In this document: piece after piece, positions 1-64,000 of the stretch | Layout of the letters: every line of letters begins with the position of its first letter | How positions within the stretch are numbered: position 1 is the first letter of the stretch | DNA from: Bacteroidaceae bacterium | Lineage (GTDB): Bacteria > Bacteroidota > Bacteroidia > Bacteroidales > Bacteroidaceae | Direction of reading: 5' to 3' | Assembly (NCBI GenBank): GCA_017621515.1 | Contig: JAGASY010000109.1 | Coordinates: 1 to 64,000, forward strand | Length of the DNA stretch: 64,000 bases | Made by a program: the position numbers and the translations under genes | Notes under the pieces: model-generated | Database searches by the model: none | Seen by the model: only the letters and a program-made list of their open reading frames with translations | What the model was told of the DNA's origin: nothing

Positions 1-16
1 TGACGAAATTTGTTAT

Positions 17-98
17 AAAGTTGCGCATAAGCGGAGCAATAGTTCTTAGTAGTTTGGTCACCACTAATTTACTAATAATCTGTAAATTGCGCAACTTT
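17..98. repeat. Large interrupted dyad at the left edge
   Basis: The arms AAAGTTGCGC (17-26) and GCGCAACTTT (89-98) are a perfect 10-bp inverted repeat. Inside them TTAGTA (46-51) faces TACTAA (70-75), so the whole stretch could extrude as a branched stem. It ends just before the truncated sigma gene. It could be a recombination site, a terminator for a gene off the left edge, or a remnant of an element end; the sequence does not decide. Confidence 0.45.
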
Positions 99-166
99 CT
101 CATTTGTAAATAATTAAAATTTTAATTCAACCAACGAGTTTCAACAATCTTAATCGTGAGGATGCT

Positions 167-352
167 TTGTTCATACTGAACAGGATGCCCAACAAGCGAT
201 ACAGCGAAATAATTCGACTCCGCTACTTAGAGCTACTCACCAACGAAGAGACTGCAAAAATGCTCGGCATGACAATGGAGAATTACTACAATAAGCATAA
301 ACTGGCGAAAGCCCAATACATCCGCATTCACAGAAAGGAGGTAGAGCTATGA
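167..352 (+). CDS. Truncated sigma-70 region 4 (RNA polymerase sigma factor remnant)
   Basis: The 61 residues match only the promoter -35-binding region 4 of an ECF-type sigma factor: a helix-turn-helix around NEETAKMLGMTMENYYNK, typical of short Bacteroidales sigma factors. Region 2 is absent. The frame stays open upstream only to 110, where a stop lies at 107-109, and residues before 167 (Asn-Leu-Asn-Arg-Glu-Asp-Ala) still look sigma-like. The gene therefore appears to have lost its 5' part. The only candidate starts are TTG at 167 and ATG at 185, neither with a clear ribosome site. It overlaps the next gene by ATGA (349-352). It is probably a remnant; a stand-alone HTH protein is the alternative. 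Confidence 0.55.
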   Translation: MFILNRMPNKRYSEIIRLRYLELLTNEETAKMLGMTMENYYNKHKLAKAQYIRIHRKEVEL

Positions 353-795
353 TAGATGATTTCAACTTCACGTTGGATAATTCCGACTTTTCCGTGAGCA
401 TCGAGAAGTTCGCTGCCTATTTGGACGGAAATCTGTCAGAGAGCGAGATGGACAAGGTTGGCTCGATGATAGAAAATGACGAGGCGATGCAAGATGTTAT
501 GGCTCATTTAGAGCAGTCAGAACTAACATTCACAGAATATGAGCAGGAGAATATACAACTACCAGAAGAGTTGCTTGATACAAATTTTGAGGTTCCTATA
601 ATTAATGATGAAATTGATGTTGGAGACAGTGTGGATTCTTTTGGACATGTCGCATGTGCTGCTGCACCTGTTATGTTTGACTCTTTTAATGATTTCATAG
701 ACAACGAAAAGTATAAAATAGATTCTTACAAGGATGATGAATTTAGCGATGAACCAGACTCCTCGTATATCAACTTTGAAAATGATTTTTTTTAA
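349..795 (+). CDS. Acidic protein coupled to the sigma remnant
   Basis: 148 residues, no signal peptide and no membrane segment. Residues about 18-48 (IEKFAAYLDGNLSESEMDK and following) resemble the N-terminal helix pair often seen at the start of Bacteroidales anti-sigma-like or sigma-associated proteins. The rest is strongly acidic, rich in Asp and Glu, and probably partly disordered. Its start codon overlaps the stop of the sigma region-4 gene by 4 bases, which implies translational coupling and a linked role. The function is not known; a cytoplasmic sigma-binding role is inference only. Confidence 0.6.
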   Translation: MIDDFNFTLDNSDFSVSIEKFAAYLDGNLSESEMDKVGSMIENDEAMQDVMAHLEQSELTFTEYEQENIQLPEELLDTNFEVPIINDEIDVGDSVDSFGHVACAAAPVMFDSFNDFIDNEKYKIDSYKDDEFSDEPDSSYINFENDFF

Positions 796-818
796 TGAAA
801 TTACGCTGAAATCTGCCG

Positions 819-834
819 AATAGCTTAAAATGAG
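819..834 (+). repeat. Direct repeat, left copy (AATAGCTTAAAATGAG)
   Basis: This 16-base sequence recurs exactly at 1845-1860, where it forms the last codons and stop of the Abi gene. The two copies bracket the leader RNA and Abi gene. Between 796 and 1040 there is otherwise only AT-rich DNA, a small hairpin (ACCTC 852-856 with GAGGT 861-865), and a TATTTTTG promoter-like box on the minus strand at 936-943. Confidence 0.6.
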
Positions 835-1040
835 CGATTTATGAGTGTTTCACCTCAATAGAGGTAATGATTTAGCAACGGTTCTAATTTCTGCAATGTG
901 CATACGTTTGCTTGTCAAACAACTCTTTTCTGCTGCAAAAATACAATATTTATACGAGACTACGATAATTTTATAATATTTTTACGGTTAATTTTCTGTA
1001 AATATATAATGTGGCATAGCTGTAATCGCAGAAAATAATG

Positions 1041-1048
1041 TATCTTTG
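1041..1048 (+). promoter_or_regulatory. Putative -7 box of the Abi leader RNA
   Basis: TATCTTTG fits the Bacteroidetes -7 consensus TAnnTTTG and would start transcription near 1055. No good TTTG lies 19-21 bases upstream, so the -33 element is weak. Confidence 0.45.
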
Positions 1049-1054
1049 TAGGCA

Positions 1055-1137
1055 AAAGTGTATATAAAACAAGACCCGATAGCTTGACGAATCAGAGGCT
1101 ACCGGGAATCAACGCTACAAAGATAGTGCTTTTTCTT
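1055..1137 (+). ncRNA. Structured leader RNA of the Abi gene
   Basis: Two hairpins follow the promoter-like box. Hairpin 1 pairs CCCGATAGC (1075-1083) with GCTACCGGG (1098-1106), 8 of 9 pairs, and continues with TTGA (1084-1087) against TCAG (1092-1095) around a CGAA tetraloop. Hairpin 2 pairs CGCTA (1113-1117) with TAGTG (1124-1128) and is followed by a T5 run (1130-1134), like an intrinsic terminator. The start codon of the Abi gene is 30 bases further on. AbiF-type genes are known to carry conserved structured RNAs immediately upstream. Whether this is the same class needs a covariance search. Confidence 0.5.
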
Positions 1138-1166
1138 GTTCCAACCAAATAATAAGACGAATATTT

Positions 1167-1859
1167 ATGGAATATTTAGATTTTGAGCGGATTTTGTCTG
1201 CCAAACGAATGCAGAGATATAAAGATGCTGCGAATGGTGATACTCGCAAGGCTATGGCTTTGTATCGCTACAACTTACGATTGTCGCAGGAAATGTTTAC
1301 CATCGTGAGTTGCTTTGAGGTGGCATTGCGTAATGCGATAGATAGTCTTTTGGTGCCGACATTGGGAAACGATTGGCTGAGAGATTCCGTTCAAGACAAT
1401 GGGATATTCTCCAATGGGCGTATGAACGAGACAAGAAAAATCATAGACAAGGCATACAGTAGATTAAACCGTCAAGGAATCTATTCACACTCCAAACTCA
1501 TAGCTGAAATGGAATTTGGTGTATGGAAATATATGTTTTCTTCATTGCAATATCGTGCAACAGGACAATGTCTGTTGAGGGCATTCCCAAACAAACCTCG
1601 CTCATCTGCAACCATTCAATATAACAACACTTATATCTTCAATGAACTTGACAAGGTTAATAGTCTAAGAAACAGAATTGCCCACCATGAGCCAATATGC
1701 TTTAGGTTGCATGAGTCTGAGATAGACATAAGTTATATCATCAATGAGTATCAGAAGATACAAACGCTGTTCTCTTGGATGGGCATAGATTCATATTCTA
1801 TGCTGTACGGGCTTGACCATGTGCAGAATGTTTGTGCCAAAATCAATAGCTTAAAATGA
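1167..1859 (+). CDS. Abi family protein (AbiD/F-like HEPN toxin)
   Basis: 230 residues, the usual size of Abi_2-family proteins. The family signatures are visible: an N-terminal helix with CFEVALRNAID (residues 49-59), and the motif LRNRIAHHEPI (167-177), in which Arg168, Asn169 and His173 form the R-x4-6-H site of HEPN ribonucleases. Related AbiD and AbiF proteins stop phage growth by harming the infected cell, probably through RNA cleavage. The protein should be cytoplasmic. A leader with two hairpins precedes it and exact 16-bp repeats flank the module, which suggests a self-contained defence cassette. The last four codons and stop lie in the right repeat. Confidence 0.85.
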   Translation: MEYLDFERILSAKRMQRYKDAANGDTRKAMALYRYNLRLSQEMFTIVSCFEVALRNAIDSLLVPTLGNDWLRDSVQDNGIFSNGRMNETRKIIDKAYSRLNRQGIYSHSKLIAEMEFGVWKYMFSSLQYRATGQCLLRAFPNKPRSSATIQYNNTYIFNELDKVNSLRNRIAHHEPICFRLHESEIDISYIINEYQKIQTLFSWMGIDSYSMLYGLDHVQNVCAKINSLK

Positions 1860-1860
1860 G
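1845..1860 (+). repeat. Direct repeat, right copy (AATAGCTTAAAATGAG)
   Basis: Exact second copy of the 16 bases at 819-834. It overlaps the end of the Abi coding sequence, so the coding end is either inherited from, or reconstituted by, the repeat. Confidence 0.6.
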
Positions 1861-1907
1861 TTTTCGTATGATTTCTATGCTTATTAATGTTCTTTAACAA
1901 TAAATCA

Positions 1908-1940
1908 TGCAGTCATTTGTCAGTGGGTATATCTATATTA
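1908..1940 (+). promoter_or_regulatory. Putative ECF-type promoter of the sigma-barrel gene
   Basis: TGCAGTC (1908-1914), a 15-base gap, then TATCTATATTA (1930-1940). The same pair with the same gap is at 3682-3714 before the methyltransferase gene. The spacing between boxes fits a -35/-10 pair read by an ECF sigma factor. The start codon is 27 bases beyond the second box. TTAGATA follows at 1943-1949 and makes an inverted repeat with ATATCTA (1929-1935). Confidence 0.6.
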
Positions 1941-1967
1941 AATTAGATATAACGAAATGATTCACTC

Positions 1968-3662
1968 ATGGATTCAAATATACGAACATTAGTAGAAAAA
2001 GCAAAACAAGGAGACAACAGTGCTTTCAGCACATTATATCAGATGTATTATCCCAAGATGAAAGGGATATGTATAAACATCCTCAAAGAGGACAAGGCTG
2101 TCGTTGACGACCTTGTCCAAGATGCTTTTATACTTGCACTTGTATCTTTGAAAGATTTGAAGAATCCCAATAGATTCAGCCAATGGCTTACAAGCATAAC
2201 TTCCAATCTCGCTTTAAAATACAGGGAAAAAGGTAACAGAATCAAATTTGTTCCTTTGTCTGACATGGACGAAAACGCTGAGAACGAATGTGCTGAATCC
2301 CAAACTTCCGAATTGTCTATCCAATATGATGACATTATGGAAGAAATAGACAATTTACCAGAAGGTTACAAGAAGATATTCAACCTTTCCGTATTGGATG
2401 GATTGTCTCATCAAGAAGTAGCAAAAGTACTTGATATAGCTCCCCATAGTTCTTCATCACAATTGGCGAGAGCAAAGTCTATGCTAAGGAACAAATTGAG
2501 CCTAAGAGCAATACTTGTTATATTCTTGGTTCTGATAGTCATTCCTATATATAAGCATTTCGTAACTAAGAAACAACTTGTCTCAGACAATGATACTCAT
2601 ATAACCAGAAAGCGAAAGGAGAAAACAAAGAACGATAGAAATCTTGCGTCAAAGAATGGCACGGATTCTACAAATTGTACACAAGAGGTTGCTCCGTCAA
2701 CTAATTATCACAGTACTCTAACTAAAAAGAATATTGTGGCAACTCGTATTGATTCTACTGGAATTAATCATAGTGCCATAATAGCAATGGTAGATTCTTT
2801 GCAAGATAAGAAACCGTTAGTTGCAGATAACAACCAAGATAGTGTTGGCATAAAAGACTCTGTCCCCATCCCTAATATCTATAAGGAAACATGGGTTGCA
2901 GAAAACACCAAGATTCATAAGAAAAACAAGTGGCAATTGCTTGCAGTAGGCTCCTTGGGCACAACTCTTGTACAGAATGTTTACAAGATAATAAAAAGTA
3001 ACGACATTAGTAGCGAACAGCCTTCAGGTCCAGGTAAACTCACGACATGGGAAGATTATGCCCAAGAGTTGCATCGTATAACTCAATCCGACCCAACAGC
3101 GGAAAATGTTGCTATGGCAGACATTGCAGACCACAACAGTGGAGAGATTATAGAGACAGAACATCATGACAAACCTATAACATTGGGTGTTGCAATAAAT
3201 AAGAACATAGGCAAGCGTTGGAGTTTAGAAACAGGACTTCAATATTCTTATTTGAAATCATGCTTTGTTCTTGGTACAGGTAGCTATCATGTAGATAAAG
3301 AACAGAAGCTGCACTATATAGGTGTTCCGCTCAAGCTGTCTTACCAATTTATGAAGTTCAAGAGATTGTCAACCTATGGTTCTTTAGGTGCAAGCATTCA
3401 GATTCCTATATACGGAAAGACTAATGCTGACTATATCGTAGGGGACAAGTCTGCATATACAACCGATTGGAAACTTACGCTTCCTGTACAATGGACGGTA
3501 AATACAAATATTGGAATACAATATCAGTTTGCACCAAATCTGAACCTGTTTGTTGAACCAACCATGAATTGGTACATTCCAAACGGAAGCAGTATTAAAA
3601 ACACTTGGACAGAACGTCCATTTACTTTCACTGTACCATTCGGAATCAGGTTCTCTTGGTAA
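1968..3662 (+). CDS. ECF sigma factor fused to a transmembrane helix and outer-membrane beta-barrel domain
   Basis: One uninterrupted 564-codon frame with four parts. Residues 5-90 are sigma region 2 (DDLVQDAFILAL is the core-binding helix). Residues 122-177 are region 4 with its helix-turn-helix (LDGLSHQEVAKVLDI). Residues 181-199 are a single hydrophobic helix (AILVIFLVLIVIPIY). After a polar, Lys/Ser/Thr-rich linker (200-320), residues about 320-564 alternate like beta strands and end in the aromatic VPFGIRFSW typical of outer-membrane barrels. Bacteroidales commonly encode a sigma factor next to a separate membrane protein with a PorT-like barrel; here both are one polypeptide. The predicted topology is sigma domains in the cytoplasm, helix in the inner membrane, linker across the periplasm and barrel in the outer membrane. 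Release by proteolysis would be needed for free sigma activity; that is inference. Confidence 0.85.
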   Translation: MDSNIRTLVEKAKQGDNSAFSTLYQMYYPKMKGICINILKEDKAVVDDLVQDAFILALVSLKDLKNPNRFSQWLTSITSNLALKYREKGNRIKFVPLSDMDENAENECAESQTSELSIQYDDIMEEIDNLPEGYKKIFNLSVLDGLSHQEVAKVLDIAPHSSSSQLARAKSMLRNKLSLRAILVIFLVLIVIPIYKHFVTKKQLVSDNDTHITRKRKEKTKNDRNLASKNGTDSTNCTQEVAPSTNYHSTLTKKNIVATRIDSTGINHSAIIAMVDSLQDKKPLVADNNQDSVGIKDSVPIPNIYKETWVAENTKIHKKNKWQLLAVGSLGTTLVQNVYKIIKSNDISSEQPSGPGKLTTWEDYAQELHRITQSDPTAENVAMADIADHNSGEIIETEHHDKPITLGVAINKNIGKRWSLETGLQYSYLKSCFVLGTGSYHVDKEQKLHYIGVPLKLSYQFMKFKRLSTYGSLGASIQIPIYGKTNADYIVGDKSAYTTDWKLTLPVQWTVNTNIGIQYQFAPNLNLFVEPTMNWYIPNGSSIKNTWTERPFTFTVPFGIRFSW

Positions 3663-3681
3663 AAAAAGTCTCTTTTTGCGT

Positions 3682-3714
3682 GCAGTCTTTATGGCTGACC
3701 TGTATCTATATTAG
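3682..3714 (+). promoter_or_regulatory. Putative ECF-type promoter of the methyltransferase gene
   Basis: TGCAGTC (3682-3688), 15 bases, TATCTATATTA (3704-3714), identical in both boxes and in spacing to 1908-1940. The start codon is at 3740. The gap sequences between the boxes differ, so the conserved parts stand out as the functional boxes. Confidence 0.6.
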
Positions 3715-3739
3715 CAAAAGGTCAAAACATTAGATAGAC

Positions 3740-4534
3740 ATGCAGAAAAGACATACAGATAGAAAAATGTATTTCCATGATTTGGAAATTACATCTAAAG
3801 AGTTTTACATCAGCTACTTGTCAACATTCAAAGAGTTGACATCGAAAAGTAGAATATTGGAGGTAGGTTGTGGCGAAGGAGGCAATTTAGTCCCTTTTGC
3901 CCAACTTGGCTGTAAAGTGACAGGCATAGATATTGCAGAATGTAGAATAGAAGATGCAAAAGCATACTTTTCAGAAATCAGCAGCAATGCAACATTTGTG
4001 TGCTGTGATTTTATGAAATACAATGCACCAGTCAATGAAGAGGAAAAATTTGATGTAATACTTTTACATGATGTGATAGAACACGTTCCAACTAAAGAAC
4101 CATTTCTTGCACACCTTAAAAGTTTTCTGAAATCAACCGGTGTGCTGTTTGTGGGTTTTCCTGCATGGCAAATGCCTTTCGGTGGGCATCAACAGATTTG
4201 TCGAAGCAAACTCTGTTCACATTTACCATTCATTCACTTGTTGCCTAACTTTTTGTATAAGTTGTTGTTGGAAACATGCAATGAAGAAAATGGGACTATA
4301 AGCGAATTGATGAGCATAAAAGAATGTCAAACAAGCATAGAATTGTTTGAAAGGCTTATACGCAAATGTGGCTTTTCCGTGACAGACCAAAGACTTTGGT
4401 TTATCAACCCTCATTACAAGCAGAAGTTCCACCTTACCCCACGGCTCTTGCCACATTTTGTATGGAGAGTGAAATACATTAGAAATTTCTTCACTACTTC
4501 ATGTTGGTATGTATTAGGCTTAGACAATAAATAG
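3740..4534 (+). CDS. Class I SAM-dependent methyltransferase
   Basis: 264 residues with a Rossmann-type methyltransferase fold. Motif I is ILEVGCGEGGN (39-49), the acidic end of strand 2 is GIDIAE (62-67), and LLHDVIEHV (108-116) corresponds to motif IV/post-I. FPAWQMPFGGHQQ (140-152) is a pattern seen in small-molecule or glycan methyltransferases of the Methyltransf_11/23 groups. The substrate cannot be read from sequence. It lies 77 bases behind the sigma-barrel gene and shares its promoter-like boxes, so it is the best candidate target of that sigma factor. No signal peptide, so it should act in the cytoplasm. Confidence 0.85.
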   Translation: MQKRHTDRKMYFHDLEITSKEFYISYLSTFKELTSKSRILEVGCGEGGNLVPFAQLGCKVTGIDIAECRIEDAKAYFSEISSNATFVCCDFMKYNAPVNEEEKFDVILLHDVIEHVPTKEPFLAHLKSFLKSTGVLFVGFPAWQMPFGGHQQICRSKLCSHLPFIHLLPNFLYKLLLETCNEENGTISELMSIKECQTSIELFERLIRKCGFSVTDQRLWFINPHYKQKFHLTPRLLPHFVWRVKYIRNFFTTSCWYVLGLDNK

Positions 4535-4629
4535 AGGTTATGCTCGTTAGAAAAATATAAAATTATGGGACAAAGAACAAGATACATCTGTCTTTATTAG
4601 GAGCATTCTTTACTATGCTAAATATGTAG

Positions 4630-4671
4630 AAAAAATCCATGAGGGGATGTTTAGCACCCTCATGGATTTTT
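4630..4671. terminator. Bidirectional terminator at the end of the mob gene
   Basis: AAAAATCCATGAGGG (4631-4645) and CCCTCATGGATTTTT (4657-4671) form a perfect 15-bp stem with A and T tracts on both sides. It overlaps the stop codon of the relaxase gene (minus strand) and also closes the plus-strand cargo region. Confidence 0.85.
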
Positions 4672-6025
4672 ATAATTTCAGTCCTTTACGTTGAGAAAAC
4701 AAATGTAACTTTATGTTGTTCCATTGTTCTTTGAACCAATCAACAATAGGTTGTCTATTGATATGCAAAAACAATTGGTTCGGCTTAGTGGAATCAGAGA
4801 ACACTTTGATTTCCGCATCCTCCACTTTGAACTTTCGCCTGTGTTCCTCTGAATAAAGCGAACCGCTAAAGTTCAATGCCTTTCCTGTAAGAAGCACTCC
4901 GATTTGCTCAGCAGTGAAGCCAATCTTCTGGCACAAAATTTCCATTTGTAAGCGTGCCTCCAACATCGGGAACCAACGCTTGGCTTTGCGGATGATTCCA
5001 TTGAGCGTAGTCACCTCAGAAGAGTGCTTACTTGTCAACTTCTCAACCTCTGATTGGTGCTTCTGTTGCATCTCGCCAAGCTGCCGTTCATGGCTGTCCT
5101 CTATTCGCTGCATCTTCTCATGTAGTTTGTCAATGTATTGCTCTCGGTCGGTGACAAGCTCGCATAGCTTCTTGTTGGCTTGCTCCACCTCCTTTAGTTT
5201 TCCACTGCCCAAAAGAGAACCAATCTTTGACACAAAGGCGGTCTTAGCTTCCGTCTTTGCAGCCTGTAACTTCTCCGTGTTGACTTCGCTTTTGGTCTTT
5301 TGAAGAAGTTGCTTCGCCTCGTTGATGTCCGATTGCAACAACTTCATACAGTTCTGAAGCCTGTCCGTCTCTCGCTTGATATTGCGATAATATTGTGCCG
5401 TGGTGGTATGCCTTGCGTCAGAGCCACGGACACCTCGCTTCAAGCCATACTTGCCCATGGCTTCCGCATAACTGTCGTGATAGCCAACCATCTTGTCACG
5501 GTTAAGCACATCATCGGCACACAACCTCACGGCATTGGCTTTCTTGCGGTATGTCCGCTTGCCCTCCTCCGTAGGCTTTACCCTTGCCTTTCTTCTCTCG
5601 CCTGTCACTATCGGAACGATAGAGGCATGGAGGTGCGGCGTGTGCTCGTCCATGTGGAGAACCACCGAAACGACATTCTCCTTGCCGAATGTGTCCTGCA
5701 ACCACTTCAAGCTGTCGTTGCACCAATCGTCAAGCTGACCATTGGCTGCGATGTTCATCATGTCCTCGTGCGTTCCAGACAGCACGGTTCTAATCACCCT
5801 CACCTGGTCATTGGTTATCTTGCGCTTGATGCCTGCCGTCTTGATGCGGTGGGCGATGGCTTCGTCACGATCATACACACCGCTCGGCATCTTGACAAGC
5901 TCACGGTTGAGGTGAGTTCTCGTAGGGTCAGCGTTGTCGGGTATCACCTTGCGCTCTATGTGGTCTGACTCCCTTGCGTCAGAGCTACCCTTTGCCTTCT
6001 TGAAATCCAAACTGAAATGTCCCAT
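4670..6025 (-). CDS. MobV-family relaxase (mobilization protein)
   Basis: The relaxase nicks DNA at oriT and leads the single strand into the recipient. The catalytic signature HMDEHTPHLH (residues 124-133 from the chosen start) is the metal-binding H-x-D-E-x-x-P-H-x-H of the MobV/Pre family. The C-terminal half (about 230-370) is a long charged coiled coil, also usual. I chose the start at 6025 (MGHFSLDFKK), giving 451 residues, because MobV proteins begin close to such a sequence; an in-frame upstream ATG at 6097 would add 24 residues that run into the palindromic region. The oriT-like palindromes lie directly upstream. Confidence 0.9.
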   Translation of the reverse strand: MGHFSLDFKKAKGSSDARESDHIERKVIPDNADPTRTHLNRELVKMPSGVYDRDEAIAHRIKTAGIKRKITNDQVRVIRTVLSGTHEDMMNIAANGQLDDWCNDSLKWLQDTFGKENVVSVVLHMDEHTPHLHASIVPIVTGERRKARVKPTEEGKRTYRKKANAVRLCADDVLNRDKMVGYHDSYAEAMGKYGLKRGVRGSDARHTTTAQYYRNIKRETDRLQNCMKLLQSDINEAKQLLQKTKSEVNTEKLQAAKTEAKTAFVSKIGSLLGSGKLKEVEQANKKLCELVTDREQYIDKLHEKMQRIEDSHERQLGEMQQKHQSEVEKLTSKHSSEVTTLNGIIRKAKRWFPMLEARLQMEILCQKIGFTAEQIGVLLTGKALNFSGSLYSEEHRRKFKVEDAEIKVFSDSTKPNQLFLHINRQPIVDWFKEQWNNIKLHLFSQRKGLKL

Positions 6026-6096
6026 AATAAACTTGTTTTTGAGTTGTACAAATCCGCTTGCCGCATTGCGCCCTGCGCATGGCTCACGGGGTTTCA

Positions 6097-6164
6097 AAAG
6101 GGGATACCCCTTTGCTCAATGGGCGTTTTTAGTGGTGGCGTGCCACTGCGTCAAGAAAACGCCC
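6097..6164. other. Candidate oriT: nested palindromes upstream of mob
   Basis: AAAGGGG (6097-6103) faces CCCCTTT (6107-6113) across three bases. Then GGGCGTTTT (6121-6129) faces AAAACGCCC (6156-6164), with AGTGG (6131-6135) and CCACT (6143-6147) nested inside. Relaxase genes of this family normally lie next to their nick region, so this cluster is the best oriT candidate. The nick site itself cannot be assigned. Confidence 0.5.
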
Positions 6165-6214
6165 TATTAAGTTATGGCTTTTCCGTTCAGAATAGCCATT
6201 GGAGCAGGAACCGC

Positions 6215-7165
6215 CTATATGCCCAAGGCTGCGCCTCTCTTTCGAGGTGGAACGGTTTGCTTAACAGGCTGTACTTGGTGTACAGACTGTTTGGATTTAA
6301 CTCCGCACAGATAGTCGTTCAAGTCTTTGTACTCACTGTACAAGTGGGATGCGTCCCTCACATGGTAGCCGAGGGCAGTCTCGATGGCAAGCGTTGCCTT
6401 CTGCCCAGCCTCGTCGTTGTCGAGCAGACAACTGATGCGCTCGTAGCCGTAGAGTGCGTCAACAGCCTTGTCAACGTTGCTTGTTGAGTTGAGTATCACG
6501 TAGTCCTGCGCTTCCAATGACGGACAAGACGGAAACTTCTCCATGCGTAACGAGAGAAAGGAAAGATAGTCCATCATGCCCTCGAACACATAGCAAGCGT
6601 ATCTTGGCTCGCCTTGCTGTCGGATATGTGTGATGTCCTTGGGGGACATGCAACCCTTGAAGAATCGGTTACGAACCTCGTAACCGCCCGACTTGTTCTT
6701 GAAGCCGATGGCGAAGTAGTTCTTGCCATTATGCGAGAAGTGGAGTTCCACACATTCCTTTCGGGCGATGCACAGGTCAATATTCCGCTCGCTCAGATAG
6801 CGTAGGAGTGCAGGGTGGTTGAGTTCCCTAACCTCCAATCTCTCAAAACTCGGCTCGGAAGCTTGCTGAGGGAAAGAAAAGTCGGTCGGGCGTACATGGG
6901 GGGCTTGCTTCTCCATCTTGTCCAAGAGATATGGCAAGCTGTCTGATGCGTAGAGGTATGACGCAAGGGTGATGATGTTGCCGCCCTTGCCCATTCCGAA
7001 ATCGAACCAACTGTTCATCATGGTGTTCACCTTGAAAGATGCCTCGCTCTCATTTCTCAGCGGTGACTTGTACCAAAGGTTTGCGCCCTGCTGCTTGACA
7101 GGGCGGTGTCCCAAACTTTGCAGGTAGTCTGCAATCTTGATTTGCTTTGCTTCTTGAATGTTCAT
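6215..7165 (-). CDS. Toprim-domain DNA primase of the mobile element
   Basis: 316 residues. The N-terminus (1-70) has the fold pattern of a CHC2 zinc-finger domain (YKSPLRNESEASFKV, then WFDFGMGKGGNIITL), but the zinc-binding Cys and His residues are missing, so the finger is degenerate. The Toprim domain follows, with the catalytic Glu in VFEGMMDYLSF (Glu195) and the acidic pair in LLDNDEAG (Asp249, Asp251). Such primases start strand synthesis on the transferred single strand or on the excised circle. It sits between relaxase and helicase and is separated from the helicase gene by the iteron-like array. Confidence 0.85.
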   Translation of the reverse strand: MNIQEAKQIKIADYLQSLGHRPVKQQGANLWYKSPLRNESEASFKVNTMMNSWFDFGMGKGGNIITLASYLYASDSLPYLLDKMEKQAPHVRPTDFSFPQQASEPSFERLEVRELNHPALLRYLSERNIDLCIARKECVELHFSHNGKNYFAIGFKNKSGGYEVRNRFFKGCMSPKDITHIRQQGEPRYACYVFEGMMDYLSFLSLRMEKFPSCPSLEAQDYVILNSTSNVDKAVDALYGYERISCLLDNDEAGQKATLAIETALGYHVRDASHLYSEYKDLNDYLCGVKSKQSVHQVQPVKQTVPPRKRGAALGI

Positions 7166-7206
7166 GTTTTACTGTGGATTAAGTGGTGTATGTATTTCTG
7201 ATGAAT

Positions 7207-7438
7207 TGTTGAGAATAGCATGTATTGGTATGATAGTCAAATACTTATCTTCTCAACAAACTCTCAACAAATGGTTCTTTTCAACAAAATCACTGGGCAA
7301 AAGAGAAAGACAGGCATTAGCTGTCATGTTTTCTCTTTTCAACAGTCTCTTTCTTTTGTTGAGAGATTTGTTGAGAAAATGTTGAGCCTTAAATACTTGA
7401 TATTCAACACTTCTTTCATCATATTCAACAATTCAACA
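7207..7438. repeat. Iteron-like array of TCAACA / TGTTGA
   Basis: Eleven copies in 232 bases: TCAACA at 7253, 7264, 7281, 7339, 7404, 7425 and 7433, and its complement TGTTGA at 7207, 7357, 7369 and 7380. Many extend to CTCAACAAA or TTCAACAAA. The array occupies the only gap between primase and helicase genes, where an origin of replication for the excised element would be expected. Confidence 0.6.
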
Positions 7439-7441
7439 AAA

Positions 7442-8698
7442 TTATATGCTATTTAGCTTGTCCATCGTTATAGTGTAGAACCTGCCCACACGTTTTGTTG
7501 GCGAGTAGTGACCGCTGCTATTGTAGTTGTACTCGTATGAGGTGTAGGTGAGGGCGTTCTCTGAAGGTTGCAGCTTCCAACAGTCCTGCACTATCTTTCG
7601 CACAAGGTGCTTCTCCGCTTTCACGTGGTTGCATTGCAACAAGGCGATTGTGTCATTGAGGCAGAATTGCAAACTGTCGGTTTGAGTGTTCTCCATGACC
7701 TCAAGGAACAGCTCCGACATTTCCACCTCAAGTCTGTTACGGTTGCAGCGGATGATTCTCCGCAAGGCATCAGTCGCAATCTGCTCGGGGGCGAACCACA
7801 TTCGGCTCTTCTGCTGTGTTGACAGCGTTCTGCCTTGCAGATGGAACAGGAAAGCAGGTATCTCAGCAATCAGTTTACGCAAGAAGTCGGTATCGTCAGA
7901 TTGCAGCGATGAAATCTTTCTCACCCAATATCGGGTCTCTCCCTCGTCAATGATGACAGGCAGGGATTCGTTGTTGGAGCACAGCACAAACTTGGCAAAG
8001 AAAGAAATCTCGTTTCTGTCCTTGCCCTTGGCTTCCACCTTGTAGGAGAGTGTGGTGCTGAGATTCTTTAAACGCTCAGAATCCTCCCTGCGACTGAGTA
8101 GCACCTCATCCACGACTATGAGCAGCTTGCCAGCCCAATCTGCATTGAACTGACTGCGGAAGTCCTCGTTGGTATTGAACGTAACGTTGTCTTGGAACAA
8201 CGCTTTCAGAAAGTTCAAGAACGTGGTCTTGCCTGTGTTCCTCTCCTCAGACACAAGCAAAAGAATTGGAAGTTTCTGCACAGGTCTGAGATAGAGCAGT
8301 TGCAGATAGTCCATGCCAAGCTCGTATTGCTCACCGAAGATGTGAAAAAGCAATTTCTTGATGTTCGGAAAATCCCCTTTCATTGGCTTGTGGCTTATCG
8401 GCTCGTAGAGATTGAGAAAACCGTCTATTACAGTTCGGTGGTTCACATGTTCGGGAACGGTACAGAATCCGTCATACTTGTGGACATACTTGATGAACTC
8501 CTTGCCGTAGTCCTGACGCAAGGTTTCCATGTTCCAAGGGATGCGCTTTCTTACCTTCCCTCCATTGATAGTAGGTTGGTCAACCACCTTGTATAAGGTT
8601 GTGCCAACACGGATGAACACCTCGTTTGGTGGAGGTGGTGCCTGTGGCTGCATGGTAGCAACTTCGACTGGCAGTTTGTTGTCATTTGTCATGTTCAT
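7442..8698 (-). CDS. SF3-like helicase / VapE-type ATPase
   Basis: 418 residues. The ATP-binding loop is in SEERNTGKTTF (150-160), Walker B is KLLIVVDEVLL (191-201) and a motif C-like sensor is FVLCSNNESLP (237-247). This is the primase-helicase (DUF5906 / VapE) type found on phage satellites and mobilizable elements, where it unwinds the element origin. The first 25 residues, rich in Pro and Gln, are probably a flexible tail; ATG codons at 8698 and 8692 are both possible starts. It has its own promoter and operator-like sequence upstream. Confidence 0.8.
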   Translation of the reverse strand: MNMTNDNKLPVEVATMQPQAPPPPNEVFIRVGTTLYKVVDQPTINGGKVRKRIPWNMETLRQDYGKEFIKYVHKYDGFCTVPEHVNHRTVIDGFLNLYEPISHKPMKGDFPNIKKLLFHIFGEQYELGMDYLQLLYLRPVQKLPILLLVSEERNTGKTTFLNFLKALFQDNVTFNTNEDFRSQFNADWAGKLLIVVDEVLLSRREDSERLKNLSTTLSYKVEAKGKDRNEISFFAKFVLCSNNESLPVIIDEGETRYWVRKISSLQSDDTDFLRKLIAEIPAFLFHLQGRTLSTQQKSRMWFAPEQIATDALRRIIRCNRNRLEVEMSELFLEVMENTQTDSLQFCLNDTIALLQCNHVKAEKHLVRKIVQDCWKLQPSENALTYTSYEYNYNSSGHYSPTKRVGRFYTITMDKLNSI

Positions 8699-8733
8699 AA
8701 ATTCTCCTTTGTAACTTATAAAAATTAAAGTTG

Positions 8734-8766
8734 CAAAGGTAATGGCGGAAAATCAAAATACAAAAC
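8734..8766 (-). promoter_or_regulatory. Promoter of the helicase gene
   Basis: On the minus strand, GTTTTG (plus 8761-8766), 19 bases, then TACCTTTG (plus 8734-8741), an exact fit to TTTG-N19-TAnnTTTG. Transcription would begin near 8728, about 30 bases before the start codon. Confidence 0.7.
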
Positions 8767-8773
8767 TCAAACC

Positions 8774-8811
8774 TACGCAGAATGGAGAAGTTTGAACCGA
8801 CAGTGTTAAAA
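8774..8811 (-). promoter_or_regulatory. Operator-like repeat, copy 1
   Basis: 38 bases beginning TACGCAGAATGGAGAAG on the plus strand and matching 11599-11636 at 35 positions. It lies just upstream of the -33 box of the helicase promoter, as copy 2 does for the integrase promoter. A shared regulator binding site is the simplest reading. Confidence 0.6.
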
Positions 8812-8933
8812 GATTGGAAATCAAGGTGCTTGATATTGTCTTTAGGGATAAAATAAAACGAAAAAATCCCAAAGAAAGGCTTCCTTGTAAACCTTTCCTC
8901 GGGATGAACAAAAAGTAATTTTACATTACCCTT

Positions 8934-9734
8934 TTACTTGTCTGGTTCTAATTCTTCTACTGCATAAATGGCATGTAGCTCAACTTTCTTAATCTTAGGA
9001 TATGCCGTTTTATAATAATCTGTCACATCTTTGACTATACTTTTTTGGTCATAGTAAAATGTAGCCAAAACGACTTCCGTATAATTACCAATAGGTAATA
9101 AATGCCAAACTTCGGAGTTATCAGCATTTGGTTGAATCTTAAGAATTCCATCCATGCGGACATTTCCTTTATCATCTGTAATGGTTAGTCTCTTGGTTGC
9201 ATAAGGGCCGGAAGGAATATAAACACGAGTACGTATTGTATAATATTTATTGTATGAGTCTTTCTCTATGGCATCAGCTGCAATAGTTGCAGAATCCTCA
9301 GAAGAAACACCTTCAACAAAACATTTTCTATCTACCACATACATTGTTCTACTAAGTTCCCAAAGAGTCGTCCAATCTTTTACTTCAACCTTTAATACAG
9401 CAGTATTTCCATCGGAATCGGTTATGGTGATAGTGGTATTTCCTACAGAAACACCACTTACATAGATTTCTTTCTCTGCTTCATTTGTTGAGCACGAGAC
9501 TTTGGCTATACTTTCATCGGAAGATGTTGCTGATATTTTGCCTTTAGCTCCATTTACATTAACTTTGCTGCTACTTTCCGTATAGGTGGTAAGAGAGGTA
9601 ATCACAATCTTTTTACCAGTATTTATGTCACCAATGATTTCGTCTTGTGTGAGTTGAATACCAGAGTCATCATCACCGCAGCTTGCCAAAGATAGCAAAG
9701 CGGTTAATGCAATAAGAATCATTTTAATTTTCAT
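8934..9734 (-). CDS. Lipoprotein with Ig-like (BIG2-type) domain
   Basis: 266 residues from the ATG at 9734, chosen because it places a lipoprotein signal at the N-terminus (MKIKMILIALTALLSLASC, with the lipidated Cys in LASC followed by Gly-Asp-Asp-Asp). Asp after the Cys region suits surface or outer-membrane lipoproteins in this phylum. Residues about 35-135 look like a bacterial Ig-like domain of the BIG2 type (SSDESIAKVS, then NTTITITDSDGNT). The rest is beta-rich and unassigned. It is the only non-mobility gene within the minus-strand part of the element, hence probable cargo. Confidence 0.75.
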   Translation of the reverse strand: MKIKMILIALTALLSLASCGDDDSGIQLTQDEIIGDINTGKKIVITSLTTYTESSSKVNVNGAKGKISATSSDESIAKVSCSTNEAEKEIYVSGVSVGNTTITITDSDGNTAVLKVEVKDWTTLWELSRTMYVVDRKCFVEGVSSEDSATIAADAIEKDSYNKYYTIRTRVYIPSGPYATKRLTITDDKGNVRMDGILKIQPNADNSEVWHLLPIGNYTEVVLATFYYDQKSIVKDVTDYYKTAYPKIKKVELHAIYAVEELEPDK

Positions 9735-9943
9735 ACATTTCTTCAATATTAAAGGGTTACACTTATATCTAATAAACGCAGACCGTATCAAAAACTTGCA
9801 TGAAATTTCATATTTTTCTTCATGTGCAATATAAATCACCCTATCAAGAATTTTGTGAATCAATAAATCTATACGACAGTAAATCAGTAAATCAATAAGT
9901 CAATACGACAGTGAATATCCAAGCGTCAAAGATGCGACCATTC

Positions 9944-10315
9944 TCAACTAAAAGCATTTGTCCCTCCGTAGAGTTGCAGGACAATGGCTGTTTTCTCTTT
10001 TGCTCCGTACAACCTCTTGAAGATGGCATCACGAAGTTGCGCTGCACCATTAGAGGTGAGACGGAAGCAAATGGCAACAACCATAGGGAATCCATACAAT
10101 GTTTGCCAAATACCTTTGGAAAGTTCTTGCCTCTGTTGGACTTCCGACATCAACAACATACCTTCTTTATATATGGCTCGTATCACAGAGTTGAGTTTCG
10201 GGGCGGTAACATGAAGCATATCCACCAACTCGCCCTCACTCATCCACAAGTTCTCCAAGTTGGACGGAATGGATAACATTCCATTTCCACCCACGGTGAT
10301 TACAGTCCTTTTCAT
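9944..10315 (-). CDS. Small integrase-linked protein, DNA-binding-like
   Basis: 123 residues, soluble. The middle part, WMSEGELVDMLHVTAPKLNS (24-43) then IRAIYKEG, resembles a winged-helix or helix-turn-helix segment found in a family of small proteins next to integrases on Bacteroidales elements. Its ATG overlaps the integrase stop codon (10312-10315), so it is the second gene of the integrase operon and may act as an accessory factor in excision or in regulation. No excisionase of the usual type is present. Function is inferred from context only. Confidence 0.6.
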   Translation of the reverse strand: MKRTVITVGGNGMLSIPSNLENLWMSEGELVDMLHVTAPKLNSVIRAIYKEGMLLMSEVQQRQELSKGIWQTLYGFPMVVAICFRLTSNGAAQLRDAIFKRLYGAKEKTAIVLQLYGGTNAFS

Positions 10316-11535
10316 GCCATTCCTCCCATAACTGGCAAATGCCCCTTGATTCGACTTTCAAAGACTGCTATGTCATGGTCAAGCTTGGTGCTTGTCACCT
10401 TAGCGTATATCTGCGTTGTGGTGATGTTCGTGTGACCAAGAATCTTACTCACACTTTCTATCGGCATACCATACTCCAAGGCTAAAACAGCCCAACTATG
10501 ACGGGACACATGGAACGAAACCCGCTTCTTGATGCCACACATTACAGCTACTTTTTTGATGCGCTTGTTGATGCCGTCAAGATTACCAATGTTGAACAAG
10601 TGGTTGCCCTTTCTGAAAGATTTGTATCGCTCAACAATCTGCATAGGAATATCCATCAGCTTGATTTGAAACGGCACGCCTGTCTTCTGACGTTTGGACA
10701 CAATCCAAGGAGCACTGTTTACCATGCTGATATTGTCCTCAGTCAAGTTCTTGATGTCAATGAATGATATACCTGTCCAACAACCAAAGATAAAGAGGTC
10801 TCTTGCAAATGCCATATTGGGGTCTTCCAACTTTATATCAGTCATGGCAGTAAGCTCATCCAAGGTCAAGAACTCACGTTCCTTGTGGTCTGGGTCAACG
10901 TGGTACATGGCAAACGGATTTCTCGGTATCTTGCCGTTGTAGTGTGCCGCCGTAACGATATGTTTCAGAGGTATTGAGTAAATCCAAATGGAGGACTGCG
11001 CAAGCCCTACCACATTTTTCAAGTAAAGGCAATAGTCACGGATAAACTCCTCGGTAAGCTCATTCATGGACATATCGCTGCGCTTGTACTGATACTTGAT
11101 GAACTCGGCAACGTACTTTCTCACCACAAGATACTTGTTGTAAGTGTTCTTGGCTCTGTCCTTGCCTACACGCTTGGCAAAGGCTGCGTTCTCCTTGTCG
11201 AAAGCTCTGAGCAAGGTCTCGTATTCGGTGCCTATGCCTTGATAGGCGTTTCTCACCATTTCAGCGGTAACGAACGCCTCACGGTCGGAAAGTCGTTGGT
11301 AATGCTTGGCGATTTGAGCCTTGATGTTGTCGAGCGCAAAATTCACCTCCTTGGCTTCCTTACTCTTGCCTATGGCTCTGTTGCCCTTGGCATCCCAGAT
11401 AGCCTTGGTAACGCTCTGCTTGCAACTGAACTGTGCGATAGTTCCGTTAATTGTCACACGTCCCATGATAGGGACAATTCCGTTTCTCTCCTTGCTTCCA
11501 TTTACATAGAAGACTGTCTTGAAAGTGCATCTCAT
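10312..11535 (-). CDS. Tyrosine recombinase (integrase)
   Basis: 407 residues with the usual three parts: an arm-binding N-terminus (1-100), a SAM-like core-binding domain (about 105-205) and the catalytic domain (220-390). Catalytic residues visible are Lys in SKRQKTG (280-286), His342 and Arg345 in FHVSRHSW, His368 in LGHTN and the nucleophile Tyr377 in TQIYAK. The first Arg of the active site is replaced (GCWTGISFIDI), as is known for IntDOT-like integrases of Bacteroides. It catalyses integration and excision of the element. Confidence 0.92.
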   Translation of the reverse strand: MRCTFKTVFYVNGSKERNGIVPIMGRVTINGTIAQFSCKQSVTKAIWDAKGNRAIGKSKEAKEVNFALDNIKAQIAKHYQRLSDREAFVTAEMVRNAYQGIGTEYETLLRAFDKENAAFAKRVGKDRAKNTYNKYLVVRKYVAEFIKYQYKRSDMSMNELTEEFIRDYCLYLKNVVGLAQSSIWIYSIPLKHIVTAAHYNGKIPRNPFAMYHVDPDHKEREFLTLDELTAMTDIKLEDPNMAFARDLFIFGCWTGISFIDIKNLTEDNISMVNSAPWIVSKRQKTGVPFQIKLMDIPMQIVERYKSFRKGNHLFNIGNLDGINKRIKKVAVMCGIKKRVSFHVSRHSWAVLALEYGMPIESVSKILGHTNITTTQIYAKVTSTKLDHDIAVFESRIKGHLPVMGGMA

Positions 11536-11558
11536 AATTCTTACTTTTTTGTTCGGTG

Positions 11559-11591
11559 CAAAATTAAACTATGAGAGCTGCATGGCAAAAT
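11559..11591 (-). promoter_or_regulatory. Promoter of the integrase operon
   Basis: On the minus strand ATTTTG (plus 11586-11591), 19 bases, TAATTTTG (plus 11559-11566). Same architecture and spacing as the helicase promoter; the start codon follows about 24 bases downstream of the -7 box. Confidence 0.7.
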
Positions 11592-11598
11592 CAAAACT

Positions 11599-11636
11599 TA
11601 CGCAGAATGGAGAAGATTGAACCGACACCGTTAAAA
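11599..11636 (-). promoter_or_regulatory. Operator-like repeat, copy 2
   Basis: Second copy of the 38-base sequence at 8774-8811, with three mismatches. It sits 7 bases upstream of the -33 box of the integrase promoter. Alternatively it could be an arm-type recombinase site, since it is near the expected attachment region. Confidence 0.6.
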
Positions 11637-11639
11637 ATG

Positions 11640-11987
11640 CTTATTAGGGCGTTTCCATTGGGTAATGATTTGAAAGCGTTTCTACTTCTCTAATCTGCTT
11701 TTTCCTCATTTCCTTGTCACTGCCAACTAAAGCCAATGACTGCCACAACCACTTGAAACTCAAAACAAATGCTCTATTTTGCTATTTTTTGCCTTTTTAG
11801 GCGTTATTTCATTAAAGAAAATATAAAAGTGGCTTCATTTGCGCTTGAATCCATTTGTGTGTGACATCGAATCCAGCTTCGCAAGAAAAAGTATGGTTTT
11901 CCCGAAATTCCTATATCTTTTATAAGACAACTATTCCGATTAATCCTATTTATACAAATGATTCTTGTTACAAGAATTGCAATAAAT
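11640..11987. other. Gene-free stretch upstream of the integrase
   Basis: AT-rich DNA without a credible reading frame. The element's right attachment site is expected here or further right, but no sequence in 11640-12218 was seen to repeat near 4535-4670 or 1-160. One small inverted repeat, ATTCTTG (11961-11967) with CAAGAAT (11971-11977), is present. Confidence 0.5.
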
Positions 11988-12021
11988 AAAGTTTCCCACT
12001 CTCAAAAGAGTGGGAAACTTT
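11988..12021. terminator. Perfect 15-bp terminator hairpin
   Basis: AAAGTTTCCCACTCT (11988-12002), loop CAAA, AGAGTGGGAAACTTT (12007-12021). It can end transcription in both directions and probably insulates the element from guaB. Confidence 0.8.
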
Positions 12022-12183
12022 ATACGGATTCTATGATTTGCATTGACTTATTTTGATTTTTAGTTGAGGACTGAGTGTTAGCCGTAAAAGAGGTGTGTCG
12101 GGCTGCTTGACTAATGATGCTGATAGCATGGACCGACTAAAAACAAAATATGACAATACCTAAAATCTCATGAACTTAGTTTT

Positions 12184-12215
12184 TTACGGTTGGAATTTAT
12201 TGATTCCAACCGTAA
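12184..12215 (-). terminator. Hairpin directly after guaB
   Basis: TTACGGTTGGAAT (12184-12196) pairs with ATTCCAACCGTAA (12203-12215), 13 bp, starting 4 bases after the guaB stop. No U-run follows on the minus strand, so it may stabilise the 3' end rather than terminate by itself. Confidence 0.55.
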
Positions 12216-12218
12216 TTA

Positions 12219-13730
<1,512 letters not shown>

Positions 13731-13913
13731 TTATTTGGGATATACGAAAGTTTTTTTGTGGGAAAGTGTCGTATGAATTTTATAGAGGTCTCTCTTTAAC
13801 TATCATACAAAAACAAAACAAGTACACTCACAGAATACAGAAAAATATTCTTGTAAATGTACTTGTGTTGCCTTTGTTGCTGTTTTACAATTGGCTCTTG
13901 AACGATGTATAGG

Positions 13914-16091
13914 TCAGTTTGCCATTTCAGAGATAAATTTTATTCTCACCAAACGTATCTCATCTTCCGTATAGTCCGAGTCCAGATTGTCGAGTGCCGT
14001 ATCAAGATCATCCGTTTCGCTTTCACGGAAATATTCGTAAATATCTTCAATACGGTCATCGTCCATCACATCCTCAAGGAAATAGTTTATATTAAGTTTT
14101 GTCCCGCTATAAACTATGGCTTCCACTTCATCAAGCAGCTCACCGAACTCTATGCCTTTTACCATTGCAATGTCATCAAGAGCTACTTTCCTGTCTATAC
14201 TTTGTATGATGCTTACTTTCAGTTTCGACTTGTTCGCTACAGTTCGCACTCGCATGTCAGTAGGACGTACAATGTCGTTCTCTTCACAATGTCGTTTGAT
14301 GAGTTCGCAGAACTCTTTTCCATATCGTTTGGCTTTTCCAGAACCGACACCCGGAATATTCTGTAACTCTTCGATGTTCACTGGATATAGAGTTGACATC
14401 GCTTCGAGTGACGCATCCTGAAATATGACGTATGGAGGCACTTCCAACTTTTTTGACAATTTCTTGCGTAAGTCAAGAAGCATGGAGTAAAGTACCTCGT
14501 CGGCAACTCCTGTTCCGCCTCCTTCCGGAGCATCTTCCGGAATTTCGTCAAAATCGTTGTCCTCTACAATCATAAACGAAACAGGCTTTTTCAGGAATTT
14601 CTTGCCTTCTTTCGTAATTTTCAGCAGACCGTAGTTGTCCACGTCTTTTCTGATGTATCCTGCAATCATTGCTTGACGGAGAACTGCATTCCACATTTTT
14701 TCTTCTACGTCAGCTCCTGCACCGAAGTCTTCCAGACTGTCGTGTTTATGTGCCAATAATGTTTCCGACTCGTTGCCTCTCAGCAAGTCTATAATATAAT
14801 CTTCTTTGAAATTTTCTTTTACTGCAAGAATGGCTTTCAGAGCCATTACCAAATATTCTTTTGCTTCCACTTTCTTTTTAGGATGTAAACAGTTGTCGCA
14901 ATTTCCGCAGTTATCCGATTCGTAGTTTTCACCGAAATAATAAAGAAGTAGTTTGCGGCGGCATACAGAAGATTCACAGTATGAAGCTGTTTCCTTTAGT
15001 AATTGTCGTCCTATGTCTTGTTCTGCTACAGGTTTGCCTTCCATGAATTTCTCAAGTTTCTGAAGATCCTTGTTGGTGTAGAAGGCTATGCAGTGTCCCT
15101 CTCCACCGTCGCGTCCGGCTCTTCCCGTTTCTTGATAATACCCTTCGAGGCTTTTGGGTATATCATAATGAATGACAAAACGTACATCCGGTTTGTCTAT
15201 TCCCATTCCGAAAGCTATTGTGGCTACGATTACATCTATACGTTCCATGAGGAAGTCATCCTGTGTGGTGGAACGAGTAGCGGAATCCATACCGGCATGA
15301 TATGCTGCCGCCTTAATCTCATTAGCCTTCAGTATATCTGCCAGCTCTTCCACTTTTTTTCTGCTGAGACAGTATATGATACCGCTTTTCCCTGCATTTG
15401 ATTTGATATATCTTATGATGTCTTTATCAACATCTTTAGTCTTTTGCCGTACTTCATAGTACAGGTTCGGACGGTTGAAAGACGACTTGAATTCCGTGGC
15501 TGCTGTGATGCCCAAGTTTTTCTTTATGTCTCCACGTACTTTATCTGTAGCGGTAGCAGTCAGGGCGATAACAGGAGCATTGCCTATTTCGTTGATGATA
15601 GGACGTATGCGCCTGTACTCCGGTCTGAAATCGTGTCCCCATTCCGATATGCAGTGAGCTTCGTCAATGGCATAGAATGAGATTTTGATGGTACGAAGAA
15701 ATTCTATGTATTCTTCTTTTGTCAACGACTCAGGAGCAACATACAATAGTTTTGTACGACCGGCAACTATATCGGATTTCACTTGTTCGATACAAGCTTT
15801 GTTGAGCGAAGAGTTTATGAAATGGGCAATACTGTCTTCTTCACTTATGTTTTTTATTGCGTCAACTTGATTCTTCATCAAGGCGATGAGAGGAGAAATG
15901 ACAATAGCTGTTCCCTCCATCAGTAAGGCTGGCAGCTGATAGCACAGTGATTTTCCTCCTCCGGTCGGCATAAGGACAAAGACATCCTTCTTTTCAAGAA
16001 GACAATTGATTATTGCTTCCTGATCTCCCTTGAATGTGTCAAATCCGAAATAAAATTTCAGTGATTCTTTCAGTGATTTATGCGCCTTCAT
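13914..16091 (-). CDS. recQ: ATP-dependent DNA helicase RecQ
   Basis: 725 residues. SF2 helicase that unwinds recombination and stalled-fork intermediates 3' to 5'. Walker A is MPTGGGKSLCYQ (41-52), the DEAH box AIDEAHCISEWGHDF (141-155), and motif VI includes ETGRAGRDG. The RecQ zinc-binding domain shows four Cys (CESSVCRR and the CGNCDNC cluster). The winged-helix region follows, and an HRDC domain lies around 540-615. The C-terminal acidic extension beyond HRDC is common in Bacteroidales RecQ. It is placed between clpX and guaB, as in other members of the order. Confidence 0.95.
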   Translation of the reverse strand: MKAHKSLKESLKFYFGFDTFKGDQEAIINCLLEKKDVFVLMPTGGGKSLCYQLPALLMEGTAIVISPLIALMKNQVDAIKNISEEDSIAHFINSSLNKACIEQVKSDIVAGRTKLLYVAPESLTKEEYIEFLRTIKISFYAIDEAHCISEWGHDFRPEYRRIRPIINEIGNAPVIALTATATDKVRGDIKKNLGITAATEFKSSFNRPNLYYEVRQKTKDVDKDIIRYIKSNAGKSGIIYCLSRKKVEELADILKANEIKAAAYHAGMDSATRSTTQDDFLMERIDVIVATIAFGMGIDKPDVRFVIHYDIPKSLEGYYQETGRAGRDGGEGHCIAFYTNKDLQKLEKFMEGKPVAEQDIGRQLLKETASYCESSVCRRKLLLYYFGENYESDNCGNCDNCLHPKKKVEAKEYLVMALKAILAVKENFKEDYIIDLLRGNESETLLAHKHDSLEDFGAGADVEEKMWNAVLRQAMIAGYIRKDVDNYGLLKITKEGKKFLKKPVSFMIVEDNDFDEIPEDAPEGGGTGVADEVLYSMLLDLRKKLSKKLEVPPYVIFQDASLEAMSTLYPVNIEELQNIPGVGSGKAKRYGKEFCELIKRHCEENDIVRPTDMRVRTVANKSKLKVSIIQSIDRKVALDDIAMVKGIEFGELLDEVEAIVYSGTKLNINYFLEDVMDDDRIEDIYEYFRESETDDLDTALDNLDSDYTEDEIRLVRIKFISEMAN

Positions 16092-16213
16092 AATTCTTTC
16101 CGGTTATAAACGTTTGTTTGCTCGTAACAAAGTTATATACGAATCTTAAATCCGCAAATATTTCGGTGCATTTTTTTTCGGAAAAAGCCGTATTTTTATT
16201 TCTGTTATCTTTT

Positions 16214-17437
16214 TTATTCTTCTCTTTCTTTGAGAACTTCCATATTTGCCTTTTCTATTTGTTTTTTGGCAAAGTCAATATTCACTCGATACGATTTGAT
16301 GCGTTTGGATGGAATTTCATACATAGGTTCCATCATGATAGCTTCAACGATGGAACGTAGTCCACGCGCTCCAAGACGGTATTCAACAGCCTTGTCAACA
16401 ATGTATTCGAGTACGTCGTCGTCAAATGAAAGTGCTACACCGTCAAGCTCAAACATCTTTATATATTGTTTGATGATGGAGTTCTTCGGCTCTGTCAGTA
16501 TTGAGCGCAGTGCAGCTCTGTCCAGTGGCTCAAGATGAGTAAGTATAGGCATACGACCGATGATTTCCGGAATAAGTCCGAAAGATTTTAAGTCCATTGG
16601 CGCTATATATTGCATCATGTTTGCCTTGTTTATCTGTGCACTGTTTCTTGATGCTCCGTATCCCACAACGTGAGTGTTGAGCCTTTGGGCAATACGCTTT
16701 TCTATGCCGTCGAATGCTCCTCCGCAAATGAAGAGGATATTCTTGGTGTTCACCTGAATAAATTTCTGTTCAGGATGTTTGCGTCCTCCCTGTGGCGGGA
16801 CATTGATAATAGAGCCTTCAAGCAGTTTGAGCAGTCCTTGTTGCACACCTTCTCCGCTGACATCACGTGTGATAGAAGGATTGTCGCTTTTGCGCGCTAT
16901 CTTATCTATCTCGTCGATGAACACAATACCTCTTTCGGCTGCGGCCACATCGTAGTCTGCCACTTGCAACAGGCGCGATAAAATGCTTTCAACATCTTCT
17001 CCCACATATCCGGCTTCTGTCAGAACTGTGGCATCAACAATGGTGAATGGCACAACCAACAGCTTGGCGATAGTACGAGCAAGCAGTGTCTTTCCCGTAC
17101 CCGTACTTCCGACCATGATGATATTGGATTTCTCCAGTTCTACGTCATCGTCGCTTCCCGGATTCTTCAACCTTTTATAATGGTTATATACAGCCACAGC
17201 CATAGCCTTTTTTGCATCATCCTGTCCGATAACGTATTTGTCGAGGTACTCCTTTATTTCTTTAGGCTTGGGCAGTTTGTCAAGACTGAAAGCTTGGGTC
17301 GTTTTCATGTTCTCGCGCAGTATCTCATTTGCCTGCTGGATACATTCGTCACATATATTTCCGTTGATGCCGGAAATAAGTAGGTTTACATCTTTCTCAG
17401 CACGTCCGCAAAAAGAACATTTTCTATATTCCTTCAT
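16214..17437 (-). CDS. clpX: ClpX, ATP-dependent unfoldase subunit of ClpXP
   Basis: 407 residues. Hexameric AAA+ unfoldase that feeds tagged proteins to ClpP. The N-terminal zinc-binding domain has Cys7, Cys10, Cys29 and Cys32. Walker A is GSTGTGKT (110-117), Walker B lies in [12 protein letters not shown], and the ClpP-binding IGF-like loop lies in the second half of the AAA domain. The gene starts 7 bases after the clpP stop, so both are co-transcribed. Confidence 0.97.
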
Positions 17438-17444
17438 TTCCGTC

Positions 17445-18113
17445 TTATTTCTTTCTTGCCAATACTTCGTCTATCATACCATATTCTTTTGCTTCGGTGG
17501 CTGTCATCCAATAATCGCGGTCACTGTCTTGCCATACCTTGTCGAAAGGCTGGTGTGAATGTTCTGCAATGATGGTATAAAGTTCTTTCTTCAACTTCTG
17601 TATCTCGCGTGCTGTAATTTCTATGTCACTGGCCTGTCCCTGTGCTCCTCCCATTGGCTGGTGAATCATGACACGGCTGTGCGGAAGAGCAGAACGCTTG
17701 CCTTCCTGACCAGCCACGAGGAGTACGGCCGCCATTGATGCTGCCATGCCTGTGCATATTGTCTGCACATCGCTGTTTATGAACTGCATGGTGTCGTATA
17801 TGCCCAGGCCGGCACTTACACTTCCGCCCGGAGAGTTTATGTATATACTGATGTCCTTACTGTTGTCAACAGAGTCGAGATAGAGCAGCTGGGCTTGCAG
17901 CGTGTTAGCGGTATAGTCATCTATCTGAGTGCCGAGAAAAATGATGCGGTCCATCATCAGGCGTGAAAAAACGTCAAGTTGTGTTACATTTAGCTGACGT
18001 TCTTCAAGAATGTAGGGATTGAGGTAGCCGGCTTGTAATTTGATTACGTCATCAAGCACCATACTGTTCATTCCGATATGCTTTGTGGCATATTTCTTAA
18101 AATCGTCTATCAT
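17445..18113 (-). CDS. clpP: ClpP, proteolytic subunit of Clp protease
   Basis: Serine peptidase forming the 14-mer chamber of ClpXP. The start at 18113 ([10 protein letters not shown]) gives 222 residues; a longer in-frame start at 18176 would run through the terminator of tig and is rejected. Catalytic Ser126 in [10 protein letters not shown] and His151 in MIHQPMGG are present, with the Asp near residue 200. First gene of the clpP-clpX pair. Confidence 0.97.
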
Positions 18114-18142
18114 AATTGTCTTGCTTTTATTGTTTTGAGCGG

Positions 18143-18150
18143 CAAAGATA
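18143..18150 (-). promoter_or_regulatory. Putative -7 box of clpPX
   Basis: TATCTTTG on the minus strand, 30 bases before the clpP start, just after the terminator hairpin of tig. It would give clpPX its own transcript. Confidence 0.45.
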
Positions 18151-18152
18151 TA

Positions 18153-18190
18153 AAAAAGTCGCAAGTATAAGGTCATACTTGCGACTTTTT
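18153..18190 (-). terminator. Terminator between tig and clpP
   Basis: AAAAAGTCGCAAGTAT (18153-18168) and ATACTTGCGACTTTTT (18175-18190), perfect 16 bp with A and U tracts. It ends the tig transcript. Confidence 0.85.
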
Positions 18191-18235
18191 AGGTTTTTTA
18201 ATGTTGAATGTTTATTCGTCCCTTATGGTTGCTGT

Positions 18236-19582
18236 TTATTCGAACATTTTGTTAAATTCGTCAACAGTCACATTCTTCTCTTCGAGTGTCACCTTTTCTT
18301 TGAGCGCAGCACCCAACTTGACTTCTATACATCTGTCAATCAGGTTATCCACAGTCTCTTTCTTCTTCATCATTTCCTTTACGGAATTGTCAAGATATTC
18401 CTCCGGGATGTTGAGCATACCATACTGAGCAAACTGCATTCTTGTCACTTCCTTGCCCATTTCTATCACATCGTTGTCGTCAACCTTGATGCCTGTCTGT
18501 TCAACAAGCTTCTCCTTGATGAGGTGCCAAGTGAGTTCTTCAATGTTTTTAGCATAGTTCTCTTCCACTTTAGATGCGTCCTTTGCGTTGGCAAGCAAGA
18601 TACGCTTGAGTTTCTCGTCTGGGAACTCCAATGCGCCGACCTTTTCCTTAAGATAGTTTCTCAAGTCGAGGATGAACTTATAGTCGCTGTCCTTCTTGAA
18701 CTGGTTGACAATAGCCTCCTTGATTTTTGTACGGAACTCTTCCTCCGACTTAACTTCTCCACCCGGATATACGGCATCGAACAATTCCTGATTCAATTCT
18801 CCCGGAACGAAACGTGTGATTTCGTTTATCTGGAAGTTGAAGTAGCCTTTATAGTCAGCTACTTTTTCTTTCTCTATCTTGAGCAATGAAGATATTTCCA
18901 CTTCGCTGTTGTCGTATGCAACAGAAGGGTTGAACTTGATGATGTCGCCAACCTTTGCTTCTGCAAACAAAGCTTTCTGATCGTCGTTCTTGAAATACTT
19001 AGGCAACATGACAACTGCTTCTACGCTCAGACCTTCTTCTTTAGAATTTCCTGCCTCGTCAAGCTCTGTAATCACACCCTTCACCATGTCGTTGTCCTGA
19101 TAAGACTCAACCTTGTCATAGCTGCCGCCACGCTGACGGTACATCATGATTTGGTTCTCTACCATATCTTCAGGTACTTCCACATTATAATAGTTGAGCT
19201 TGTCTTCGCTTGTGAGTTCCACTTCAAATTCCGGTGCAAGAGCAATTTCGAACTTGAATGTGAAAGTTTCACCTTCTGCAATGTTGATTCCGTTGTTCTC
19301 CACCATTGGGAGCGGTTCACCAAGCATGTTTACCTTGTTTTCGCGGATATAGTTGTAAAGACTTTCCTGAAGAACTTTGTTTACTTCTTCTGCGATGATG
19401 GATTTTCCGTACTGCTTCTTTATGAGTGCTGCCGGAACTTTTCCGGGACGGAATCCCGGCATATTTGCCTTTTTGCTAAAATCCTTGATGGCCTTTGCCA
19501 CATTTCCTTCATAGTCTGCCGGCTCTACAACTGCCGTTAGCACAGCGTTCAATTTGTCTGTGTTTTGCAATGAAATATTCAT
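18236..19582 (-). CDS. tig: Trigger factor
   Basis: Ribosome-associated chaperone and peptidyl-prolyl isomerase that meets nascent chains at the exit tunnel. 448 residues. The N-terminal ribosome-binding domain carries the signature GFRPGKVPAALI (residues 44-55), matching the family GFRxGKxP. The PPIase middle region is divergent, as is usual in Bacteroidetes, and the C-terminal chaperone arms are helical. It is transcribed before clpP but separated by a strong terminator. A TATTTTTG box at 19696-19703 on the minus strand is the likely promoter, giving a leader of about 105 bases. Confidence 0.93.
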   Translation of the reverse strand: MNISLQNTDKLNAVLTAVVEPADYEGNVAKAIKDFSKKANMPGFRPGKVPAALIKKQYGKSIIAEEVNKVLQESLYNYIRENKVNMLGEPLPMVENNGINIAEGETFTFKFEIALAPEFEVELTSEDKLNYYNVEVPEDMVENQIMMYRQRGGSYDKVESYQDNDMVKGVITELDEAGNSKEEGLSVEAVVMLPKYFKNDDQKALFAEAKVGDIIKFNPSVAYDNSEVEISSLLKIEKEKVADYKGYFNFQINEITRFVPGELNQELFDAVYPGGEVKSEEEFRTKIKEAIVNQFKKDSDYKFILDLRNYLKEKVGALEFPDEKLKRILLANAKDASKVEENYAKNIEELTWHLIKEKLVEQTGIKVDDNDVIEMGKEVTRMQFAQYGMLNIPEEYLDNSVKEMMKKKETVDNLIDRCIEVKLGAALKEKVTLEEKNVTVDEFNKMFE

Positions 19583-19695
19583 TCTTCTGCAATGTTTTTT
19601 TTATATAAATTCAGTTTTTTGTTTTTATCTGTTGTTGATAATGTGCCTGTGCGTGTATATTGTACATTTTCATGCGCTATAAGCACTATTTCGTG

Positions 19696-19703
19696 CAAAA
19701 ATA
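19696..19703 (-). promoter_or_regulatory. Putative -7 box of tig
   Basis: TATTTTTG on the minus strand. A TTG lies 20 bases further upstream (plus 19724-19726). Confidence 0.4.
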
Positions 19704-19764
19704 CGATTTTATCGGCTATCAGCCAATTTTCTGCACTAATTTTAAGATTTTATTACACATAGAG

Positions 19765-19794
19765 TTGGATTTTTGAGCAAACAATCTAATTTTG
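19765..19794 (+). promoter_or_regulatory. Promoter of the endonuclease/phosphatase-family gene
   Basis: TTGG from 19765, then TAATTTTG (19787-19794) with a 19-base gap after TTG. Start codon at 19817. Confidence 0.5.
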
Positions 19795-19816
19795 TGCTCA
19801 ATTTTATTTTGAATTT

Positions 19817-20833
19817 ATGTGGGTGAATAAAATTCTTTTGTGGCTTTGTGTGATGATGGGGGAGGCTGTCTGGATGTGTGCCGACAGTCAGGTTCCGTTC
19901 ACTGTGATGTCCTATAATTGTGAGAATGTGTTTGATACATGTCATGATGAAGGATATGAAGACTATGAGTTCCTGCCGGAAAGTAGTAAGCGATGGAGCC
20001 GTTCCCGGTTCTACCGTAAATTGAAAAACATTGGCAAAGTGGTGATGGCGGCAGACTCAGTTCGCCCTGTCGATGTGGTTTGTCTTCTGGAAGTGGAGAA
20101 CGATAGTGTGATGACTTGGCTTACCGCGCGTACTCCATTGCGGCATATTGGCTATAAATATATAATGACTGAATCGGACGACCCTCGCGGCATAGACATT
20201 GCGTTGATGTATTCACCGTTTACTTTTCGTCCGGTTGAGGTGCGCCGGCTTCGCCCGAAGATAGATTTGCGCACCCGGGATGTTCTTTTTGTTTCCGGAG
20301 TGGTGTGCAGTGGAGACACGTTGGATTTTTATGCCGTGCATTTGCCTTCGAAACTGAGTGGATTGCGGAGCGATGCGACCAGAGCTGCAATAGCGGAATG
20401 GATATGTGCCGATGTGGATTCCGTAATGCGTGTACGCAATAGACCTTATATTATAATAATGGGCGATTTTAATACTCCTGCCGCTTCATCCGTTTTCACG
20501 AAAGTAATGAAGGCGGAGAATGCCGGAAAGGTGAGCGATTATATGCCGTATTCTTTATATAATCTCATGGCGGGGCGAAAGCCCGGTTCTTATAAATACC
20601 GCAATCAGTGGAGCGTTATAGACCATATTCTTGTCAATGGCAATTTGCTTGCCGGCACCTCTTCTGTCCGTACTTCATATACCTCTTCCGGCATTTTGTC
20701 TCTCCCTTTCCTTTTGGAAAAGGATACTGTGTATGGCGGTTTGCGTCCCAAACGTACCTATCGTGGGTTCAAGTATTCTGATGGTTTTAGCGACCATTTA
20801 CCTGTGTATGTTCGTTTCTCAATAGACTTTTAG
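19817..20833 (+). CDS. Exported endonuclease/exonuclease/phosphatase family protein
   Basis: 338 residues with a hydrophobic N-terminus (MWVNKILLWLCVMMGEAVW) that should be a signal peptide. Family motifs are in order: SYNCENVFD (N-terminal metal ligand Asn), CLLEVEND (metal-binding Glu), GDFNTPA (catalytic Asp and Asn) and SDHLPVYV (general-base His). Members cleave phosphodiester bonds in nucleic acids or lipids. Export suggests a role in periplasmic or extracellular nuclease or phosphatase activity; the substrate is unknown. The gene stands alone, between tig and the noncoding repeat copy A. Confidence 0.88.
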   Translation: MWVNKILLWLCVMMGEAVWMCADSQVPFTVMSYNCENVFDTCHDEGYEDYEFLPESSKRWSRSRFYRKLKNIGKVVMAADSVRPVDVVCLLEVENDSVMTWLTARTPLRHIGYKYIMTESDDPRGIDIALMYSPFTFRPVEVRRLRPKIDLRTRDVLFVSGVVCSGDTLDFYAVHLPSKLSGLRSDATRAAIAEWICADVDSVMRVRNRPYIIIMGDFNTPAASSVFTKVMKAENAGKVSDYMPYSLYNLMAGRKPGSYKYRNQWSVIDHILVNGNLLAGTSSVRTSYTSSGILSLPFLLEKDTVYGGLRPKRTYRGFKYSDGFSDHLPVYVRFSIDF

Positions 20834-20883
20834 AGACTGTTGAAAATGGTTCGTTTCAGTTTCTAAGATATTGTGCTTGATTT

Positions 20884-21540
20884 TGACACTTTGATTTCCG
20901 TCTTCCGACGAAAATTAACATTTGAAACATTTGTTTACATTTAGGAAAAATCGTCTGTTTTTGCTAATGCGCTATAAATCAGCAGAATAACATTTTGAAA
21001 AAAGATGCCAGTTTTACCTTAAAAACTGATACTTCTGATTGAAATAGTAAATGCTTGATTTACTGTGTGTTAGCTTTGAAAATACTTGATTCATGTCAAT
21101 TCTTATTTCCCTTGCCTGTTTTTGTACGGATTTTTGGGCAAACAGAGAATTTTACATCCGTTAACACAAAATCCTGTGTTCAGCATTGTTTATTCCAATC
21201 CCAAGAGTTTTTTCAGCGACAGCGCGCTGAAAATTTCTCCAAACTACTAAGTTTTTAAAATTGTAGCGCACAGCAAATAAAATTACAGTGCGCCGTGAAG
21301 AAAAAAACAGTGCGCTGAAAATTTGAAAACTTACTACTTTTTTCCAGACGTTCTTTGCTGGGGATAAATAAATGTAAAAGAACCGCTCCAAAATGAAACA
21401 CTATTTCACATTTGAAAGCCGCTTTCAGAAATTTCAAAAATAAGCGTATTTTTCAACGAAACCTCCTCTCGCTCGGAAAAAGCCCGAAAAATCGCGTTTT
21501 TTTCGATTTTGAATGTTAAAATTTTGAAGTAACAAAAAGA
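20884..21540 (+). repeat. Long noncoding repeat, copy A
   Basis: About 657 bases that recur in reverse orientation at 33363-34021. From about 21010 on, the copies agree at roughly nine of ten positions with few gaps; the first 130 bases are more diverged. The core has spaced GCGC units: CAGCGCGCTGAAAATTT (from 21219), GCGCACAGC, ACAGTGCGCC and CAGTGCGCTGAAAATTT. Short reading frames inside are not conserved in length or in substitution pattern between copies, so I treat it as noncoding. No transposase is present. The rest of the gap (21541-21765) shows nothing else. Confidence 0.85.
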
Positions 21541-21765
21541 CACGAAAGTGTATGATTTTATCTCTTTTTGTTGCTATTTCTTGCGTTTTGATAACGTGGG
21601 CATTAAATCAAAAGTACGGGTTTTTAGGTGTTCCAGTGGGGAAACTCAACAGACTGTTCAGCTGTAAGCTTCCATATAAACACCCGAATACATCCACTTG
21701 CAAACAACAAAAAGATTGCAGGATGTTTGTCTCTTTTTGAGAAAGAGTGCTCTATAAAAATAATT

Positions 21766-21796
21766 GGGTACACCCACAAAATCTGTGAGTGTACCC
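21766..21796 (-). terminator. Terminator of the DPP-IV gene
   Basis: GGGTACACCCACA (21766-21778) pairs with TGTGAGTGTACCC (21784-21796) at 12 of 13 positions. A U-rich run follows on the minus strand. Confidence 0.75.
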
Positions 21797-21820
21797 ATAA
21801 GCATTGTTCAATAACCTTTC

Positions 21821-24019
21821 TTATTTCAACAAATGTTTGTCGAGGAAGTTTTCTATGCGTTTGAACAAGTGGCGACGAGTGTTCCCGCCATATATGCCGT
21901 GATTCCTGTTGGTATAGAACTGGCTTTCAAACTGTATGCCTTCCTGCACCATGCGCTCTGTGAGTTCTGCCATATTCTGAAAATGAACATTGTCGTCAGC
22001 ATAGCCGTGGCACAGCAGGATGTCGCCGTTGAGACGCTGGCAACGATGGAGAGGGGAAATGTCATAACCGTCGGAGTTCTCCTGTGGAGTACGCATGTAT
22101 CTCTCTGTGTATGCACTGTCGTAGAATCTCCAGTCGGTCACGGGAGCCACAGCTACACCGCAGCGGAACACAGGTCTTCCTTCACACATGGACATGATGG
22201 TGTTGAAGCCGCCGAAGCTCCATCCCCAGATGGCAATCCTCTCTTTGTCGATGAACGGAAGAGAAGAAAGGTAGATGGCTGTTTCAACTTGGTCTTTGGA
22301 CTCTTTGTCTCCCATTGTCATGTAAGTACATTTCTGGAAATCGGCTCCGCGTCCTCCAGTTCCGCGTCCATCGACACATACCACAATATATCCTTTCTGG
22401 GCAAGACGCTGTTCCCATATCAGTCCGCCGTAAAAGCCGTTGGCGAAAGAGTTGTGTACTTCCTGACTGCCCGGACCGCTATACTGGTACATCAGTACCG
22501 GATATTTTTTGCTGGCATTGAAGTCTTTCGGCTTTACCATCCATCCGTTAAGCTCTATGCCCTCTTGTGTCTTGAAAGAGAACAGTTCTGCTGTGCCGAG
22601 AGTGACAGAAGCAAGTTTTTTCTTTAGTTCTGCATTGTCTTCCAGCACTTTCAATTCTTTTCCTGCGGAAGAGTAGAGCGAGGTGACAGTAGGAGTGGTG
22701 ATGTTTGAATATGTGTTCAGGAAGTAGCGGCATCCTTTGCTGAATGTGGCGGCATTGAATCCCTTGTTGTGGGTGAGCAGTGTTTTTTTGCCTTTTGTAT
22801 CTACCTTATATATATATTGTTCGAGCGGACTGCCTTCGGTGCTTGAATAATAGAAGTTTTGTCCGGTGGCATCTGTACCGTAGAAGTTGGTAACCACGTA
22901 GTTGCCCTTGGTCAACTGCTTGACCAGTTGTCCTCCGATGGTATATAGATAGATATGTTGATAACCGTCACGTTCACTGAGAATGACGAACTTGTCGCGT
23001 GAGAAGTCTATGTTGTGGTAGAGCTTGGTATCTACATATTTGTCAGCCTGTTCGCGGACGGCGAGAGTGGCTACAGTAGAGCGAGGGTTCACCATATAGA
23101 TGTCCAGACGGTCTTGATGGCGGTTGAGCGTGAGAACTGCGAGCTTGTCCTTGTCGCCAGTGAATTGTATGCGTGGGATATATCCGTCTTCATCGAGAGG
23201 AACCTGCATGGTGCGGGTCACACGGCTCTTTATGTCGAATGTAAGCACGCTTACTTTTGAGTTGTCCTCGCCCGCTTTCGGATATTTGTATTCATAGTTG
23301 CCGGGATAAAGCTTGTATTCTGACATGGTAGGATTGCTTCCTTGATACATCGGGAATGAGAATGTCTTCACATTGGTTTCGTCGAAACGGATCCATGCCA
23401 GCATCTGGCTGTCGCTGCTGAAGTCGTATGCGCAGTTGAACTCAAATTCTTCTTCATATACCCAGTCCGGTTTGCCGTTGAGAATCTTATTCATTTCCCC
23501 GTCTTTGGTCACCTGACTTTCTGCATTGTTGTAGAGCAGCTTCACTAAGAACAGGTTGTTCTGACGCACAAAGGCAATCACGTTGCCGTCGGGAGAGAAT
23601 TTAGGGCACTCCTGTGCTCCGCCTTTTGACAACGGGGCGAGCGTTCTGTTCTTTACATTATATATATAATAGTCGGCAGTGTAAGAACGGCGATAAATTG
23701 CCTGCTTGTTTGTTTCGATAAGGATGGTTTTCTCGTCCGGCGACATGATATATCCGCTGAAACTTTCGAGTTTGTGGTTGCGAGCCGTAGAAATATCGAA
23801 CAAAGTTTCGATGGTCTCGCCAGTCTTGAACGAGCAGCGCAGAATTTGCTTGCCATCAGCACTGATTTGTGAATAACTTTCTCCGTCAGCCAAAGGACGT
23901 ATTCCTCTGATGCTGCGCTGACTGAATTTTCCATAGACTACATCTTCAAGTGTGATGTCTTGAGCGAGGGCGAAAAATGTGGCGAAAAAGCATAATGCCA
24001 CGGTTAGAAATTTCTTCAT
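21821..24019 (-). CDS. Dipeptidyl peptidase IV (S9B serine peptidase)
   Basis: 732 residues with signal peptide (MKKFLTVALCFFATFFALAQ). Removes Xaa-Pro dipeptides from peptide N-termini in the periplasm or at the cell surface. The N-terminal half is the eight-bladed propeller. The double-Glu substrate anchor is in DWVYEEEFEF. In the C-terminal hydrolase domain the triad is Ser in WGWSFGGFN (Tyr of the usual GWSYGG is Phe), Asp in GYADDNVHF and His in NRNHGIYGG. A TACTTTTG box at 24048-24055 on the minus strand is the likely -7 element. Confidence 0.93.
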   Translation of the reverse strand: MKKFLTVALCFFATFFALAQDITLEDVVYGKFSQRSIRGIRPLADGESYSQISADGKQILRCSFKTGETIETLFDISTARNHKLESFSGYIMSPDEKTILIETNKQAIYRRSYTADYYIYNVKNRTLAPLSKGGAQECPKFSPDGNVIAFVRQNNLFLVKLLYNNAESQVTKDGEMNKILNGKPDWVYEEEFEFNCAYDFSSDSQMLAWIRFDETNVKTFSFPMYQGSNPTMSEYKLYPGNYEYKYPKAGEDNSKVSVLTFDIKSRVTRTMQVPLDEDGYIPRIQFTGDKDKLAVLTLNRHQDRLDIYMVNPRSTVATLAVREQADKYVDTKLYHNIDFSRDKFVILSERDGYQHIYLYTIGGQLVKQLTKGNYVVTNFYGTDATGQNFYYSSTEGSPLEQYIYKVDTKGKKTLLTHNKGFNAATFSKGCRYFLNTYSNITTPTVTSLYSSAGKELKVLEDNAELKKKLASVTLGTAELFSFKTQEGIELNGWMVKPKDFNASKKYPVLMYQYSGPGSQEVHNSFANGFYGGLIWEQRLAQKGYIVVCVDGRGTGGRGADFQKCTYMTMGDKESKDQVETAIYLSSLPFIDKERIAIWGWSFGGFNTIMSMCEGRPVFRCGVAVAPVTDWRFYDSAYTERYMRTPQENSDGYDISPLHRCQRLNGDILLCHGYADDNVHFQNMAELTERMVQEGIQFESQFYTNRNHGIYGGNTRRHLFKRIENFLDKHLLK

Positions 24020-24123
24020 ATCAAGTATTTTTTATATTTTTTCGCCACAAAAGTAAACTTTTTATATGAAAACAAATCATAAAAGTTAGATTGATTGTTA
24101 ATAAAAGAAGAAAATGTAAGGAT

Positions 24124-24795
24124 ATGGATTGTAAGAGGAAAAAGATTTGTAGTACGTTTGTCTTGCTGTTTGTTTGCTGGGTATCCGCTGTGCTGTTGGG
24201 CGGATGCGGCGGCAATGATGTGCAAAACGAGACGCTTGCCGGCGGTGCATCGGAACAGCAACGGCAACTGGCTCCGCAGGACATATTGGCGCATATCAGA
24301 AAAAGTGCCGATATTGTGACAACGGAAGTGACTGTGCGCAAGATTGCACTCTATGATACGAGCAAAAGTGAACGCTTCTCGTGGAAAAATCCATCGACAT
24401 GGAAATATGGGGAGCGTAAATGTATTATTCCTATAGAGGTGCATATTAAATATGGATATGACTTGGCTGAGTTGGACATTGATGATATCAAGCTGACGGA
24501 CGACAGTACTGCAGTGGTCATATTGCTTCCGAAGCCGAAGATTATTGATGCAAGCTATAACACATATATTGACGAAGGGTCTGTGGTCAGTATCTCGACC
24601 GGACTCCGGTCTGAAATCGGACATGCGCTGGAAGAGGAGATTCGCCGGAAAGGGTATGAAGCGGTGCTGAAGGAAGACTTGACCGGTGTGATTGGTGACG
24701 ATGTGAAGCGGAATGCTCAGATACTGTTCGATTCCATTATTCGCAGCCTTGGCTTCAAGTCTGCTACGGTGATTACCCATGAGAATGTGAAATAA
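24124..24795 (+). CDS. DUF4230 lipoprotein
   Basis: 223 residues from the ATG at 24124, chosen because it gives a compact lipoprotein signal (Lys/Arg start, hydrophobic run, LLGGC). DUF4230 proteins have a Ser/Thr-rich first part and a region of alternating beta strands and helices; here KIALYDTSK, KCIIPIEVHIKYGYDL and ELDIDDIKL fit. The function of the family is unknown. The next gene is a paralogue 31 bases downstream, so they form an operon divergent from DPP-IV. Confidence 0.8.
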   Translation: MDCKRKKICSTFVLLFVCWVSAVLLGGCGGNDVQNETLAGGASEQQRQLAPQDILAHIRKSADIVTTEVTVRKIALYDTSKSERFSWKNPSTWKYGERKCIIPIEVHIKYGYDLAELDIDDIKLTDDSTAVVILLPKPKIIDASYNTYIDEGSVVSISTGLRSEIGHALEEEIRRKGYEAVLKEDLTGVIGDDVKRNAQILFDSIIRSLGFKSATVITHENVK

Positions 24796-24826
24796 AAAAA
24801 GGTGTGTTTGATATTATCTGCATGAT

Positions 24827-25501
24827 ATGGAAGAAAAAAATACGGAAAAGAAAAAGACATTCGGAACTCCGAATCGTTTTCTGCGCATGATGCGGAACGT
24901 GGCGGTGGCAAAGTGGAAGTTGACAATTGCCATGATTGCTGTGGTTCTGGTGATGATTGTGGTTGCGGTTGTGGTGGGGCAGTGCAGCTCTTCCGATGAA
25001 AAGCGTCCGGAGATTGTGATTGAAGATACTCCGATTCAAATAGAGGATATACGGCCAAAGGGCGAATTGTATGTGTGTACTTCCCTTGTCGAGGACTACA
25101 CGATAGAGCGTCGCACGGAAATGCATCTCGGCATATTGCCGGAAAAGCATTCGTGCATACAGATTTTGCGCCAGAAAATCAGTTACAGGATTGACCTCGA
25201 TAAGGTGCGTTATGTGCCTGATACGCTCAATGTGATGATTGTAGAAATGCCTTCTGTTGAATATACGGCATCAACTCAAAGTTCTCCTTTCATTTCTGAT
25301 GATGAGGATTACTGGATAAAGGAACTACCCAACACCAATGGGTTGAAGGCAAAAGTGGAACGTCAGATTCGCAGACGTTTCGATACGGATGCGAATCGAA
25401 AAAAGGCTGAGCGGTATGCTGAGGAAGCCTTGTCTGAGCTGTTGGGCAAGCTTGGTTATGAAGCACGTTTTAAACCGAGAGTGGAGCGGAAGCTCGAATA
25501 G
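24827..25501 (+). CDS. DUF4230 protein with N-terminal membrane anchor
   Basis: 224 residues. A basic N-terminus (1-30) is followed by one transmembrane helix (LTIAMIAVVLVMIVVAVVVG, about 32-51) and a periplasmic DUF4230 domain. The pattern ISYRIDLDKVRYVPDTL parallels KYGYDLAELDIDDIKLTD of the previous gene, which shows the common origin. One copy is lipid-anchored and the other inner-membrane-anchored, so the pair may form a complex across the periplasm; that is inference. Function unknown. Confidence 0.8.
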   Translation: MEEKNTEKKKTFGTPNRFLRMMRNVAVAKWKLTIAMIAVVLVMIVVAVVVGQCSSSDEKRPEIVIEDTPIQIEDIRPKGELYVCTSLVEDYTIERRTEMHLGILPEKHSCIQILRQKISYRIDLDKVRYVPDTLNVMIVEMPSVEYTASTQSSPFISDDEDYWIKELPNTNGLKAKVERQIRRRFDTDANRKKAERYAEEALSELLGKLGYEARFKPRVERKLE

Positions 25502-25560
25502 TGGAAACGCATGGCAAATGTGTGGTGTGGATTTGGACTGTGTAAATATACATGGATAGA

Positions 25561-25603
25561 AAGCCCTCTTAAAAACCGGTTTCTGGTTTTTAAGAGGGCT
25601 TTT
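25561..25603. terminator. Bidirectional terminator, 18-bp perfect stem
   Basis: AAAGCCCTCTTAAAAACC (25561-25578) and GGTTTTTAAGAGGGCTTT (25586-25603), 7-base loop. It separates the DUF4230 pair from the convergent response-regulator gene. Confidence 0.9.
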
Positions 25604-25694
25604 CGGATTTGAATGAAGATTCTCTTCCTGATTTGTAAATAAAGAGGTTAAGATTGGAGTTGATAGTATTTAATTCATTGGAACCTTGTTTTAT

Positions 25695-26426
25695 TTAGTT
25701 GTCTTGTGCTATTGTTTGGATGTTAGGAACCACCATTCTGAATCCTTTCCCGTGTATGTTGATAATCGAAATGTCCGGGTCTTTACTTAAATGTTTGCGA
25801 AGCTTTGATACATACACGTCCATTGAACGTGCATTGAAGTAAGTGTCGCACTTCCATAGTTTGATTAATGCATGACTGCGTGGGAGTATGCTGTTTGCAA
25901 AGCTGCAAAACATGGAGAGCAGTTCGCTTTCTTTATTTGTCAGGATGGTTGACTGTTCATTGAAAAGGAGTTGTCTCCTGTTGGGGATAAAAATGAATTT
26001 GCCTAATCTGATGGCGGCAGTCTTGTCGTCTGTCAGTGTCTTCGACCTGTGAAGTATTGCTTTGATTCTGAAAATAAGCTCTTTATAGTCAAGCGGCAGA
26101 GTCATGTAATCGTCTATTCCCGCTCTGTAAGCTTCTGCAATATCCTCTGCGGAAAAGACAGAACTTGTCATGATAATGGGAATATCAGGAGAAATCAGAC
26201 GTATCTCACTTATAGTATCTATCCCAAGATAGGCATTCGGCTGTATGTTAAGCACACAGATGTCATAGTGGTTTTCTGTCAATATTTTCCGGATGGGTAC
26301 TTCATCTGTATATCTGCCGCACGAGTATCCGTTTTTTATGAAATGTTGGTAGAAACTTTCGCCGCTCTTTTTATCGCTGCTCAAAAGCAGAATGTTTCTC
26401 TGAGTAGTCTGTACCTCTTTCATCAT
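25695..26426 (-). CDS. OmpR-type response regulator with degenerate receiver
   Basis: 243 residues: receiver domain (about 10-125) and OmpR/PhoB winged-helix DNA-binding domain (about 140-235, with SMDVYVSKLRKHL and IINIHGKGFRMV). The phospho-acceptor Asp is replaced: strand 3 reads CVLNIQP, with Asn60 where Asp is usual. The conserved Lys before Pro in loop 5 is also lost (YMTLPLD, Leu110-Pro111), and the N-terminal acidic pair is reduced to one Asp (LLLSSDKK). It should therefore act without standard phosphorylation. No histidine kinase gene adjoins it. An ATG at 26423 is an equally good start. Confidence 0.88.
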   Translation of the reverse strand: MMKEVQTTQRNILLLSSDKKSGESFYQHFIKNGYSCGRYTDEVPIRKILTENHYDICVLNIQPNAYLGIDTISEIRLISPDIPIIMTSSVFSAEDIAEAYRAGIDDYMTLPLDYKELIFRIKAILHRSKTLTDDKTAAIRLGKFIFIPNRRQLLFNEQSTILTNKESELLSMFCSFANSILPRSHALIKLWKCDTYFNARSMDVYVSKLRKHLSKDPDISIINIHGKGFRMVVPNIQTIAQDN

Positions 26427-26559
26427 GGTCTGTAATATTGAAGGTTATTGCTTTAGTCTGTTTTCATGGTGCAAAATTACATCGTCCGTTTTGCAATGCT
26501 GTTACACAAATAACAGATAAAAATACCAATATTACTGTTTTGAAAAGAGAAAGAAAATA

Positions 26560-26647
26560 GCGAGATTGTAAAATTATAAGGTGTTAAATATAAATGGGAT
26601 AAACAGATTATTATCCCTCATAGAACCTTATAACTTTACAATCTCGC
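26560..26647 (-). terminator. Long structured 3' element after gdhA
   Basis: GCGAGATTGTAAAATTATAA (from 26560) pairs over 23 positions, 22 matching, with the sequence ending ATCTCGC at 26647. The 42-base loop holds a second stem, GGGATAA with TTATCCC. U-rich sequence follows on the minus strand. Longer and more complex than a normal terminator. Confidence 0.75.
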
Positions 26648-26660
26648 CGCTTTATTGAAT

Positions 26661-27998
26661 TTAAACAATTCCTTGTGCCATCATGGCTTTGGCTACTTTC
26701 ATGAAGCCCGCTACGTTGGCACCTTTCACATAGTTGATATAGCCGTTTGGCTGGCGACCATATTTCACGCACTGTTCATGTATGTTGTGCATGATTCCGT
26801 GAAGTTTGGCATCCACTTCTTCTGCCGACCAACTGAGATGCATGGCATTCTGGCTCATTTCAAGTCCTGAAGTTGCCACACCTCCCGCATTGACAGCTTT
26901 GCCCGGAGCATACAACATTTCATGTTCTATGAATGTGTCGATTGCTTCCGGAGTGCATCCCATGTTGGAAATCTCGCCTACACAGATACAACCGTTTGCA
27001 ATAAGTTGCTTGGCATCTTCACCGTTGAGTTCGTTCTGAGTCGCACAAGGCAGGGCGATATCACATTTTACTTCCCACGGACGTCTGCCTGCCACAAACT
27101 TTGCACCGGCAAATTCTTCTGCATACGGCTCGCAGATGTCGTTTCCGCTTGCGCGCAGTTCAAGCATATAGTCGATTTTCTCGCCGCTGATTCCTGCTTC
27201 GTCGTAAATGTAACCATCAGGTCCAGAAATGGTAATCACTTTCGCACCCATTTCTGTGGCTTTACGGGCTGCACCCCATGCCACGTTCCCGAATCCGCTG
27301 ATTGCCACTGTCTTGCCTTTTATGTCAATGCCTTTGTCTGCAAGCATTTCTCTTACGAAGTAGAGACCTCCGAAACCTGTTGCTTCCGGACGGACAAGGC
27401 TGCCGCCAAATTCAAGTCCTTTTCCTGTCAGCACACCGCTCCAGTCACGAGTAAGTTTCTTGTACTGTCCGAACAGATAGCCTACTTCACGTGCGCCTAC
27501 ACCTATGTCTCCTGCCGGTACATCTATTTCCGGACCGATATAGCGGAATAGCTCATTCATGAAAGCCTGGCAGAAACGCATGATTTCTGCATCGCTTTTT
27601 CCGCGAGGCGAAAAGTCGGAGCCGCCTTTTCCTCCACCCATAGGCAGAGTAGTGAGGGCATTTTTGAAAGTCTGTTCGAAGCCAAGGAACTTCAAGATGG
27701 AAAGATTGACAGAGGCATGGAAGCGCAGACCTCCTTTGTATGGGCCGATAGCACTGTTGAACTGTACACGGTAGCCCAAGTTTACCTGTACTTCTCCTTT
27801 GTCGTCAACCCACGGAACTCTGAAAGTGATAATTCTTTCCGGTTCGACAAGTCTTTCTATAAGTTTGGCTTTTTCAAATTCGGGATGCTGGTTATAAACT
27901 TCTTCTATTGATAGAAGCACTTCATGAACAGCCTGAAGATATTCTGATTCTCCGGGATGTTTGGCCTCAAGATGGGTCATGATTTTCTTGATGTCCAT
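26661..27998 (-). CDS. gdhA: Glutamate dehydrogenase
   Basis: 445 residues, the length of the hexameric NADP(H)-type enzymes. Converts 2-oxoglutarate and ammonia to glutamate in the cytoplasm; main ammonia entry in many Bacteroidales. Substrate-binding motifs are GPYKGGLRFH and MGGGKGGSDFSPRGKSD, with the catalytic Lys and Asp nearby (VPAGDIGVG). The nucleotide-binding loop is ISGFGNVAWGAA. It has a good promoter upstream and an unusually long hairpin downstream. Confidence 0.96.
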   Translation of the reverse strand: MDIKKIMTHLEAKHPGESEYLQAVHEVLLSIEEVYNQHPEFEKAKLIERLVEPERIITFRVPWVDDKGEVQVNLGYRVQFNSAIGPYKGGLRFHASVNLSILKFLGFEQTFKNALTTLPMGGGKGGSDFSPRGKSDAEIMRFCQAFMNELFRYIGPEIDVPAGDIGVGAREVGYLFGQYKKLTRDWSGVLTGKGLEFGGSLVRPEATGFGGLYFVREMLADKGIDIKGKTVAISGFGNVAWGAARKATEMGAKVITISGPDGYIYDEAGISGEKIDYMLELRASGNDICEPYAEEFAGAKFVAGRRPWEVKCDIALPCATQNELNGEDAKQLIANGCICVGEISNMGCTPEAIDTFIEHEMLYAPGKAVNAGGVATSGLEMSQNAMHLSWSAEEVDAKLHGIMHNIHEQCVKYGRQPNGYINYVKGANVAGFMKVAKAMMAQGIV

Positions 27999-28048
27999 AG
28001 TATATAATTTTATAGTTAGTATGACATTTTGTAAATGTTTTGTACTTG

Positions 28049-28080
28049 CAAAATTAGAAAATAGTTTACCTACTACAAAA
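28049..28080 (-). promoter_or_regulatory. Promoter of gdhA
   Basis: On the minus strand TTTTG (plus 28076-28080), 19 bases, TAATTTTG (plus 28049-28056). The leader is about 45 bases. Confidence 0.65.
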
Positions 28081-28116
28081 TTTTATGGAGTTTTTATTCG
28101 CTGAGGTTACATTTTG

Positions 28117-29058
28117 TCAGTTTTGACAAAATTCAGTCTTGAAGAGTTTGCCTTGACGCGCATCTCTTTCTTCCATTCTCCGACGCACTTTTTCTACGAA
28201 CTCGTAGTTCTTCAATCCCCATCCGGGAACAGCAAGCAGTGAGGCGGGGGATTGTGACACAAACCGTTCAAGTATAATGTCCGGACGCAGGTGCTCGATG
28301 AAGTCTATAACCGTGTCTATATATTCATCTACAGTGAACAAATGGAAGTCGGAAGGGGTGGCAAAATATTCTTCTGCCATACGTGTGCCGCGAATAAGCT
28401 GTAACTGATGTATTTTCAATGTGTCAAGCGGCAGGGACGACAAGGTCTCGGCTGTTTTCATGAGGCTTTCGTGAGATTCTCCCGGCAAGCCCAATATGAT
28501 ATGTCCTCCAGTGAGTATTCCGTGCTCATGGGTACGACGGACGGCATCAGCCGTACATGCAAAGTCGTGTCCTCTGTTGATGCGTTGCAGAACTTTGTCG
28601 TCCGTACTTTCTATTCCATATTCCACAATAAGGAAAGTGCGTCTGTTGAGCTCTTCAAGGTAGTCAAGCAGGGCATCAGGCATACAGTCAGGGCGCGTAC
28701 CTATAACAATCCCTATCACTCCATCTACATTCAATGCCTCTTCATATTTGCGTTTCAGTTCCGATAGCGTGCCGTATGTGTTTGTATATGCCTGAAAGTA
28801 GGCAAGATATTTCATTTCCGGATATTTCCTTGAAAAGAACTGCTTGCCTTCTTCCAGTTGCTGCGTTACGGATTTTTCCGTGTGGCAGTATGAAGGATTG
28901 AATGTCTGATTATTGCAATACGTGCATCCGCCAATTCCGACACTGCCGTCGCGGTTCGGACATGTGAAACCTGCGTTGATGGATATTTTCTGAACCTTCA
29001 TTCCGAGCTTGGCTTTGAGCCACTGCCCGAACTCATTGTATCTTTGTCCTTTATCCAT
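28117..29058 (-). CDS. Radical SAM protein, YhcC / TIGR01212 family
   Basis: 313 residues. Cys33, Cys45 and Cys48 (GFTCPNRDG, then GGCTYCNNQTFN) are the ligands for the [4Fe-4S] cluster that splits SAM; the 11-residue first gap is typical of this family. GGHIILGLPGES is a glycine-rich SAM-contacting strand. The family is widespread, but its substrate is not established; it is related to the Elp3-like radical SAM group. It starts one base before the CotH gene stop region and is probably co-transcribed. Confidence 0.85.
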   Translation of the reverse strand: MDKGQRYNEFGQWLKAKLGMKVQKISINAGFTCPNRDGSVGIGGCTYCNNQTFNPSYCHTEKSVTQQLEEGKQFFSRKYPEMKYLAYFQAYTNTYGTLSELKRKYEEALNVDGVIGIVIGTRPDCMPDALLDYLEELNRRTFLIVEYGIESTDDKVLQRINRGHDFACTADAVRRTHEHGILTGGHIILGLPGESHESLMKTAETLSSLPLDTLKIHQLQLIRGTRMAEEYFATPSDFHLFTVDEYIDTVIDFIEHLRPDIILERFVSQSPASLLAVPGWGLKNYEFVEKVRRRMEERDARQGKLFKTEFCQN

Positions 29059-29059
29059 G

Positions 29060-31096
29060 TTATTTTATAAACTTAGCAGAGCGGACTTTACTGCCGAAAT
29101 TCCATGATACGATATATACACCTTTTGGCAATTCTGCCACAGAGCATGTCTCGTCTGCGCGGAAAGTGCAGACTTTGCGTCCGTTGGCATCGAAAACATT
29201 GGCGATGAATACAAGTGCTTCCGGTGTTTCAGAACCGAAGTGGAGTGTTTGTGTATCAGCATTGTATGCCAGTGCATATTCTTCCGGTTCGATGTCTGCG
29301 ATGGCATCCGGTTCTTCCGGCTCAGTGAACGGCAACTCTTCTCCCGGTATGATATACCACAAACGGTTGAGGCTTGTGCTGTTCTTTCCGTCTGTAGTGT
29401 AGCTCAACACTTGTGTGCCGTCGGCGGAGTTTCCACCGTTCAGGTTTGCTGTGTGCTGACTGTACTTGTTTGTGAGGTTGTAATATCCTGCTGTTCCTTG
29501 CGGAGTGATAAGCCATAGCTGCCTGTCGTCCAGTGTGTCTGGCTCTGCTGTGTTCAACTGTGTGCCGACGTTTATTGTCGGCCCCACGCTGCCCATAGTA
29601 GGGTCGTTCAATGCCATTCCTCCCTTTCGGTTGGTGATATGGAAATATTCGCCGACAGGAGTTATAACCCAGTCTTCGCTTTCACGCCCTTTAATGTTGC
29701 TCCATGTGCATATTCCTGCACCAGCCTCTTCGCTTTGTCCTGCAATGTCGATGGCTTTGGTGGTATTGGCATTTGTAAATCTGTAGTAATAGTTTTCTGC
29801 CACAAACTCCGGTGTAGGTCCTGCCGGCCTCTTGCTTCGGAAGGCTGTTTGCAGATAGTCTATATGTACGGATATGAATTCTTTCAAGTCATCGACATAT
29901 TGGTCGTATGAAGAATACAGCACACGCTCGTTATACATTCTGCGGTCTATACCCCATTTCTGGTAGTTCAAATCCTGTGATTCTTGTATGAGTTCCGTCA
30001 GACTGTCAATTTTGTGAATGAGATATTCCTCCATACCTCCATTGACAAGTTCACGGTAGCGGCGGTTGATGAGGTTGGCGAACCACGGATCTCCCCACAT
30101 CCTGTTCATCCATGTCCGTGTGTCTCCATATCCTACATCGGTCATCAGGCTGCGACTTGTATCTCCCTTTCGTGTGTCGTTGCCGTATGCAATGTCATAA
30201 TCCCACAATGGTCCCCAATATATCAGGGAGTCCTGACAGTTCTTGTAGAAATAGGTACTGTAGAATCCGTCGATGTTTGCACTTACTTCTGTAGCTATGT
30301 ACCAGTTGGCAAGTGATATGGAATCAACCCAGTGTCTGTATCCCTTCTCTGCATCCGTGTAGTCATTGCCCATGAGTGCAGTCTCAAAGTTGTTGATATA
30401 AGTGCGTATATATTGGTTCTGTGTGGCAGCTATTTCCTCGTCTTCCGGATAATGAATGCGGATTCCCACCCGTCCTTTGGACGTTGTAAAGCAGTTACCG
30501 TCGTGAAAACCATCTACCTCAAGCAGATAACCTCCGGTAATATCGCTTGTTTCGGTCAGCGGATAGTCCTGTTCTGTGATGTGGACACGCTTCTTTTTCA
30601 CTTCTATTTGGTCGCTTATCTGATAGTTGCCCACATATCTGCCGTTCAGAGTCAGGTCAACGAATTTTGCTGCCGGATTGAACGGAAGTCCAGTATATTC
30701 ACCCAACAACGAAGTGATGGCATTGCGTATGAGTGTCTTGTCACCGGCATTGGCGATTAATGTCCACTTTTTGGCATTGGCATGTTCATTCCCGAGAAAT
30801 TTTTCTTTTACATGGAATTTCAGCTTGTACGGCTTTTTGGCAAGATTCCATGTGGAATTGCCGCGTCCTCGAATTTCCAGCGAATCATATTGAGTCACTT
30901 TGTCATTCTCATCCACATACCACATTGTGGCAAGCACGTATGTGGTCTTGCTTGTGATGGCTACATTGTTGTATGTTCTTATATATATGGCAGGCAAGTT
31001 TGTAAGCCTTTCATATTTTGCTTGTGCTCCGGCACAAAGTGCAATAGTCATTGCTGCTATCAGCATCGGGAATCTCATTATGTTACCAATTTTCAT
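29060..31096 (-). CDS. Secreted CotH-kinase-fold protein with ricin-type and sorting domains
   Basis: 678 residues with a signal peptide (ends near AQA, residue 26). The CotH domain (about 30-400) has GGYLLEVDG, KKKRVHITEQ and GPLWDYDIAYGND; CotH proteins are secreted protein kinases in spore formers, and in Bacteroidetes their role is unclear. Residues about 430-590 look like a ricin B-type beta-trefoil (repeated Trp/Gln positions such as RQLWLITP and NRLWYIIP), suggesting carbohydrate binding. The C-terminus (about 605-678), with VFDANGRKV, LPKGVYIVSW and VRSAKFIK, resembles a type IX secretion sorting domain. ATG at 31078 is an alternative start. Confidence 0.82.
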   Translation of the reverse strand: MKIGNIMRFPMLIAAMTIALCAGAQAKYERLTNLPAIYIRTYNNVAITSKTTYVLATMWYVDENDKVTQYDSLEIRGRGNSTWNLAKKPYKLKFHVKEKFLGNEHANAKKWTLIANAGDKTLIRNAITSLLGEYTGLPFNPAAKFVDLTLNGRYVGNYQISDQIEVKKKRVHITEQDYPLTETSDITGGYLLEVDGFHDGNCFTTSKGRVGIRIHYPEDEEIAATQNQYIRTYINNFETALMGNDYTDAEKGYRHWVDSISLANWYIATEVSANIDGFYSTYFYKNCQDSLIYWGPLWDYDIAYGNDTRKGDTSRSLMTDVGYGDTRTWMNRMWGDPWFANLINRRYRELVNGGMEEYLIHKIDSLTELIQESQDLNYQKWGIDRRMYNERVLYSSYDQYVDDLKEFISVHIDYLQTAFRSKRPAGPTPEFVAENYYYRFTNANTTKAIDIAGQSEEAGAGICTWSNIKGRESEDWVITPVGEYFHITNRKGGMALNDPTMGSVGPTINVGTQLNTAEPDTLDDRQLWLITPQGTAGYYNLTNKYSQHTANLNGGNSADGTQVLSYTTDGKNSTSLNRLWYIIPGEELPFTEPEEPDAIADIEPEEYALAYNADTQTLHFGSETPEALVFIANVFDANGRKVCTFRADETCSVAELPKGVYIVSWNFGSKVRSAKFIK

Positions 31097-31313
31097 AGTG
31101 ATATTGTTTTTTTAGAAGATTTACAATCATTAATCTAATACAGATTTGATAATGTAAATCAGCATCATTTTTACCTTTGATTTTTCAACTGCAAAAATAG
31201 TCAATGTTGCATACTGAACAAAAATATTACCTTTCAATCTTGCCGTATGACGAATAATTGGAGTTAAAATACTTATTTTTAGCAGTTGTAAGGGGAAGAT
31301 AAGAAAACTAAAT

Positions 31314-31349
31314 AGCCCACAAACTGTAGAAGAATACAGCGTGTGGGCT
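31314..31349 (-). terminator. Terminator of the thioredoxin-fold protein gene
   Basis: AGCCCACA (31314-31321) and TGTGGGCT (31342-31349), perfect 8-bp stem 14 bases after the stop codon, with an inner CTGTA/TACAG pairing. Confidence 0.65.
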
Positions 31350-31362
31350 ATCGTTATTATTG

Positions 31363-33114
31363 TTATTTGCTCAGTGCTTCGTCAATTTTCTGTTTCAACG
31401 GAGCAATCTCACGAAAACCGGTTTTCTCGTAAAAACGCTTGCCTTGTCTGTCATAGATATAATATTGAGGAATGCCGTTGAGATTAGGGATTGCATTCCA
31501 TATTTCATTAGGCAGACGGTAATGGATGCCCGGCATGGAGGCAATCTGTTTCGTCCATTGGTGGGAAGGACTTGACTCATTAGTGACATATACAAACCGT
31601 ATAGGGCGACCGACCCATTCAGCCTTCAGAGGTTCCATAGCCCTGATACCATTCATGCAAGGTCCGCACCATGTAGCCCAGAAATCAAAGAAAAGTACCA
31701 TGTCCGGGTTCTCACTCACCACCCTGTCAATGAATTCCTCGCCTGTACAGTCGGGTGTGTCCATCACCTTCACCTCGTTGGCGGTACTGCGAAGCCGCTC
31801 TATTGCCACGCGCGTAGAGTCATTCATGTCCCTCAACTCTTTTTGGAAATACTGCGGAATGGTGTCGAAGGCTGCTTCCGGCATCACTTCAAGACCTCGG
31901 ATGCGCTTTGCCAGACTCATGGCTTTTGCAAAACCTTCCATCCATTCGGTCACAACTCCATCTATATGGTTGGCATGGGCATAGTCAAGATACTTGTCGT
32001 CATTGATAAAATAGAATGAACGTCCGTCTTTGAGTATCGCCAAATCAGCAGCATGGTTGTCCTGTATCTTTGCCGTGCCCTTTGCTACATAATTCATATA
32101 ATGTATTAGGTAATTGTTTTCTGCCCATAGGCGGCCAAACTCTTTCTGTCTGCGCGAGTATCTTTTGGTCTTTTCTATATCACGAATTTTCTTCTGCAAT
32201 ACGTCCCAAAGCGTGTCGGGGGACAATCCGGCAAATTGATAGTACAATTCTCTTTCATCATAACGCGTTTGCTGAAGGTCGGCAATGGGACCTTCGAACT
32301 GAATAATCCTATGTGTTGGAATGGCTTTCTTGCTTGCTCCTGCAAAAGATGCCGTGTATGCAGTAGCATCTACAGAAACCGTAGTCTCGTAGCCGGGAAT
32401 CATCATGATTCTGAATTGATGGAAAGGGTAGGGGGCTGCCACCCCAGCGAAATAGGTGCGACTCGCTTCAATTTGGTAACTGTTATCGGTAAAACCAAAG
32501 TACATGTCTTCTGAAAAACAGTTGTTCAGACCGAACATACTTGCATAAATTACTGTGCCGTCATGCTTATACACGTTACAGGTATATTGGGCTTTTCCAT
32601 ATTTAGGTTCTATGGCGCACAGCGGTTCGTCCGAGGAGTGAGGATATGGTTTCGGTTTGTCCAAAACGAAAGGATAGCACTTACCGTCCAGACGGATGCC
32701 ATATACGTTGAAACTTGACGTCTCGGTTTCAATGAAGTCAAATATTTTGACTTTGGGGGCGAGCGGTTCAAACTCTGCACTTACAGAGTCACTTTCCCAT
32801 GAATAATGTGTCGATGGATTAAGCGGTTCGCTACTTTTAACCTTTCCGTCTGCCGAGCGTGTATAGACGATGGCTTTGGTCATGCGATATGTCTTCCCTT
32901 CAGCCACAAGATGAGATTCGCTGTCCAGAGTCCAGCTATCGCCACTCCTCCATATCTTGAAGCCGATAACAGTGGATGTCTTTCCCATTATCACCGTCTT
33001 AGGGCAAAAATACATTCCTCCGTCTGCAAACGCAGGTCTGTTCAGCACTTTGTCTTTGGCAAAGGTTGCCAAGGAGGTAATCATGGCAATTGTAAATAGA
33101 ATCTTGGTTTTCAT
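31363..33114 (-). CDS. Exported TlpA-like thioredoxin-fold protein
   Basis: 583 residues from the ATG at 33114 (MKTKILFTIAMITSLATFAK, a signal peptide); the longer in-frame start at 33279 would hide the signal and is rejected. The first 430 residues are beta-rich and unassigned. The C-terminal 140 residues are a thioredoxin-like domain with the redox motif FWATWCGPCMNG and FVYVTNES. Such proteins reduce disulfides in the periplasm, often linked to nutrient uptake or stress loci. A TACTTTTG box at 33169-33176 on the minus strand is the likely -7 element. Confidence 0.85.
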   Translation of the reverse strand: MKTKILFTIAMITSLATFAKDKVLNRPAFADGGMYFCPKTVIMGKTSTVIGFKIWRSGDSWTLDSESHLVAEGKTYRMTKAIVYTRSADGKVKSSEPLNPSTHYSWESDSVSAEFEPLAPKVKIFDFIETETSSFNVYGIRLDGKCYPFVLDKPKPYPHSSDEPLCAIEPKYGKAQYTCNVYKHDGTVIYASMFGLNNCFSEDMYFGFTDNSYQIEASRTYFAGVAAPYPFHQFRIMMIPGYETTVSVDATAYTASFAGASKKAIPTHRIIQFEGPIADLQQTRYDERELYYQFAGLSPDTLWDVLQKKIRDIEKTKRYSRRQKEFGRLWAENNYLIHYMNYVAKGTAKIQDNHAADLAILKDGRSFYFINDDKYLDYAHANHIDGVVTEWMEGFAKAMSLAKRIRGLEVMPEAAFDTIPQYFQKELRDMNDSTRVAIERLRSTANEVKVMDTPDCTGEEFIDRVVSENPDMVLFFDFWATWCGPCMNGIRAMEPLKAEWVGRPIRFVYVTNESSPSHQWTKQIASMPGIHYRLPNEIWNAIPNLNGIPQYYIYDRQGKRFYEKTGFREIAPLKQKIDEALSK

Positions 33115-33362
33115 GATAAGATAATTATTTTGTTTGGTTTTTCTTTCTCTTTGACTGTATTTTCCTTGCAAAAGTAATGAATTATTATTTAAACAAAAGA
33201 ACCAATTTGATTTTTTTATTTGAAATACAGATGCTTTCAGCTGATACTTCCGTCTAAAGTTGCTGCATAATTTTGACAAACAAAAGACTGTTTTGCTACA
33301 ATGTGTATGTTACTAAATTGCTCAAAAAATAAAACAATCTGAAACTAAAATGACTTATTATC

Positions 33363-34021
33363 TATCTTTTTGCTACCTCAAAATTTTAACATTCTAAATC
33401 AAAAAAAACGCGATTTTTCGGGCTTTTTCCGAGCGAGAGGAAGTTTCGTTGAAAAATACGCTTATTTTTGAAATTTCTGAAAGCCACTCTCAAATGTGAA
33501 ATAGTGTTTCGTTTTGGAACGATTCTTTTACATTTATTTATTTCCGGCGAAAAGCGTCTGGAAAAAAGTACTAAGTTTTCAAATTTTCAGCGCACTGTAA
33601 TTTTCTTCACGGCGCACTGTAATTTTATTTGCTGTGCGCTGCAATTTTTAAAACTTAGTAGTTTGGAGAAATTTTCAGCGCACTGTCGCTGAAAAAACTC
33701 TTGGGATAGGAATAAAAAATGCTGAATACAGGATTTTGTGTTAATGGATGTAAAATTCTCTGCTTGCCCAAAAATCTGTACAAAAACAGGCAAGGGAAAT
33801 AAAAATTGATATGAATCAAGTGTTTTAAAAGCTAACATGCAGTAAATCAGGTGTTTGCTGTTTTAATCGTAGGTGTCAGTTTTTAAGGTAAAACTGATGC
33901 CTTTTTGTAAGATACTATCTTGTTGATTTATAGTGTATTAGTGAAAATAGATAAAATTTTGAGAATGTGAATAAATGTTTTAATTGTTAATTTTCGGGCA
34001 AGGGCGAAAATCAAAGTGTCA
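33363..34021 (-). repeat. Long noncoding repeat, copy B (inverted relative to copy A)
   Basis: Reverse-complement counterpart of 20884-21540. It runs from TCTTTTTGCTACCTC at 33363 to AAAGTGTC at 34020. The GCGC-unit core and the block CGCGATTTTTCGGGCTTT are nearly identical between copies. It fills most of the gap between the thioredoxin-fold gene and the hip operon; the remainder (34022-34193) shows nothing else. Confidence 0.85.
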
Positions 34022-34193
34022 GAATAAAGAAACGACCTTCAAGTATGATTTTATAGGCTTTTGTAGTCGTATTGACATAATTTTTGAAATTTAAGTGGAT
34101 GTACTCACAGACTTCTCCGTCGCTATGCGCTTGAACAAGCATGAGTAGCCAGTGAATACACTCATATAAAACAAATAAAGTTAAAACAACTTT

Positions 34194-35195
34194 TTATCTG
34201 TCACTTCTTTGAAAACGGTGCAATCGTTCTATATAGGATTGTTTGTATATGCGTTTAATTTTCTTCTCCAGAAATGAATTTTCGATGAATTCATACACCT
34301 TGGGTTGCTCGGTGGCAAACATCTCTATGATAGAAGAAAGCTTCTTAAGTGGTACACCTATACGAGTTCCGAAGGATTTGAAGTCGTCTTTACATGGATG
34401 TAAAGTCTTAGAATATACATCAGAATATTCTGATTTTGGAATCAGTCCGTCTTGTAATGCAAAGTCTCCATCGTTAATATGTATAGAGGTGTTCATCAGG
34501 TCGTATGCAGGAGCCAGTATATAGTCTCCGTCATTGGTCTCTTGTAGTGAAAAGTTTTTTAAGTGTGCATCGCCATTGCTGAATAAATAATTGAATACAA
34601 CAAGTGTAAAGAATTTTACTATTTCTACTTGCCATGCTGAAACATTCTGTCGCAACAATTTCGCTATATCCTCATAGCTGCCCGAATATTTGAAATCTTT
34701 TCCACCATTTCTCTCTGTTTTTCCTGCAATAGACGCAAAATCATCTTGCTTAATTTTAGAACCGTCCGTTTTGTAATCAAATCTCTTAGTTATATAAGCC
34801 GGATGACCGTCAGCAAAAAGAACAAGGGCATTTGCTGCTGTGTTGATTTTATATATCTGGTTTGCAATCTGCATGGTCAGATGTTCGTTTGCAGGAATAT
34901 TGTTTCTGAAACGGAGGTGTTTGTAATCGGGTATAGGCTTAATGATATAACGACCAGACTCTCCATCCGGAGTAAGAATTATTTTACCCTTTTTGATTAC
35001 AGCTGATATTTTCTCTTGCGCTCCGGAGATGGATATTTTATTCATAGATGCAATAATATCCTCTCTACTATCTTCAATAGAAAAGTCCAAGATGTGATTT
35101 ACTTTTTTGCCTCCAAATACTTTGTGTAGGCAAAGTGGACTGTATGTATTGAATCCCGGAGCAAGAGTGCCGGGGCAAACATTTATTGTTTTCAT
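34194..35195 (-). CDS. hipT: HipT-like serine/threonine kinase toxin
   Basis: 333 residues: the kinase core of HipA without its N-terminal subdomain, which is encoded by the preceding gene. The Gly-rich loop is ISISGAQEK (54-62) with two Ser (55, 57) in the S-x-S arrangement that is autophosphorylated in HipT. Catalytic Asp209 lies in SNGDAHLKN (206-214) and the metal-binding Asp232 in APAYDLMN. HipT of E. coli phosphorylates tryptophanyl-tRNA synthetase and arrests translation; the target here is not known. Third gene of an operon with 4-base overlaps. Confidence 0.88.
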   Translation of the reverse strand: MKTINVCPGTLAPGFNTYSPLCLHKVFGGKKVNHILDFSIEDSREDIIASMNKISISGAQEKISAVIKKGKIILTPDGESGRYIIKPIPDYKHLRFRNNIPANEHLTMQIANQIYKINTAANALVLFADGHPAYITKRFDYKTDGSKIKQDDFASIAGKTERNGGKDFKYSGSYEDIAKLLRQNVSAWQVEIVKFFTLVVFNYLFSNGDAHLKNFSLQETNDGDYILAPAYDLMNTSIHINDGDFALQDGLIPKSEYSDVYSKTLHPCKDDFKSFGTRIGVPLKKLSSIIEMFATEQPKVYEFIENSFLEKKIKRIYKQSYIERLHRFQRSDR

Positions 35196-35512
35196 AATTT
35201 TTCTATTGTTATAGCTCCGATTGTATCGTGCTTTGCTGTTGCTAATAATAATCCAAATGAATCCTTCTCGTCAATCTTTAATGTCATGCATTGGATGGCT
35301 TTGTTTGCTCCTTCTGAAAGCATGTTGAAAAAGAAGGGGAATAATTCATCGGAAATGTATTCCTCTTTGCGCTTTGGAAATGCTAATGAAATGGCTCGAA
35401 GTTCCGGGTTGATTAGATACTCATCATTATACTTGAATATATAATGCATATCATCAGTCTCGGTCAATATGCCGGCAACAACTTTGTTCGATAATACTAA
35501 TGCTTGTCTCAT
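35192..35512 (-). CDS. hipS: HipS-like protein (HipA N-terminal subdomain)
   Basis: 106 residues, matching the small N-terminal domain of HipA (family Couple_hipA): ALVLSNKVVAGILTE, then FAFPKRKEEY-like segment SLAFPKRKEEYISD and FFNMLSEGAN. In hipBST systems this separate subunit, not the DNA-binding HipB, is the main antitoxin. It overlaps hipB (35509-35512) and hipT (35192-35195) by ATGA, so the three are translated together. Confidence 0.85.
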   Translation of the reverse strand: MRQALVLSNKVVAGILTETDDMHYIFKYNDEYLINPELRAISLAFPKRKEEYISDELFPFFFNMLSEGANKAIQCMTLKIDEKDSFGLLLATAKHDTIGAITIEKL

Positions 35513-35712
35513 TCGTTAATAATTTTTACTTTTATAATAATTTCCAATCCGAGAATTTCTGCTATTTTCTCCAGAGTCTTCAATGATGGGTTTCCTTTTT
35601 CGCCCTCAATGCTTTTGATTATACGCAAGCTGAGACCTGTGTAATCTGAGAGGTCTTGTTGGGTTAATCCCAATACGGCTCTGCGTTCTTTTATTAAGTT
35701 ACCATACTTCAT
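35509..35712 (-). CDS. hipB: HipB-like helix-turn-helix regulator
   Basis: 67 residues from the ATG at 35712 (MKYGNLIKERRAVLG); the longer in-frame start at 35790 lies inside the operator and promoter and is rejected. XRE-type helix-turn-helix at about 14-55 (GLTQQDLSDYTGLSLRIIKS). It should repress the operon by binding the paired GTGCAATATA sites. The short C-terminal strand (LEIIIKVKI) is typical for dimer formation in HipB. Confidence 0.88.
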   Translation of the reverse strand: MKYGNLIKERRAVLGLTQQDLSDYTGLSLRIIKSIEGEKGNPSLKTLEKIAEILGLEIIIKVKIINE

Positions 35713-35713
35713 A

Positions 35714-35790
35714 GTGCAATATATTTCACTTTGTGCGCAAAAATAAGGAATGTTTGCTGACAAACCAAATAATTGTGCAATATAGTGCAC
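35714..35790 (-). promoter_or_regulatory. hip operon promoter with two operators
   Basis: GTGCAATATATTTCAC (35714-35729) and GTGCAATATAGTGCAC (35775-35790) are two related palindromic sites. Between them, on the minus strand, are TTTG (plus 35766-35769) and TATTTTTG (plus 35738-35745), 20 bases apart. The proximal site covers the expected transcription start near 35730, so binding there would block initiation. Confidence 0.65.
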
Positions 35791-35905
35791 TTGTGCGGGG
35801 CTTTAGTTCTGTCCACAAAAAGAAACGAGGGACTAATATTTGATTAGTAGAGACTCTTATTTTAAAAAGTTTATTAAAAATGATGGTCATGTCATGTAAA
35901 ATGTG

Positions 35906-36059
35906 TACTTTTGCAAGCCGATTATTATCAGGAGGCGGAAAACCGTCTCCGTCTCAGTGTGTAGATAGTGAAATCCTATTAGCCGGGAACACGGTCTGTG
36001 AATCACTGAAAAAAGTAATAAAAACAATTAGTAGAAAAAAACAAATCAAGATTTAAGGA
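35906..36059 (+). promoter_or_regulatory. Leader of the rplM-rpsI operon
   Basis: TACTTTTG (35906-35913) is a -7 box, giving a leader of about 140 bases. It contains the hairpin GGAGGCGG (35931-35938) with CCGTCTCC (35943-35950), and a second G/C-rich part around GCCGGGAACACGG. A ribosomal-protein feedback element (L13 or S9) is likely by position. Confidence 0.45.
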
Positions 36060-36521
36060 ATGAACACTTTAAGTTTCAAGACCCATTTTGCTACTAAAGA
36101 GGAAGCAAAGAAAGAGTGGGTTGTCGTTGACGCAGAAGGTCAGGTTCTCGGACGTCTTAGTGCAAAGGTTGCGAAGATACTTCGCGGTAAGTACAAGCCT
36201 TGTTTCACACCAAATCAGGACTGTGGTGACAACGTGATTATCATCAATGCAGACAAGATTGTAGTGACAGGTAACAAGGCTACACAGAAAGAGTATATTA
36301 CTTTCTCAGGTTACCCAAGTGGTCAGCACAGAGTTACTTATGCAGACTTCACGAAGAGATATCAGGGTTATGAGAGAATTATCCGTCACGCTGTAAAGGG
36401 TATGCTCCCTAAGGGTCGTCTCGGTGCAAAAGTTCTCAAGAACCTTTATGTATATGTCGGAAGTGAGCACAAACATGAGGCACAAAGCCCTAAGACAATT
36501 GATATTAACCTGCTAAAATAA
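36060..36521 (+). CDS. rplM: 50S ribosomal protein L13
   Basis: 153 residues. Large-subunit protein needed early in assembly. Signatures include EWVVVDAEGQVLGRLSAKVA near the N-terminus and HAVKGMLPKGRLG, the family's conserved C-terminal motif. First gene of the rplM-rpsI pair, 7 bases before rpsI. Confidence 0.98.
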   Translation: MNTLSFKTHFATKEEAKKEWVVVDAEGQVLGRLSAKVAKILRGKYKPCFTPNQDCGDNVIIINADKIVVTGNKATQKEYITFSGYPSGQHRVTYADFTKRYQGYERIIRHAVKGMLPKGRLGAKVLKNLYVYVGSEHKHEAQSPKTIDINLLK

Positions 36522-36528
36522 TTAAAAT

Positions 36529-36915
36529 ATGGAAGTAATAAACGCATTGGGCCGCCGTAAGAGTGCTGTTGCGCGCATCTATATGACTGAAGGCACAGGA
36601 AAGATTACTATCAACAAGCGTGACCTTAAGGATTATTTTCCTTCTGAATTGATTCAGTTTGTTGTTAAGCAGCCGCTTAACCTTCTTAATGTGGCTGAGA
36701 AGTATGATATTAAGGTAAACCTCTATGGTGGCGGCTATACAGGACAGTCTCAGGCTCTTCGTCTGGCTATTGCACGCGCACTTGTAAAGGTAAATGCTGA
36801 GGACAAGAAGGCTCTTCGCGCAGAAGGATTCATTACTCGCGACTCACGTGTCGTTGAGCGTAAGAAGCCGGGACAGCCGAAGGCACGTCGTAAGTTCCAG
36901 TTCAGTAAGCGTTAA
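36529..36915 (+). CDS. rpsI: 30S ribosomal protein S9
   Basis: 128 residues. Small-subunit protein whose basic C-terminal tail reaches the P-site tRNA. NALGRRKSAVARIYM at the N-terminus, GGGYTGQSQALRLAIARAL in the middle and the terminal PKARRKFQFSKR are the family's hallmarks. Directly behind rplM. Confidence 0.98.
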   Translation: MEVINALGRRKSAVARIYMTEGTGKITINKRDLKDYFPSELIQFVVKQPLNLLNVAEKYDIKVNLYGGGYTGQSQALRLAIARALVKVNAEDKKALRAEGFITRDSRVVERKKPGQPKARRKFQFSKR

Positions 36916-37040
36916 TATTCGGGCATTATCACGGATATATCGTTTAGCATCTAAATCGCATCGACTTTCCCTCTATCTATATAGCAGGAGATTACTTTGC
37001 GGTTGGTTTTTAACTAAAACTAAAAAGAAAGTAAACATTA

Positions 37041-37060
37041 CTGCCGGATTTTGTTCCGGC
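37041..37060 (+). promoter_or_regulatory. Hairpin in front of rpsB
   Basis: GCCGGA (37043-37048) pairs with TCCGGC (37055-37060), 20 bases before the rpsB start. CTGCCGGATTT, which opens it, recurs in the tsf leader at 37932-37942. Confidence 0.4.
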
Positions 37061-37080
37061 GATTAAACAAAAGAATAAAT

Positions 37081-37905
37081 ATGTCAAGAACAAGTTTTGA
37101 TACATTGCTCGAAGCAGGTTGCCATTTTGGTCACCTCAAAAGAAAGTGGAATCCGGCTATGGCTCCTTATATCTTCATGGAGCGTAACGGCATACATATT
37201 ATCGACTTACACAAGACTGTTGCAAAGATTGACGTTGCAGCAGAAGCTCTCAAGCAGATTGCAAAGAGCGGAAAGAAAATCTTATTTGTTGCTACTAAGA
37301 AACAGGCTAAGGAAGTTGTTGCAGAGAAAGCTGCATCAATCACAATGCCTTACGTTATCGAGCGTTGGCCGGGCGGTATGCTTACCAACTTCCCTACAAT
37401 CCGTAAGGCTGTAAAGAAAATGGCTAATATCGACAAGCTCATTGCTGACGGTACATACGACAAGCTTTCAAAGCGTGAGAACTTGCAGATTCGTCGTAAG
37501 CGTGCAAAGCTTGAAAAGAACCTCGGTTCAATTGCTGACCTTTCACGTCTGCCGGCTGCATTGTTCGTTGTTGACGTAATGAAGGAAAACATTGCTGTTC
37601 GTGAGGCTAACCGTCTCGGTATTCCTGTTTTCGGTATCGTGGATACAAACTCAAATCCAAATAATATCGACTTCGTTATCCCTGCAAACGATGACGCAAC
37701 TAAGTCTATCGAAATCATCATGGACGCTTGCTGCTCTGCTATTGCTGAGGGTATAGAGGAACGTAAGGCTGAGAAGGTTGATATGGAAGCTGCTGGCGAA
37801 GGCGAGGCAAAGCCACGCAGAAACCGTAGCAAGGCACGTGCTGAAAAGCAGGTTGACGCTCCGGCTGTAGAGGCTGAAACAAAGGAAGAAGAAGTAAACG
37901 AATAA
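37081..37905 (+). CDS. rpsB: 30S ribosomal protein S2
   Basis: 274 residues from the ATG at 37081 (MSRTSFDTLLEAG). Small-subunit protein bound near the neck, added late in assembly. GCHFGHLKRKWNPAM, WPGGMLTNFPTI and DTNSNPNNIDFVIPANDDA are conserved. The last 45 residues are a charged Ala/Glu/Lys extension, common in Bacteroidetes S2. Forms the usual rpsB-tsf pair. Confidence 0.98.
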   Translation: MSRTSFDTLLEAGCHFGHLKRKWNPAMAPYIFMERNGIHIIDLHKTVAKIDVAAEALKQIAKSGKKILFVATKKQAKEVVAEKAASITMPYVIERWPGGMLTNFPTIRKAVKKMANIDKLIADGTYDKLSKRENLQIRRKRAKLEKNLGSIADLSRLPAALFVVDVMKENIAVREANRLGIPVFGIVDTNSNPNNIDFVIPANDDATKSIEIIMDACCSAIAEGIEERKAEKVDMEAAGEGEAKPRRNRSKARAEKQVDAPAVEAETKEEEVNE

Positions 37906-37920
37906 TAAACGGGTGAGCCG

Positions 37921-37988
37921 GTTGACAAGCTGCCTGCCGGATTTCGGGCGATGCTTTTCCGCATTGTACCACGCAGCTGCTTGTCAAC
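37921..37988 (+). promoter_or_regulatory. Structured rpsB-tsf intergenic element
   Basis: GTTGACAAGC (37921-37930) pairs perfectly with GCTTGTCAAC (37979-37988), enclosing further G/C-rich sequence. It could be a processing site or an attenuator that sets the S2 to EF-Ts ratio. Confidence 0.45.
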
Positions 37989-38018
37989 TTGTTTGCTTAT
38001 CTACTAAAAGAATAAACA

Positions 38019-39011
38019 ATGGCTATTACATTAACAGAAATCAATAAACTCCGTCAGAAGACACAGGCTGGTCTTATGGACTGTAAGAAAGCTCTTACAG
38101 AGGCTAACGGAGATATGGAGGCTGCAATGGAAATCCTTCGCAAGAAGGGACAGCTTGTGGCTGCAAAGCGTTCTGACCGTGAGGCTGCTGAAGGCTGTGT
38201 ACTTGCTAAGGTAGATGGCAACTTCGGTGTAATGATTGCTCTTAAGTGTGAGACTGACTTCGTTGCAAAGAATGCAGACTTCGTGGCACTTGCAAACACT
38301 ATCATCGATGCTGCTTTGGTAAACAAGTGCAAAACTCTCGATGAAGTTAAGGCACTTGTTATCGATGGCGCAACAGTGGCTGACGCTGTAGTAAACCGTT
38401 CTGGTGTTACTGGCGAGAAGATGGAGCTTGACGGTTATGCAACAGTGGAAGGTGAGCAGGTTATCGCTTACAACCACATGAACGGCAACTTCCTTTGCGC
38501 TCTTGTAGCTCTCAACAAGGCTGCTGATGGTGCGGTAGGCAAGAATGTGGCTATGCAGATTGCTGCTATGTCTCCGATTGCACTCGATGAGTCTGCTATC
38601 TCTGATGAGGCTAAGGCTGCAGAGCTGAAGTCTATCATTGAGAAGACTAAGGAAGACGAAGTGAAGAAGGCTGTTGAAGTGGCTATCAAGAAGGCTGGTA
38701 TCAACCCTAACCATGTTGATAGCGAAGATCATATCACATCTAATACAACAAAAGGCTATATCACTGAGGAACAGGCTAATCAGGCACGCGAGATTATTGC
38801 AACTGTAAGTGTTTCTGCACGTGAGAGTCTCAACGATAAGAAGATTGAGATGATTGCACAGGGACGTCTCAATAAGTACTATAAGGAGGTTTGCCTTCTT
38901 AATCAGGCTTATATCGATGACAGCAAGGTGTCTGTTGCTCAGTATCTCCAGAGCGTTGACAAGGACCTTACTGTTACTGATTTCAAGCGTTATACACTTC
39001 GCGCAGAGTAA
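38019..39011 (+). CDS. tsf: Elongation factor Ts
   Basis: 330 residues. Exchanges GDP for GTP on EF-Tu. The N-terminal signature LRQKTQAGLMDCKKAL (12-27), then RSDREAAEG, and the core with CETDFVAKN (residues about 78-86) are typical. The region after about 215 is longer than in E. coli, as in other Bacteroidales. Confidence 0.97.
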   Translation: MAITLTEINKLRQKTQAGLMDCKKALTEANGDMEAAMEILRKKGQLVAAKRSDREAAEGCVLAKVDGNFGVMIALKCETDFVAKNADFVALANTIIDAALVNKCKTLDEVKALVIDGATVADAVVNRSGVTGEKMELDGYATVEGEQVIAYNHMNGNFLCALVALNKAADGAVGKNVAMQIAAMSPIALDESAISDEAKAAELKSIIEKTKEDEVKKAVEVAIKKAGINPNHVDSEDHITSNTTKGYITEEQANQAREIIATVSVSARESLNDKKIEMIAQGRLNKYYKEVCLLNQAYIDDSKVSVAQYLQSVDKDLTVTDFKRYTLRAE

Positions 39012-39073
39012 TTTCCTGCGTATGAGCCATGTGTGGCTTTATGTCGGAATTTTCAGTTCATATTATAAAGAGA

Positions 39074-39101
39074 GGGGATGCTCATTCGGCATCCCCCTTT
39101 T
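39074..39101 (+). terminator. Terminator of rpsB-tsf
   Basis: GGGGATGC (39074-39081) and GCATCCCC (39089-39096) followed by CTTTTT. Confidence 0.85.
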
Positions 39102-39265
39102 TGCATTATGAAGAAATCCTGTTTGTGTGAGTCGCATTTTGTGTAATATTGACGCTTTTATGTAGGGTGACGAATGCCTTGTCTCTTTTCTTTGTGTGTT
39201 TTCATATAATAATGCAGGATTTTCTCTGACTAAAAATGTCTGATATATAAATATTTCTTGATTTT

Positions 39266-39298
39266 ATTGCTCTTTATAAAATAAAAACCTTATTTTTG
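39266..39298 (+). promoter_or_regulatory. Promoter of the OmpA-family gene
   Basis: ATTG (39266-39269), 21 bases, TATTTTTG (39291-39298). The start codon is at 39507, which leaves an unusually long leader of about 200 bases with no reading frame of note. Confidence 0.5.
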
Positions 39299-39506
39299 CA
39301 CTAATTTTCAAAATAAGACGGCATTTAATAAACTTTGATATGAAAGTGCGGATAATTTGATATAGAGTTGTGTCATTGCCGTTTGTTTGGAGAAAGGGGA
39401 CAATTAAATATAAATGGATATGCTGTGAACATAATCGTTTTATAATTGTTCTTTATGTATAGTATTGAAAATAATTGGAATTATTGTTTTATTTAAAAAA
39501 GTATTT

Positions 39507-40655
39507 ATGAAAAAGTTAATGATTGCGCTGGCTTTTGCCGGTCTGGGTACTGCTGCTAATGCACAGACTACCTCAATTGAAACTCCTTCAAAGTACACTG
39601 TTGCTACAAACTCATTCTGGAGCAACTGGTATATCCAAGTTGGTGTTGACATGTCATTACAGAATCCTTATGGCAAGGATTTCGCTGATGTTTTCCCTAA
39701 CGGAAAATCTTTCGGTGCAAATCTTGCTATTGGAAAGTGGTTTACTCCGGGTATCGGTGTTCGCGGTAAGGTGAATTGGGAGAATGGTCTTCTTCAGGCA
39801 AACCGTCCTCATAATTTCTGGACTGCAGACGGTGACAAGGGTGGATACCTTGGCATATACTTCGATACTCAGTTCAATCTCAGCAACCTGTTCTGCGGTT
39901 ACAATGAAAATCGTGTATGGAATTTGATTGCATATCCTCGTATGGGAGTTATCCGCAACTATGAGAACGGTAACTATACTCCGGCTCTTGGTGTAGGTCT
40001 TGAAAATACATGGAAGGTGAGCAAGCTTGTCAATATCTATCTTGATGCTGCATACACATTCACAACTGGTGGTTATTCTGTAGTTGATAACGACCGCAGC
40101 AGCACACATACAAACGGTATTCTTTCTGTTGACCTTGGTGTTCAGTTCAACCTCGGAAAGAGCAACTGGACAAAGGCTGTATCTGTAGATGCTTACAATG
40201 CACTTGCTGCTTCAAGCGAAGAGGCTCTTGCTAAGCTTCGTTCGGACCTCGATGCAGAGCGCAGAAGAAACAAGGACCTTCAGGCTCAGCTTGCTAAGGC
40301 TCCTAAGAACACAGCTGCTGCAACTCAGACTGTAATTGCAAGTGCTGCTTCTTCTGTATTCTTCAACATCAATTCTTCTAAGATTGTTTCTAAGAAGGAT
40401 CTTATCAACCTTGAGGCTGTGGCTGCTGCTGCAAAGAACTCTAATGCCAAGGTTGTCGTAACAGGTACAGCTGATAGCAAGACTGGTTCTTCTGCTTACA
40501 ACCAGAAGCTTTCTGAGGCTCGTGCTAAGGCTGTGGCTGATGAACTCGTTAACTTGGGTGTTAGCCGCGATAAGATCGAAGTTAAGGGTATTGGTGGTGT
40601 TAATGACGTAACTCCGTATAACCTTAACCGTCGTGCAATCGTTGAGTTGAGATAA
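39507..40655 (+). CDS. OmpA-family outer-membrane protein
   Basis: 382 residues from the ATG at 39507 (MKKLMIALAFAGLGTAANAQ, signal peptide). An N-terminal beta-barrel of about 210 residues is followed by a short coiled linker (EEALAKLRSDLDAERRRNKD) and an OmpA-type peptidoglycan-binding domain at the C-terminus (about 265-382, with KVVVTGTADSKTGS, LSEARAKAVADEL and NLNRRAIVEL). It links the outer membrane to the cell wall. Highly biased codon use and its own terminator suggest strong expression. Confidence 0.93.
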   Translation: MKKLMIALAFAGLGTAANAQTTSIETPSKYTVATNSFWSNWYIQVGVDMSLQNPYGKDFADVFPNGKSFGANLAIGKWFTPGIGVRGKVNWENGLLQANRPHNFWTADGDKGGYLGIYFDTQFNLSNLFCGYNENRVWNLIAYPRMGVIRNYENGNYTPALGVGLENTWKVSKLVNIYLDAAYTFTTGGYSVVDNDRSSTHTNGILSVDLGVQFNLGKSNWTKAVSVDAYNALAASSEEALAKLRSDLDAERRRNKDLQAQLAKAPKNTAAATQTVIASAASSVFFNINSSKIVSKKDLINLEAVAAAAKNSNAKVVVTGTADSKTGSSAYNQKLSEARAKAVADELVNLGVSRDKIEVKGIGGVNDVTPYNLNRRAIVELR

Positions 40656-40719
40656 TTAAGCATGTGAGAAAGTAAGGTAGTATGGTCTTCATACCGATTT
40701 ACTGACTCGCTAATAATAT

Positions 40720-40757
40720 AAGTCGTCTGGCTCTTTTTTGAGTCAGACGACTTTTTT
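40720..40757 (+). terminator. Terminator of the OmpA-family gene
   Basis: AAGTCGTCTGGCTC (40720-40733) and GAGTCAGACGACTT (40740-40753), 13 of 14 pairs, then T6. Confidence 0.85.
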
Positions 40758-40801
40758 CGGCTGTTTTTTTACCTGTCTTGTAAAAAATATATTGAAAATC
40801 T

Positions 40802-40832
40802 TTTGCTGTAATATAAAAAAAGTGTACCTTTG
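40802..40832 (+). promoter_or_regulatory. Promoter of the tRNA cluster
   Basis: TTTG (40802-40805), 19 bases, TACCTTTG (40825-40832), an exact consensus fit. The first tRNA begins 52 bases later. Confidence 0.75.
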
Positions 40833-40884
40833 CAACGCTTTAGAAAAAGGGCTTGGCGGAGTTCCTGTAAAAAGAGCTTTATGA

Positions 40885-40957
40885 CGGGGTATAGCGCAGT
40901 TGGTAGCGTTCCTGGTTTGGGACCAGGCGGTCGCGTGTTCGAGTCACGCTGCCCCGA
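40885..40957 (+). tRNA. tRNA-Pro (anticodon TGG)
   Basis: Acceptor stem CGGGGTA (40885-40891) pairs with TGCCCCG (40950-40956). Anticodon loop TTTGGGA in stem CCTGG/CCAGG. TTCGAGTC in the T loop. CCA is not encoded. Identical in sequence to the next copy. Confidence 0.97.
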
Positions 40958-41000
40958 CATATTAGCATAGTGATAGTGCCAAGTTAACGTCAGAGGCATC

Positions 41001-41073
41001 CGGGGTATAGCGCAGTTGGTAGCGTTCCTGGTTTGGGACCAGGCGGTCGCGTGTTCGAGTCACGCTGCCCCGA
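41001..41073 (+). tRNA. tRNA-Pro (anticodon TGG), second copy
   Basis: Exact duplicate of the preceding tRNA gene, 43 bases downstream. A tandem duplication within one transcript. Confidence 0.97.
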
Positions 41074-41083
41074 CAAAATTCAA

Positions 41084-41158
41084 GGGTGTTTAGCTCAGCT
41101 GGTTCAGAGCATCTGCCTTACAAGCAGAGGGTCGGCGGTTCGAATCCGTCAACACCCA
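41084..41158 (+). tRNA. tRNA-Val (anticodon TAC)
   Basis: Acceptor GGGTGTT (41084-41090) with AACACCC (41151-41157). Anticodon loop CTTACAA in stem TCTGC/GCAGA; T loop GTTCGAATC. 75 bases, no encoded CCA. Confidence 0.97.
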
Positions 41159-41166
41159 CTATAATA

Positions 41167-41205
41167 AGAGTGGATTAGATGTAAATCTGGTTCACTCTTT
41201 TTTTT
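41167..41205 (+). terminator. Terminator of the tRNA cluster
   Basis: AGAGTGGATTAGAT (41167-41180) pairs, with three G-U pairs, with ATCTGGTTCACTCT (41185-41198), then T8. Confidence 0.8.
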
Positions 41206-41616
41206 GTAAGATGTTAGGTAAGCCTTGTGGGTGTGGATATGTCTTTCTTTGTTGTGGGCAGCGGATTTTGATGTGGTTGCAGCTTGGCATAAATTTGGAA
41301 GTAAATCTTTTGAAAACTATTGATGCTTTCGGCTCTTTGAGTGGTGGACCCAACCTTTTCTACTGGTGTAGGCTGAAGTGAACTTCTGCTTAATATCGCG
41401 CTTCAAGGAGGGAAAAAATCAGTTGTCTGCCGTGTTTTGTTCAAATCTGTATATGGGCAAAATAAAATGAATGTTAATTTAGTGTTAAATGTATTAGGTT
41501 TTAGGTGTTGTTGGATATAAATACTTAAATTTGCCGAAAAATAGAGCGTATTGGTGGAGGATTAAAAGGGGATTTGCTTCCACGTAGAATGAAGTATTTG
41601 TGTAAATCCCTTGTAG
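41206..41616 (+). other. Gene-free stretch before the YjbH-like pair
   Basis: No credible gene. TAAATTTG at 41526-41533 fits the -7 consensus and is the probable promoter region for 41617-43582; the -33 box is not clear. Confidence 0.4.
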
Positions 41617-42372
41617 ATGTGTAAGATAAGAGTGAAGGATTGTAGCTTTTTTTGTTTGGAATTGTATATAAAAACAGTTTTAATAACGATTGCAATGTTT
41701 GCTGCATGTTCGATATGCAGAGCACAACAGTTGTTGGGGACTTCGGGATTAATGAATGTTCCTACTGCTGAAATGTATGCTTCGGGGACATTCAAGGGAG
41801 GTGCAAGTCTTGTGCAGAAAGAATTGCTTTCTGATAGATTCAACTATAACACCGGCATATATTATATCGATTTTACTCCTTTTTCATTCATGGAAATAAC
41901 TTTTAGAGAAACTTTGTTGAAAACTCGCAAAGGAGATAAAACGGGGTTCTATCAGCAGGATAGATCTACGACTTTACGTTTGCGTCCACTCAAAGAGAAA
42001 GAGGGGCGGTGGTTTCCTTCTGTTGTACTTGGAGTGAATGATATATATTCTGATCATGGTGCCAGTAACTATGCTGCGGTTTATGGAGTTGTTACCAAGA
42101 ACTTACTTCTTGGAAAGGTTGGGACGCTGGATGTGACCGCTGGGTTTGCAAAGGCTTTTGATGAAGGTGATGCGTATGACGGAGTACTTGGCGGAGTTCG
42201 TTTTACACCTGCTGCAGTGAAGAATGCGAGTGTTATGGCAGAGTATGATACGCGTGGTTTTAATATAGGTGCGTCAGTTCTTCTGTTTAAGCATCTTAAT
42301 CTGATGTGTTTTACTCGTGAGTTTACCGGTGTGTGTGCCGGAATTAGCTATCAATATACAATAAGATATTAG
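41617..42372 (+). CDS. YjbH-like outer-membrane protein, N-terminal half
   Basis: 251 residues with a hydrophobic export signal ending near CRAQQ. QLLGTSGLMNVPTAEM is the typical opening of the YjbH/GfcD exopolysaccharide family (G-x-x-G-L-x-x-x-P-T-A). The following strands alternate like a beta-barrel (FMEITFRET, RSTTLRLRPL, GGVRFTPA). In proteobacteria YjbH is one long protein that helps secrete exopolysaccharide; here only its first part is present and the next gene supplies the rest. The ATG at 41617 precedes a long signal region; TTG inside could be the real start. Confidence 0.75.
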   Translation: MCKIRVKDCSFFCLELYIKTVLITIAMFAACSICRAQQLLGTSGLMNVPTAEMYASGTFKGGASLVQKELLSDRFNYNTGIYYIDFTPFSFMEITFRETLLKTRKGDKTGFYQQDRSTTLRLRPLKEKEGRWFPSVVLGVNDIYSDHGASNYAAVYGVVTKNLLLGKVGTLDVTAGFAKAFDEGDAYDGVLGGVRFTPAAVKNASVMAEYDTRGFNIGASVLLFKHLNLMCFTREFTGVCAGISYQYTIRY

Positions 42373-42376
42373 TTGC

Positions 42377-43582
42377 ATGATATATAGATTGATAATCATA
42401 TTGGCATTTGTTCTGAATGTGGCAGTAGGCTATGCAGCGAATGATGCGATAGTTGATTCGGCTCATTCTTTGAAGGACATGGGCTTTGAGAATGTCAGGG
42501 TGAGGGTTGTTGATGGTGTGGTGTATGCTGCTGTGGAGGCAACAGCCTATCGTGGTACTTTTAGAGGGGCTGGTGTTGCTTTGAACAAACTTGCTGCCGA
42601 TTTTCCTGATGCGACAAGTTTTGAACTTGTCATCCTTGAATATAAAGTGCCGGAAGTTCATGTACATGCGGTAAAGGATTATGATAAGTGGACTGTTGGT
42701 GTTGATTATGCTGTTGGCAGTGTGATGGATAATTTGAAGATGGCGGAACAACAGGGTAGTTCGACTGGTAAAGTTGATGTGACATTTTATCCGATGGTTT
42801 CTATTGACAATCATCGTTTTGATAAGTTGTGCGAATATCTGGTATGTCTTGCACCTTCGTTTGAAACAACGCTATGGAAGGGAAATAGGGTGACTGTTCA
42901 GCCGATATTCCCTGTGGCGGGTAATGTGGCAAAAGGTAGTTCTGACACTTATGTACATTTGGGTGTGGCAAGTCTTCAACAGAGATTCCTGAACTCTGAT
43001 AGATGGTATGGCGATATTGCCGGAGGATTTTTTCTCTATGATAGGGTAGGAGCACATGCCAGACTCGGATATAAGGCAAATAAGAATTTGGGCTTAACTC
43101 TGCAATTGGGATTGACAGGGGATGCGTATGTAGATGGTGATGGATACAATGTATCTAAGCCGGACAGATTCAATTTTATGCTGAAAGCAGATTATTATGA
43201 ACCGAACACAAGACTACAGTGCAGTCTTTCTGCCGGGCGATTTGTGTACGGTGATTATGGTGCCAGACTTGATTGTACGCGTCATTTTGGTGAATATGCA
43301 ATAGGGCTTTATGGAATACTTACCGGTGGAGAGCATAATGCGGGTTTCCATTTTGCAATTCCGTTCGGAGGGCGAAGCCAAAAAAGAAAGGGTGCATTGC
43401 GCTTGCGTCTGCCTCAGTATTTTGACTGGGAATATAGCATGGTTTCATACTATAAATATTCTTTTGAGAAGATGGGACAGGAATATGAGGATCGTCCAGA
43501 TAAGAATCGCTCGGCGCATTATTGGCAAGCCAGGTACATTGAACAATATCTGCAAAAGTTCTTGGATGGACAGATGAAATAA
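42377..43582 (+). CDS. YjbH-like outer-membrane protein, C-terminal half
   Basis: 401 residues with its own signal peptide (MIYRLIIILAFVLNVAVGYA), starting 4 bases after the previous stop. A small alpha/beta part (about 25-105) is followed by barrel-like strands. YGDYGARLDCTRHFGEYAIG and the late LRLPQYFDWEYSMVSYY match the second half of YjbH proteins. Because each half has its own signal peptide, the split is an arrangement of genes and not a sequencing frameshift. Both halves should meet in the outer membrane. Confidence 0.72.
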   Translation: MIYRLIIILAFVLNVAVGYAANDAIVDSAHSLKDMGFENVRVRVVDGVVYAAVEATAYRGTFRGAGVALNKLAADFPDATSFELVILEYKVPEVHVHAVKDYDKWTVGVDYAVGSVMDNLKMAEQQGSSTGKVDVTFYPMVSIDNHRFDKLCEYLVCLAPSFETTLWKGNRVTVQPIFPVAGNVAKGSSDTYVHLGVASLQQRFLNSDRWYGDIAGGFFLYDRVGAHARLGYKANKNLGLTLQLGLTGDAYVDGDGYNVSKPDRFNFMLKADYYEPNTRLQCSLSAGRFVYGDYGARLDCTRHFGEYAIGLYGILTGGEHNAGFHFAIPFGGRSQKRKGALRLRLPQYFDWEYSMVSYYKYSFEKMGQEYEDRPDKNRSAHYWQARYIEQYLQKFLDGQMK

Positions 43583-43644
43583 TATGATTGGTTAAATGTG
43601 GATTAGAGTTAAATTTTTTATATTATCAACAAATTCAAAATGTT

Positions 43645-44751
43645 ATGAGAAAAATTAATTTTCTTTTTGGAGTTCTTGCTGTAGCAGCAACTGGACTCTT
43701 GAGTTCTTGCGATTGGAGTGATAACGATGAGGATCCAAATGTGATAGTACCTTCTTTGGGAGGAAACACATTGGTTGTAAATGCTAATGTTAATGCTTCA
43801 TTTAAAGTTGAAGGTCAGACACCACAGAATGGAACTACAGCAACATTCGCAGTTTCTGGCGATAAGGCTATTGTTGAAGTTTCAGCAGCTGGCTATTTGA
43901 CACAGAATGTAGAAGTAAACTTCGGTGAGAACACCATGATGAACGTAGATGTTCAGTTGGTAAAGGCTTCTACTAATGCGAAGACACAGGAAGAAGCTAA
44001 GAATGGTACACTGGTAGAGAATGACGAAGCGAATCAGGATGCTACAGATATTGAAGCTTCAATTTCAGTTCCTGCTAATGTAGAAATCTCAAATGTAGAA
44101 GCTACTGCTCTTTTCAGCGTTGTTGCATTTACTCCAGCTGCAGTTGGTGCTCAGAATGTAAATCAGGGCGCGGAAGTTTCTGTTCCTGCTTTGTCTCTTA
44201 ATTGTGAACCTTCTGGAGCAAAATTTGATGGCGCGCCTGTAACTCTGACAGCTACAGCTGCTGATGCAGCAGGTTGTTTGGTTGCTTGTGTAAATGGAGG
44301 CGAATCTGTAAATGCTACTGTAAACGGAAACTCTGTGTCAGCTAAAGTTACTCATTTCTCAGTATGGTCATTCGTCTTGAAGGCAACAGTTGAGAATGTT
44401 CAGTCTGGAGAAGATGTAATCAAGAAGGGTTCTGTTCTTTTGTCTAATGGCAAGAGCACTATTTCTTACACTCAGAAGTTTGGTTTTGAAGCATCAGATG
44501 TTCAGAATGGTGGCTTGATTTCTAACTTCCTTGTTAATCAGTTTGGTAAGGCAGGTAGCATTAACAAGTCTGTTGAAATCTCTGCTGACAAGGCTGGTTC
44601 TGCTGACTATACTGTAAAGCAGAATGTGAAGACTTATACATTCAAATCTGGTGACAGAAGATTTATTGCAAAGGTTTATGGTAAAGTAACTGTAACAATC
44701 GACCGCAAAACAACTGATACATCTGGTCACTCAGGTGGTACAGGTAAATAA
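43645..44751 (+). CDS. DUF3869-type lipoprotein
   Basis: 368 residues from the ATG at 43645 (MRKINFLFGVLAVAATGLLSSC), with the lipidated Cys in LSSC followed by Asp, Trp, Ser, Asp. The first domain (about 35-115) resembles a carboxypeptidase-regulatory-like beta sandwich (VNANVNASFKVEGQTPQNGT, AAGYLTQNVEVNFG). The rest is beta-rich and fits DUF3869 of Bacteroidales. Codon use is like that of well-expressed genes. Location behind the YjbH-like pair hints at an envelope role; function unknown. Confidence 0.75.
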   Translation: MRKINFLFGVLAVAATGLLSSCDWSDNDEDPNVIVPSLGGNTLVVNANVNASFKVEGQTPQNGTTATFAVSGDKAIVEVSAAGYLTQNVEVNFGENTMMNVDVQLVKASTNAKTQEEAKNGTLVENDEANQDATDIEASISVPANVEISNVEATALFSVVAFTPAAVGAQNVNQGAEVSVPALSLNCEPSGAKFDGAPVTLTATAADAAGCLVACVNGGESVNATVNGNSVSAKVTHFSVWSFVLKATVENVQSGEDVIKKGSVLLSNGKSTISYTQKFGFEASDVQNGGLISNFLVNQFGKAGSINKSVEISADKAGSADYTVKQNVKTYTFKSGDRRFIAKVYGKVTVTIDRKTTDTSGHSGGTGK

Positions 44752-44929
44752 TATTTCCGACTACTTTAGAGACTTCATAAAGTCTTTGCGAAAATAGAGA
44801 AAGGGAGGGGTATGCTATAAAGCGTATCTCTCCTTTCTCTATATATGGATATTTTGATTTTATTTGTATGGATATTTCGGTAGAAGATGATAAAATGTTA
44901 TTTTTGCAATATAATAAAGATTGGCATTT

Positions 44930-45268
44930 ATGAAGAAAAACGATTGGAAAGACCGTCTTGGAATGGTATATTCAACAAATAAAGACTTTAGTTTTGAGTA
45001 TGAGGATTCAGACGAAGCGGAAACCTTACCAAAGGCTCAACAGCGTTTGCGGGTAAACATAGAGAAAAACGGCAGAAACGGAAAGACCGTGACTTTGGTC
45101 AAAGGCTTTGTCGGTAGGGATGAAGATTTAAAAGACTTGTCCAAGATACTGAAAGTGAAATGTGGAGTTGGAGGTACTGCAAAGGATCGTGAGATTGTTA
45201 TTCAAGGCGATTTCAAGACGAGGGTTATAGAGTTGCTTCGTGCAGATGGGTATTCAAACACTAAATAG
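44930..45268 (+). CDS. SUI1/YciH-type translation factor homologue
   Basis: 112 residues from the ATG at 44930. The SUI1 (eIF1-like) fold is at the C-terminus: KTVTLVKGFVG, LKDLSKILKVKCGVGGTAKD and EIVIQGDFKTRVIELL. Bacterial YciH-like members are thought to bind the small ribosomal subunit; the physiological role is not settled. Length is typical. Single gene before the parA operon. Confidence 0.9.
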   Translation: MKKNDWKDRLGMVYSTNKDFSFEYEDSDEAETLPKAQQRLRVNIEKNGRNGKTVTLVKGFVGRDEDLKDLSKILKVKCGVGGTAKDREIVIQGDFKTRVIELLRADGYSNTK

Positions 45269-45455
45269 CTAACATTCTGCTGATAGTACTGTCAATAACT
45301 TGTGGATAAAAAAAATACTAAAACGATAATAGTCCCATAGAAAAGCAGTACCTTTGCCATTATGAAAATGTGTGGTCATGTTTTTGAGTCTTGTATTTCA
45401 TGAACATACTGACATAGCATGATATTGTAAAATTGAATGGACAAATAGAACTTTT

Positions 45456-46232
45456 ATGGGTAAAATCATTGCATTGGCTAATCAGAAGGGTGGTGTCGGT
45501 AAGACAACTACTGCCATAAATTTGGCTGCTTCTATTGCTACGCTTGAAAAGAAGGTGCTTGTTGTGGATGCGGATCCGCAAGCAAATGCATCGTCTGGGC
45601 TTGGAGTGGATATACAGCAAGTTGATACTTCCATTTATGACTGTATTATAAGCAATGTGGATCCTCATGAGGCTATTTATACTTCAGATATAGATGGACT
45701 TGATATTATTCCAAGCCATATTGATCTTGTAGGTGCGGAAATAGAGATGCTTAATATTGACGGTCGTGAGAAGGTGTTGAAGCGGGTGCTTGACCCTTTG
45801 CGTAAAGAGTATGATTATATATTCATAGATTGTTCTCCTTCATTGGGGCTTATAACGGTAAATTCTTTAAGTGCTGCTGATTCTGTGATTATTCCGGTAC
45901 AATGTGAGTATTTTGCACTTGAAGGTATTAGTAAGCTTCTTAATACAATAAAAATCATAAAATCAAAACTTAATACTCATCTTGAAATTGAAGGTTTTTT
46001 GTTAACTATGTTTGATTCACGATTACGTCTCGCTAATCAGATATATGAAGAAGTTAAACGGCATTTTCAGGAACTCGTATTTAAAACAGTTATACAACGT
46101 AATGTGAAACTGAGTGAGGCACCAAGTCATGGAGTTCCGTGTATTCTCTATGATGCTACATCAACAGGTGCTAAGAACTATATCGCTCTTGCGAAAGAAG
46201 TTGTAGGGCATGATATGGTGGAAAACAAATGA
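45456..46232 (+). CDS. parA: ParA/Soj chromosome-partition ATPase
   Basis: 258 residues. Walker-type ATPase that moves ParB-parS complexes. The deviant Walker [13 protein letters not shown] (10-21), [13 protein letters not shown] and [10 protein letters not shown] are all present. Chromosomal type without N-terminal DNA-binding domain. A TACCTTTG box at 45349-45356 is the probable promoter. First gene of a five-gene run. Confidence 0.96.
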
Positions 46233-46247
46233 AAAGGAAAGTAAACT

Positions 46248-47129
46248 ATGGCTGTAAGAAAAAAATATAGTGCACTGGGTCGTGGACTTGATGCTTTAAT
46301 TTCTACGGAAGATGTACATACGGAAGGGTCATCAACCATAAATGAGGTTGATATAAGTCTTATAGAGGCTAATCCTAATCAGCCTCGTCGTGAATTTGAC
46401 GAGAATGCGTTGCGGGAACTGGCTGACTCCATTTCTGAGATAGGTATAATTCAGCCGGTTACCTTGCGTGAATTGAATAATGGGCATTATCAGATTATAG
46501 CTGGAGAACGCCGATGGAGAGCATCGCAGTTGGCTGGACTAAGCAGCATTCCTGCATATATCCGTACTGCTGACGATGAAAATGTAATGGAAATGGCTCT
46601 GATTGAAAATATACAACGTCAGGATCTTAATTCCATAGAAATTGCATTAGCATACCAGCATCTTATAGATCAATACGGACTTACTCAGGAAAAACTGAGT
46701 GAACGTGTCGGGAAGAAAAGAACAACTGTGGCTAATTATTTGCGATTACTGAAATTACCAGCACCAGTACAGGTTGCTTTGCAGAATCATGAGATTGATA
46801 ATGGACATGCACGTGCACTGCTTGCTTTGGATGACCCGAAAGCACAAGTGAAACTTTTTAAGGAAATACAACAAAAGGGGTATTCTGTCAGGAAAGTTGA
46901 AGAGATTATAAAGAACATCAACGAGGCGGGAGAGACAACGAAAACACCGAAGATAATTGCAGCTAAAGAACTTGATGAGGAATATGATGGACTTCGGAGG
47001 CAAATGGCGCAGAATCTTGGAACTAAAGTGAAGGTAACATGTACTGCAAAAGGAGGAGGAAAAGTTTCTTTCTCTTTTGAGAATATAGATGAATTGCGTT
47101 ATATTGTATCACTCTTACAATCTAAATAG
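46248..47129 (+). CDS. parB: ParB/Spo0J partition protein
   Basis: 293 residues. CTP-dependent clamp that loads at parS sites. ALGRGLDALIS at the N-terminus is the ParA-contact motif; GERRWRAS is in the CTP-binding box; the helix-turn-helix lies near GLTQEKLSERVGKKRTTVAN. C-terminal dimerisation part present. No parS site of the usual form was noticed in this window. Confidence 0.96.
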   Translation: MAVRKKYSALGRGLDALISTEDVHTEGSSTINEVDISLIEANPNQPRREFDENALRELADSISEIGIIQPVTLRELNNGHYQIIAGERRWRASQLAGLSSIPAYIRTADDENVMEMALIENIQRQDLNSIEIALAYQHLIDQYGLTQEKLSERVGKKRTTVANYLRLLKLPAPVQVALQNHEIDNGHARALLALDDPKAQVKLFKEIQQKGYSVRKVEEIIKNINEAGETTKTPKIIAAKELDEEYDGLRRQMAQNLGTKVKVTCTAKGGGKVSFSFENIDELRYIVSLLQSK

Positions 47130-47141
47130 TATTTATTTTTT

Positions 47142-47957
47142 GTGATAGCAAAGATTTTTACATATAGAATTGGAATGGTATTGGGGATATTGATGTCTCT
47201 TGTTGCTGAGGTTTGTGCGCAAGATACATTGGCTTTGCCTGTTCCGAAAGCAAGGATTCATCGTGAAGGTGGGCTAAGTGCTTATCCTAAGACCGATAGT
47301 GTATATACGGCTGGCGCAGATGAGTATCTGTTTGCAGATTCTTTGCTGGCTGTGGATCTTGTAGATTCTCTTTCTCTTGGTGATGACTCTATTCATATAA
47401 TTTCCTTGTTGAAGGATTCTGTGGATTTGTCTGTGAATTATTCTTTGAAAGAGAAATGGATTCCAGACCCTAAGAAGGCGATGTGGCTTGCTATTGTGTT
47501 TCCTGGTGGAGGGCAGATATACAATAAGAAATATTGGAAGTTACCGATTATTTATGGCGGTTTTGTCGGATGTATATATGCGCTTAATTGGAACAATACT
47601 ATGTATCGTGACTATTCACAAGCATATATTGATATTATGGATGATGATCCTAATACTAAAAGCTATGAGAACTTCATTCCTCCTTCTTATGATGTGAATC
47701 AAAACCTTACTCGTATTCAGGATTTATTTAGAAGGAAGAAAAATTATTATCGGCGATATAGAGATTTGAGCCTCTTTTGTATGATTGGGGTTTATGTCTT
47801 ATCAGTCATTGATGCTTATGTTGATGCGGAACTTTCAAGTTTTGATATTAGTCATGACTTAAGCATGAAAGTTAAACCTACGATAATAAATGAGAAGGGA
47901 AAGAGAAATAATCTGATGTCCAATTCTTATGGATTGCAGTGTAGTCTGCGTTTTTGA
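47142..47957 (+). CDS. DUF5683 membrane protein
   Basis: 271 residues, GTG start. Signal peptide, a polar periplasmic part, then the DUF5683 domain with WIPDPKKAMWLAIVFPGGGQ, IYNKKYWKLPIIYGG and a second hydrophobic helix near FCMIGVYVLSVIDAYVDA. The family is Bacteroidetes-specific and lies between parB and the lytic transglycosylase in this phylum; its function is unknown. Confidence 0.88.
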   Translation: MIAKIFTYRIGMVLGILMSLVAEVCAQDTLALPVPKARIHREGGLSAYPKTDSVYTAGADEYLFADSLLAVDLVDSLSLGDDSIHIISLLKDSVDLSVNYSLKEKWIPDPKKAMWLAIVFPGGGQIYNKKYWKLPIIYGGFVGCIYALNWNNTMYRDYSQAYIDIMDDDPNTKSYENFIPPSYDVNQNLTRIQDLFRRKKNYYRRYRDLSLFCMIGVYVLSVIDAYVDAELSSFDISHDLSMKVKPTIINEKGKRNNLMSNSYGLQCSLRF

Positions 47958-48026
47958 TTTTGACCTTTTATTTTTATGGAGTAGATTCTGAAAAATCTAG
48001 CAACCTTGTAATGAATGAAAGATATA

Positions 48027-49289
48027 ATGAATAAAAAGTTTATAATATTATGCGTTTCTTCATTGATTGCGTATGAGACTATGGCGCAAGATGTTGTAAC
48101 AGCTGTAGAAGATAGTGCTAAGATCGAATTTATAGATGTGCCTGATGAGTTGATTGTCAGTGAAGAAGAGTTGTTAAATGATTATATAAATAAGAATAAC
48201 CTTACGAATGGTAATGAAGAAGTGCGTGTGCTCTCGTATAATGATTCTATTATTGTAAATCGTTTGTCCAAAATACCAACCACTATAGAGATGCCATTTA
48301 ATGATGTTACGCAGAAGTTTATAGATATGTACAGCAATAGAATGCGTGGTTCTGTGGCTATTATGCTTGGAAGTTCTAATTTTTATATGCCTATATTTGA
48401 AGAGGCTCTTGAAAAGTATGGACTTCCTTTGGAATTGAAATATCTGCCTGTAATAGAATCTGCACTTCGTCCTTCAGCGACATCACGCGTTGGGGCGGCC
48501 GGACTTTGGCAGTTTATGATTGCAACAGGGAAACGGTATGGATTGGAGGTGAATACTTTGGTTGATGAACGCCGTGATCCTGTGAAATCAAGTGATGCAG
48601 CAGCGAGATATTTAAAAGATTTGTATGCTATGTTTGGAGATTGGGGACTTGCAATTGCTGCTTATAATTGTGGTGAAGGGAATGTTCAAAAAGCTTTACT
48701 TCGTTCTGGAGACGTAGAAATAAAGGATTTTTGGTCGATTTATAATAAATTACCTCGTGAAACTCGTGGATATGTACCAGCTTTTATTGCAGCTAATTAT
48801 ATTATGACATATTATTGTGATCATGGTATTGTTCCAATGGAAGCACGTTTGCCTGCACAATCTGATACGATAATAGTAACAAATGATGTTCAGTTTAAAC
48901 AGATTTCATCTGTATGTAATATTACAGTTGATGAACTTCGTGCATTGAATCCGCAATATAGGCATGATATCGTTCCAATGAATTATGCTTTAAGACTTCC
49001 TTCACAATCTATTGAGGCTTTTATTCTTAATGAGGATAGTATTTATGGGCTGAAAGTGGGGAACGCACCTATACGGAGGAGTGTTACAGGTGATATAGAA
49101 GGGAATAGTGGGGGGCTTTCTGCTTCAACAAAAAATAATAAGGTGGCAGGAAAAACTGTGTCTGTTCGTAGTGGTGATTCTTTATCAACTATAGCTAAAC
49201 GTAATGGTACAACTGTTGCACGGTTGCGTAAATTAAATGGATTAAAAAGTAATATGATTCATCCAGGACAAAAAATACGTGTGAGATAA
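48027..49289 (+). CDS. Membrane-bound lytic murein transglycosylase with LysM (MltD-like)
   Basis: 420 residues from the ATG at 48027 (MNKKFIILCVSSLIAYETMA, signal peptide). The SLT domain shows LPVIESALRPSATSRVGAAG, with the catalytic Glu in VIES, then GLWQFM and AYNCGEGNV. A LysM peptidoglycan-binding domain ends the protein (VRSGDSLSTIAKRNGTTVAR). Cleaves glycan strands to make anhydromuropeptides. Confidence 0.93.
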   Translation: MNKKFIILCVSSLIAYETMAQDVVTAVEDSAKIEFIDVPDELIVSEEELLNDYINKNNLTNGNEEVRVLSYNDSIIVNRLSKIPTTIEMPFNDVTQKFIDMYSNRMRGSVAIMLGSSNFYMPIFEEALEKYGLPLELKYLPVIESALRPSATSRVGAAGLWQFMIATGKRYGLEVNTLVDERRDPVKSSDAAARYLKDLYAMFGDWGLAIAAYNCGEGNVQKALLRSGDVEIKDFWSIYNKLPRETRGYVPAFIAANYIMTYYCDHGIVPMEARLPAQSDTIIVTNDVQFKQISSVCNITVDELRALNPQYRHDIVPMNYALRLPSQSIEAFILNEDSIYGLKVGNAPIRRSVTGDIEGNSGGLSASTKNNKVAGKTVSVRSGDSLSTIAKRNGTTVARLRKLNGLKSNMIHPGQKIRVR

Positions 49290-49314
49290 TAGATGTTTCT
49301 GTGTTAAAAATGTT

Positions 49315-51567
49315 ATGATTATGGAAGACGTTCTTACAAAAGAAGAAATGGAAGCTAAAATGGTGGATGATGCATTCCGGCATTTGGTGGATTCTTATCT
49401 TGCAACTAAACATCGCAAGAAGGTAGATGTAATTACTAAAGCGTTTAATTTTGCAAGGCATGCTCATAAAGGTGTACGTCGTCTTTCTGGAGAACCTTAT
49501 ATAATGCATCCACTTGCAGTGGCGCAGATAACCTGTATGGAAATAGGCTTAGGATCTACTTCTATATGTGCAGCTCTTCTTCATGATGTTGTTGAGGATA
49601 CCGACTATACAGTTGAAGATATAGAAAATATGTTTGGGGCTAAGGTTGCGCAAATTGTTGATGGGCTTACTAAAATCTCGGGTGGTATATTTGGTGATCA
49701 TGCTTCTGCTCAAGCTGAAAATTTTAAAAAGCTTTTGTTGACAATGAGTGAGGATATTAGGGTTATCCTCATTAAAATTGCAGATAGATTGCATAATATG
49801 CGTACTCTTGGTTCACAGGCTGTGAATAAAAGGTATAAGATTGCAGGAGAAACACTATATATATATGCGCCGTTAGCAAATCGTTTAGGGCTGAATACTA
49901 TAAAGACAGAGCTGGAGGATCTCAGTTTCAAATACGAGCATCCGGAAGAGTATGCTATGATACAAAAGAAACTGGAAGCAACAGAGAATGAACGGAATAC
50001 TGTATTTGATGAATTTACAGCTCCGATTAGGAAGCAACTTGATGTTATGGGGATAAATTATGAGATAAAAGCTCGTATAAAATCTCCATATTCTATCTGG
50101 TGTAAAATGCAAAATAAGCATATTCCGTTTGAAGAAATTTATGATATACTTGCTGTTCGAATTATTTTTGAACCGCGAGAATTGGAATCGGAATTGAATG
50201 AGTGCTTTAATATTTATGTCTCAATTTGTAAAATATATACATCACATCCAGATCGGCTGAGAGATTGGGTTAGTCACCCTAAGGCTAACGGATACCAAGC
50301 TCTGCATGTCACTTTGATGAGCAATAAGGGAGAGTGGATAGAAGTACAGATTCGTAGCCAAAGAATGGATGAAATCGCAGAGAAAGGGTTTGCTGCTCAT
50401 TGGAAATATAAGGAGGGGGACAAAACAGAACTTGCCAGTGAAAATGAGCTGGATAAGTGGCTTACGACTATTAAAGAAATACTTGATGATCCTCAACCGG
50501 ATGCCATGGATTTCTTAGATACGATTAAACTTAATCTTTTTGCTTCTGAAATATTTGTATTTACCCCTAAGGGAGAGATACGTACAATGCCTGCAGGTTC
50601 TACAGCTCTGGATTTTGCTTTTTCCATCCATACTTTTGTTGGAAGTCATTGTATTGGGGCAAAGGTTAATCATAAACTTGTCCCAATGAGCCATAAGTTA
50701 AATAGTGGAGATCAAGTTGAGATTCTTACTTCAAAATCACAGCATGTACAAAAGTCATGGCTCAATATTGTAACAACAGCTAAGGCTACAACGAAGATTC
50801 TTGCTGTGTTGCGCCGTGAAGAACGTGAAGCACGTAAAAAAGGAGAGGAAATTTTAGATGATTTCTTTAAAAAGGAGGATATAGTTAAGAATACTATTAA
50901 TATTGAGCATATATGTAAGGTGCATGATTTTACTAAACCAGATGCTCTTTTTGTGGCTATTGGTGAGGGTAAGCTTAAACTTGGTGATGATGATGTTAAT
51001 AGTTTGAAGGGTAAGGAATCCTCTGTGATATGGAAAAAAATATTTCCTTTTGGAAAGAAGCAGAAAGAGGATGATGAGAAGAAAAAGAATAAAGTTAAAT
51101 CGGCTGATTCAATAGACAGAAAAAAGATTCTTTCTTTGACAGAAGATTCTATTCAAGATAAATATGTATTAGCAACCTGTTGTAAACCTATTCCTGGAGA
51201 TTCTGTTATGGGATTTATAGACGATGATAATAGGATTTCTATTCATAAGTTACGTTGCCCTAATGCAGAGAGGTTGAAAGCGAACTATGGAAACCGTGTG
51301 CTTGCTGCTAAATGGGATATGAACCGTTTACTTCTGTTTCCTGCTAATATTTATTTGAAGGGACTTGATAAGATGGGGCTGTTAAATCAGATAACTCAGG
51401 TTATATCGCAATTATTGAACGTCAATATTAGGAGGCTTGAGATAGAATCTAATGAAGGACTTTTTGAAGGTAAAATCCAAATATTTGTTCATGATACAAG
51501 TGATATTCAAAATGTTATGGATAACCTTAAGAAAATTCCTAATATAAAAGTTGTTGCAAGGGTATAG
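49315..51567 (+). CDS. rel: RelA/SpoT-type (p)ppGpp synthetase/hydrolase
   Basis: 750 residues, full length. The HD hydrolase domain has the metal-binding LLHDVVEDTDY; the synthetase domain has IKSPYSIWCKM, AVRIIF and GYQALHVTL; then TGS (IFVFTPKGEIRTMPAGST) and a C-terminal ACT domain (MGLLNQITQVISQLLNVNI). Intact HD residues suggest that it both makes and degrades (p)ppGpp. End of the parA operon. Confidence 0.96.
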   Translation: MIMEDVLTKEEMEAKMVDDAFRHLVDSYLATKHRKKVDVITKAFNFARHAHKGVRRLSGEPYIMHPLAVAQITCMEIGLGSTSICAALLHDVVEDTDYTVEDIENMFGAKVAQIVDGLTKISGGIFGDHASAQAENFKKLLLTMSEDIRVILIKIADRLHNMRTLGSQAVNKRYKIAGETLYIYAPLANRLGLNTIKTELEDLSFKYEHPEEYAMIQKKLEATENERNTVFDEFTAPIRKQLDVMGINYEIKARIKSPYSIWCKMQNKHIPFEEIYDILAVRIIFEPRELESELNECFNIYVSICKIYTSHPDRLRDWVSHPKANGYQALHVTLMSNKGEWIEVQIRSQRMDEIAEKGFAAHWKYKEGDKTELASENELDKWLTTIKEILDDPQPDAMDFLDTIKLNLFASEIFVFTPKGEIRTMPAGSTALDFAFSIHTFVGSHCIGAKVNHKLVPMSHKLNSGDQVEILTSKSQHVQKSWLNIVTTAKATTKILAVLRREEREARKKGEEILDDFFKKEDIVKNTINIEHICKVHDFTKPDALFVAIGEGKLKLGDDDVNSLKGKESSVIWKKIFPFGKKQKEDDEKKKNKVKSADSIDRKKILSLTEDSIQDKYVLATCCKPIPGDSVMGFIDDDNRISIHKLRCPNAERLKANYGNRVLAAKWDMNRLLLFPANIYLKGLDKMGLLNQITQVISQLLNVNIRRLEIESNEGLFEGKIQIFVHDTSDIQNVMDNLKKIPNIKVVARV

Positions 51568-51627
51568 CGGTTATTTTTATTATTGATATTTGAAATATTT
51601 ATATCAGATATTTTATTGTATAAAAAG

Positions 51628-51661
51628 CAGCGAGATAGTGTGTGGTATCACTATCTCGCTG
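51628..51661. terminator. Convergent terminator between rel and the OmpA-family gene
   Basis: CAGCGAGATAGTG (51628-51640) and CACTATCTCGCTG (51649-51661), perfect 13 bp; usable from both sides. Confidence 0.85.
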
Positions 51662-51679
51662 AATTTATTTTTTAGGATG

Positions 51680-52852
51680 CTATTTTGCATTGTTCTCTAA
51701 GAATATGCAAACTCGGTTCCAGTCATTCTCACTGAATATTTCAGTTGTGGCCCCAAGACCTTCCGTTTTGAGTCTGTCAGGAGAGATCTTGTATGTGTTG
51801 ACAAGCATGTTGTAAACAGCTGTTGCACGTTTCTCAGATAATCTTTGGTTGAAGTCTTTATCACCTTCAGGTGAGGCATAACCCTTAATTGTCACTGTAC
51901 ATTCCGGGTGATTCTTCATATATGTAGCTATCATCTGTACAGAAGGCTGCTGTGACTTATTTATGACACTTTTTGCTTGGTCGAATATTACAACTGGAGC
52001 AAGTTGTGTTGTTGTTTTATTGACAATGATTGTCTTATCTTTTGCTTTCTCTGCAGCAAGTTGAGATTTCAGGTTAGTGATAGCATAGTCTTTATCAGAA
52101 ATGACATTCTCGTATGTACCTCGCATACGATTAATTCTGTCATTCATCTCATCAATTTGTTCTTGAGTATATTGCTTATCACTGAGCTGGAAATTATGGG
52201 TTCCATTGCTGTTTTTGAATTTATATGTTACACCGGCCATGAATGTTAGATATGAAGAATTGACATTCATATTGTTTCCATTCTTGCCATTTAGAGCGTA
52301 TGTAATCGCAGGTTTTATGTTAATCTGTAAAGCTTCAGATACGTTGAAGTTTAATCCAAGTCCGAAATTAACGCTTATAAAGTTTTTGTCTTTTTTAGGC
52401 GAATCAGATGAACTTACTCCATAGAAATGTCCCCATCCTGCTCCTGCTTCAGCAACAAGCTCAAACGGACGTGGAGCACCATTATATCCTCCGAAAAAAT
52501 TGCTGATGTTAAAGAGACCATTTAATCCTACATTTGTATAGTCAAAAGCTGCATTTCCTCCTTTATGACTGGAAAATAGGTGAGAACGGTAGTTTCCGTT
52601 ATTGTCATTAATTCCTGTTTGGACGCTTGCTGAAAGACCAAATACAGGGGTTAAATAGCGACCAACTTCTAATTTAATGGAAGGACGCATATCTCCAAAG
52701 AATTTAGAACCTGCAGTTGGTTCGTAAACACCACCGCTAATTCCGATAAACCAATTGTCTGTTAGTTTACTTCCTGTTAGGTTCTCTTGTGCGTTTGCTG
52801 TTATTGCACATACACTGAGTGCCATCGTTAAGGTTAATGTAGATTTCTTCAT
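51680..52852 (-). CDS. OmpA-family outer-membrane protein
   Basis: 390 residues with signal peptide (MKKSTLTLTMALSVCAITANAQ). N-terminal eight-stranded-type barrel (to about 215), coiled segment (QEQIDEMNDRINRMRGTYEN), then a C-terminal OmpA domain with TVTIKGYASPEGDKDFNQRL and LSEKRATAVYNML. A distant paralogue of the gene at 39507, with different barrel and linker. Confidence 0.92.
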   Translation of the reverse strand: MKKSTLTLTMALSVCAITANAQENLTGSKLTDNWFIGISGGVYEPTAGSKFFGDMRPSIKLEVGRYLTPVFGLSASVQTGINDNNGNYRSHLFSSHKGGNAAFDYTNVGLNGLFNISNFFGGYNGAPRPFELVAEAGAGWGHFYGVSSSDSPKKDKNFISVNFGLGLNFNVSEALQINIKPAITYALNGKNGNNMNVNSSYLTFMAGVTYKFKNSNGTHNFQLSDKQYTQEQIDEMNDRINRMRGTYENVISDKDYAITNLKSQLAAEKAKDKTIIVNKTTTQLAPVVIFDQAKSVINKSQQPSVQMIATYMKNHPECTVTIKGYASPEGDKDFNQRLSEKRATAVYNMLVNTYKISPDRLKTEGLGATTEIFSENDWNRVCIFLENNAK

Positions 52853-53089
52853 AATCGAAAAGGTTTTTTGTTAGACATATTTAATTTCTTATTAATAATC
52901 AGGTTTATATTTCGTCTTTGGCATTTATTTCTTTTGCCTTTCGACTGACTTATTAACAAACAGAAATTAAATTTGCTCACGTAAAAAGCTTTTTTTTTCG
53001 AAAAAACGAGTATTTTCTTACTGTTTCCTAAAAAAAGATTCTATTTTTGGGGATGGTCTCATTCTTTTGTTATGCTGATATAAAAAATA
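52853..53089. other. Gene-free stretch between the OmpA-family gene and exbD
   Basis: Very AT-rich with T and A tracts. It holds the promoter region of the OmpA-family gene and the tail of the exbD transcript; no other feature is seen. Confidence 0.4.
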
Positions 53090-53129
53090 GCAGTAGATGA
53101 ATGTTAATAGAAAAACATTTATCTACTGC
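53090..53129 (-). terminator. Terminator of the exbB-exbD operon
   Basis: GCAGTAGAT (53090-53098) and ATCTACTGC (53121-53129), continued by ATG/CAT, then a U-run (TATTTTTTATA) on the minus strand. Confidence 0.8.
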
Positions 53130-53208
53130 TCAAATAGCATATATTTTATTGTGCAAAACTACAACTATTTAAATTATTGTAGTAGTAGCCTTAGTAACAT
53201 CGAATTTA

Positions 53209-53673
53209 CTAATTCGGCTTATTTGCAGAATAAACAATTTTGAGAGCATAAGCTTTACGAAGAACCTGCTTTACGTCTGTTATTATACCCATTGGAGTTT
53301 CTTTATCAACTTTGAGAGAAACTGTGTAGAACGGTTTATCTACTTCTGCCAACTCGTTACGATCTGTCATTACATAATCATAAACTTCATTTACTTCTGC
53401 ATATTTGTCATTAAGCTGGATACGTGTTCCTTCTCCAAATTGCGACTTCAATGCATCTGTTGGCTTACCTATATAGATAAAAGACGTACAAGATTTACGT
53501 GCAAGTTTTTCAAGCTGCGTACCTACCGGTTTTTCAAACTTGACTTTTAATGTTACTTCACGCATAGTTGTTACCATCATGAAGAAAAACAGGATAGTAA
53601 AAATCAAGTCCGGCAGAGATGAAGTGTTCATCTCTGGCATTTCACGACTGCCATTTTTATTAAATCTGCTCAT
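53209..53673 (-). CDS. exbD: ExbD/TolR-type biopolymer transport protein (second copy)
   Basis: 154 residues: one transmembrane helix near the N-terminus (SLPDLIFTILFFFMMVTTM, about 18-36) with the proton-carrying Asp in LPDLIFT, then a periplasmic domain. Partner of ExbB in driving TonB. Its start overlaps the stop of the preceding exbD by one base. The two ExbD paralogues are usual in Bacteroidetes. Confidence 0.92.
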   Translation of the reverse strand: MSRFNKNGSREMPEMNTSSLPDLIFTILFFFMMVTTMREVTLKVKFEKPVGTQLEKLARKSCTSFIYIGKPTDALKSQFGEGTRIQLNDKYAEVNEVYDYVMTDRNELAEVDKPFYTVSLKVDKETPMGIITDVKQVLRKAYALKIVYSANKPN

Positions 53674-54260
53674 TATAAACTTGCTCCATACTTTTTAGGT
53701 TCAGCCTCAGAAATCTTCTGAGGATATACTTCGCGAATAGCCTCTTGCTGCTCTTTTGTCAAGAATTCATATTTGAAACCAAATTCTTCTTTTGCCAACT
53801 CATTACGGAGTTCATTATATGCCTGTACTAATTTGTCTTGTACAGCAAAATATACCCAATAACTTGTTCCGCGGTCGGTCTGTACTGAAATTACATGATT
53901 CTCTGTAACCATACGCTGACCAAGAAGTTTTACGTTCTTCGGTTTCTTTTCCGGAAGATTTGATTTGTTTTCCGGGTTTGCAATAAATTCTTTAGCTATC
54001 TCCTTCACGTCATCAATTGAAACATAATCTTCTCCAATCATAAGGTAGTTGTCCTTATTTATACGGATATTTAATATATTACGTTCCTTAATTTTGATTT
54101 CGTTATTTTCCTGGTTCTCCTCTGGTGGTTTTGGAAGTGTACGTCCCAATCCCTGATCGGTATCCATTGATGTGGTAACAAGGAAGAAGATGAGCAACAT
54201 GAATGAGATGTCGGCTGTTGAACTGGTGTTCAGTCCCGGCATTTTTCTTTTCTTTCCCAT
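53673..54260 (-). CDS. exbD: ExbD/TolR-type biopolymer transport protein (first copy)
   Basis: 195 residues. The N-terminus MPGLNTSSTADISFMLLIFF has the conserved Asp in TADISFML, and one membrane helix follows. The periplasmic domain is longer than in the second copy, with a C-terminal part ending KKYGASL. Overlaps the next exbD by one base and is 19 bases from the four-helix gene. Confidence 0.92.
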   Translation of the reverse strand: MGKKRKMPGLNTSSTADISFMLLIFFLVTTSMDTDQGLGRTLPKPPEENQENNEIKIKERNILNIRINKDNYLMIGEDYVSIDDVKEIAKEFIANPENKSNLPEKKPKNVKLLGQRMVTENHVISVQTDRGTSYWVYFAVQDKLVQAYNELRNELAKEEFGFKYEFLTKEQQEAIREVYPQKISEAEPKKYGASL

Positions 54261-54279
54261 GATTACTCCTTTCTTTTTG

Positions 54280-54738
54280 TTACTTCTTTGAGATTTCCGA
54301 TACCATACTCCATGCAGTTACTCCAACAGCTATAACAGCAAGAATAGCGATGGATACCATTGAAGCGTCAGTGAGGATAATTTTTGTAGGATCATTCCAT
54401 TCTTTTCCGTTGATGATAAGTGTTTCACTTTGATTTGAAACACCTATACCAGCACCAATTGCAATAGACAGTATTGGCAGTCCCCATGTGTACATTACAG
54501 ACTTGTTCAAGCCGTGCTGTGAAATAAACATGATAAAACTACAAAGCATAAATATTGCAGCGGCAGCAATTAGAATGTATGTCCAAATGCACAATGCATC
54601 CAGCAACTGCGGATTGTTCATTTTCGGATTCTCTTCATAAGGTGTATCGTAACCGATAGTGAAGAAAAGAATGAAAATGATGATGCTAATAGCCATAAGA
54701 CCTGTCAGCACATATTTTGATATCTTTTCAATGTCCAT
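54280..54738 (-). CDS. Four-helix membrane protein of the exb operon
   Basis: 152 residues with four predicted transmembrane helices (about 10-30, 48-75, 84-102 and 128-148). No charged residues suggest catalysis. It sits between exbB and the first exbD in the same transcript, a place where Bacteroidales encode a small conserved membrane protein; it may be an extra subunit of the ExbB-ExbD motor. Function unknown. Confidence 0.75.
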   Translation of the reverse strand: MDIEKISKYVLTGLMAISIIIFILFFTIGYDTPYEENPKMNNPQLLDALCIWTYILIAAAAIFMLCSFIMFISQHGLNKSVMYTWGLPILSIAIGAGIGVSNQSETLIINGKEWNDPTKIILTDASMVSIAILAVIAVGVTAWSMVSEISKK

Positions 54739-54787
54739 TTTGAATATTAGATTAAATTTTTAGACTTCTGTATTTTACTTTCTATTA

Positions 54788-55627
54788 TTATTTCTTGAGG
54801 TTGTATTTTGTAACGATGTCAAGAAGAGTAATAGTAGAATCTTCCATCTGAGCTGTAAGACTTTCAATCTTTGCCAAGATATAGTTGTAGAATACCTGAA
54901 GAATAAGTGCAACGACGATACCGAAGATTGTTGTCAAAAGGGCTACCTTCATACCACCTGCAACAACTGTTGGAGAAATATCACCTGCAGCCTGAATATC
55001 ATCGAATGCCTGAACCATACCAATCACAGTACCCAAGAATCCGAGTGATGGAGCCATACCGATGAAGAGTGTAATCCATGAACATCCTTTTTCAAGGTTT
55101 GAAGCCTGTACAGCACCGTATGCAACAACTGATTTTTCTACAGAATCAACACCTTCGTTAATTCTCATGAGACCCTGATAATAGATAGATGCAATAGGAC
55201 CACGAGTATCACGGCAAATAGATTTTGCAGCTTCAACATCGCCTTTGTTGATAAGTGCATTTTCAACACCTGTAAGCATCTTCTTTACATTTACATCTGC
55301 AAGTGCAAGGTAGATGATACGTTCGATACAGAAAGCAAGACCAAGTACGAGTGCAATAGCAACAAGTGCCATGAAGCCTGCATCACCTTCAATGAACTTT
55401 GTTTTGATAGTCTTGTACATTCCGCCTTCCTGAACTTCCGGTGCAGCAGGAGTTTCTTCTATTGCTTCTGCAACCATAGTGTCAGTTGCAAGAGAATCAA
55501 CTGCAGCTGTTGAATCTACTTGCTCTACCGCAGCTTCGTCTGAAACCTCATCTTGAGCTGAAACAGTCTGAGTCATACCAAAAGTAAAGACTCCCATCAT
55601 CGCAATAATTGCAAATACTTTTTTCAT
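54788..55627 (-). CDS. exbB: ExbB/MotA/TolQ proton-channel protein
   Basis: 279 residues. A cleavable-looking N-terminus and an acidic Glu/Ala-rich periplasmic stretch (about 25-70) precede the channel domain. Helices lie near GFMALVAIALVLGLAFCI, LFIGMAPSLGFLGTVIGMV and MKVALLTTIFGIVVALIL; APSLGFLGTVIGM is the family signature. It uses the proton gradient to energise TonB. Operon leader gene of exbB, membrane protein, exbD, exbD. Confidence 0.93.
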   Translation of the reverse strand: MKKVFAIIAMMGVFTFGMTQTVSAQDEVSDEAAVEQVDSTAAVDSLATDTMVAEAIEETPAAPEVQEGGMYKTIKTKFIEGDAGFMALVAIALVLGLAFCIERIIYLALADVNVKKMLTGVENALINKGDVEAAKSICRDTRGPIASIYYQGLMRINEGVDSVEKSVVAYGAVQASNLEKGCSWITLFIGMAPSLGFLGTVIGMVQAFDDIQAAGDISPTVVAGGMKVALLTTIFGIVVALILQVFYNYILAKIESLTAQMEDSTITLLDIVTKYNLKK

Positions 55628-55715
55628 TGTGTGTTTAATTTTTTTAAGATTAATACTTTATTTGTTTTGTTTATTATCTTTTTGTTTGTTAATAGGTAAA
55701 TTGTTTGTTTTTTAG

Positions 55716-55803
55716 CGGAGAGAGGGGGATTCGAACCCCCGAGACGTTTTTGACGCCTACACGCTTTCCAGGCGTGCCTCTTCAGCCACTCGAGCATCTC
55801 TCC
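55716..55803 (-). tRNA. tRNA-Ser (anticodon GGA)
   Basis: Reading on the minus strand: acceptor GGAGAGA (from 55803) with TCTCTCC (plus 55717-55723), discriminator G at 55716. The anticodon loop is CTGGAAA; a long variable arm follows, as expected for tRNA-Ser. 88 bases, no encoded CCA. Confidence 0.96.
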
Positions 55804-56078
55804 TTTCGCCGTTTTTCACGGTATCTTTCTAAAACGGCTGCAAATTACGAATTATTTGCGATTCATACGCTAAATCAGCAACAAAAATAATCATTTTTTT
55901 GTTATGAAATAACTCAAAGCTTTGCAAAGTTTCTTTTTTGGCGTAAAAAAATGCTTTTTCTGTATTGTAAACAGGCTTTCCGTCTGTTTTTACTCTTTTA
56001 TAATCTATGATACGTAAATTTGATTGATGGTATAATTTGTTGGGGTGAGTTCTAATAAAGCATGATAAACCAATGTCT

Positions 56079-56894
56079 TCATATTGTTTTTTGAATGGCT
56101 GTACCGAACATTTTTATTGCATTTTCAGTTGTTGTTGTTGCCACTTCATTCAATGTACAGTGATATATCTCTGCGATTTTCTGTGCTATGTTAGCGATAA
56201 ATGCACTTTCATTCCTTTTCCCTCGATAAGGAACTGGGGCGAGATAAGGAGCATCTGTTTCAAGTACAATTCGTGATAAAGGTACAGTTGAAGCTAAAAC
56301 TTCAGGTAAATTAGATTTCTTGAATGTTGCTACACCTCCTATACCAAGCATGAATCCTTCAAAAGATAACAAATCTTTTGCCTCATCCGAATTTCCTGTA
56401 AAACAATGAAACACCCCTTTTATGTGGTTATGACGGTGTGCTTCCATTATTTCTACCAGTTCCTTATGTGCAGCTCTTGAGTGTATCATTAAGGGAAGGT
56501 GGTAGGTCTCTGCCCAAAGGATTTGACGTTCAAATGCTTCTTTTTGCTCTTTTTTATATGTATCGTCCCAATAGAAGTCAAGTCCGATTTCTCCGATTGC
56601 TATAAACTGACACGTATGGTCTGTGTGAGATTTTAGTATTGCTTCCATACTGTCAAGGACTCTATCGTTTTCTTCCTTTTCCTTTACATCCTCTGGGTGT
56701 AAACCTATCATAGGATATAAAGTGCCTGTATGTCTTTTACATGTATCTAATACATTATTTATAGTAGTACCATTAATATTGGGTATTAGTATTGTTTTTA
56801 CACCAACTTTTTGTGCCCTGTCGAGCACATCATTAATGTCGCAACTGAATTCTTCACCATCGAGGTGTGCATGCGTGTCAATTAGATTATACAT
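56079..56894 (-). CDS. tatD: TatD-family metal-dependent deoxyribonuclease
   Basis: 271 residues. TIM-barrel hydrolase with the metal-binding sites DTHAHLDGEEF (8-18), GEIGLDFYWD, MIHSRAAHKE and ETDAPYLAPVPYRGKRNE. Proteins of this family degrade DNA 3' to 5' and act in DNA quality control. 64 bases behind the polyprenyl synthase gene and probably co-transcribed. Confidence 0.93.
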   Translation of the reverse strand: MYNLIDTHAHLDGEEFSCDINDVLDRAQKVGVKTILIPNINGTTINNVLDTCKRHTGTLYPMIGLHPEDVKEKEENDRVLDSMEAILKSHTDHTCQFIAIGEIGLDFYWDDTYKKEQKEAFERQILWAETYHLPLMIHSRAAHKELVEIMEAHRHNHIKGVFHCFTGNSDEAKDLLSFEGFMLGIGGVATFKKSNLPEVLASTVPLSRIVLETDAPYLAPVPYRGKRNESAFIANIAQKIAEIYHCTLNEVATTTTENAIKMFGTAIQKTI

Positions 56895-56958
56895 AACAGT
56901 ATTATCTGCAATTTTGAAAACTGTTTTAATTATTCCTCTGTTCAGTCTTATTGGGGCT

Positions 56959-57933
56959 TTAAAGTTCTCGTCCCATCAGATTATTTGCAAAATCTCTCAG
57001 TTCTCTTTTTTTACATTCCTCTACCTCTACTTTGTCTAAGCTTTCAATAGCTTCCGTAAAAAGTTGCTTGATTTTTGCTTCACATACAGGTTTAATTCCT
57101 ACAGTGTTGTATATTGCTGTAACTGCTGCTATCTTTTCTTCCGGGTTGTAATTCTTTTGTAGAATCCAACTTTTCAATTCTTCTTTTGTTTTGCCCTCTG
57201 CCATGTTCAAGGCATTGATAAGCATGAATGTTTTCTTGTTGCAAAGAATGTCCCCACCAATCTTTTTTCCAAAAACTTCTGGATTTCCATATACATCGAG
57301 CAAGTCATCTTGAAGTTGAAATGCAAGTCCCATTTTTTCTCCAAAAGTATATAGGTTTTCTACATCTTTTTCTTTTGCATTAGCCAATTGTGCTCCTATT
57401 TTCAGTGCACATGCCAACAACAACGATGTTTTGAGACGTATCATTTCCATATATTCATTTTCTGTAACGTCAGTTCTACATTCGAAATCCATGTCATACT
57501 GTTGCCCTTCACATACCCCCAAAGTCGCTTCCGTAAACGTATCAAGTGCTTTGTACATAGACTCCGATTTATGTTTACACATCAATTTATATGCAAATAT
57601 AAGCATTGCATCTCCCGATAATATGGCTGTGTTGTCATCCCATTTTTTGTGTACAGTGGGCATTCCGCGTCTCATGTCTGCACAATCCATGAGGTCGTCG
57701 TGTAACAATGTGAAATTGTGGTAAGTCTCCAAACCTATAGCACAAGGCATGATACTATCTACATCTTCTTTATAGAGATTGTATGCCATAAGCATTAATG
57801 TTGGGCGAATCCTTTTGCCTCCAAGAGACAGTACATATTGAATTGGAGAATACAGTTTTTCCGGCTGGGCATTATATACTATATTGCTAATGTATGCATT
57901 TACCTTCTCTTGTAGCTGTTTGTTTGTAAACAT
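56959..57933 (-). CDS. Polyprenyl (geranylgeranyl/farnesyl-type) diphosphate synthase
   Basis: 324 residues from the ATG at 57933 (MFTNKQLQEKV). Condenses isopentenyl diphosphate onto allylic diphosphates. The first Asp-rich motif is LLHDDLMDCADMRRG (DDxxxxD), the second FQLQDDLLDVYGN (DDxxD). Product chain length cannot be told safely; the all-trans short-chain type is likely. Quinone or carrier-lipid precursors are the probable use. Confidence 0.92.
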   Translation of the reverse strand: MFTNKQLQEKVNAYISNIVYNAQPEKLYSPIQYVLSLGGKRIRPTLMLMAYNLYKEDVDSIMPCAIGLETYHNFTLLHDDLMDCADMRRGMPTVHKKWDDNTAILSGDAMLIFAYKLMCKHKSESMYKALDTFTEATLGVCEGQQYDMDFECRTDVTENEYMEMIRLKTSLLLACALKIGAQLANAKEKDVENLYTFGEKMGLAFQLQDDLLDVYGNPEVFGKKIGGDILCNKKTFMLINALNMAEGKTKEELKSWILQKNYNPEEKIAAVTAIYNTVGIKPVCEAKIKQLFTEAIESLDKVEVEECKKRELRDFANNLMGREL

Positions 57934-57982
57934 AATATTGAGTTTTGGGACTTTTGTTATTTTCTTATTGTTTATCATGTTT

Positions 57983-58039
57983 TAGGCACGAACTACATGT
58001 TTTTTCTGCTGCTTTTGCAGATCATGTAGCTCGTGCCTA
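57983..58039 (-). terminator. Terminator of tonB
   Basis: TAGGCACGAACTACATG (57983-57999) pairs with CATGTAGCTCGTGCCTA (58023-58039) with one mismatch. Confidence 0.8.
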
Positions 58040-58070
58040 TTTCTGTTTAACTTCTGTTTGCCAAGAATTA

Positions 58071-58784
58071 TTACTGTATTCTGAAGGCAACAGGAACTGT
58101 GTATTTTACTCGTACCGCTTTACCGCGCTGCTTTCCCGGATTCCATTTAGGCATTGTAGAGATAACTCGGATAGCCTCTTTATCAAGTGAAGGGTCAACA
58201 GACTTCATGATTTCAGGATCTACGATAGAACCGTCCTTGTTTACTGTGAATGATACAAGCACGCGTCCTTGTATTCCGTTGTCCAATGCGATACTTGGAT
58301 ACTTGATGTTTTTGCTAAGGTATTTCATCAAAGCTTCCATACCTCCAGGGAACTCAGGCATCTGTTCTACAACCTGAAAGACTGTTCCTTCGTCTGATTC
58401 CTCTTCTGTAACCACCGGACCTGTAGCTACTGGACCTGTGTGTTGAGCCACCGGACCTGATATTGCTTCTGTTGTGGACTCAGAAGACTCAATAGTTTCT
58501 TCTTCTATTTCAGTGTCGTCATCCACAATATCAAGGATTTCTGCTACCTGAGGCGCTTCTGCTGGTGGAGGAGGGGCAGCTTGGAAGATAGGCTGTGTAA
58601 TAGGAACAACTTCTTCTTCCATTGCTGCATACGCAGCATAGACAACCGGTTCCGTTTCGATATGCTCACGAGTTGTCCATTCAAAAGCCGCAAACATTGC
58701 AGAAAGTGCAACGATGTAACCAATCAGAAGACCAGTACCTTTCTGCCCTTCGAGATCAGCTTTCTGTGATTTTTTGATTTCCAT
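58071..58784 (-). CDS. tonB: TonB energy-transducing protein
   Basis: 237 residues. Short cytoplasmic N-terminus, one membrane helix (about 18-37, GLLIGYIVALSAMFAAFEW), a Pro/Glu/Val-rich periplasmic linker and the C-terminal TonB domain (about 150-237, with YPSIALDNGIQGRVLVSFTV and MPKWNPGKQRGKAVRVKYTV). It transmits energy from ExbB-ExbD to outer-membrane receptors. Encoded 2.4 kb from the exb operon on the same strand. Confidence 0.95.
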   Translation of the reverse strand: MEIKKSQKADLEGQKGTGLLIGYIVALSAMFAAFEWTTREHIETEPVVYAAYAAMEEEVVPITQPIFQAAPPPPAEAPQVAEILDIVDDDTEIEEETIESSESTTEAISGPVAQHTGPVATGPVVTEEESDEGTVFQVVEQMPEFPGGMEALMKYLSKNIKYPSIALDNGIQGRVLVSFTVNKDGSIVDPEIMKSVDPSLDKEAIRVISTMPKWNPGKQRGKAVRVKYTVPVAFRIQ

Positions 58785-58931
58785 AGATTGTATGTTTTTT
58801 TAATGTTTCCCACGAAGTGACGCAAAAGTAATACTTTTTTTACTTTTCACATTCACTAATTCGGATTTTTTTTTCCTTTTTGCTGTTATTTTTCTGTTTT
58901 GTGACTTTGTGTAACTTTGATTACATCATTT

Positions 58932-59627
58932 TCAAGGCTTTTCTTCGCTTACGTCAACAATGTTCTTTACAGAAGAAAAAAGCTTCTTTCCTGTGAGATA
59001 AGCTTTGTTATTACCCTCAATCTCCGCAATGATAATATCATCTTCTGTTACGGCATCGGGAGACGTTTCTATTTGTTCTTCTTCCATATAGTTGTTGAGT
59101 GAACTTTTTAATAAGTTGGTTACGTCTTTGAGTAATCCTTTGAATCCTTTATTTTTGCGGAATCTCTTATAAGCTCGCTTTTGTTTGATATGTGAAAGAC
59201 GTATTTGGCGCCCTAAGTTTCTGATAATTTTACCTAAAGCGATACATCCTGCTTTAGCATATTGGCCCGCCTTTATGATTGTAGGTTTTAAATGTATAAT
59301 ACCCTGTATGGCGCTTTGGATTCCTTGAATGGACAGTCGGATGATAGTGCTCAATGCTATGATTATCCATTTGGCTAATATCTTGCTTCCGTTTCTTATA
59401 CTTGCCTTTGCTTTGCGTAGTTTCTCCTGTGTATTATTGTCATTCCAAAAGTCAACGCATCGTTTTATGCCTTTTTTTATAAGACGAATGCACAATATGA
59501 TGCTTCTTATTATAATACGTAATATGCTGCGTATCATTTTCCATAACAGAAGCAACAGCAGTCTGCCTATTTCAGTAAGCATTTCTGCGCCTGTTTTTTC
59601 TTCCGGATATTTCTTCTTTTCTGTCAT
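58932..59627 (-). CDS. Unknown basic, helix-rich protein
   Basis: 231 residues; no family recognised. A charged start is followed by two stretches of Ile/Leu alternating with Lys/Arg (LLLLLLWKMIRSILRIIIRS and similar to about residue 60; then WIIIALSTIIRLSIQGIQSA near 88-107), which look membrane-associated and amphipathic. The central part has short repeats of Gly/Ile/Lys type (IIKAGQYAKAGCIALGKIIR). The C-terminal 50 residues are acidic. It precedes tonB on the same strand. Could be a membrane-bound scaffold; no function can be assigned. Confidence 0.6.
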   Translation of the reverse strand: MTEKKKYPEEKTGAEMLTEIGRLLLLLLWKMIRSILRIIIRSIILCIRLIKKGIKRCVDFWNDNNTQEKLRKAKASIRNGSKILAKWIIIALSTIIRLSIQGIQSAIQGIIHLKPTIIKAGQYAKAGCIALGKIIRNLGRQIRLSHIKQKRAYKRFRKNKGFKGLLKDVTNLLKSSLNNYMEEEQIETSPDAVTEDDIIIAEIEGNNKAYLTGKKLFSSVKNIVDVSEEKP

Positions 59628-59832
59628 GATACTGCATTAGTCTTTATAATAATCTGATTTGCAAAATTAGATAAAATCAGCGAGGTTTTACATCTTCAAA
59701 ATAAAGTATTTGTGTTTTCTTTTAAAGAAAGCCTGTATGAACTTGTGTAGAATAAAAAAAATGACTTACCTATGTCGAATTTTAAAAGAAGTGGGGCATA
59801 CAGAACTTTCGGGATCTGAACATTTGTGTCAT

Positions 59833-59885
59833 GTTTCGTATATGCTGAGCATGAATGCCTTAACATATACGAAACAAACTTTAGT
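59833..59885 (-). terminator. Hairpin after trmB
   Basis: GTTTCGTATATG (59833-59844) and CATATACGAAAC (59874-59885), perfect 12 bp with a 29-base loop. No U-run. Confidence 0.55.
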
Positions 59886-59913
59886 TCGCAAAGAAATAAG
59901 ATTCTCGGACTTT

Positions 59914-60699
59914 TTATTTCCCAACAGTACGTGTACTTCTCACTTCATGTCCGTATGAACGGTAGTCATCTACCGGAATCTCCACTTCCGGTTCTGACAA
60001 CTCTATGTGGTGAGGCAAATGAAATTTCAGATATTTTATGCTTAATCCTCTCGCCAGCCACATTTCTTCATAATATGTACGGATATTCAGAATATCATCT
60101 GCCACACCGCTGTTATACAAATCGAATGTTATCAGTTCCGTAGGCAGGTCGTTGTGCTCTATCATACATTTAGTGTATGTAGCCATAAAATTGCTGTCCG
60201 TTTTTACATGTATGATGCCATTATCAGTCAGGAATTTGCGGTATCTTTCCATGAAAAATGTGGATGTGAGGCGTTTGGTCGCTTTTTTCATTTGAGGGTC
60301 GCTGAATGTCAGCCATATCTCATTGACTTCATCCGGAGCGAACATCTCTTGTATGAACTCAATGTTTGTACGTAGAAATGCCACATTCTTCAATTGTTCG
60401 GTAAGAGCGGTCTTAGCTCCATGCCACATGCGCGAACCTTTAATATCCACCCCTATGAAATTCTTCTCCGGATATTTTCTGGCAAGCCCTACGGTGTATT
60501 CGCCTCTTCCACATCCAAGTTCAAGCACGATGGGGTTGTCGTTCCTGAAAAAATCTTTGTGCCAGTTGCCTTTCATTGCAAAACCCTCTTGTTGGAGTTG
60601 CCAATAAGGACATTCTACAACAAGAGGGTTGTTTGCCATATCTTCAAATTTAGCTAATTTGCCTTTTCCCATATATTGTTTTAGGTTGTGAAGTTTCAT
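59914..60699 (-). CDS. trmB: tRNA (guanine-N7)-methyltransferase, TrmB
   Basis: 261 residues. Methylates G46 in the variable loop of tRNAs with SAM. Motif I is [14 protein letters not shown], motif II has [12 protein letters not shown], and the family's catalytic stretch is [13 protein letters not shown] (in place of the proteobacterial DPWPKKRH). The C-terminus ends [14 protein letters not shown]. Length is slightly above typical. Confidence 0.92.
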
Positions 60700-60704
60700 G
60701 TTGT

Positions 60705-60774
60705 GAAGATATAAGATTCTTGTTTTGATGGGTGTTCTTTTTCTACCGTTTCACTTTCAGAATCTTATATCTTC
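60705..60774 (-). terminator. Long inverted repeat between ilvE and trmB
   Basis: GAAGATATAAGATTCT (60705-60720) and AGAATCTTATATCTTC (60759-60774), perfect 16 bp with a 38-base T-rich loop. It lies 13 bases after the ilvE stop. No U-run follows, so termination is less sure than pairing. Confidence 0.6.
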
Positions 60775-60786
60775 ATAATCGTCATG

Positions 60787-61809
60787 TTAATCAATGACTA
60801 CCTTTGTCCATCCATGTATGTCTGGCTCAGTGCCGTACTGTATGCCTCTGAGTTTGTTGTATAGTTTTGTACATACTGGTCCGGGTTTGCCGTCTTTAGA
60901 AAAAACAAAAGTTTTCTTTTCCTCAAGATCATCAATTTTCTCAATAGGGCTTATCACAGCTGCTGTGCCACATGCACCGGCTTCTTCGAATGTTGCCAGC
61001 TCGTCCTCCGGTATAGGTCTTCTTTCCACCTTCATGCCCATGTCTTCTGCCAATTGCATCAAGCTTTTGTTGGTGATAGAAGGCAGGATTGAAGTGGATT
61101 TTGGTGTGATATATGTATTATCCTTTATTCCGAAGAAGTTTGCGGCACCACATTCATCCATGTATTTCTTTTCTTTTGCGTCAAGATAGAACTCACATGA
61201 ATATCCTAAGTCGTGCGCCATCTTGTTGGCACGCAGACTGGCTGCATAGTTACCGCCGACTTTGTATATACCAGTACCCAGAGGAGCGGAACGGTCAAAC
61301 TCACGTATGATGACGTATGGGTTTGTTGAGAAACCTCCTTTGAAGTAAGGGCCTACCGGAGTTACGAACATAAGAAATAAGTATTCTGTAGCAGGGTGTA
61401 CTCCGACCTGTGCACTTGTACCGATTAACAGCGGACGTATGTAAAGAGAAGCTCCGCTTTCGTATGGCGGAATGAAACGCTCATTCAGTCTTACGACTTT
61501 GCGTACCATCTCTTCAAACATTTCGGTAGATACTTCCGGCATGAGAATACCACGGCAAGTACTTTGCAGACGTGCAGCATTCTCGTCCATACGGAACACA
61601 CGCACTTTGCCGTCCGGACATTTGTATGCTTTCAGTCCTTCAAAAGCTTCTTGTCCATAATGGAGGCTTGTAGCAGCCATGTGCAATGGAATTGTCTCTT
61701 CACTGCACACTTCTATTTCACCCCATTTTCCGTCACGATAATAGCAGCGGACATTATAATCTGTCTTGTGATAGCCGAATCCAAGACTTGACCAATCCAT
61801 TTCGTTCAT
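60787..61809 (-). CDS. ilvE: Branched-chain amino acid aminotransferase
   Basis: 340 residues. PLP enzyme that transfers the amino group between glutamate and Leu, Ile or Val. It is of the longer, eukaryote-like type. The PLP-binding Lys183 is in GIYKVGGNYAASLRA, and the phosphate-binding EECGAANFFG-type motif is DECGAANFFGI. A second ATG at 61800 is possible. Single gene, closed by the 16-bp inverted repeat. Confidence 0.95.
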   Translation of the reverse strand: MNEMDWSSLGFGYHKTDYNVRCYYRDGKWGEIEVCSEETIPLHMAATSLHYGQEAFEGLKAYKCPDGKVRVFRMDENAARLQSTCRGILMPEVSTEMFEEMVRKVVRLNERFIPPYESGASLYIRPLLIGTSAQVGVHPATEYLFLMFVTPVGPYFKGGFSTNPYVIIREFDRSAPLGTGIYKVGGNYAASLRANKMAHDLGYSCEFYLDAKEKKYMDECGAANFFGIKDNTYITPKSTSILPSITNKSLMQLAEDMGMKVERRPIPEDELATFEEAGACGTAAVISPIEKIDDLEEKKTFVFSKDGKPGPVCTKLYNKLRGIQYGTEPDIHGWTKVVID

Positions 61810-62028
61810 GTTTTATCTTTTTTTGTCGTTATTGTCTTGCTCTATGTGAATGGTATGCGCTATGCAATTTGCATTCAATGTTGCAAAAGTACACATTTCT
61901 TTCTCAAAACTGCAAGAATATTCAAGGATTTTGTGATTTTGGCTTACACAAATGACAATAAACATCAGGGAAGATGTTTGTAGTTAAATAATTATATATA
62001 CTTCTTATAGGAGTGTTGGTTTGGGCTT

Positions 62029-62379
62029 TTACACCAGTTCGTTGAACTCCCTGTTGATAAGTTGCAATTCGTCTCTGATAGCTTTCAGACGTTCTATTAC
62101 CTCAATCTGTTTGTTGGTTCCCCCTTTGTCGCGCTTTATCATGTCGCGCGCCCCCTGCAGTGTCATACCTCTTTCTTTCACCAGATGGTAAACAAGGCGT
62201 ATTTCCTCAATGTCCTCCTTCGTATATTGGCGTATGCCACGTCCCGCCTTTCGCGGTGTGATGCTTGGAAATTCTTTTTCCCAATACCGCAAAAGGGTTT
62301 CCGTCACATTAAACATCTGAGCCACTTCACTGATAGAAAAGTAGAGTTTCAGGTCTTTGTTGGTGTTTAGTGCCATTTT
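62029..62379 (-). CDS. MerR-family transcription regulator
   Basis: 116 residues from the ATG at 62379. N-terminal winged helix-turn-helix with YFSISEVAQMFNVTETLLRY and WEKEFPSITPRKAGRG, then a short coiled coil for dimer contact (LKAIRDELQLINREF). No C-terminal sensor domain and no Cys for metals, so it belongs to the short MerR type without effector domain, as in other Bacteroidales. Target unknown. Confidence 0.9.
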   Translation of the reverse strand, partial: KMALNTNKDLKLYFSISEVAQMFNVTETLLRYWEKEFPSITPRKAGRGIRQYTKEDIEEIRLVYHLVKERGMTLQGARDMIKRDKGGTNKQIEVIERLKAIRDELQLINREFNELV

Positions 62380-62398
62380 CTTGTAGAAGGACAATATT

Positions 62399-62432
62399 GA
62401 TGAGCGGACAGATTGAGGATTGTCCGCTCATC
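62399..62432 (-). terminator. Terminator of pepD
   Basis: GATGAGCGGACA (62399-62410) and TGTCCGCTCATC (62421-62432), perfect 12 bp, 13 bases after the pepD stop. Confidence 0.8.
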
Positions 62433-62445
62433 AATAAAAAACAAG

Positions 62446-63909
62446 TTATTTCTTTTCCGGAATATTCTTCAATATTTCGAGTACGTAATCATAGAATCTC
62501 CCGACAGTCGGGATGAGACAGCGTTCATTCGGTGTGTGCGGAGAGAGCAGAGTCGGACCGAATGAAGCCATGTCCATATCTGGATAAGTCACTCCGATGA
62601 TGCCGCATTCAAGTCCTGCGTGACAAACCTGTACAGTCGGCTTTGTGCCGTACATCTTTTCGTAAACCTCCGACATTTCAGCCACGAGAGGAGACTTCGT
62701 GTTAGGTTGCCAGCCGCCGTATCCTCCTTCAAACTTCACGCTCATTCCTGCCATAGAGAAACAGGAGAGAAGTGAATTGCACAGGTACAACTTCATGCTG
62801 TCGCATGAGCTGCGTGCGAGAATGGATATTTCCGCCTTTCCGTCAGCCACATTGATGATGGCGAGGTTTGATGAAGTTTCCACCACTTCCGGAATTGTTG
62901 GGATATATCGAAGAACACCGTCGTGTGCAGCCATTACGGCATTGATAAGATTCTCCTGTATGTCTTCCGGCAGAGCCTTGGAAGGCAGGTCGCAAGATTC
63001 GAGTTCGAGTGTTACACCCTCTTTTTCTATGTCTGCAAATTCCGCATTGAATGTTTTGCGGCATTTATCGACAAGTTCCTTCATTTCTGCTTCTTTTGCT
63101 TCCGGCACCAGTATCACAGCCTCTCCGTCGCGTGGAATGGCATTTCTCATGTTGCCTCCGTGCCAAGAACTCAACCATGCGCACTTTGTGTTTACCAACG
63201 CAAACAGTACTCTTGCCATGAGTTTGTTGGCATTGGCGCGCCCTTCGTTTATTTCAAGTCCTGAATGTCCGCCGAGCAAACCCTTGATGCTGATTTTATA
63301 TGCTTTCATCCCAGCGGATTCCACGAGAAGCTCTTGATATTCCATAGAGCATATCACATCCATGCCGCCGGCGCATCCTATTGTAATTTCGCCTTCTGTT
63401 TCAGAATCAAGGTTCAGCAGATATTTGCCGTTCAAGACACCGGCTTTGAGTCCGAAAGCGCCATACATGCCAGTCTCTTCGTCTTTGGTGATGAGCACTT
63501 CAATCGGACCGTGCTCTACAGTCTGGTCTTCGATTATCGCCATTGCGGCAGCCACTCCCATTCCGTTGTCTGCGCCGAGGGTTGTACCTTTGGCTTTTAC
63601 CCATTCTCCGTCTATATATACCTGCAAAGGGTCTGTCTCGAAGTTATGCTCACTGTCCTTTGTTTTCTGTGGAACCATATCCATGTGAGCCTGCAATATT
63701 GCCGTTTCACGATTCTCGTAGCCCGGTGTTGCCGCCTTACGCATGATTACGTTTCCCACTTCGTCTATGAACGCTTCCGCTCCGTTCTTCTGGGCGAAAT
63801 CAACAAGCAGGTTTGCCACTTTTTCAGTATGTCCTGACGGACGCGGTGTCTGTGTCAATGTGTAGAAATTGCGCCAGACATTCTTTGGCTCTAAATCATA
63901 AATTTCCAT
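62446..63909 (-). CDS. pepD: Aminoacyl-histidine dipeptidase (M20 family, PepD)
   Basis: 487 residues. Cytoplasmic zinc dipeptidase for Xaa-His and other dipeptides. Metal-binding residues are in LQAHMDMVPQK (His, Asp), TTLGADNGMGVAAAM (bridging Asp), KDEETGMYGAFGL (catalytic Glu) and a late His in FGPTLLSPHTPNERC. GGHSGLEINEGRAN marks the lid domain. The start at 63909 (MEIYDLEPKNVWRNFYTL) matches the family's usual first residues. Confidence 0.95.
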   Translation of the reverse strand: MEIYDLEPKNVWRNFYTLTQTPRPSGHTEKVANLLVDFAQKNGAEAFIDEVGNVIMRKAATPGYENRETAILQAHMDMVPQKTKDSEHNFETDPLQVYIDGEWVKAKGTTLGADNGMGVAAAMAIIEDQTVEHGPIEVLITKDEETGMYGAFGLKAGVLNGKYLLNLDSETEGEITIGCAGGMDVICSMEYQELLVESAGMKAYKISIKGLLGGHSGLEINEGRANANKLMARVLFALVNTKCAWLSSWHGGNMRNAIPRDGEAVILVPEAKEAEMKELVDKCRKTFNAEFADIEKEGVTLELESCDLPSKALPEDIQENLINAVMAAHDGVLRYIPTIPEVVETSSNLAIINVADGKAEISILARSSCDSMKLYLCNSLLSCFSMAGMSVKFEGGYGGWQPNTKSPLVAEMSEVYEKMYGTKPTVQVCHAGLECGIIGVTYPDMDMASFGPTLLSPHTPNERCLIPTVGRFYDYVLEILKNIPEKK

Positions 63910-64000
63910 ATTCGTTAAATCTTATTTGTTTATAATGGTCGAGACAAGAAACAGCCTCTGTGGTGTTCGCCATGTTCCGGCTCATTATTGTTTTTCTTTT

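Follow-up and report, generated by a model that had tools for sequence, protein, structure and literature searches.

A Bacteroidaceae sigma factor fused to a membrane helix and an outer-membrane-type barrel without the anti-sigma-type tail of Dma proteins

How would a sigma factor be held in check when it is part of the same polypeptide as a membrane helix and an outer-membrane barrel, and which promoters would it serve? The question is raised by a gene at positions 1968..3662 of the forward strand in the 64,000-nucleotide stretch of Bacteroidaceae DNA analysed here (referred to as the window). Its frame encodes 564 amino acids with no internal stop and, based on reading of the open frame, Pfam searches and homologues, we describe it as a Dma3-type sigma/membrane helix/barrel fusion. 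Sigma-70 region 2 (PF04542, E 5e-9) spans residues 23-91 (2034..2240), and region 4 (PF08281, Sigma70_r4_2, E 1.2e-11) spans residues 122-173 (2331..2486) and bears HSSSSQL, a signature of the clade in the alignment. The sigma part also matches the NCBIfam sigma70-ECF model TIGR02937 above its cut-off (E 1.9e-23); the presence of region 2 and region 4_2 matches with region 3 unmatched identifies it as an ECF sigma factor. About ten residues past HSSSSQL follows a transmembrane helix at residues ~177-199 (2496..2564), the only hydrophobic segment of the chain by hydropathy (best 19-mer 177-195, mean Kyte-Doolittle 2.66). It has positive charges on both flanks, and charge gives no clear-cut orientation. 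The presumably periplasmic linker (residues ~200-390; 2565..3137) is polar in composition and fast-evolving, with 50-60% identity to close orthologues vs 72-79% for the sigma part and 78-88% for the barrel, and contains a short conserved W/G-rich stretch just ahead of the barrel.

The C-terminal part (residues ~391-564; 3138..3659) is assigned as an outer-membrane beta-barrel domain. OMP_b-brl_2 (PF13568) matches residues 404-525 above the curated Pfam cut-off (E 9.4e-7), the sequence is 27-33% identical to the barrels of split Dma partners, and the chain ends in GIRFSW, the terminal W being present in 46/50 fusions. All three Pfam domains (sigma region 2, sigma region 4_2 and OMP_b-brl_2) were matched in each of 22 sampled fusions. 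A full-chain AlphaFold model generated with eight close orthologues as input reached a pLDDT of 32, and a model of the barrel alone with few sequences as input was all beta at a pLDDT of 47. Using this low-confidence barrel model, Foldseek gave no match at E<=0.001, while its top list consisted almost entirely of outer-membrane barrels (Ail, OmpT, OmpA, CarO and OmpW); a barrel profile found no relative among PDB sequences. The barrel assignment is thus supported by the family profile match and by homology to the split Dma barrels. An earlier note, made from the sequence alone, had described an unbroken frame with sigma regions 2 and 4, one hydrophobic helix, a polar linker and a barrel-like domain with an aromatic end, all in one chain, and this anatomy was recovered in every part.

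The same note had named a frameshift or an assembly error joining two genes as the finding that would undo this reading. We find instead a second full-length fusion copy (42% identity) in the same genome and ~50 distinct full-length fusion homologues that form one clade across the Bacteroidaceae, and because of these two observations we conclude that the fusion is not the product of a frameshift or an assembly join. Named isolates of Segatella copri, Leyella, Hallella and Prevotella carry full-length homologues with intact frames at 65-73% identity. In an even draw of 301 genomes within the family Bacteroidaceae, 62 had a match at E<=1e-40, mostly full-length and in one open frame; an order-wide draw gave a match in only 5/393 genomes, three of them from the family. 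In the tree of sigma domains, 47/47 fusions fall into one clade on a long stem (SH-aLRT 100), the five rows labeled as split inside this clade being broken or cut-off fusions. The simplest reading of this tree is a single origin of the fusion clade. Searches of viral contigs, plasmids and phages for the full-length fusion found none. Broken frames occur in a few relatives, in the linker or close to the helix (loci L016, L046, L068 and L090, from four genomes), as would be expected if two genes had been artificially merged by a frameshift, an assembly join or decay into a pseudogene. Against the ~50 intact frames in one clade, the paralogue in the same genome and a junction without remnant of a tail or a stop, however, we give such a merger a negligible probability. 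One of the broken copies, from Bacteroides heparinolyticus (L046, 6001-7691, frame broken in the linker), is nested within the Prevotella clade, a placement suggestive of intergeneric transfer.

The earlier note knew of no described system of this layout. That statement has to be withdrawn, because the N-terminal domain of B. thetaiotaomicron Dma3 is reported to be its cognate sigma factor (PMC13088901). The dma3 locus comprises BT_2778-2779, with no ECF21 sigma gene next to it (PMC13088901). BT_2778 carries the annotation of a sigma-70 factor and goes up ~2.3-fold when iron is scarce (PMC10434189). Compared by published description, Dma3 and the window protein are both Dma-family chains that start with their own sigma domain, but Dma3 is from Bacteroides thetaiotaomicron whereas the window gene lies in a Prevotella-like genome. 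The window protein is likely orthologous to Dma3, which is known here by its description. In the available portions of the report, a promoter, a target gene or slot, loss of the tail and a single clade are absent, and the words "motif" and "methyltransferase" do not occur (PMC13088901). We therefore regard the layout as already reported once, and the tail loss, the single clade, the promoter element and the target slot as apparently new here, with uncertain priority.

The pairs of a Bacteroidales ECF sigma gene and a separate helix-plus-barrel gene to which the earlier note had pointed correspond to the published Das/Dma systems (PMC13088901). In Das1/Dma1 and Das2/Dma2, a sigma factor is paired with a dual membrane-spanning anti-sigma factor that shares the helix-linker-barrel plan of the fusion. 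The resemblance extends to a homologous sigma factor and barrel and a related promoter element, and the fusion sigma is homologous to split sigmas adjoining Dma-like genes. Das/Dma systems, however, consist of two genes, and Dma bears a cytoplasmic tail (~45-55 residues), while the fusion is one gene and has no tail. In the split Dma partners, this N-terminal tail of 45-55 residues precedes the membrane helix and follows the pattern W..L...L.dYsEP.P..GWe.Le. A tail profile built from half of the split Dmas matched 20/20 of the other, held-out half and 0/50 fusions. In the fusions, the helix begins 8-17 residues (median 12) after the region 4 motif HSSSSQL; because the anti-sigma-type tail is absent, sigma region 4 runs directly into the membrane helix. 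Handling of the sigma factor has been ascribed to the N-terminal part of Dma (PMC13088901), and in the fusions the sigma factor itself occupies the place of this part in the sequence. By sequence, the fusion has the helix, the long linker and the Dma-type C-terminal barrel of a Dma protein but lacks the cytoplasmic N-terminal anti-sigma domain, and because of this absence we file it as a sigma-fused protein of the Dma3 type rather than as an anti-sigma factor. The relation to sigma/helix-barrel pairs suggested earlier therefore holds, whereas a simple addition of sigma to anti-sigma does not, the tail being absent from 50/50 fusions.

We also noted that many Bacteroides das/dma genes share a reading frame and are separated by one TAG stop plus two codons (L114, L115, L116, L117, L119, L123 and L125), such that loss of one stop would join them; the true fusion clade nonetheless has no tail. 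Long "open frames" elsewhere in Bacteroides, considered as additional fusions, were rejected, as they are split Das/Dma pairs, several of them in frame with one stop between.

Other sigma factors with membrane-spanning parts provide partial precedents. IutY of Pseudomonas putida (ECF243) is a sigma/anti-sigma fusion that is cut by Prc and RseP and is active when truncated; its sigma domain, membrane helix and periplasmic regulatory part all belong to a single polypeptide (PMC5411451, PMC8999054), as in the window protein. IutY, however, has a periplasmic anti-sigma domain, a separate receptor, IutA, and no outer-membrane barrel of its own, while the window protein has a barrel and no anti-sigma domain; because IutY keeps this domain, the precedent is partial. 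Actinobacterial ECF48, ECF52 and ECF53 resemble the fusion in joining sigma to membrane-spanning C-terminal extensions (PMC8999054), but differ in having a zinc-finger anti-sigma domain and no outer-membrane barrel.

We next consider which promoters the fused sigma might read. A promoter-like element, P1, lies upstream of the fusion gene (TGCAGTCATT-N12-TATCTATA, 1908..1937, forward strand) and recurs upstream of homologues, and a second, P2 (TGCAGTCTTT-N12-TATCTATA, 3681..3710, forward strand), precedes the adjacent methyltransferase gene; the consensus of the shared element is TGCAGTC(A/T)TT-N12/13-TATCTATA. The set of matching sites is very small: the pattern TGCAGTCNTT-N9..15-TMTCTATA has exactly four matches in the 3.39-Mb genome, P1 and P2 among them, and these precede both fusions and the methyltransferases of both fusions. 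The reversed control pattern gave 0 matches in the same genome, and shuffled windows gave 0 matches (0.00 expected in the window). Relaxing the pattern adds a fifth site in the same genome, on contig C93, at the start of a radical-SAM/GFO-IDH pair, and such a radical-SAM/oxidoreductase pair sits directly behind fusions in other lineages.

Across homologues, a GCAGT core was found near the start of 34/38 fusion genes and just behind 34/38 (0.06 expected per 150 nt), but this 38-gene list was collected on the core, so that the core columns are fixed by selection and only the flanks (CAT before, TTTT after) and the -10-like block are free of it. In the 301 family genomes, 46 of the 82 matches to a looser pattern adjoin a fusion, every one of them on the strand of the fusion, and a match was present in 34/62 genomes with a fusion vs 22/239 without (Fisher p 7e-14, to be taken as a guide only because related genomes are not independent). 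With the exact pattern, 31/62 fusion genomes had a match near the fusion; the other half do not, owing to variation in the -10 part from clade to clade. We call the element promoter-like based on its position and conservation, and we infer that the fused sigma reads sites of the P1/P2 type.

Split Das genes carry a related element, TGCAGTATTT...ATTTATA, with TGCAGTA, and in two genomes (G635 and G679; loci L157 and L158) the same methyltransferase, with TGCAGTCTTT-N12-TATCTATA, comes after a split Das/Dma pair rather than after a fusion. The B. thetaiotaomicron dma3 locus rises both in the dma1 and in the dma2 mutant (PMC13088901). These three observations would also fit inhibition in trans, in which the tails of split Dmas bind the fused sigma domain and the fusions are subordinate to the Das/Dma network. 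Yet the fusion sigmas constitute a clade of their own, set off by a long branch, the -35 base differs (TGCAGTC in the fusions vs TGCAGTA in split Das genes), and freed Das sigmas that recognise the dma3 promoter would explain the published cross-talk equally well, such that the related Das element could account for the rise of the locus in both mutants. We consider inhibition in trans quite improbable.

The gene behind P2 encodes a class I SAM-dependent methyltransferase of 264 amino acids (3740..4534, forward strand; Pfam Methyltransf_12/25/11) and is the presumed target of the fused sigma. In the close orthologues L040-L047, a methyltransferase 84-87% identical to it lies directly 3' of the fusion. 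Class I methyltransferases are found behind the fusion in the window, L002, L040-L047 and several Bacteroides; in other genomes, a Bacteroides fusion and a methyltransferase make up a two-gene locus. Elsewhere, the slot holds a radical-SAM/SPASM protein with a GFO/IDH/MocA oxidoreductase, a GT2 glycosyltransferase, an acyltransferase 3 protein, a weakly FUT8-like protein or a large secreted protein. Large secreted proteins of ~940-980 amino acids, which start like LINEVEVANIDAFIDPSYNYGGWIELYNP, carry the fusion-type element in three loci (L138, L152 and L153), two of them unlinked to a fusion. As 76/301 genomes have members of the methyltransferase family that are not next to a fusion, its pairing with the fusion is frequent but not obligatory. 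Judging from their gene families, several of which act on surface polymers elsewhere, the slot enzymes may modify a component of the envelope.

Past the methyltransferase, the window carries genes named by eye as mobilization-protein, primase-like and helicase/replication-like genes (4670-8698, reverse strand). Segatella copri L040 has the same block at 91% DNA identity vs 78% for the fusion/methyltransferase region, which suggests different histories of the neighbouring blocks. An Abi_2-like (HEPN-type) gene directly 5' of the fusion (1167-1859) is common to the window and L040. Further upstream (349-795) lies a gene for an acidic protein of 148 amino acids with no Pfam match, the N-terminal part of which (FAAYLDGNLSESEMDKV...) resembles, by eye only, the start of small anti-sigma-like proteins.

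Starting from computational observations, namely the anatomy of the chain, the missing tail, the two matching promoter elements and the very small set of matching sites, we favor with moderate confidence a working model in which the fusion is a Dma3-type one-chain envelope sensor with a tether-held sigma that is freed by proteolysis, regulates its own gene and has one dedicated envelope-modifying output. The N-terminal ECF sigma domain would be kept in the cytoplasm and would be connected to the barrel in the outer membrane through a single helix across the inner membrane and a long, flexible linker in the periplasm. Because there is no anti-sigma-type tail, the tether itself probably holds the sigma off. 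A change at the outer membrane, or a barrel that fails to assemble, would make the linker accessible to proteases, and the sigma would be freed by regulated intramembrane proteolysis, a step proposed by analogy with IutY. The free sigma would then read TGCAGTC(A/T)TT-N12/13-TATCTATA before its own gene and before the neighbouring methyltransferase gene, resulting in positive feedback and one dedicated output that modifies an envelope component.

The sigma might alternatively be active while tethered, the uncut protein recruiting RNA polymerase at the membrane and changes in barrel or linker altering its shape or access. Membrane-bound one-component regulators of the CadC/ToxR type are the model for such activity, and the absent anti-sigma tail, the intact sigma domain and the few target sites, which would leave few promoters to handle at the membrane, are all compatible with it. 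However, the mere 8-17 residues that separate the recognition-helix motif from the membrane helix leave little room for a holoenzyme, and IutY, the characterised membrane-fused ECF factor, needs cleavage. We regard activity in the tethered state as unlikely and retain release by proteolysis as our working model.

More broadly, we tentatively propose, at slightly less than even confidence, that in a single Bacteroidaceae clade the anti-sigma tail of a Dma sensor was replaced by the sigma itself and that tethering alone inhibits it. Each copy would then be a self-contained switch from outer membrane to promoter, with a private promoter, only two to three target promoters and, mostly, one exchangeable envelope-modifying enzyme next door. 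The promoter sequence, the short list of likely targets and a sigma without an anti-sigma domain make the function of the fused clade directly testable, and they pose a mechanistic puzzle, namely what holds the sigma off without an anti-sigma domain. If tethering alone controls the sigma, the fusion would be among the simplest known signal routes across two membranes to a promoter and would offer a compact building block to those who engineer sensors in gut bacteria.
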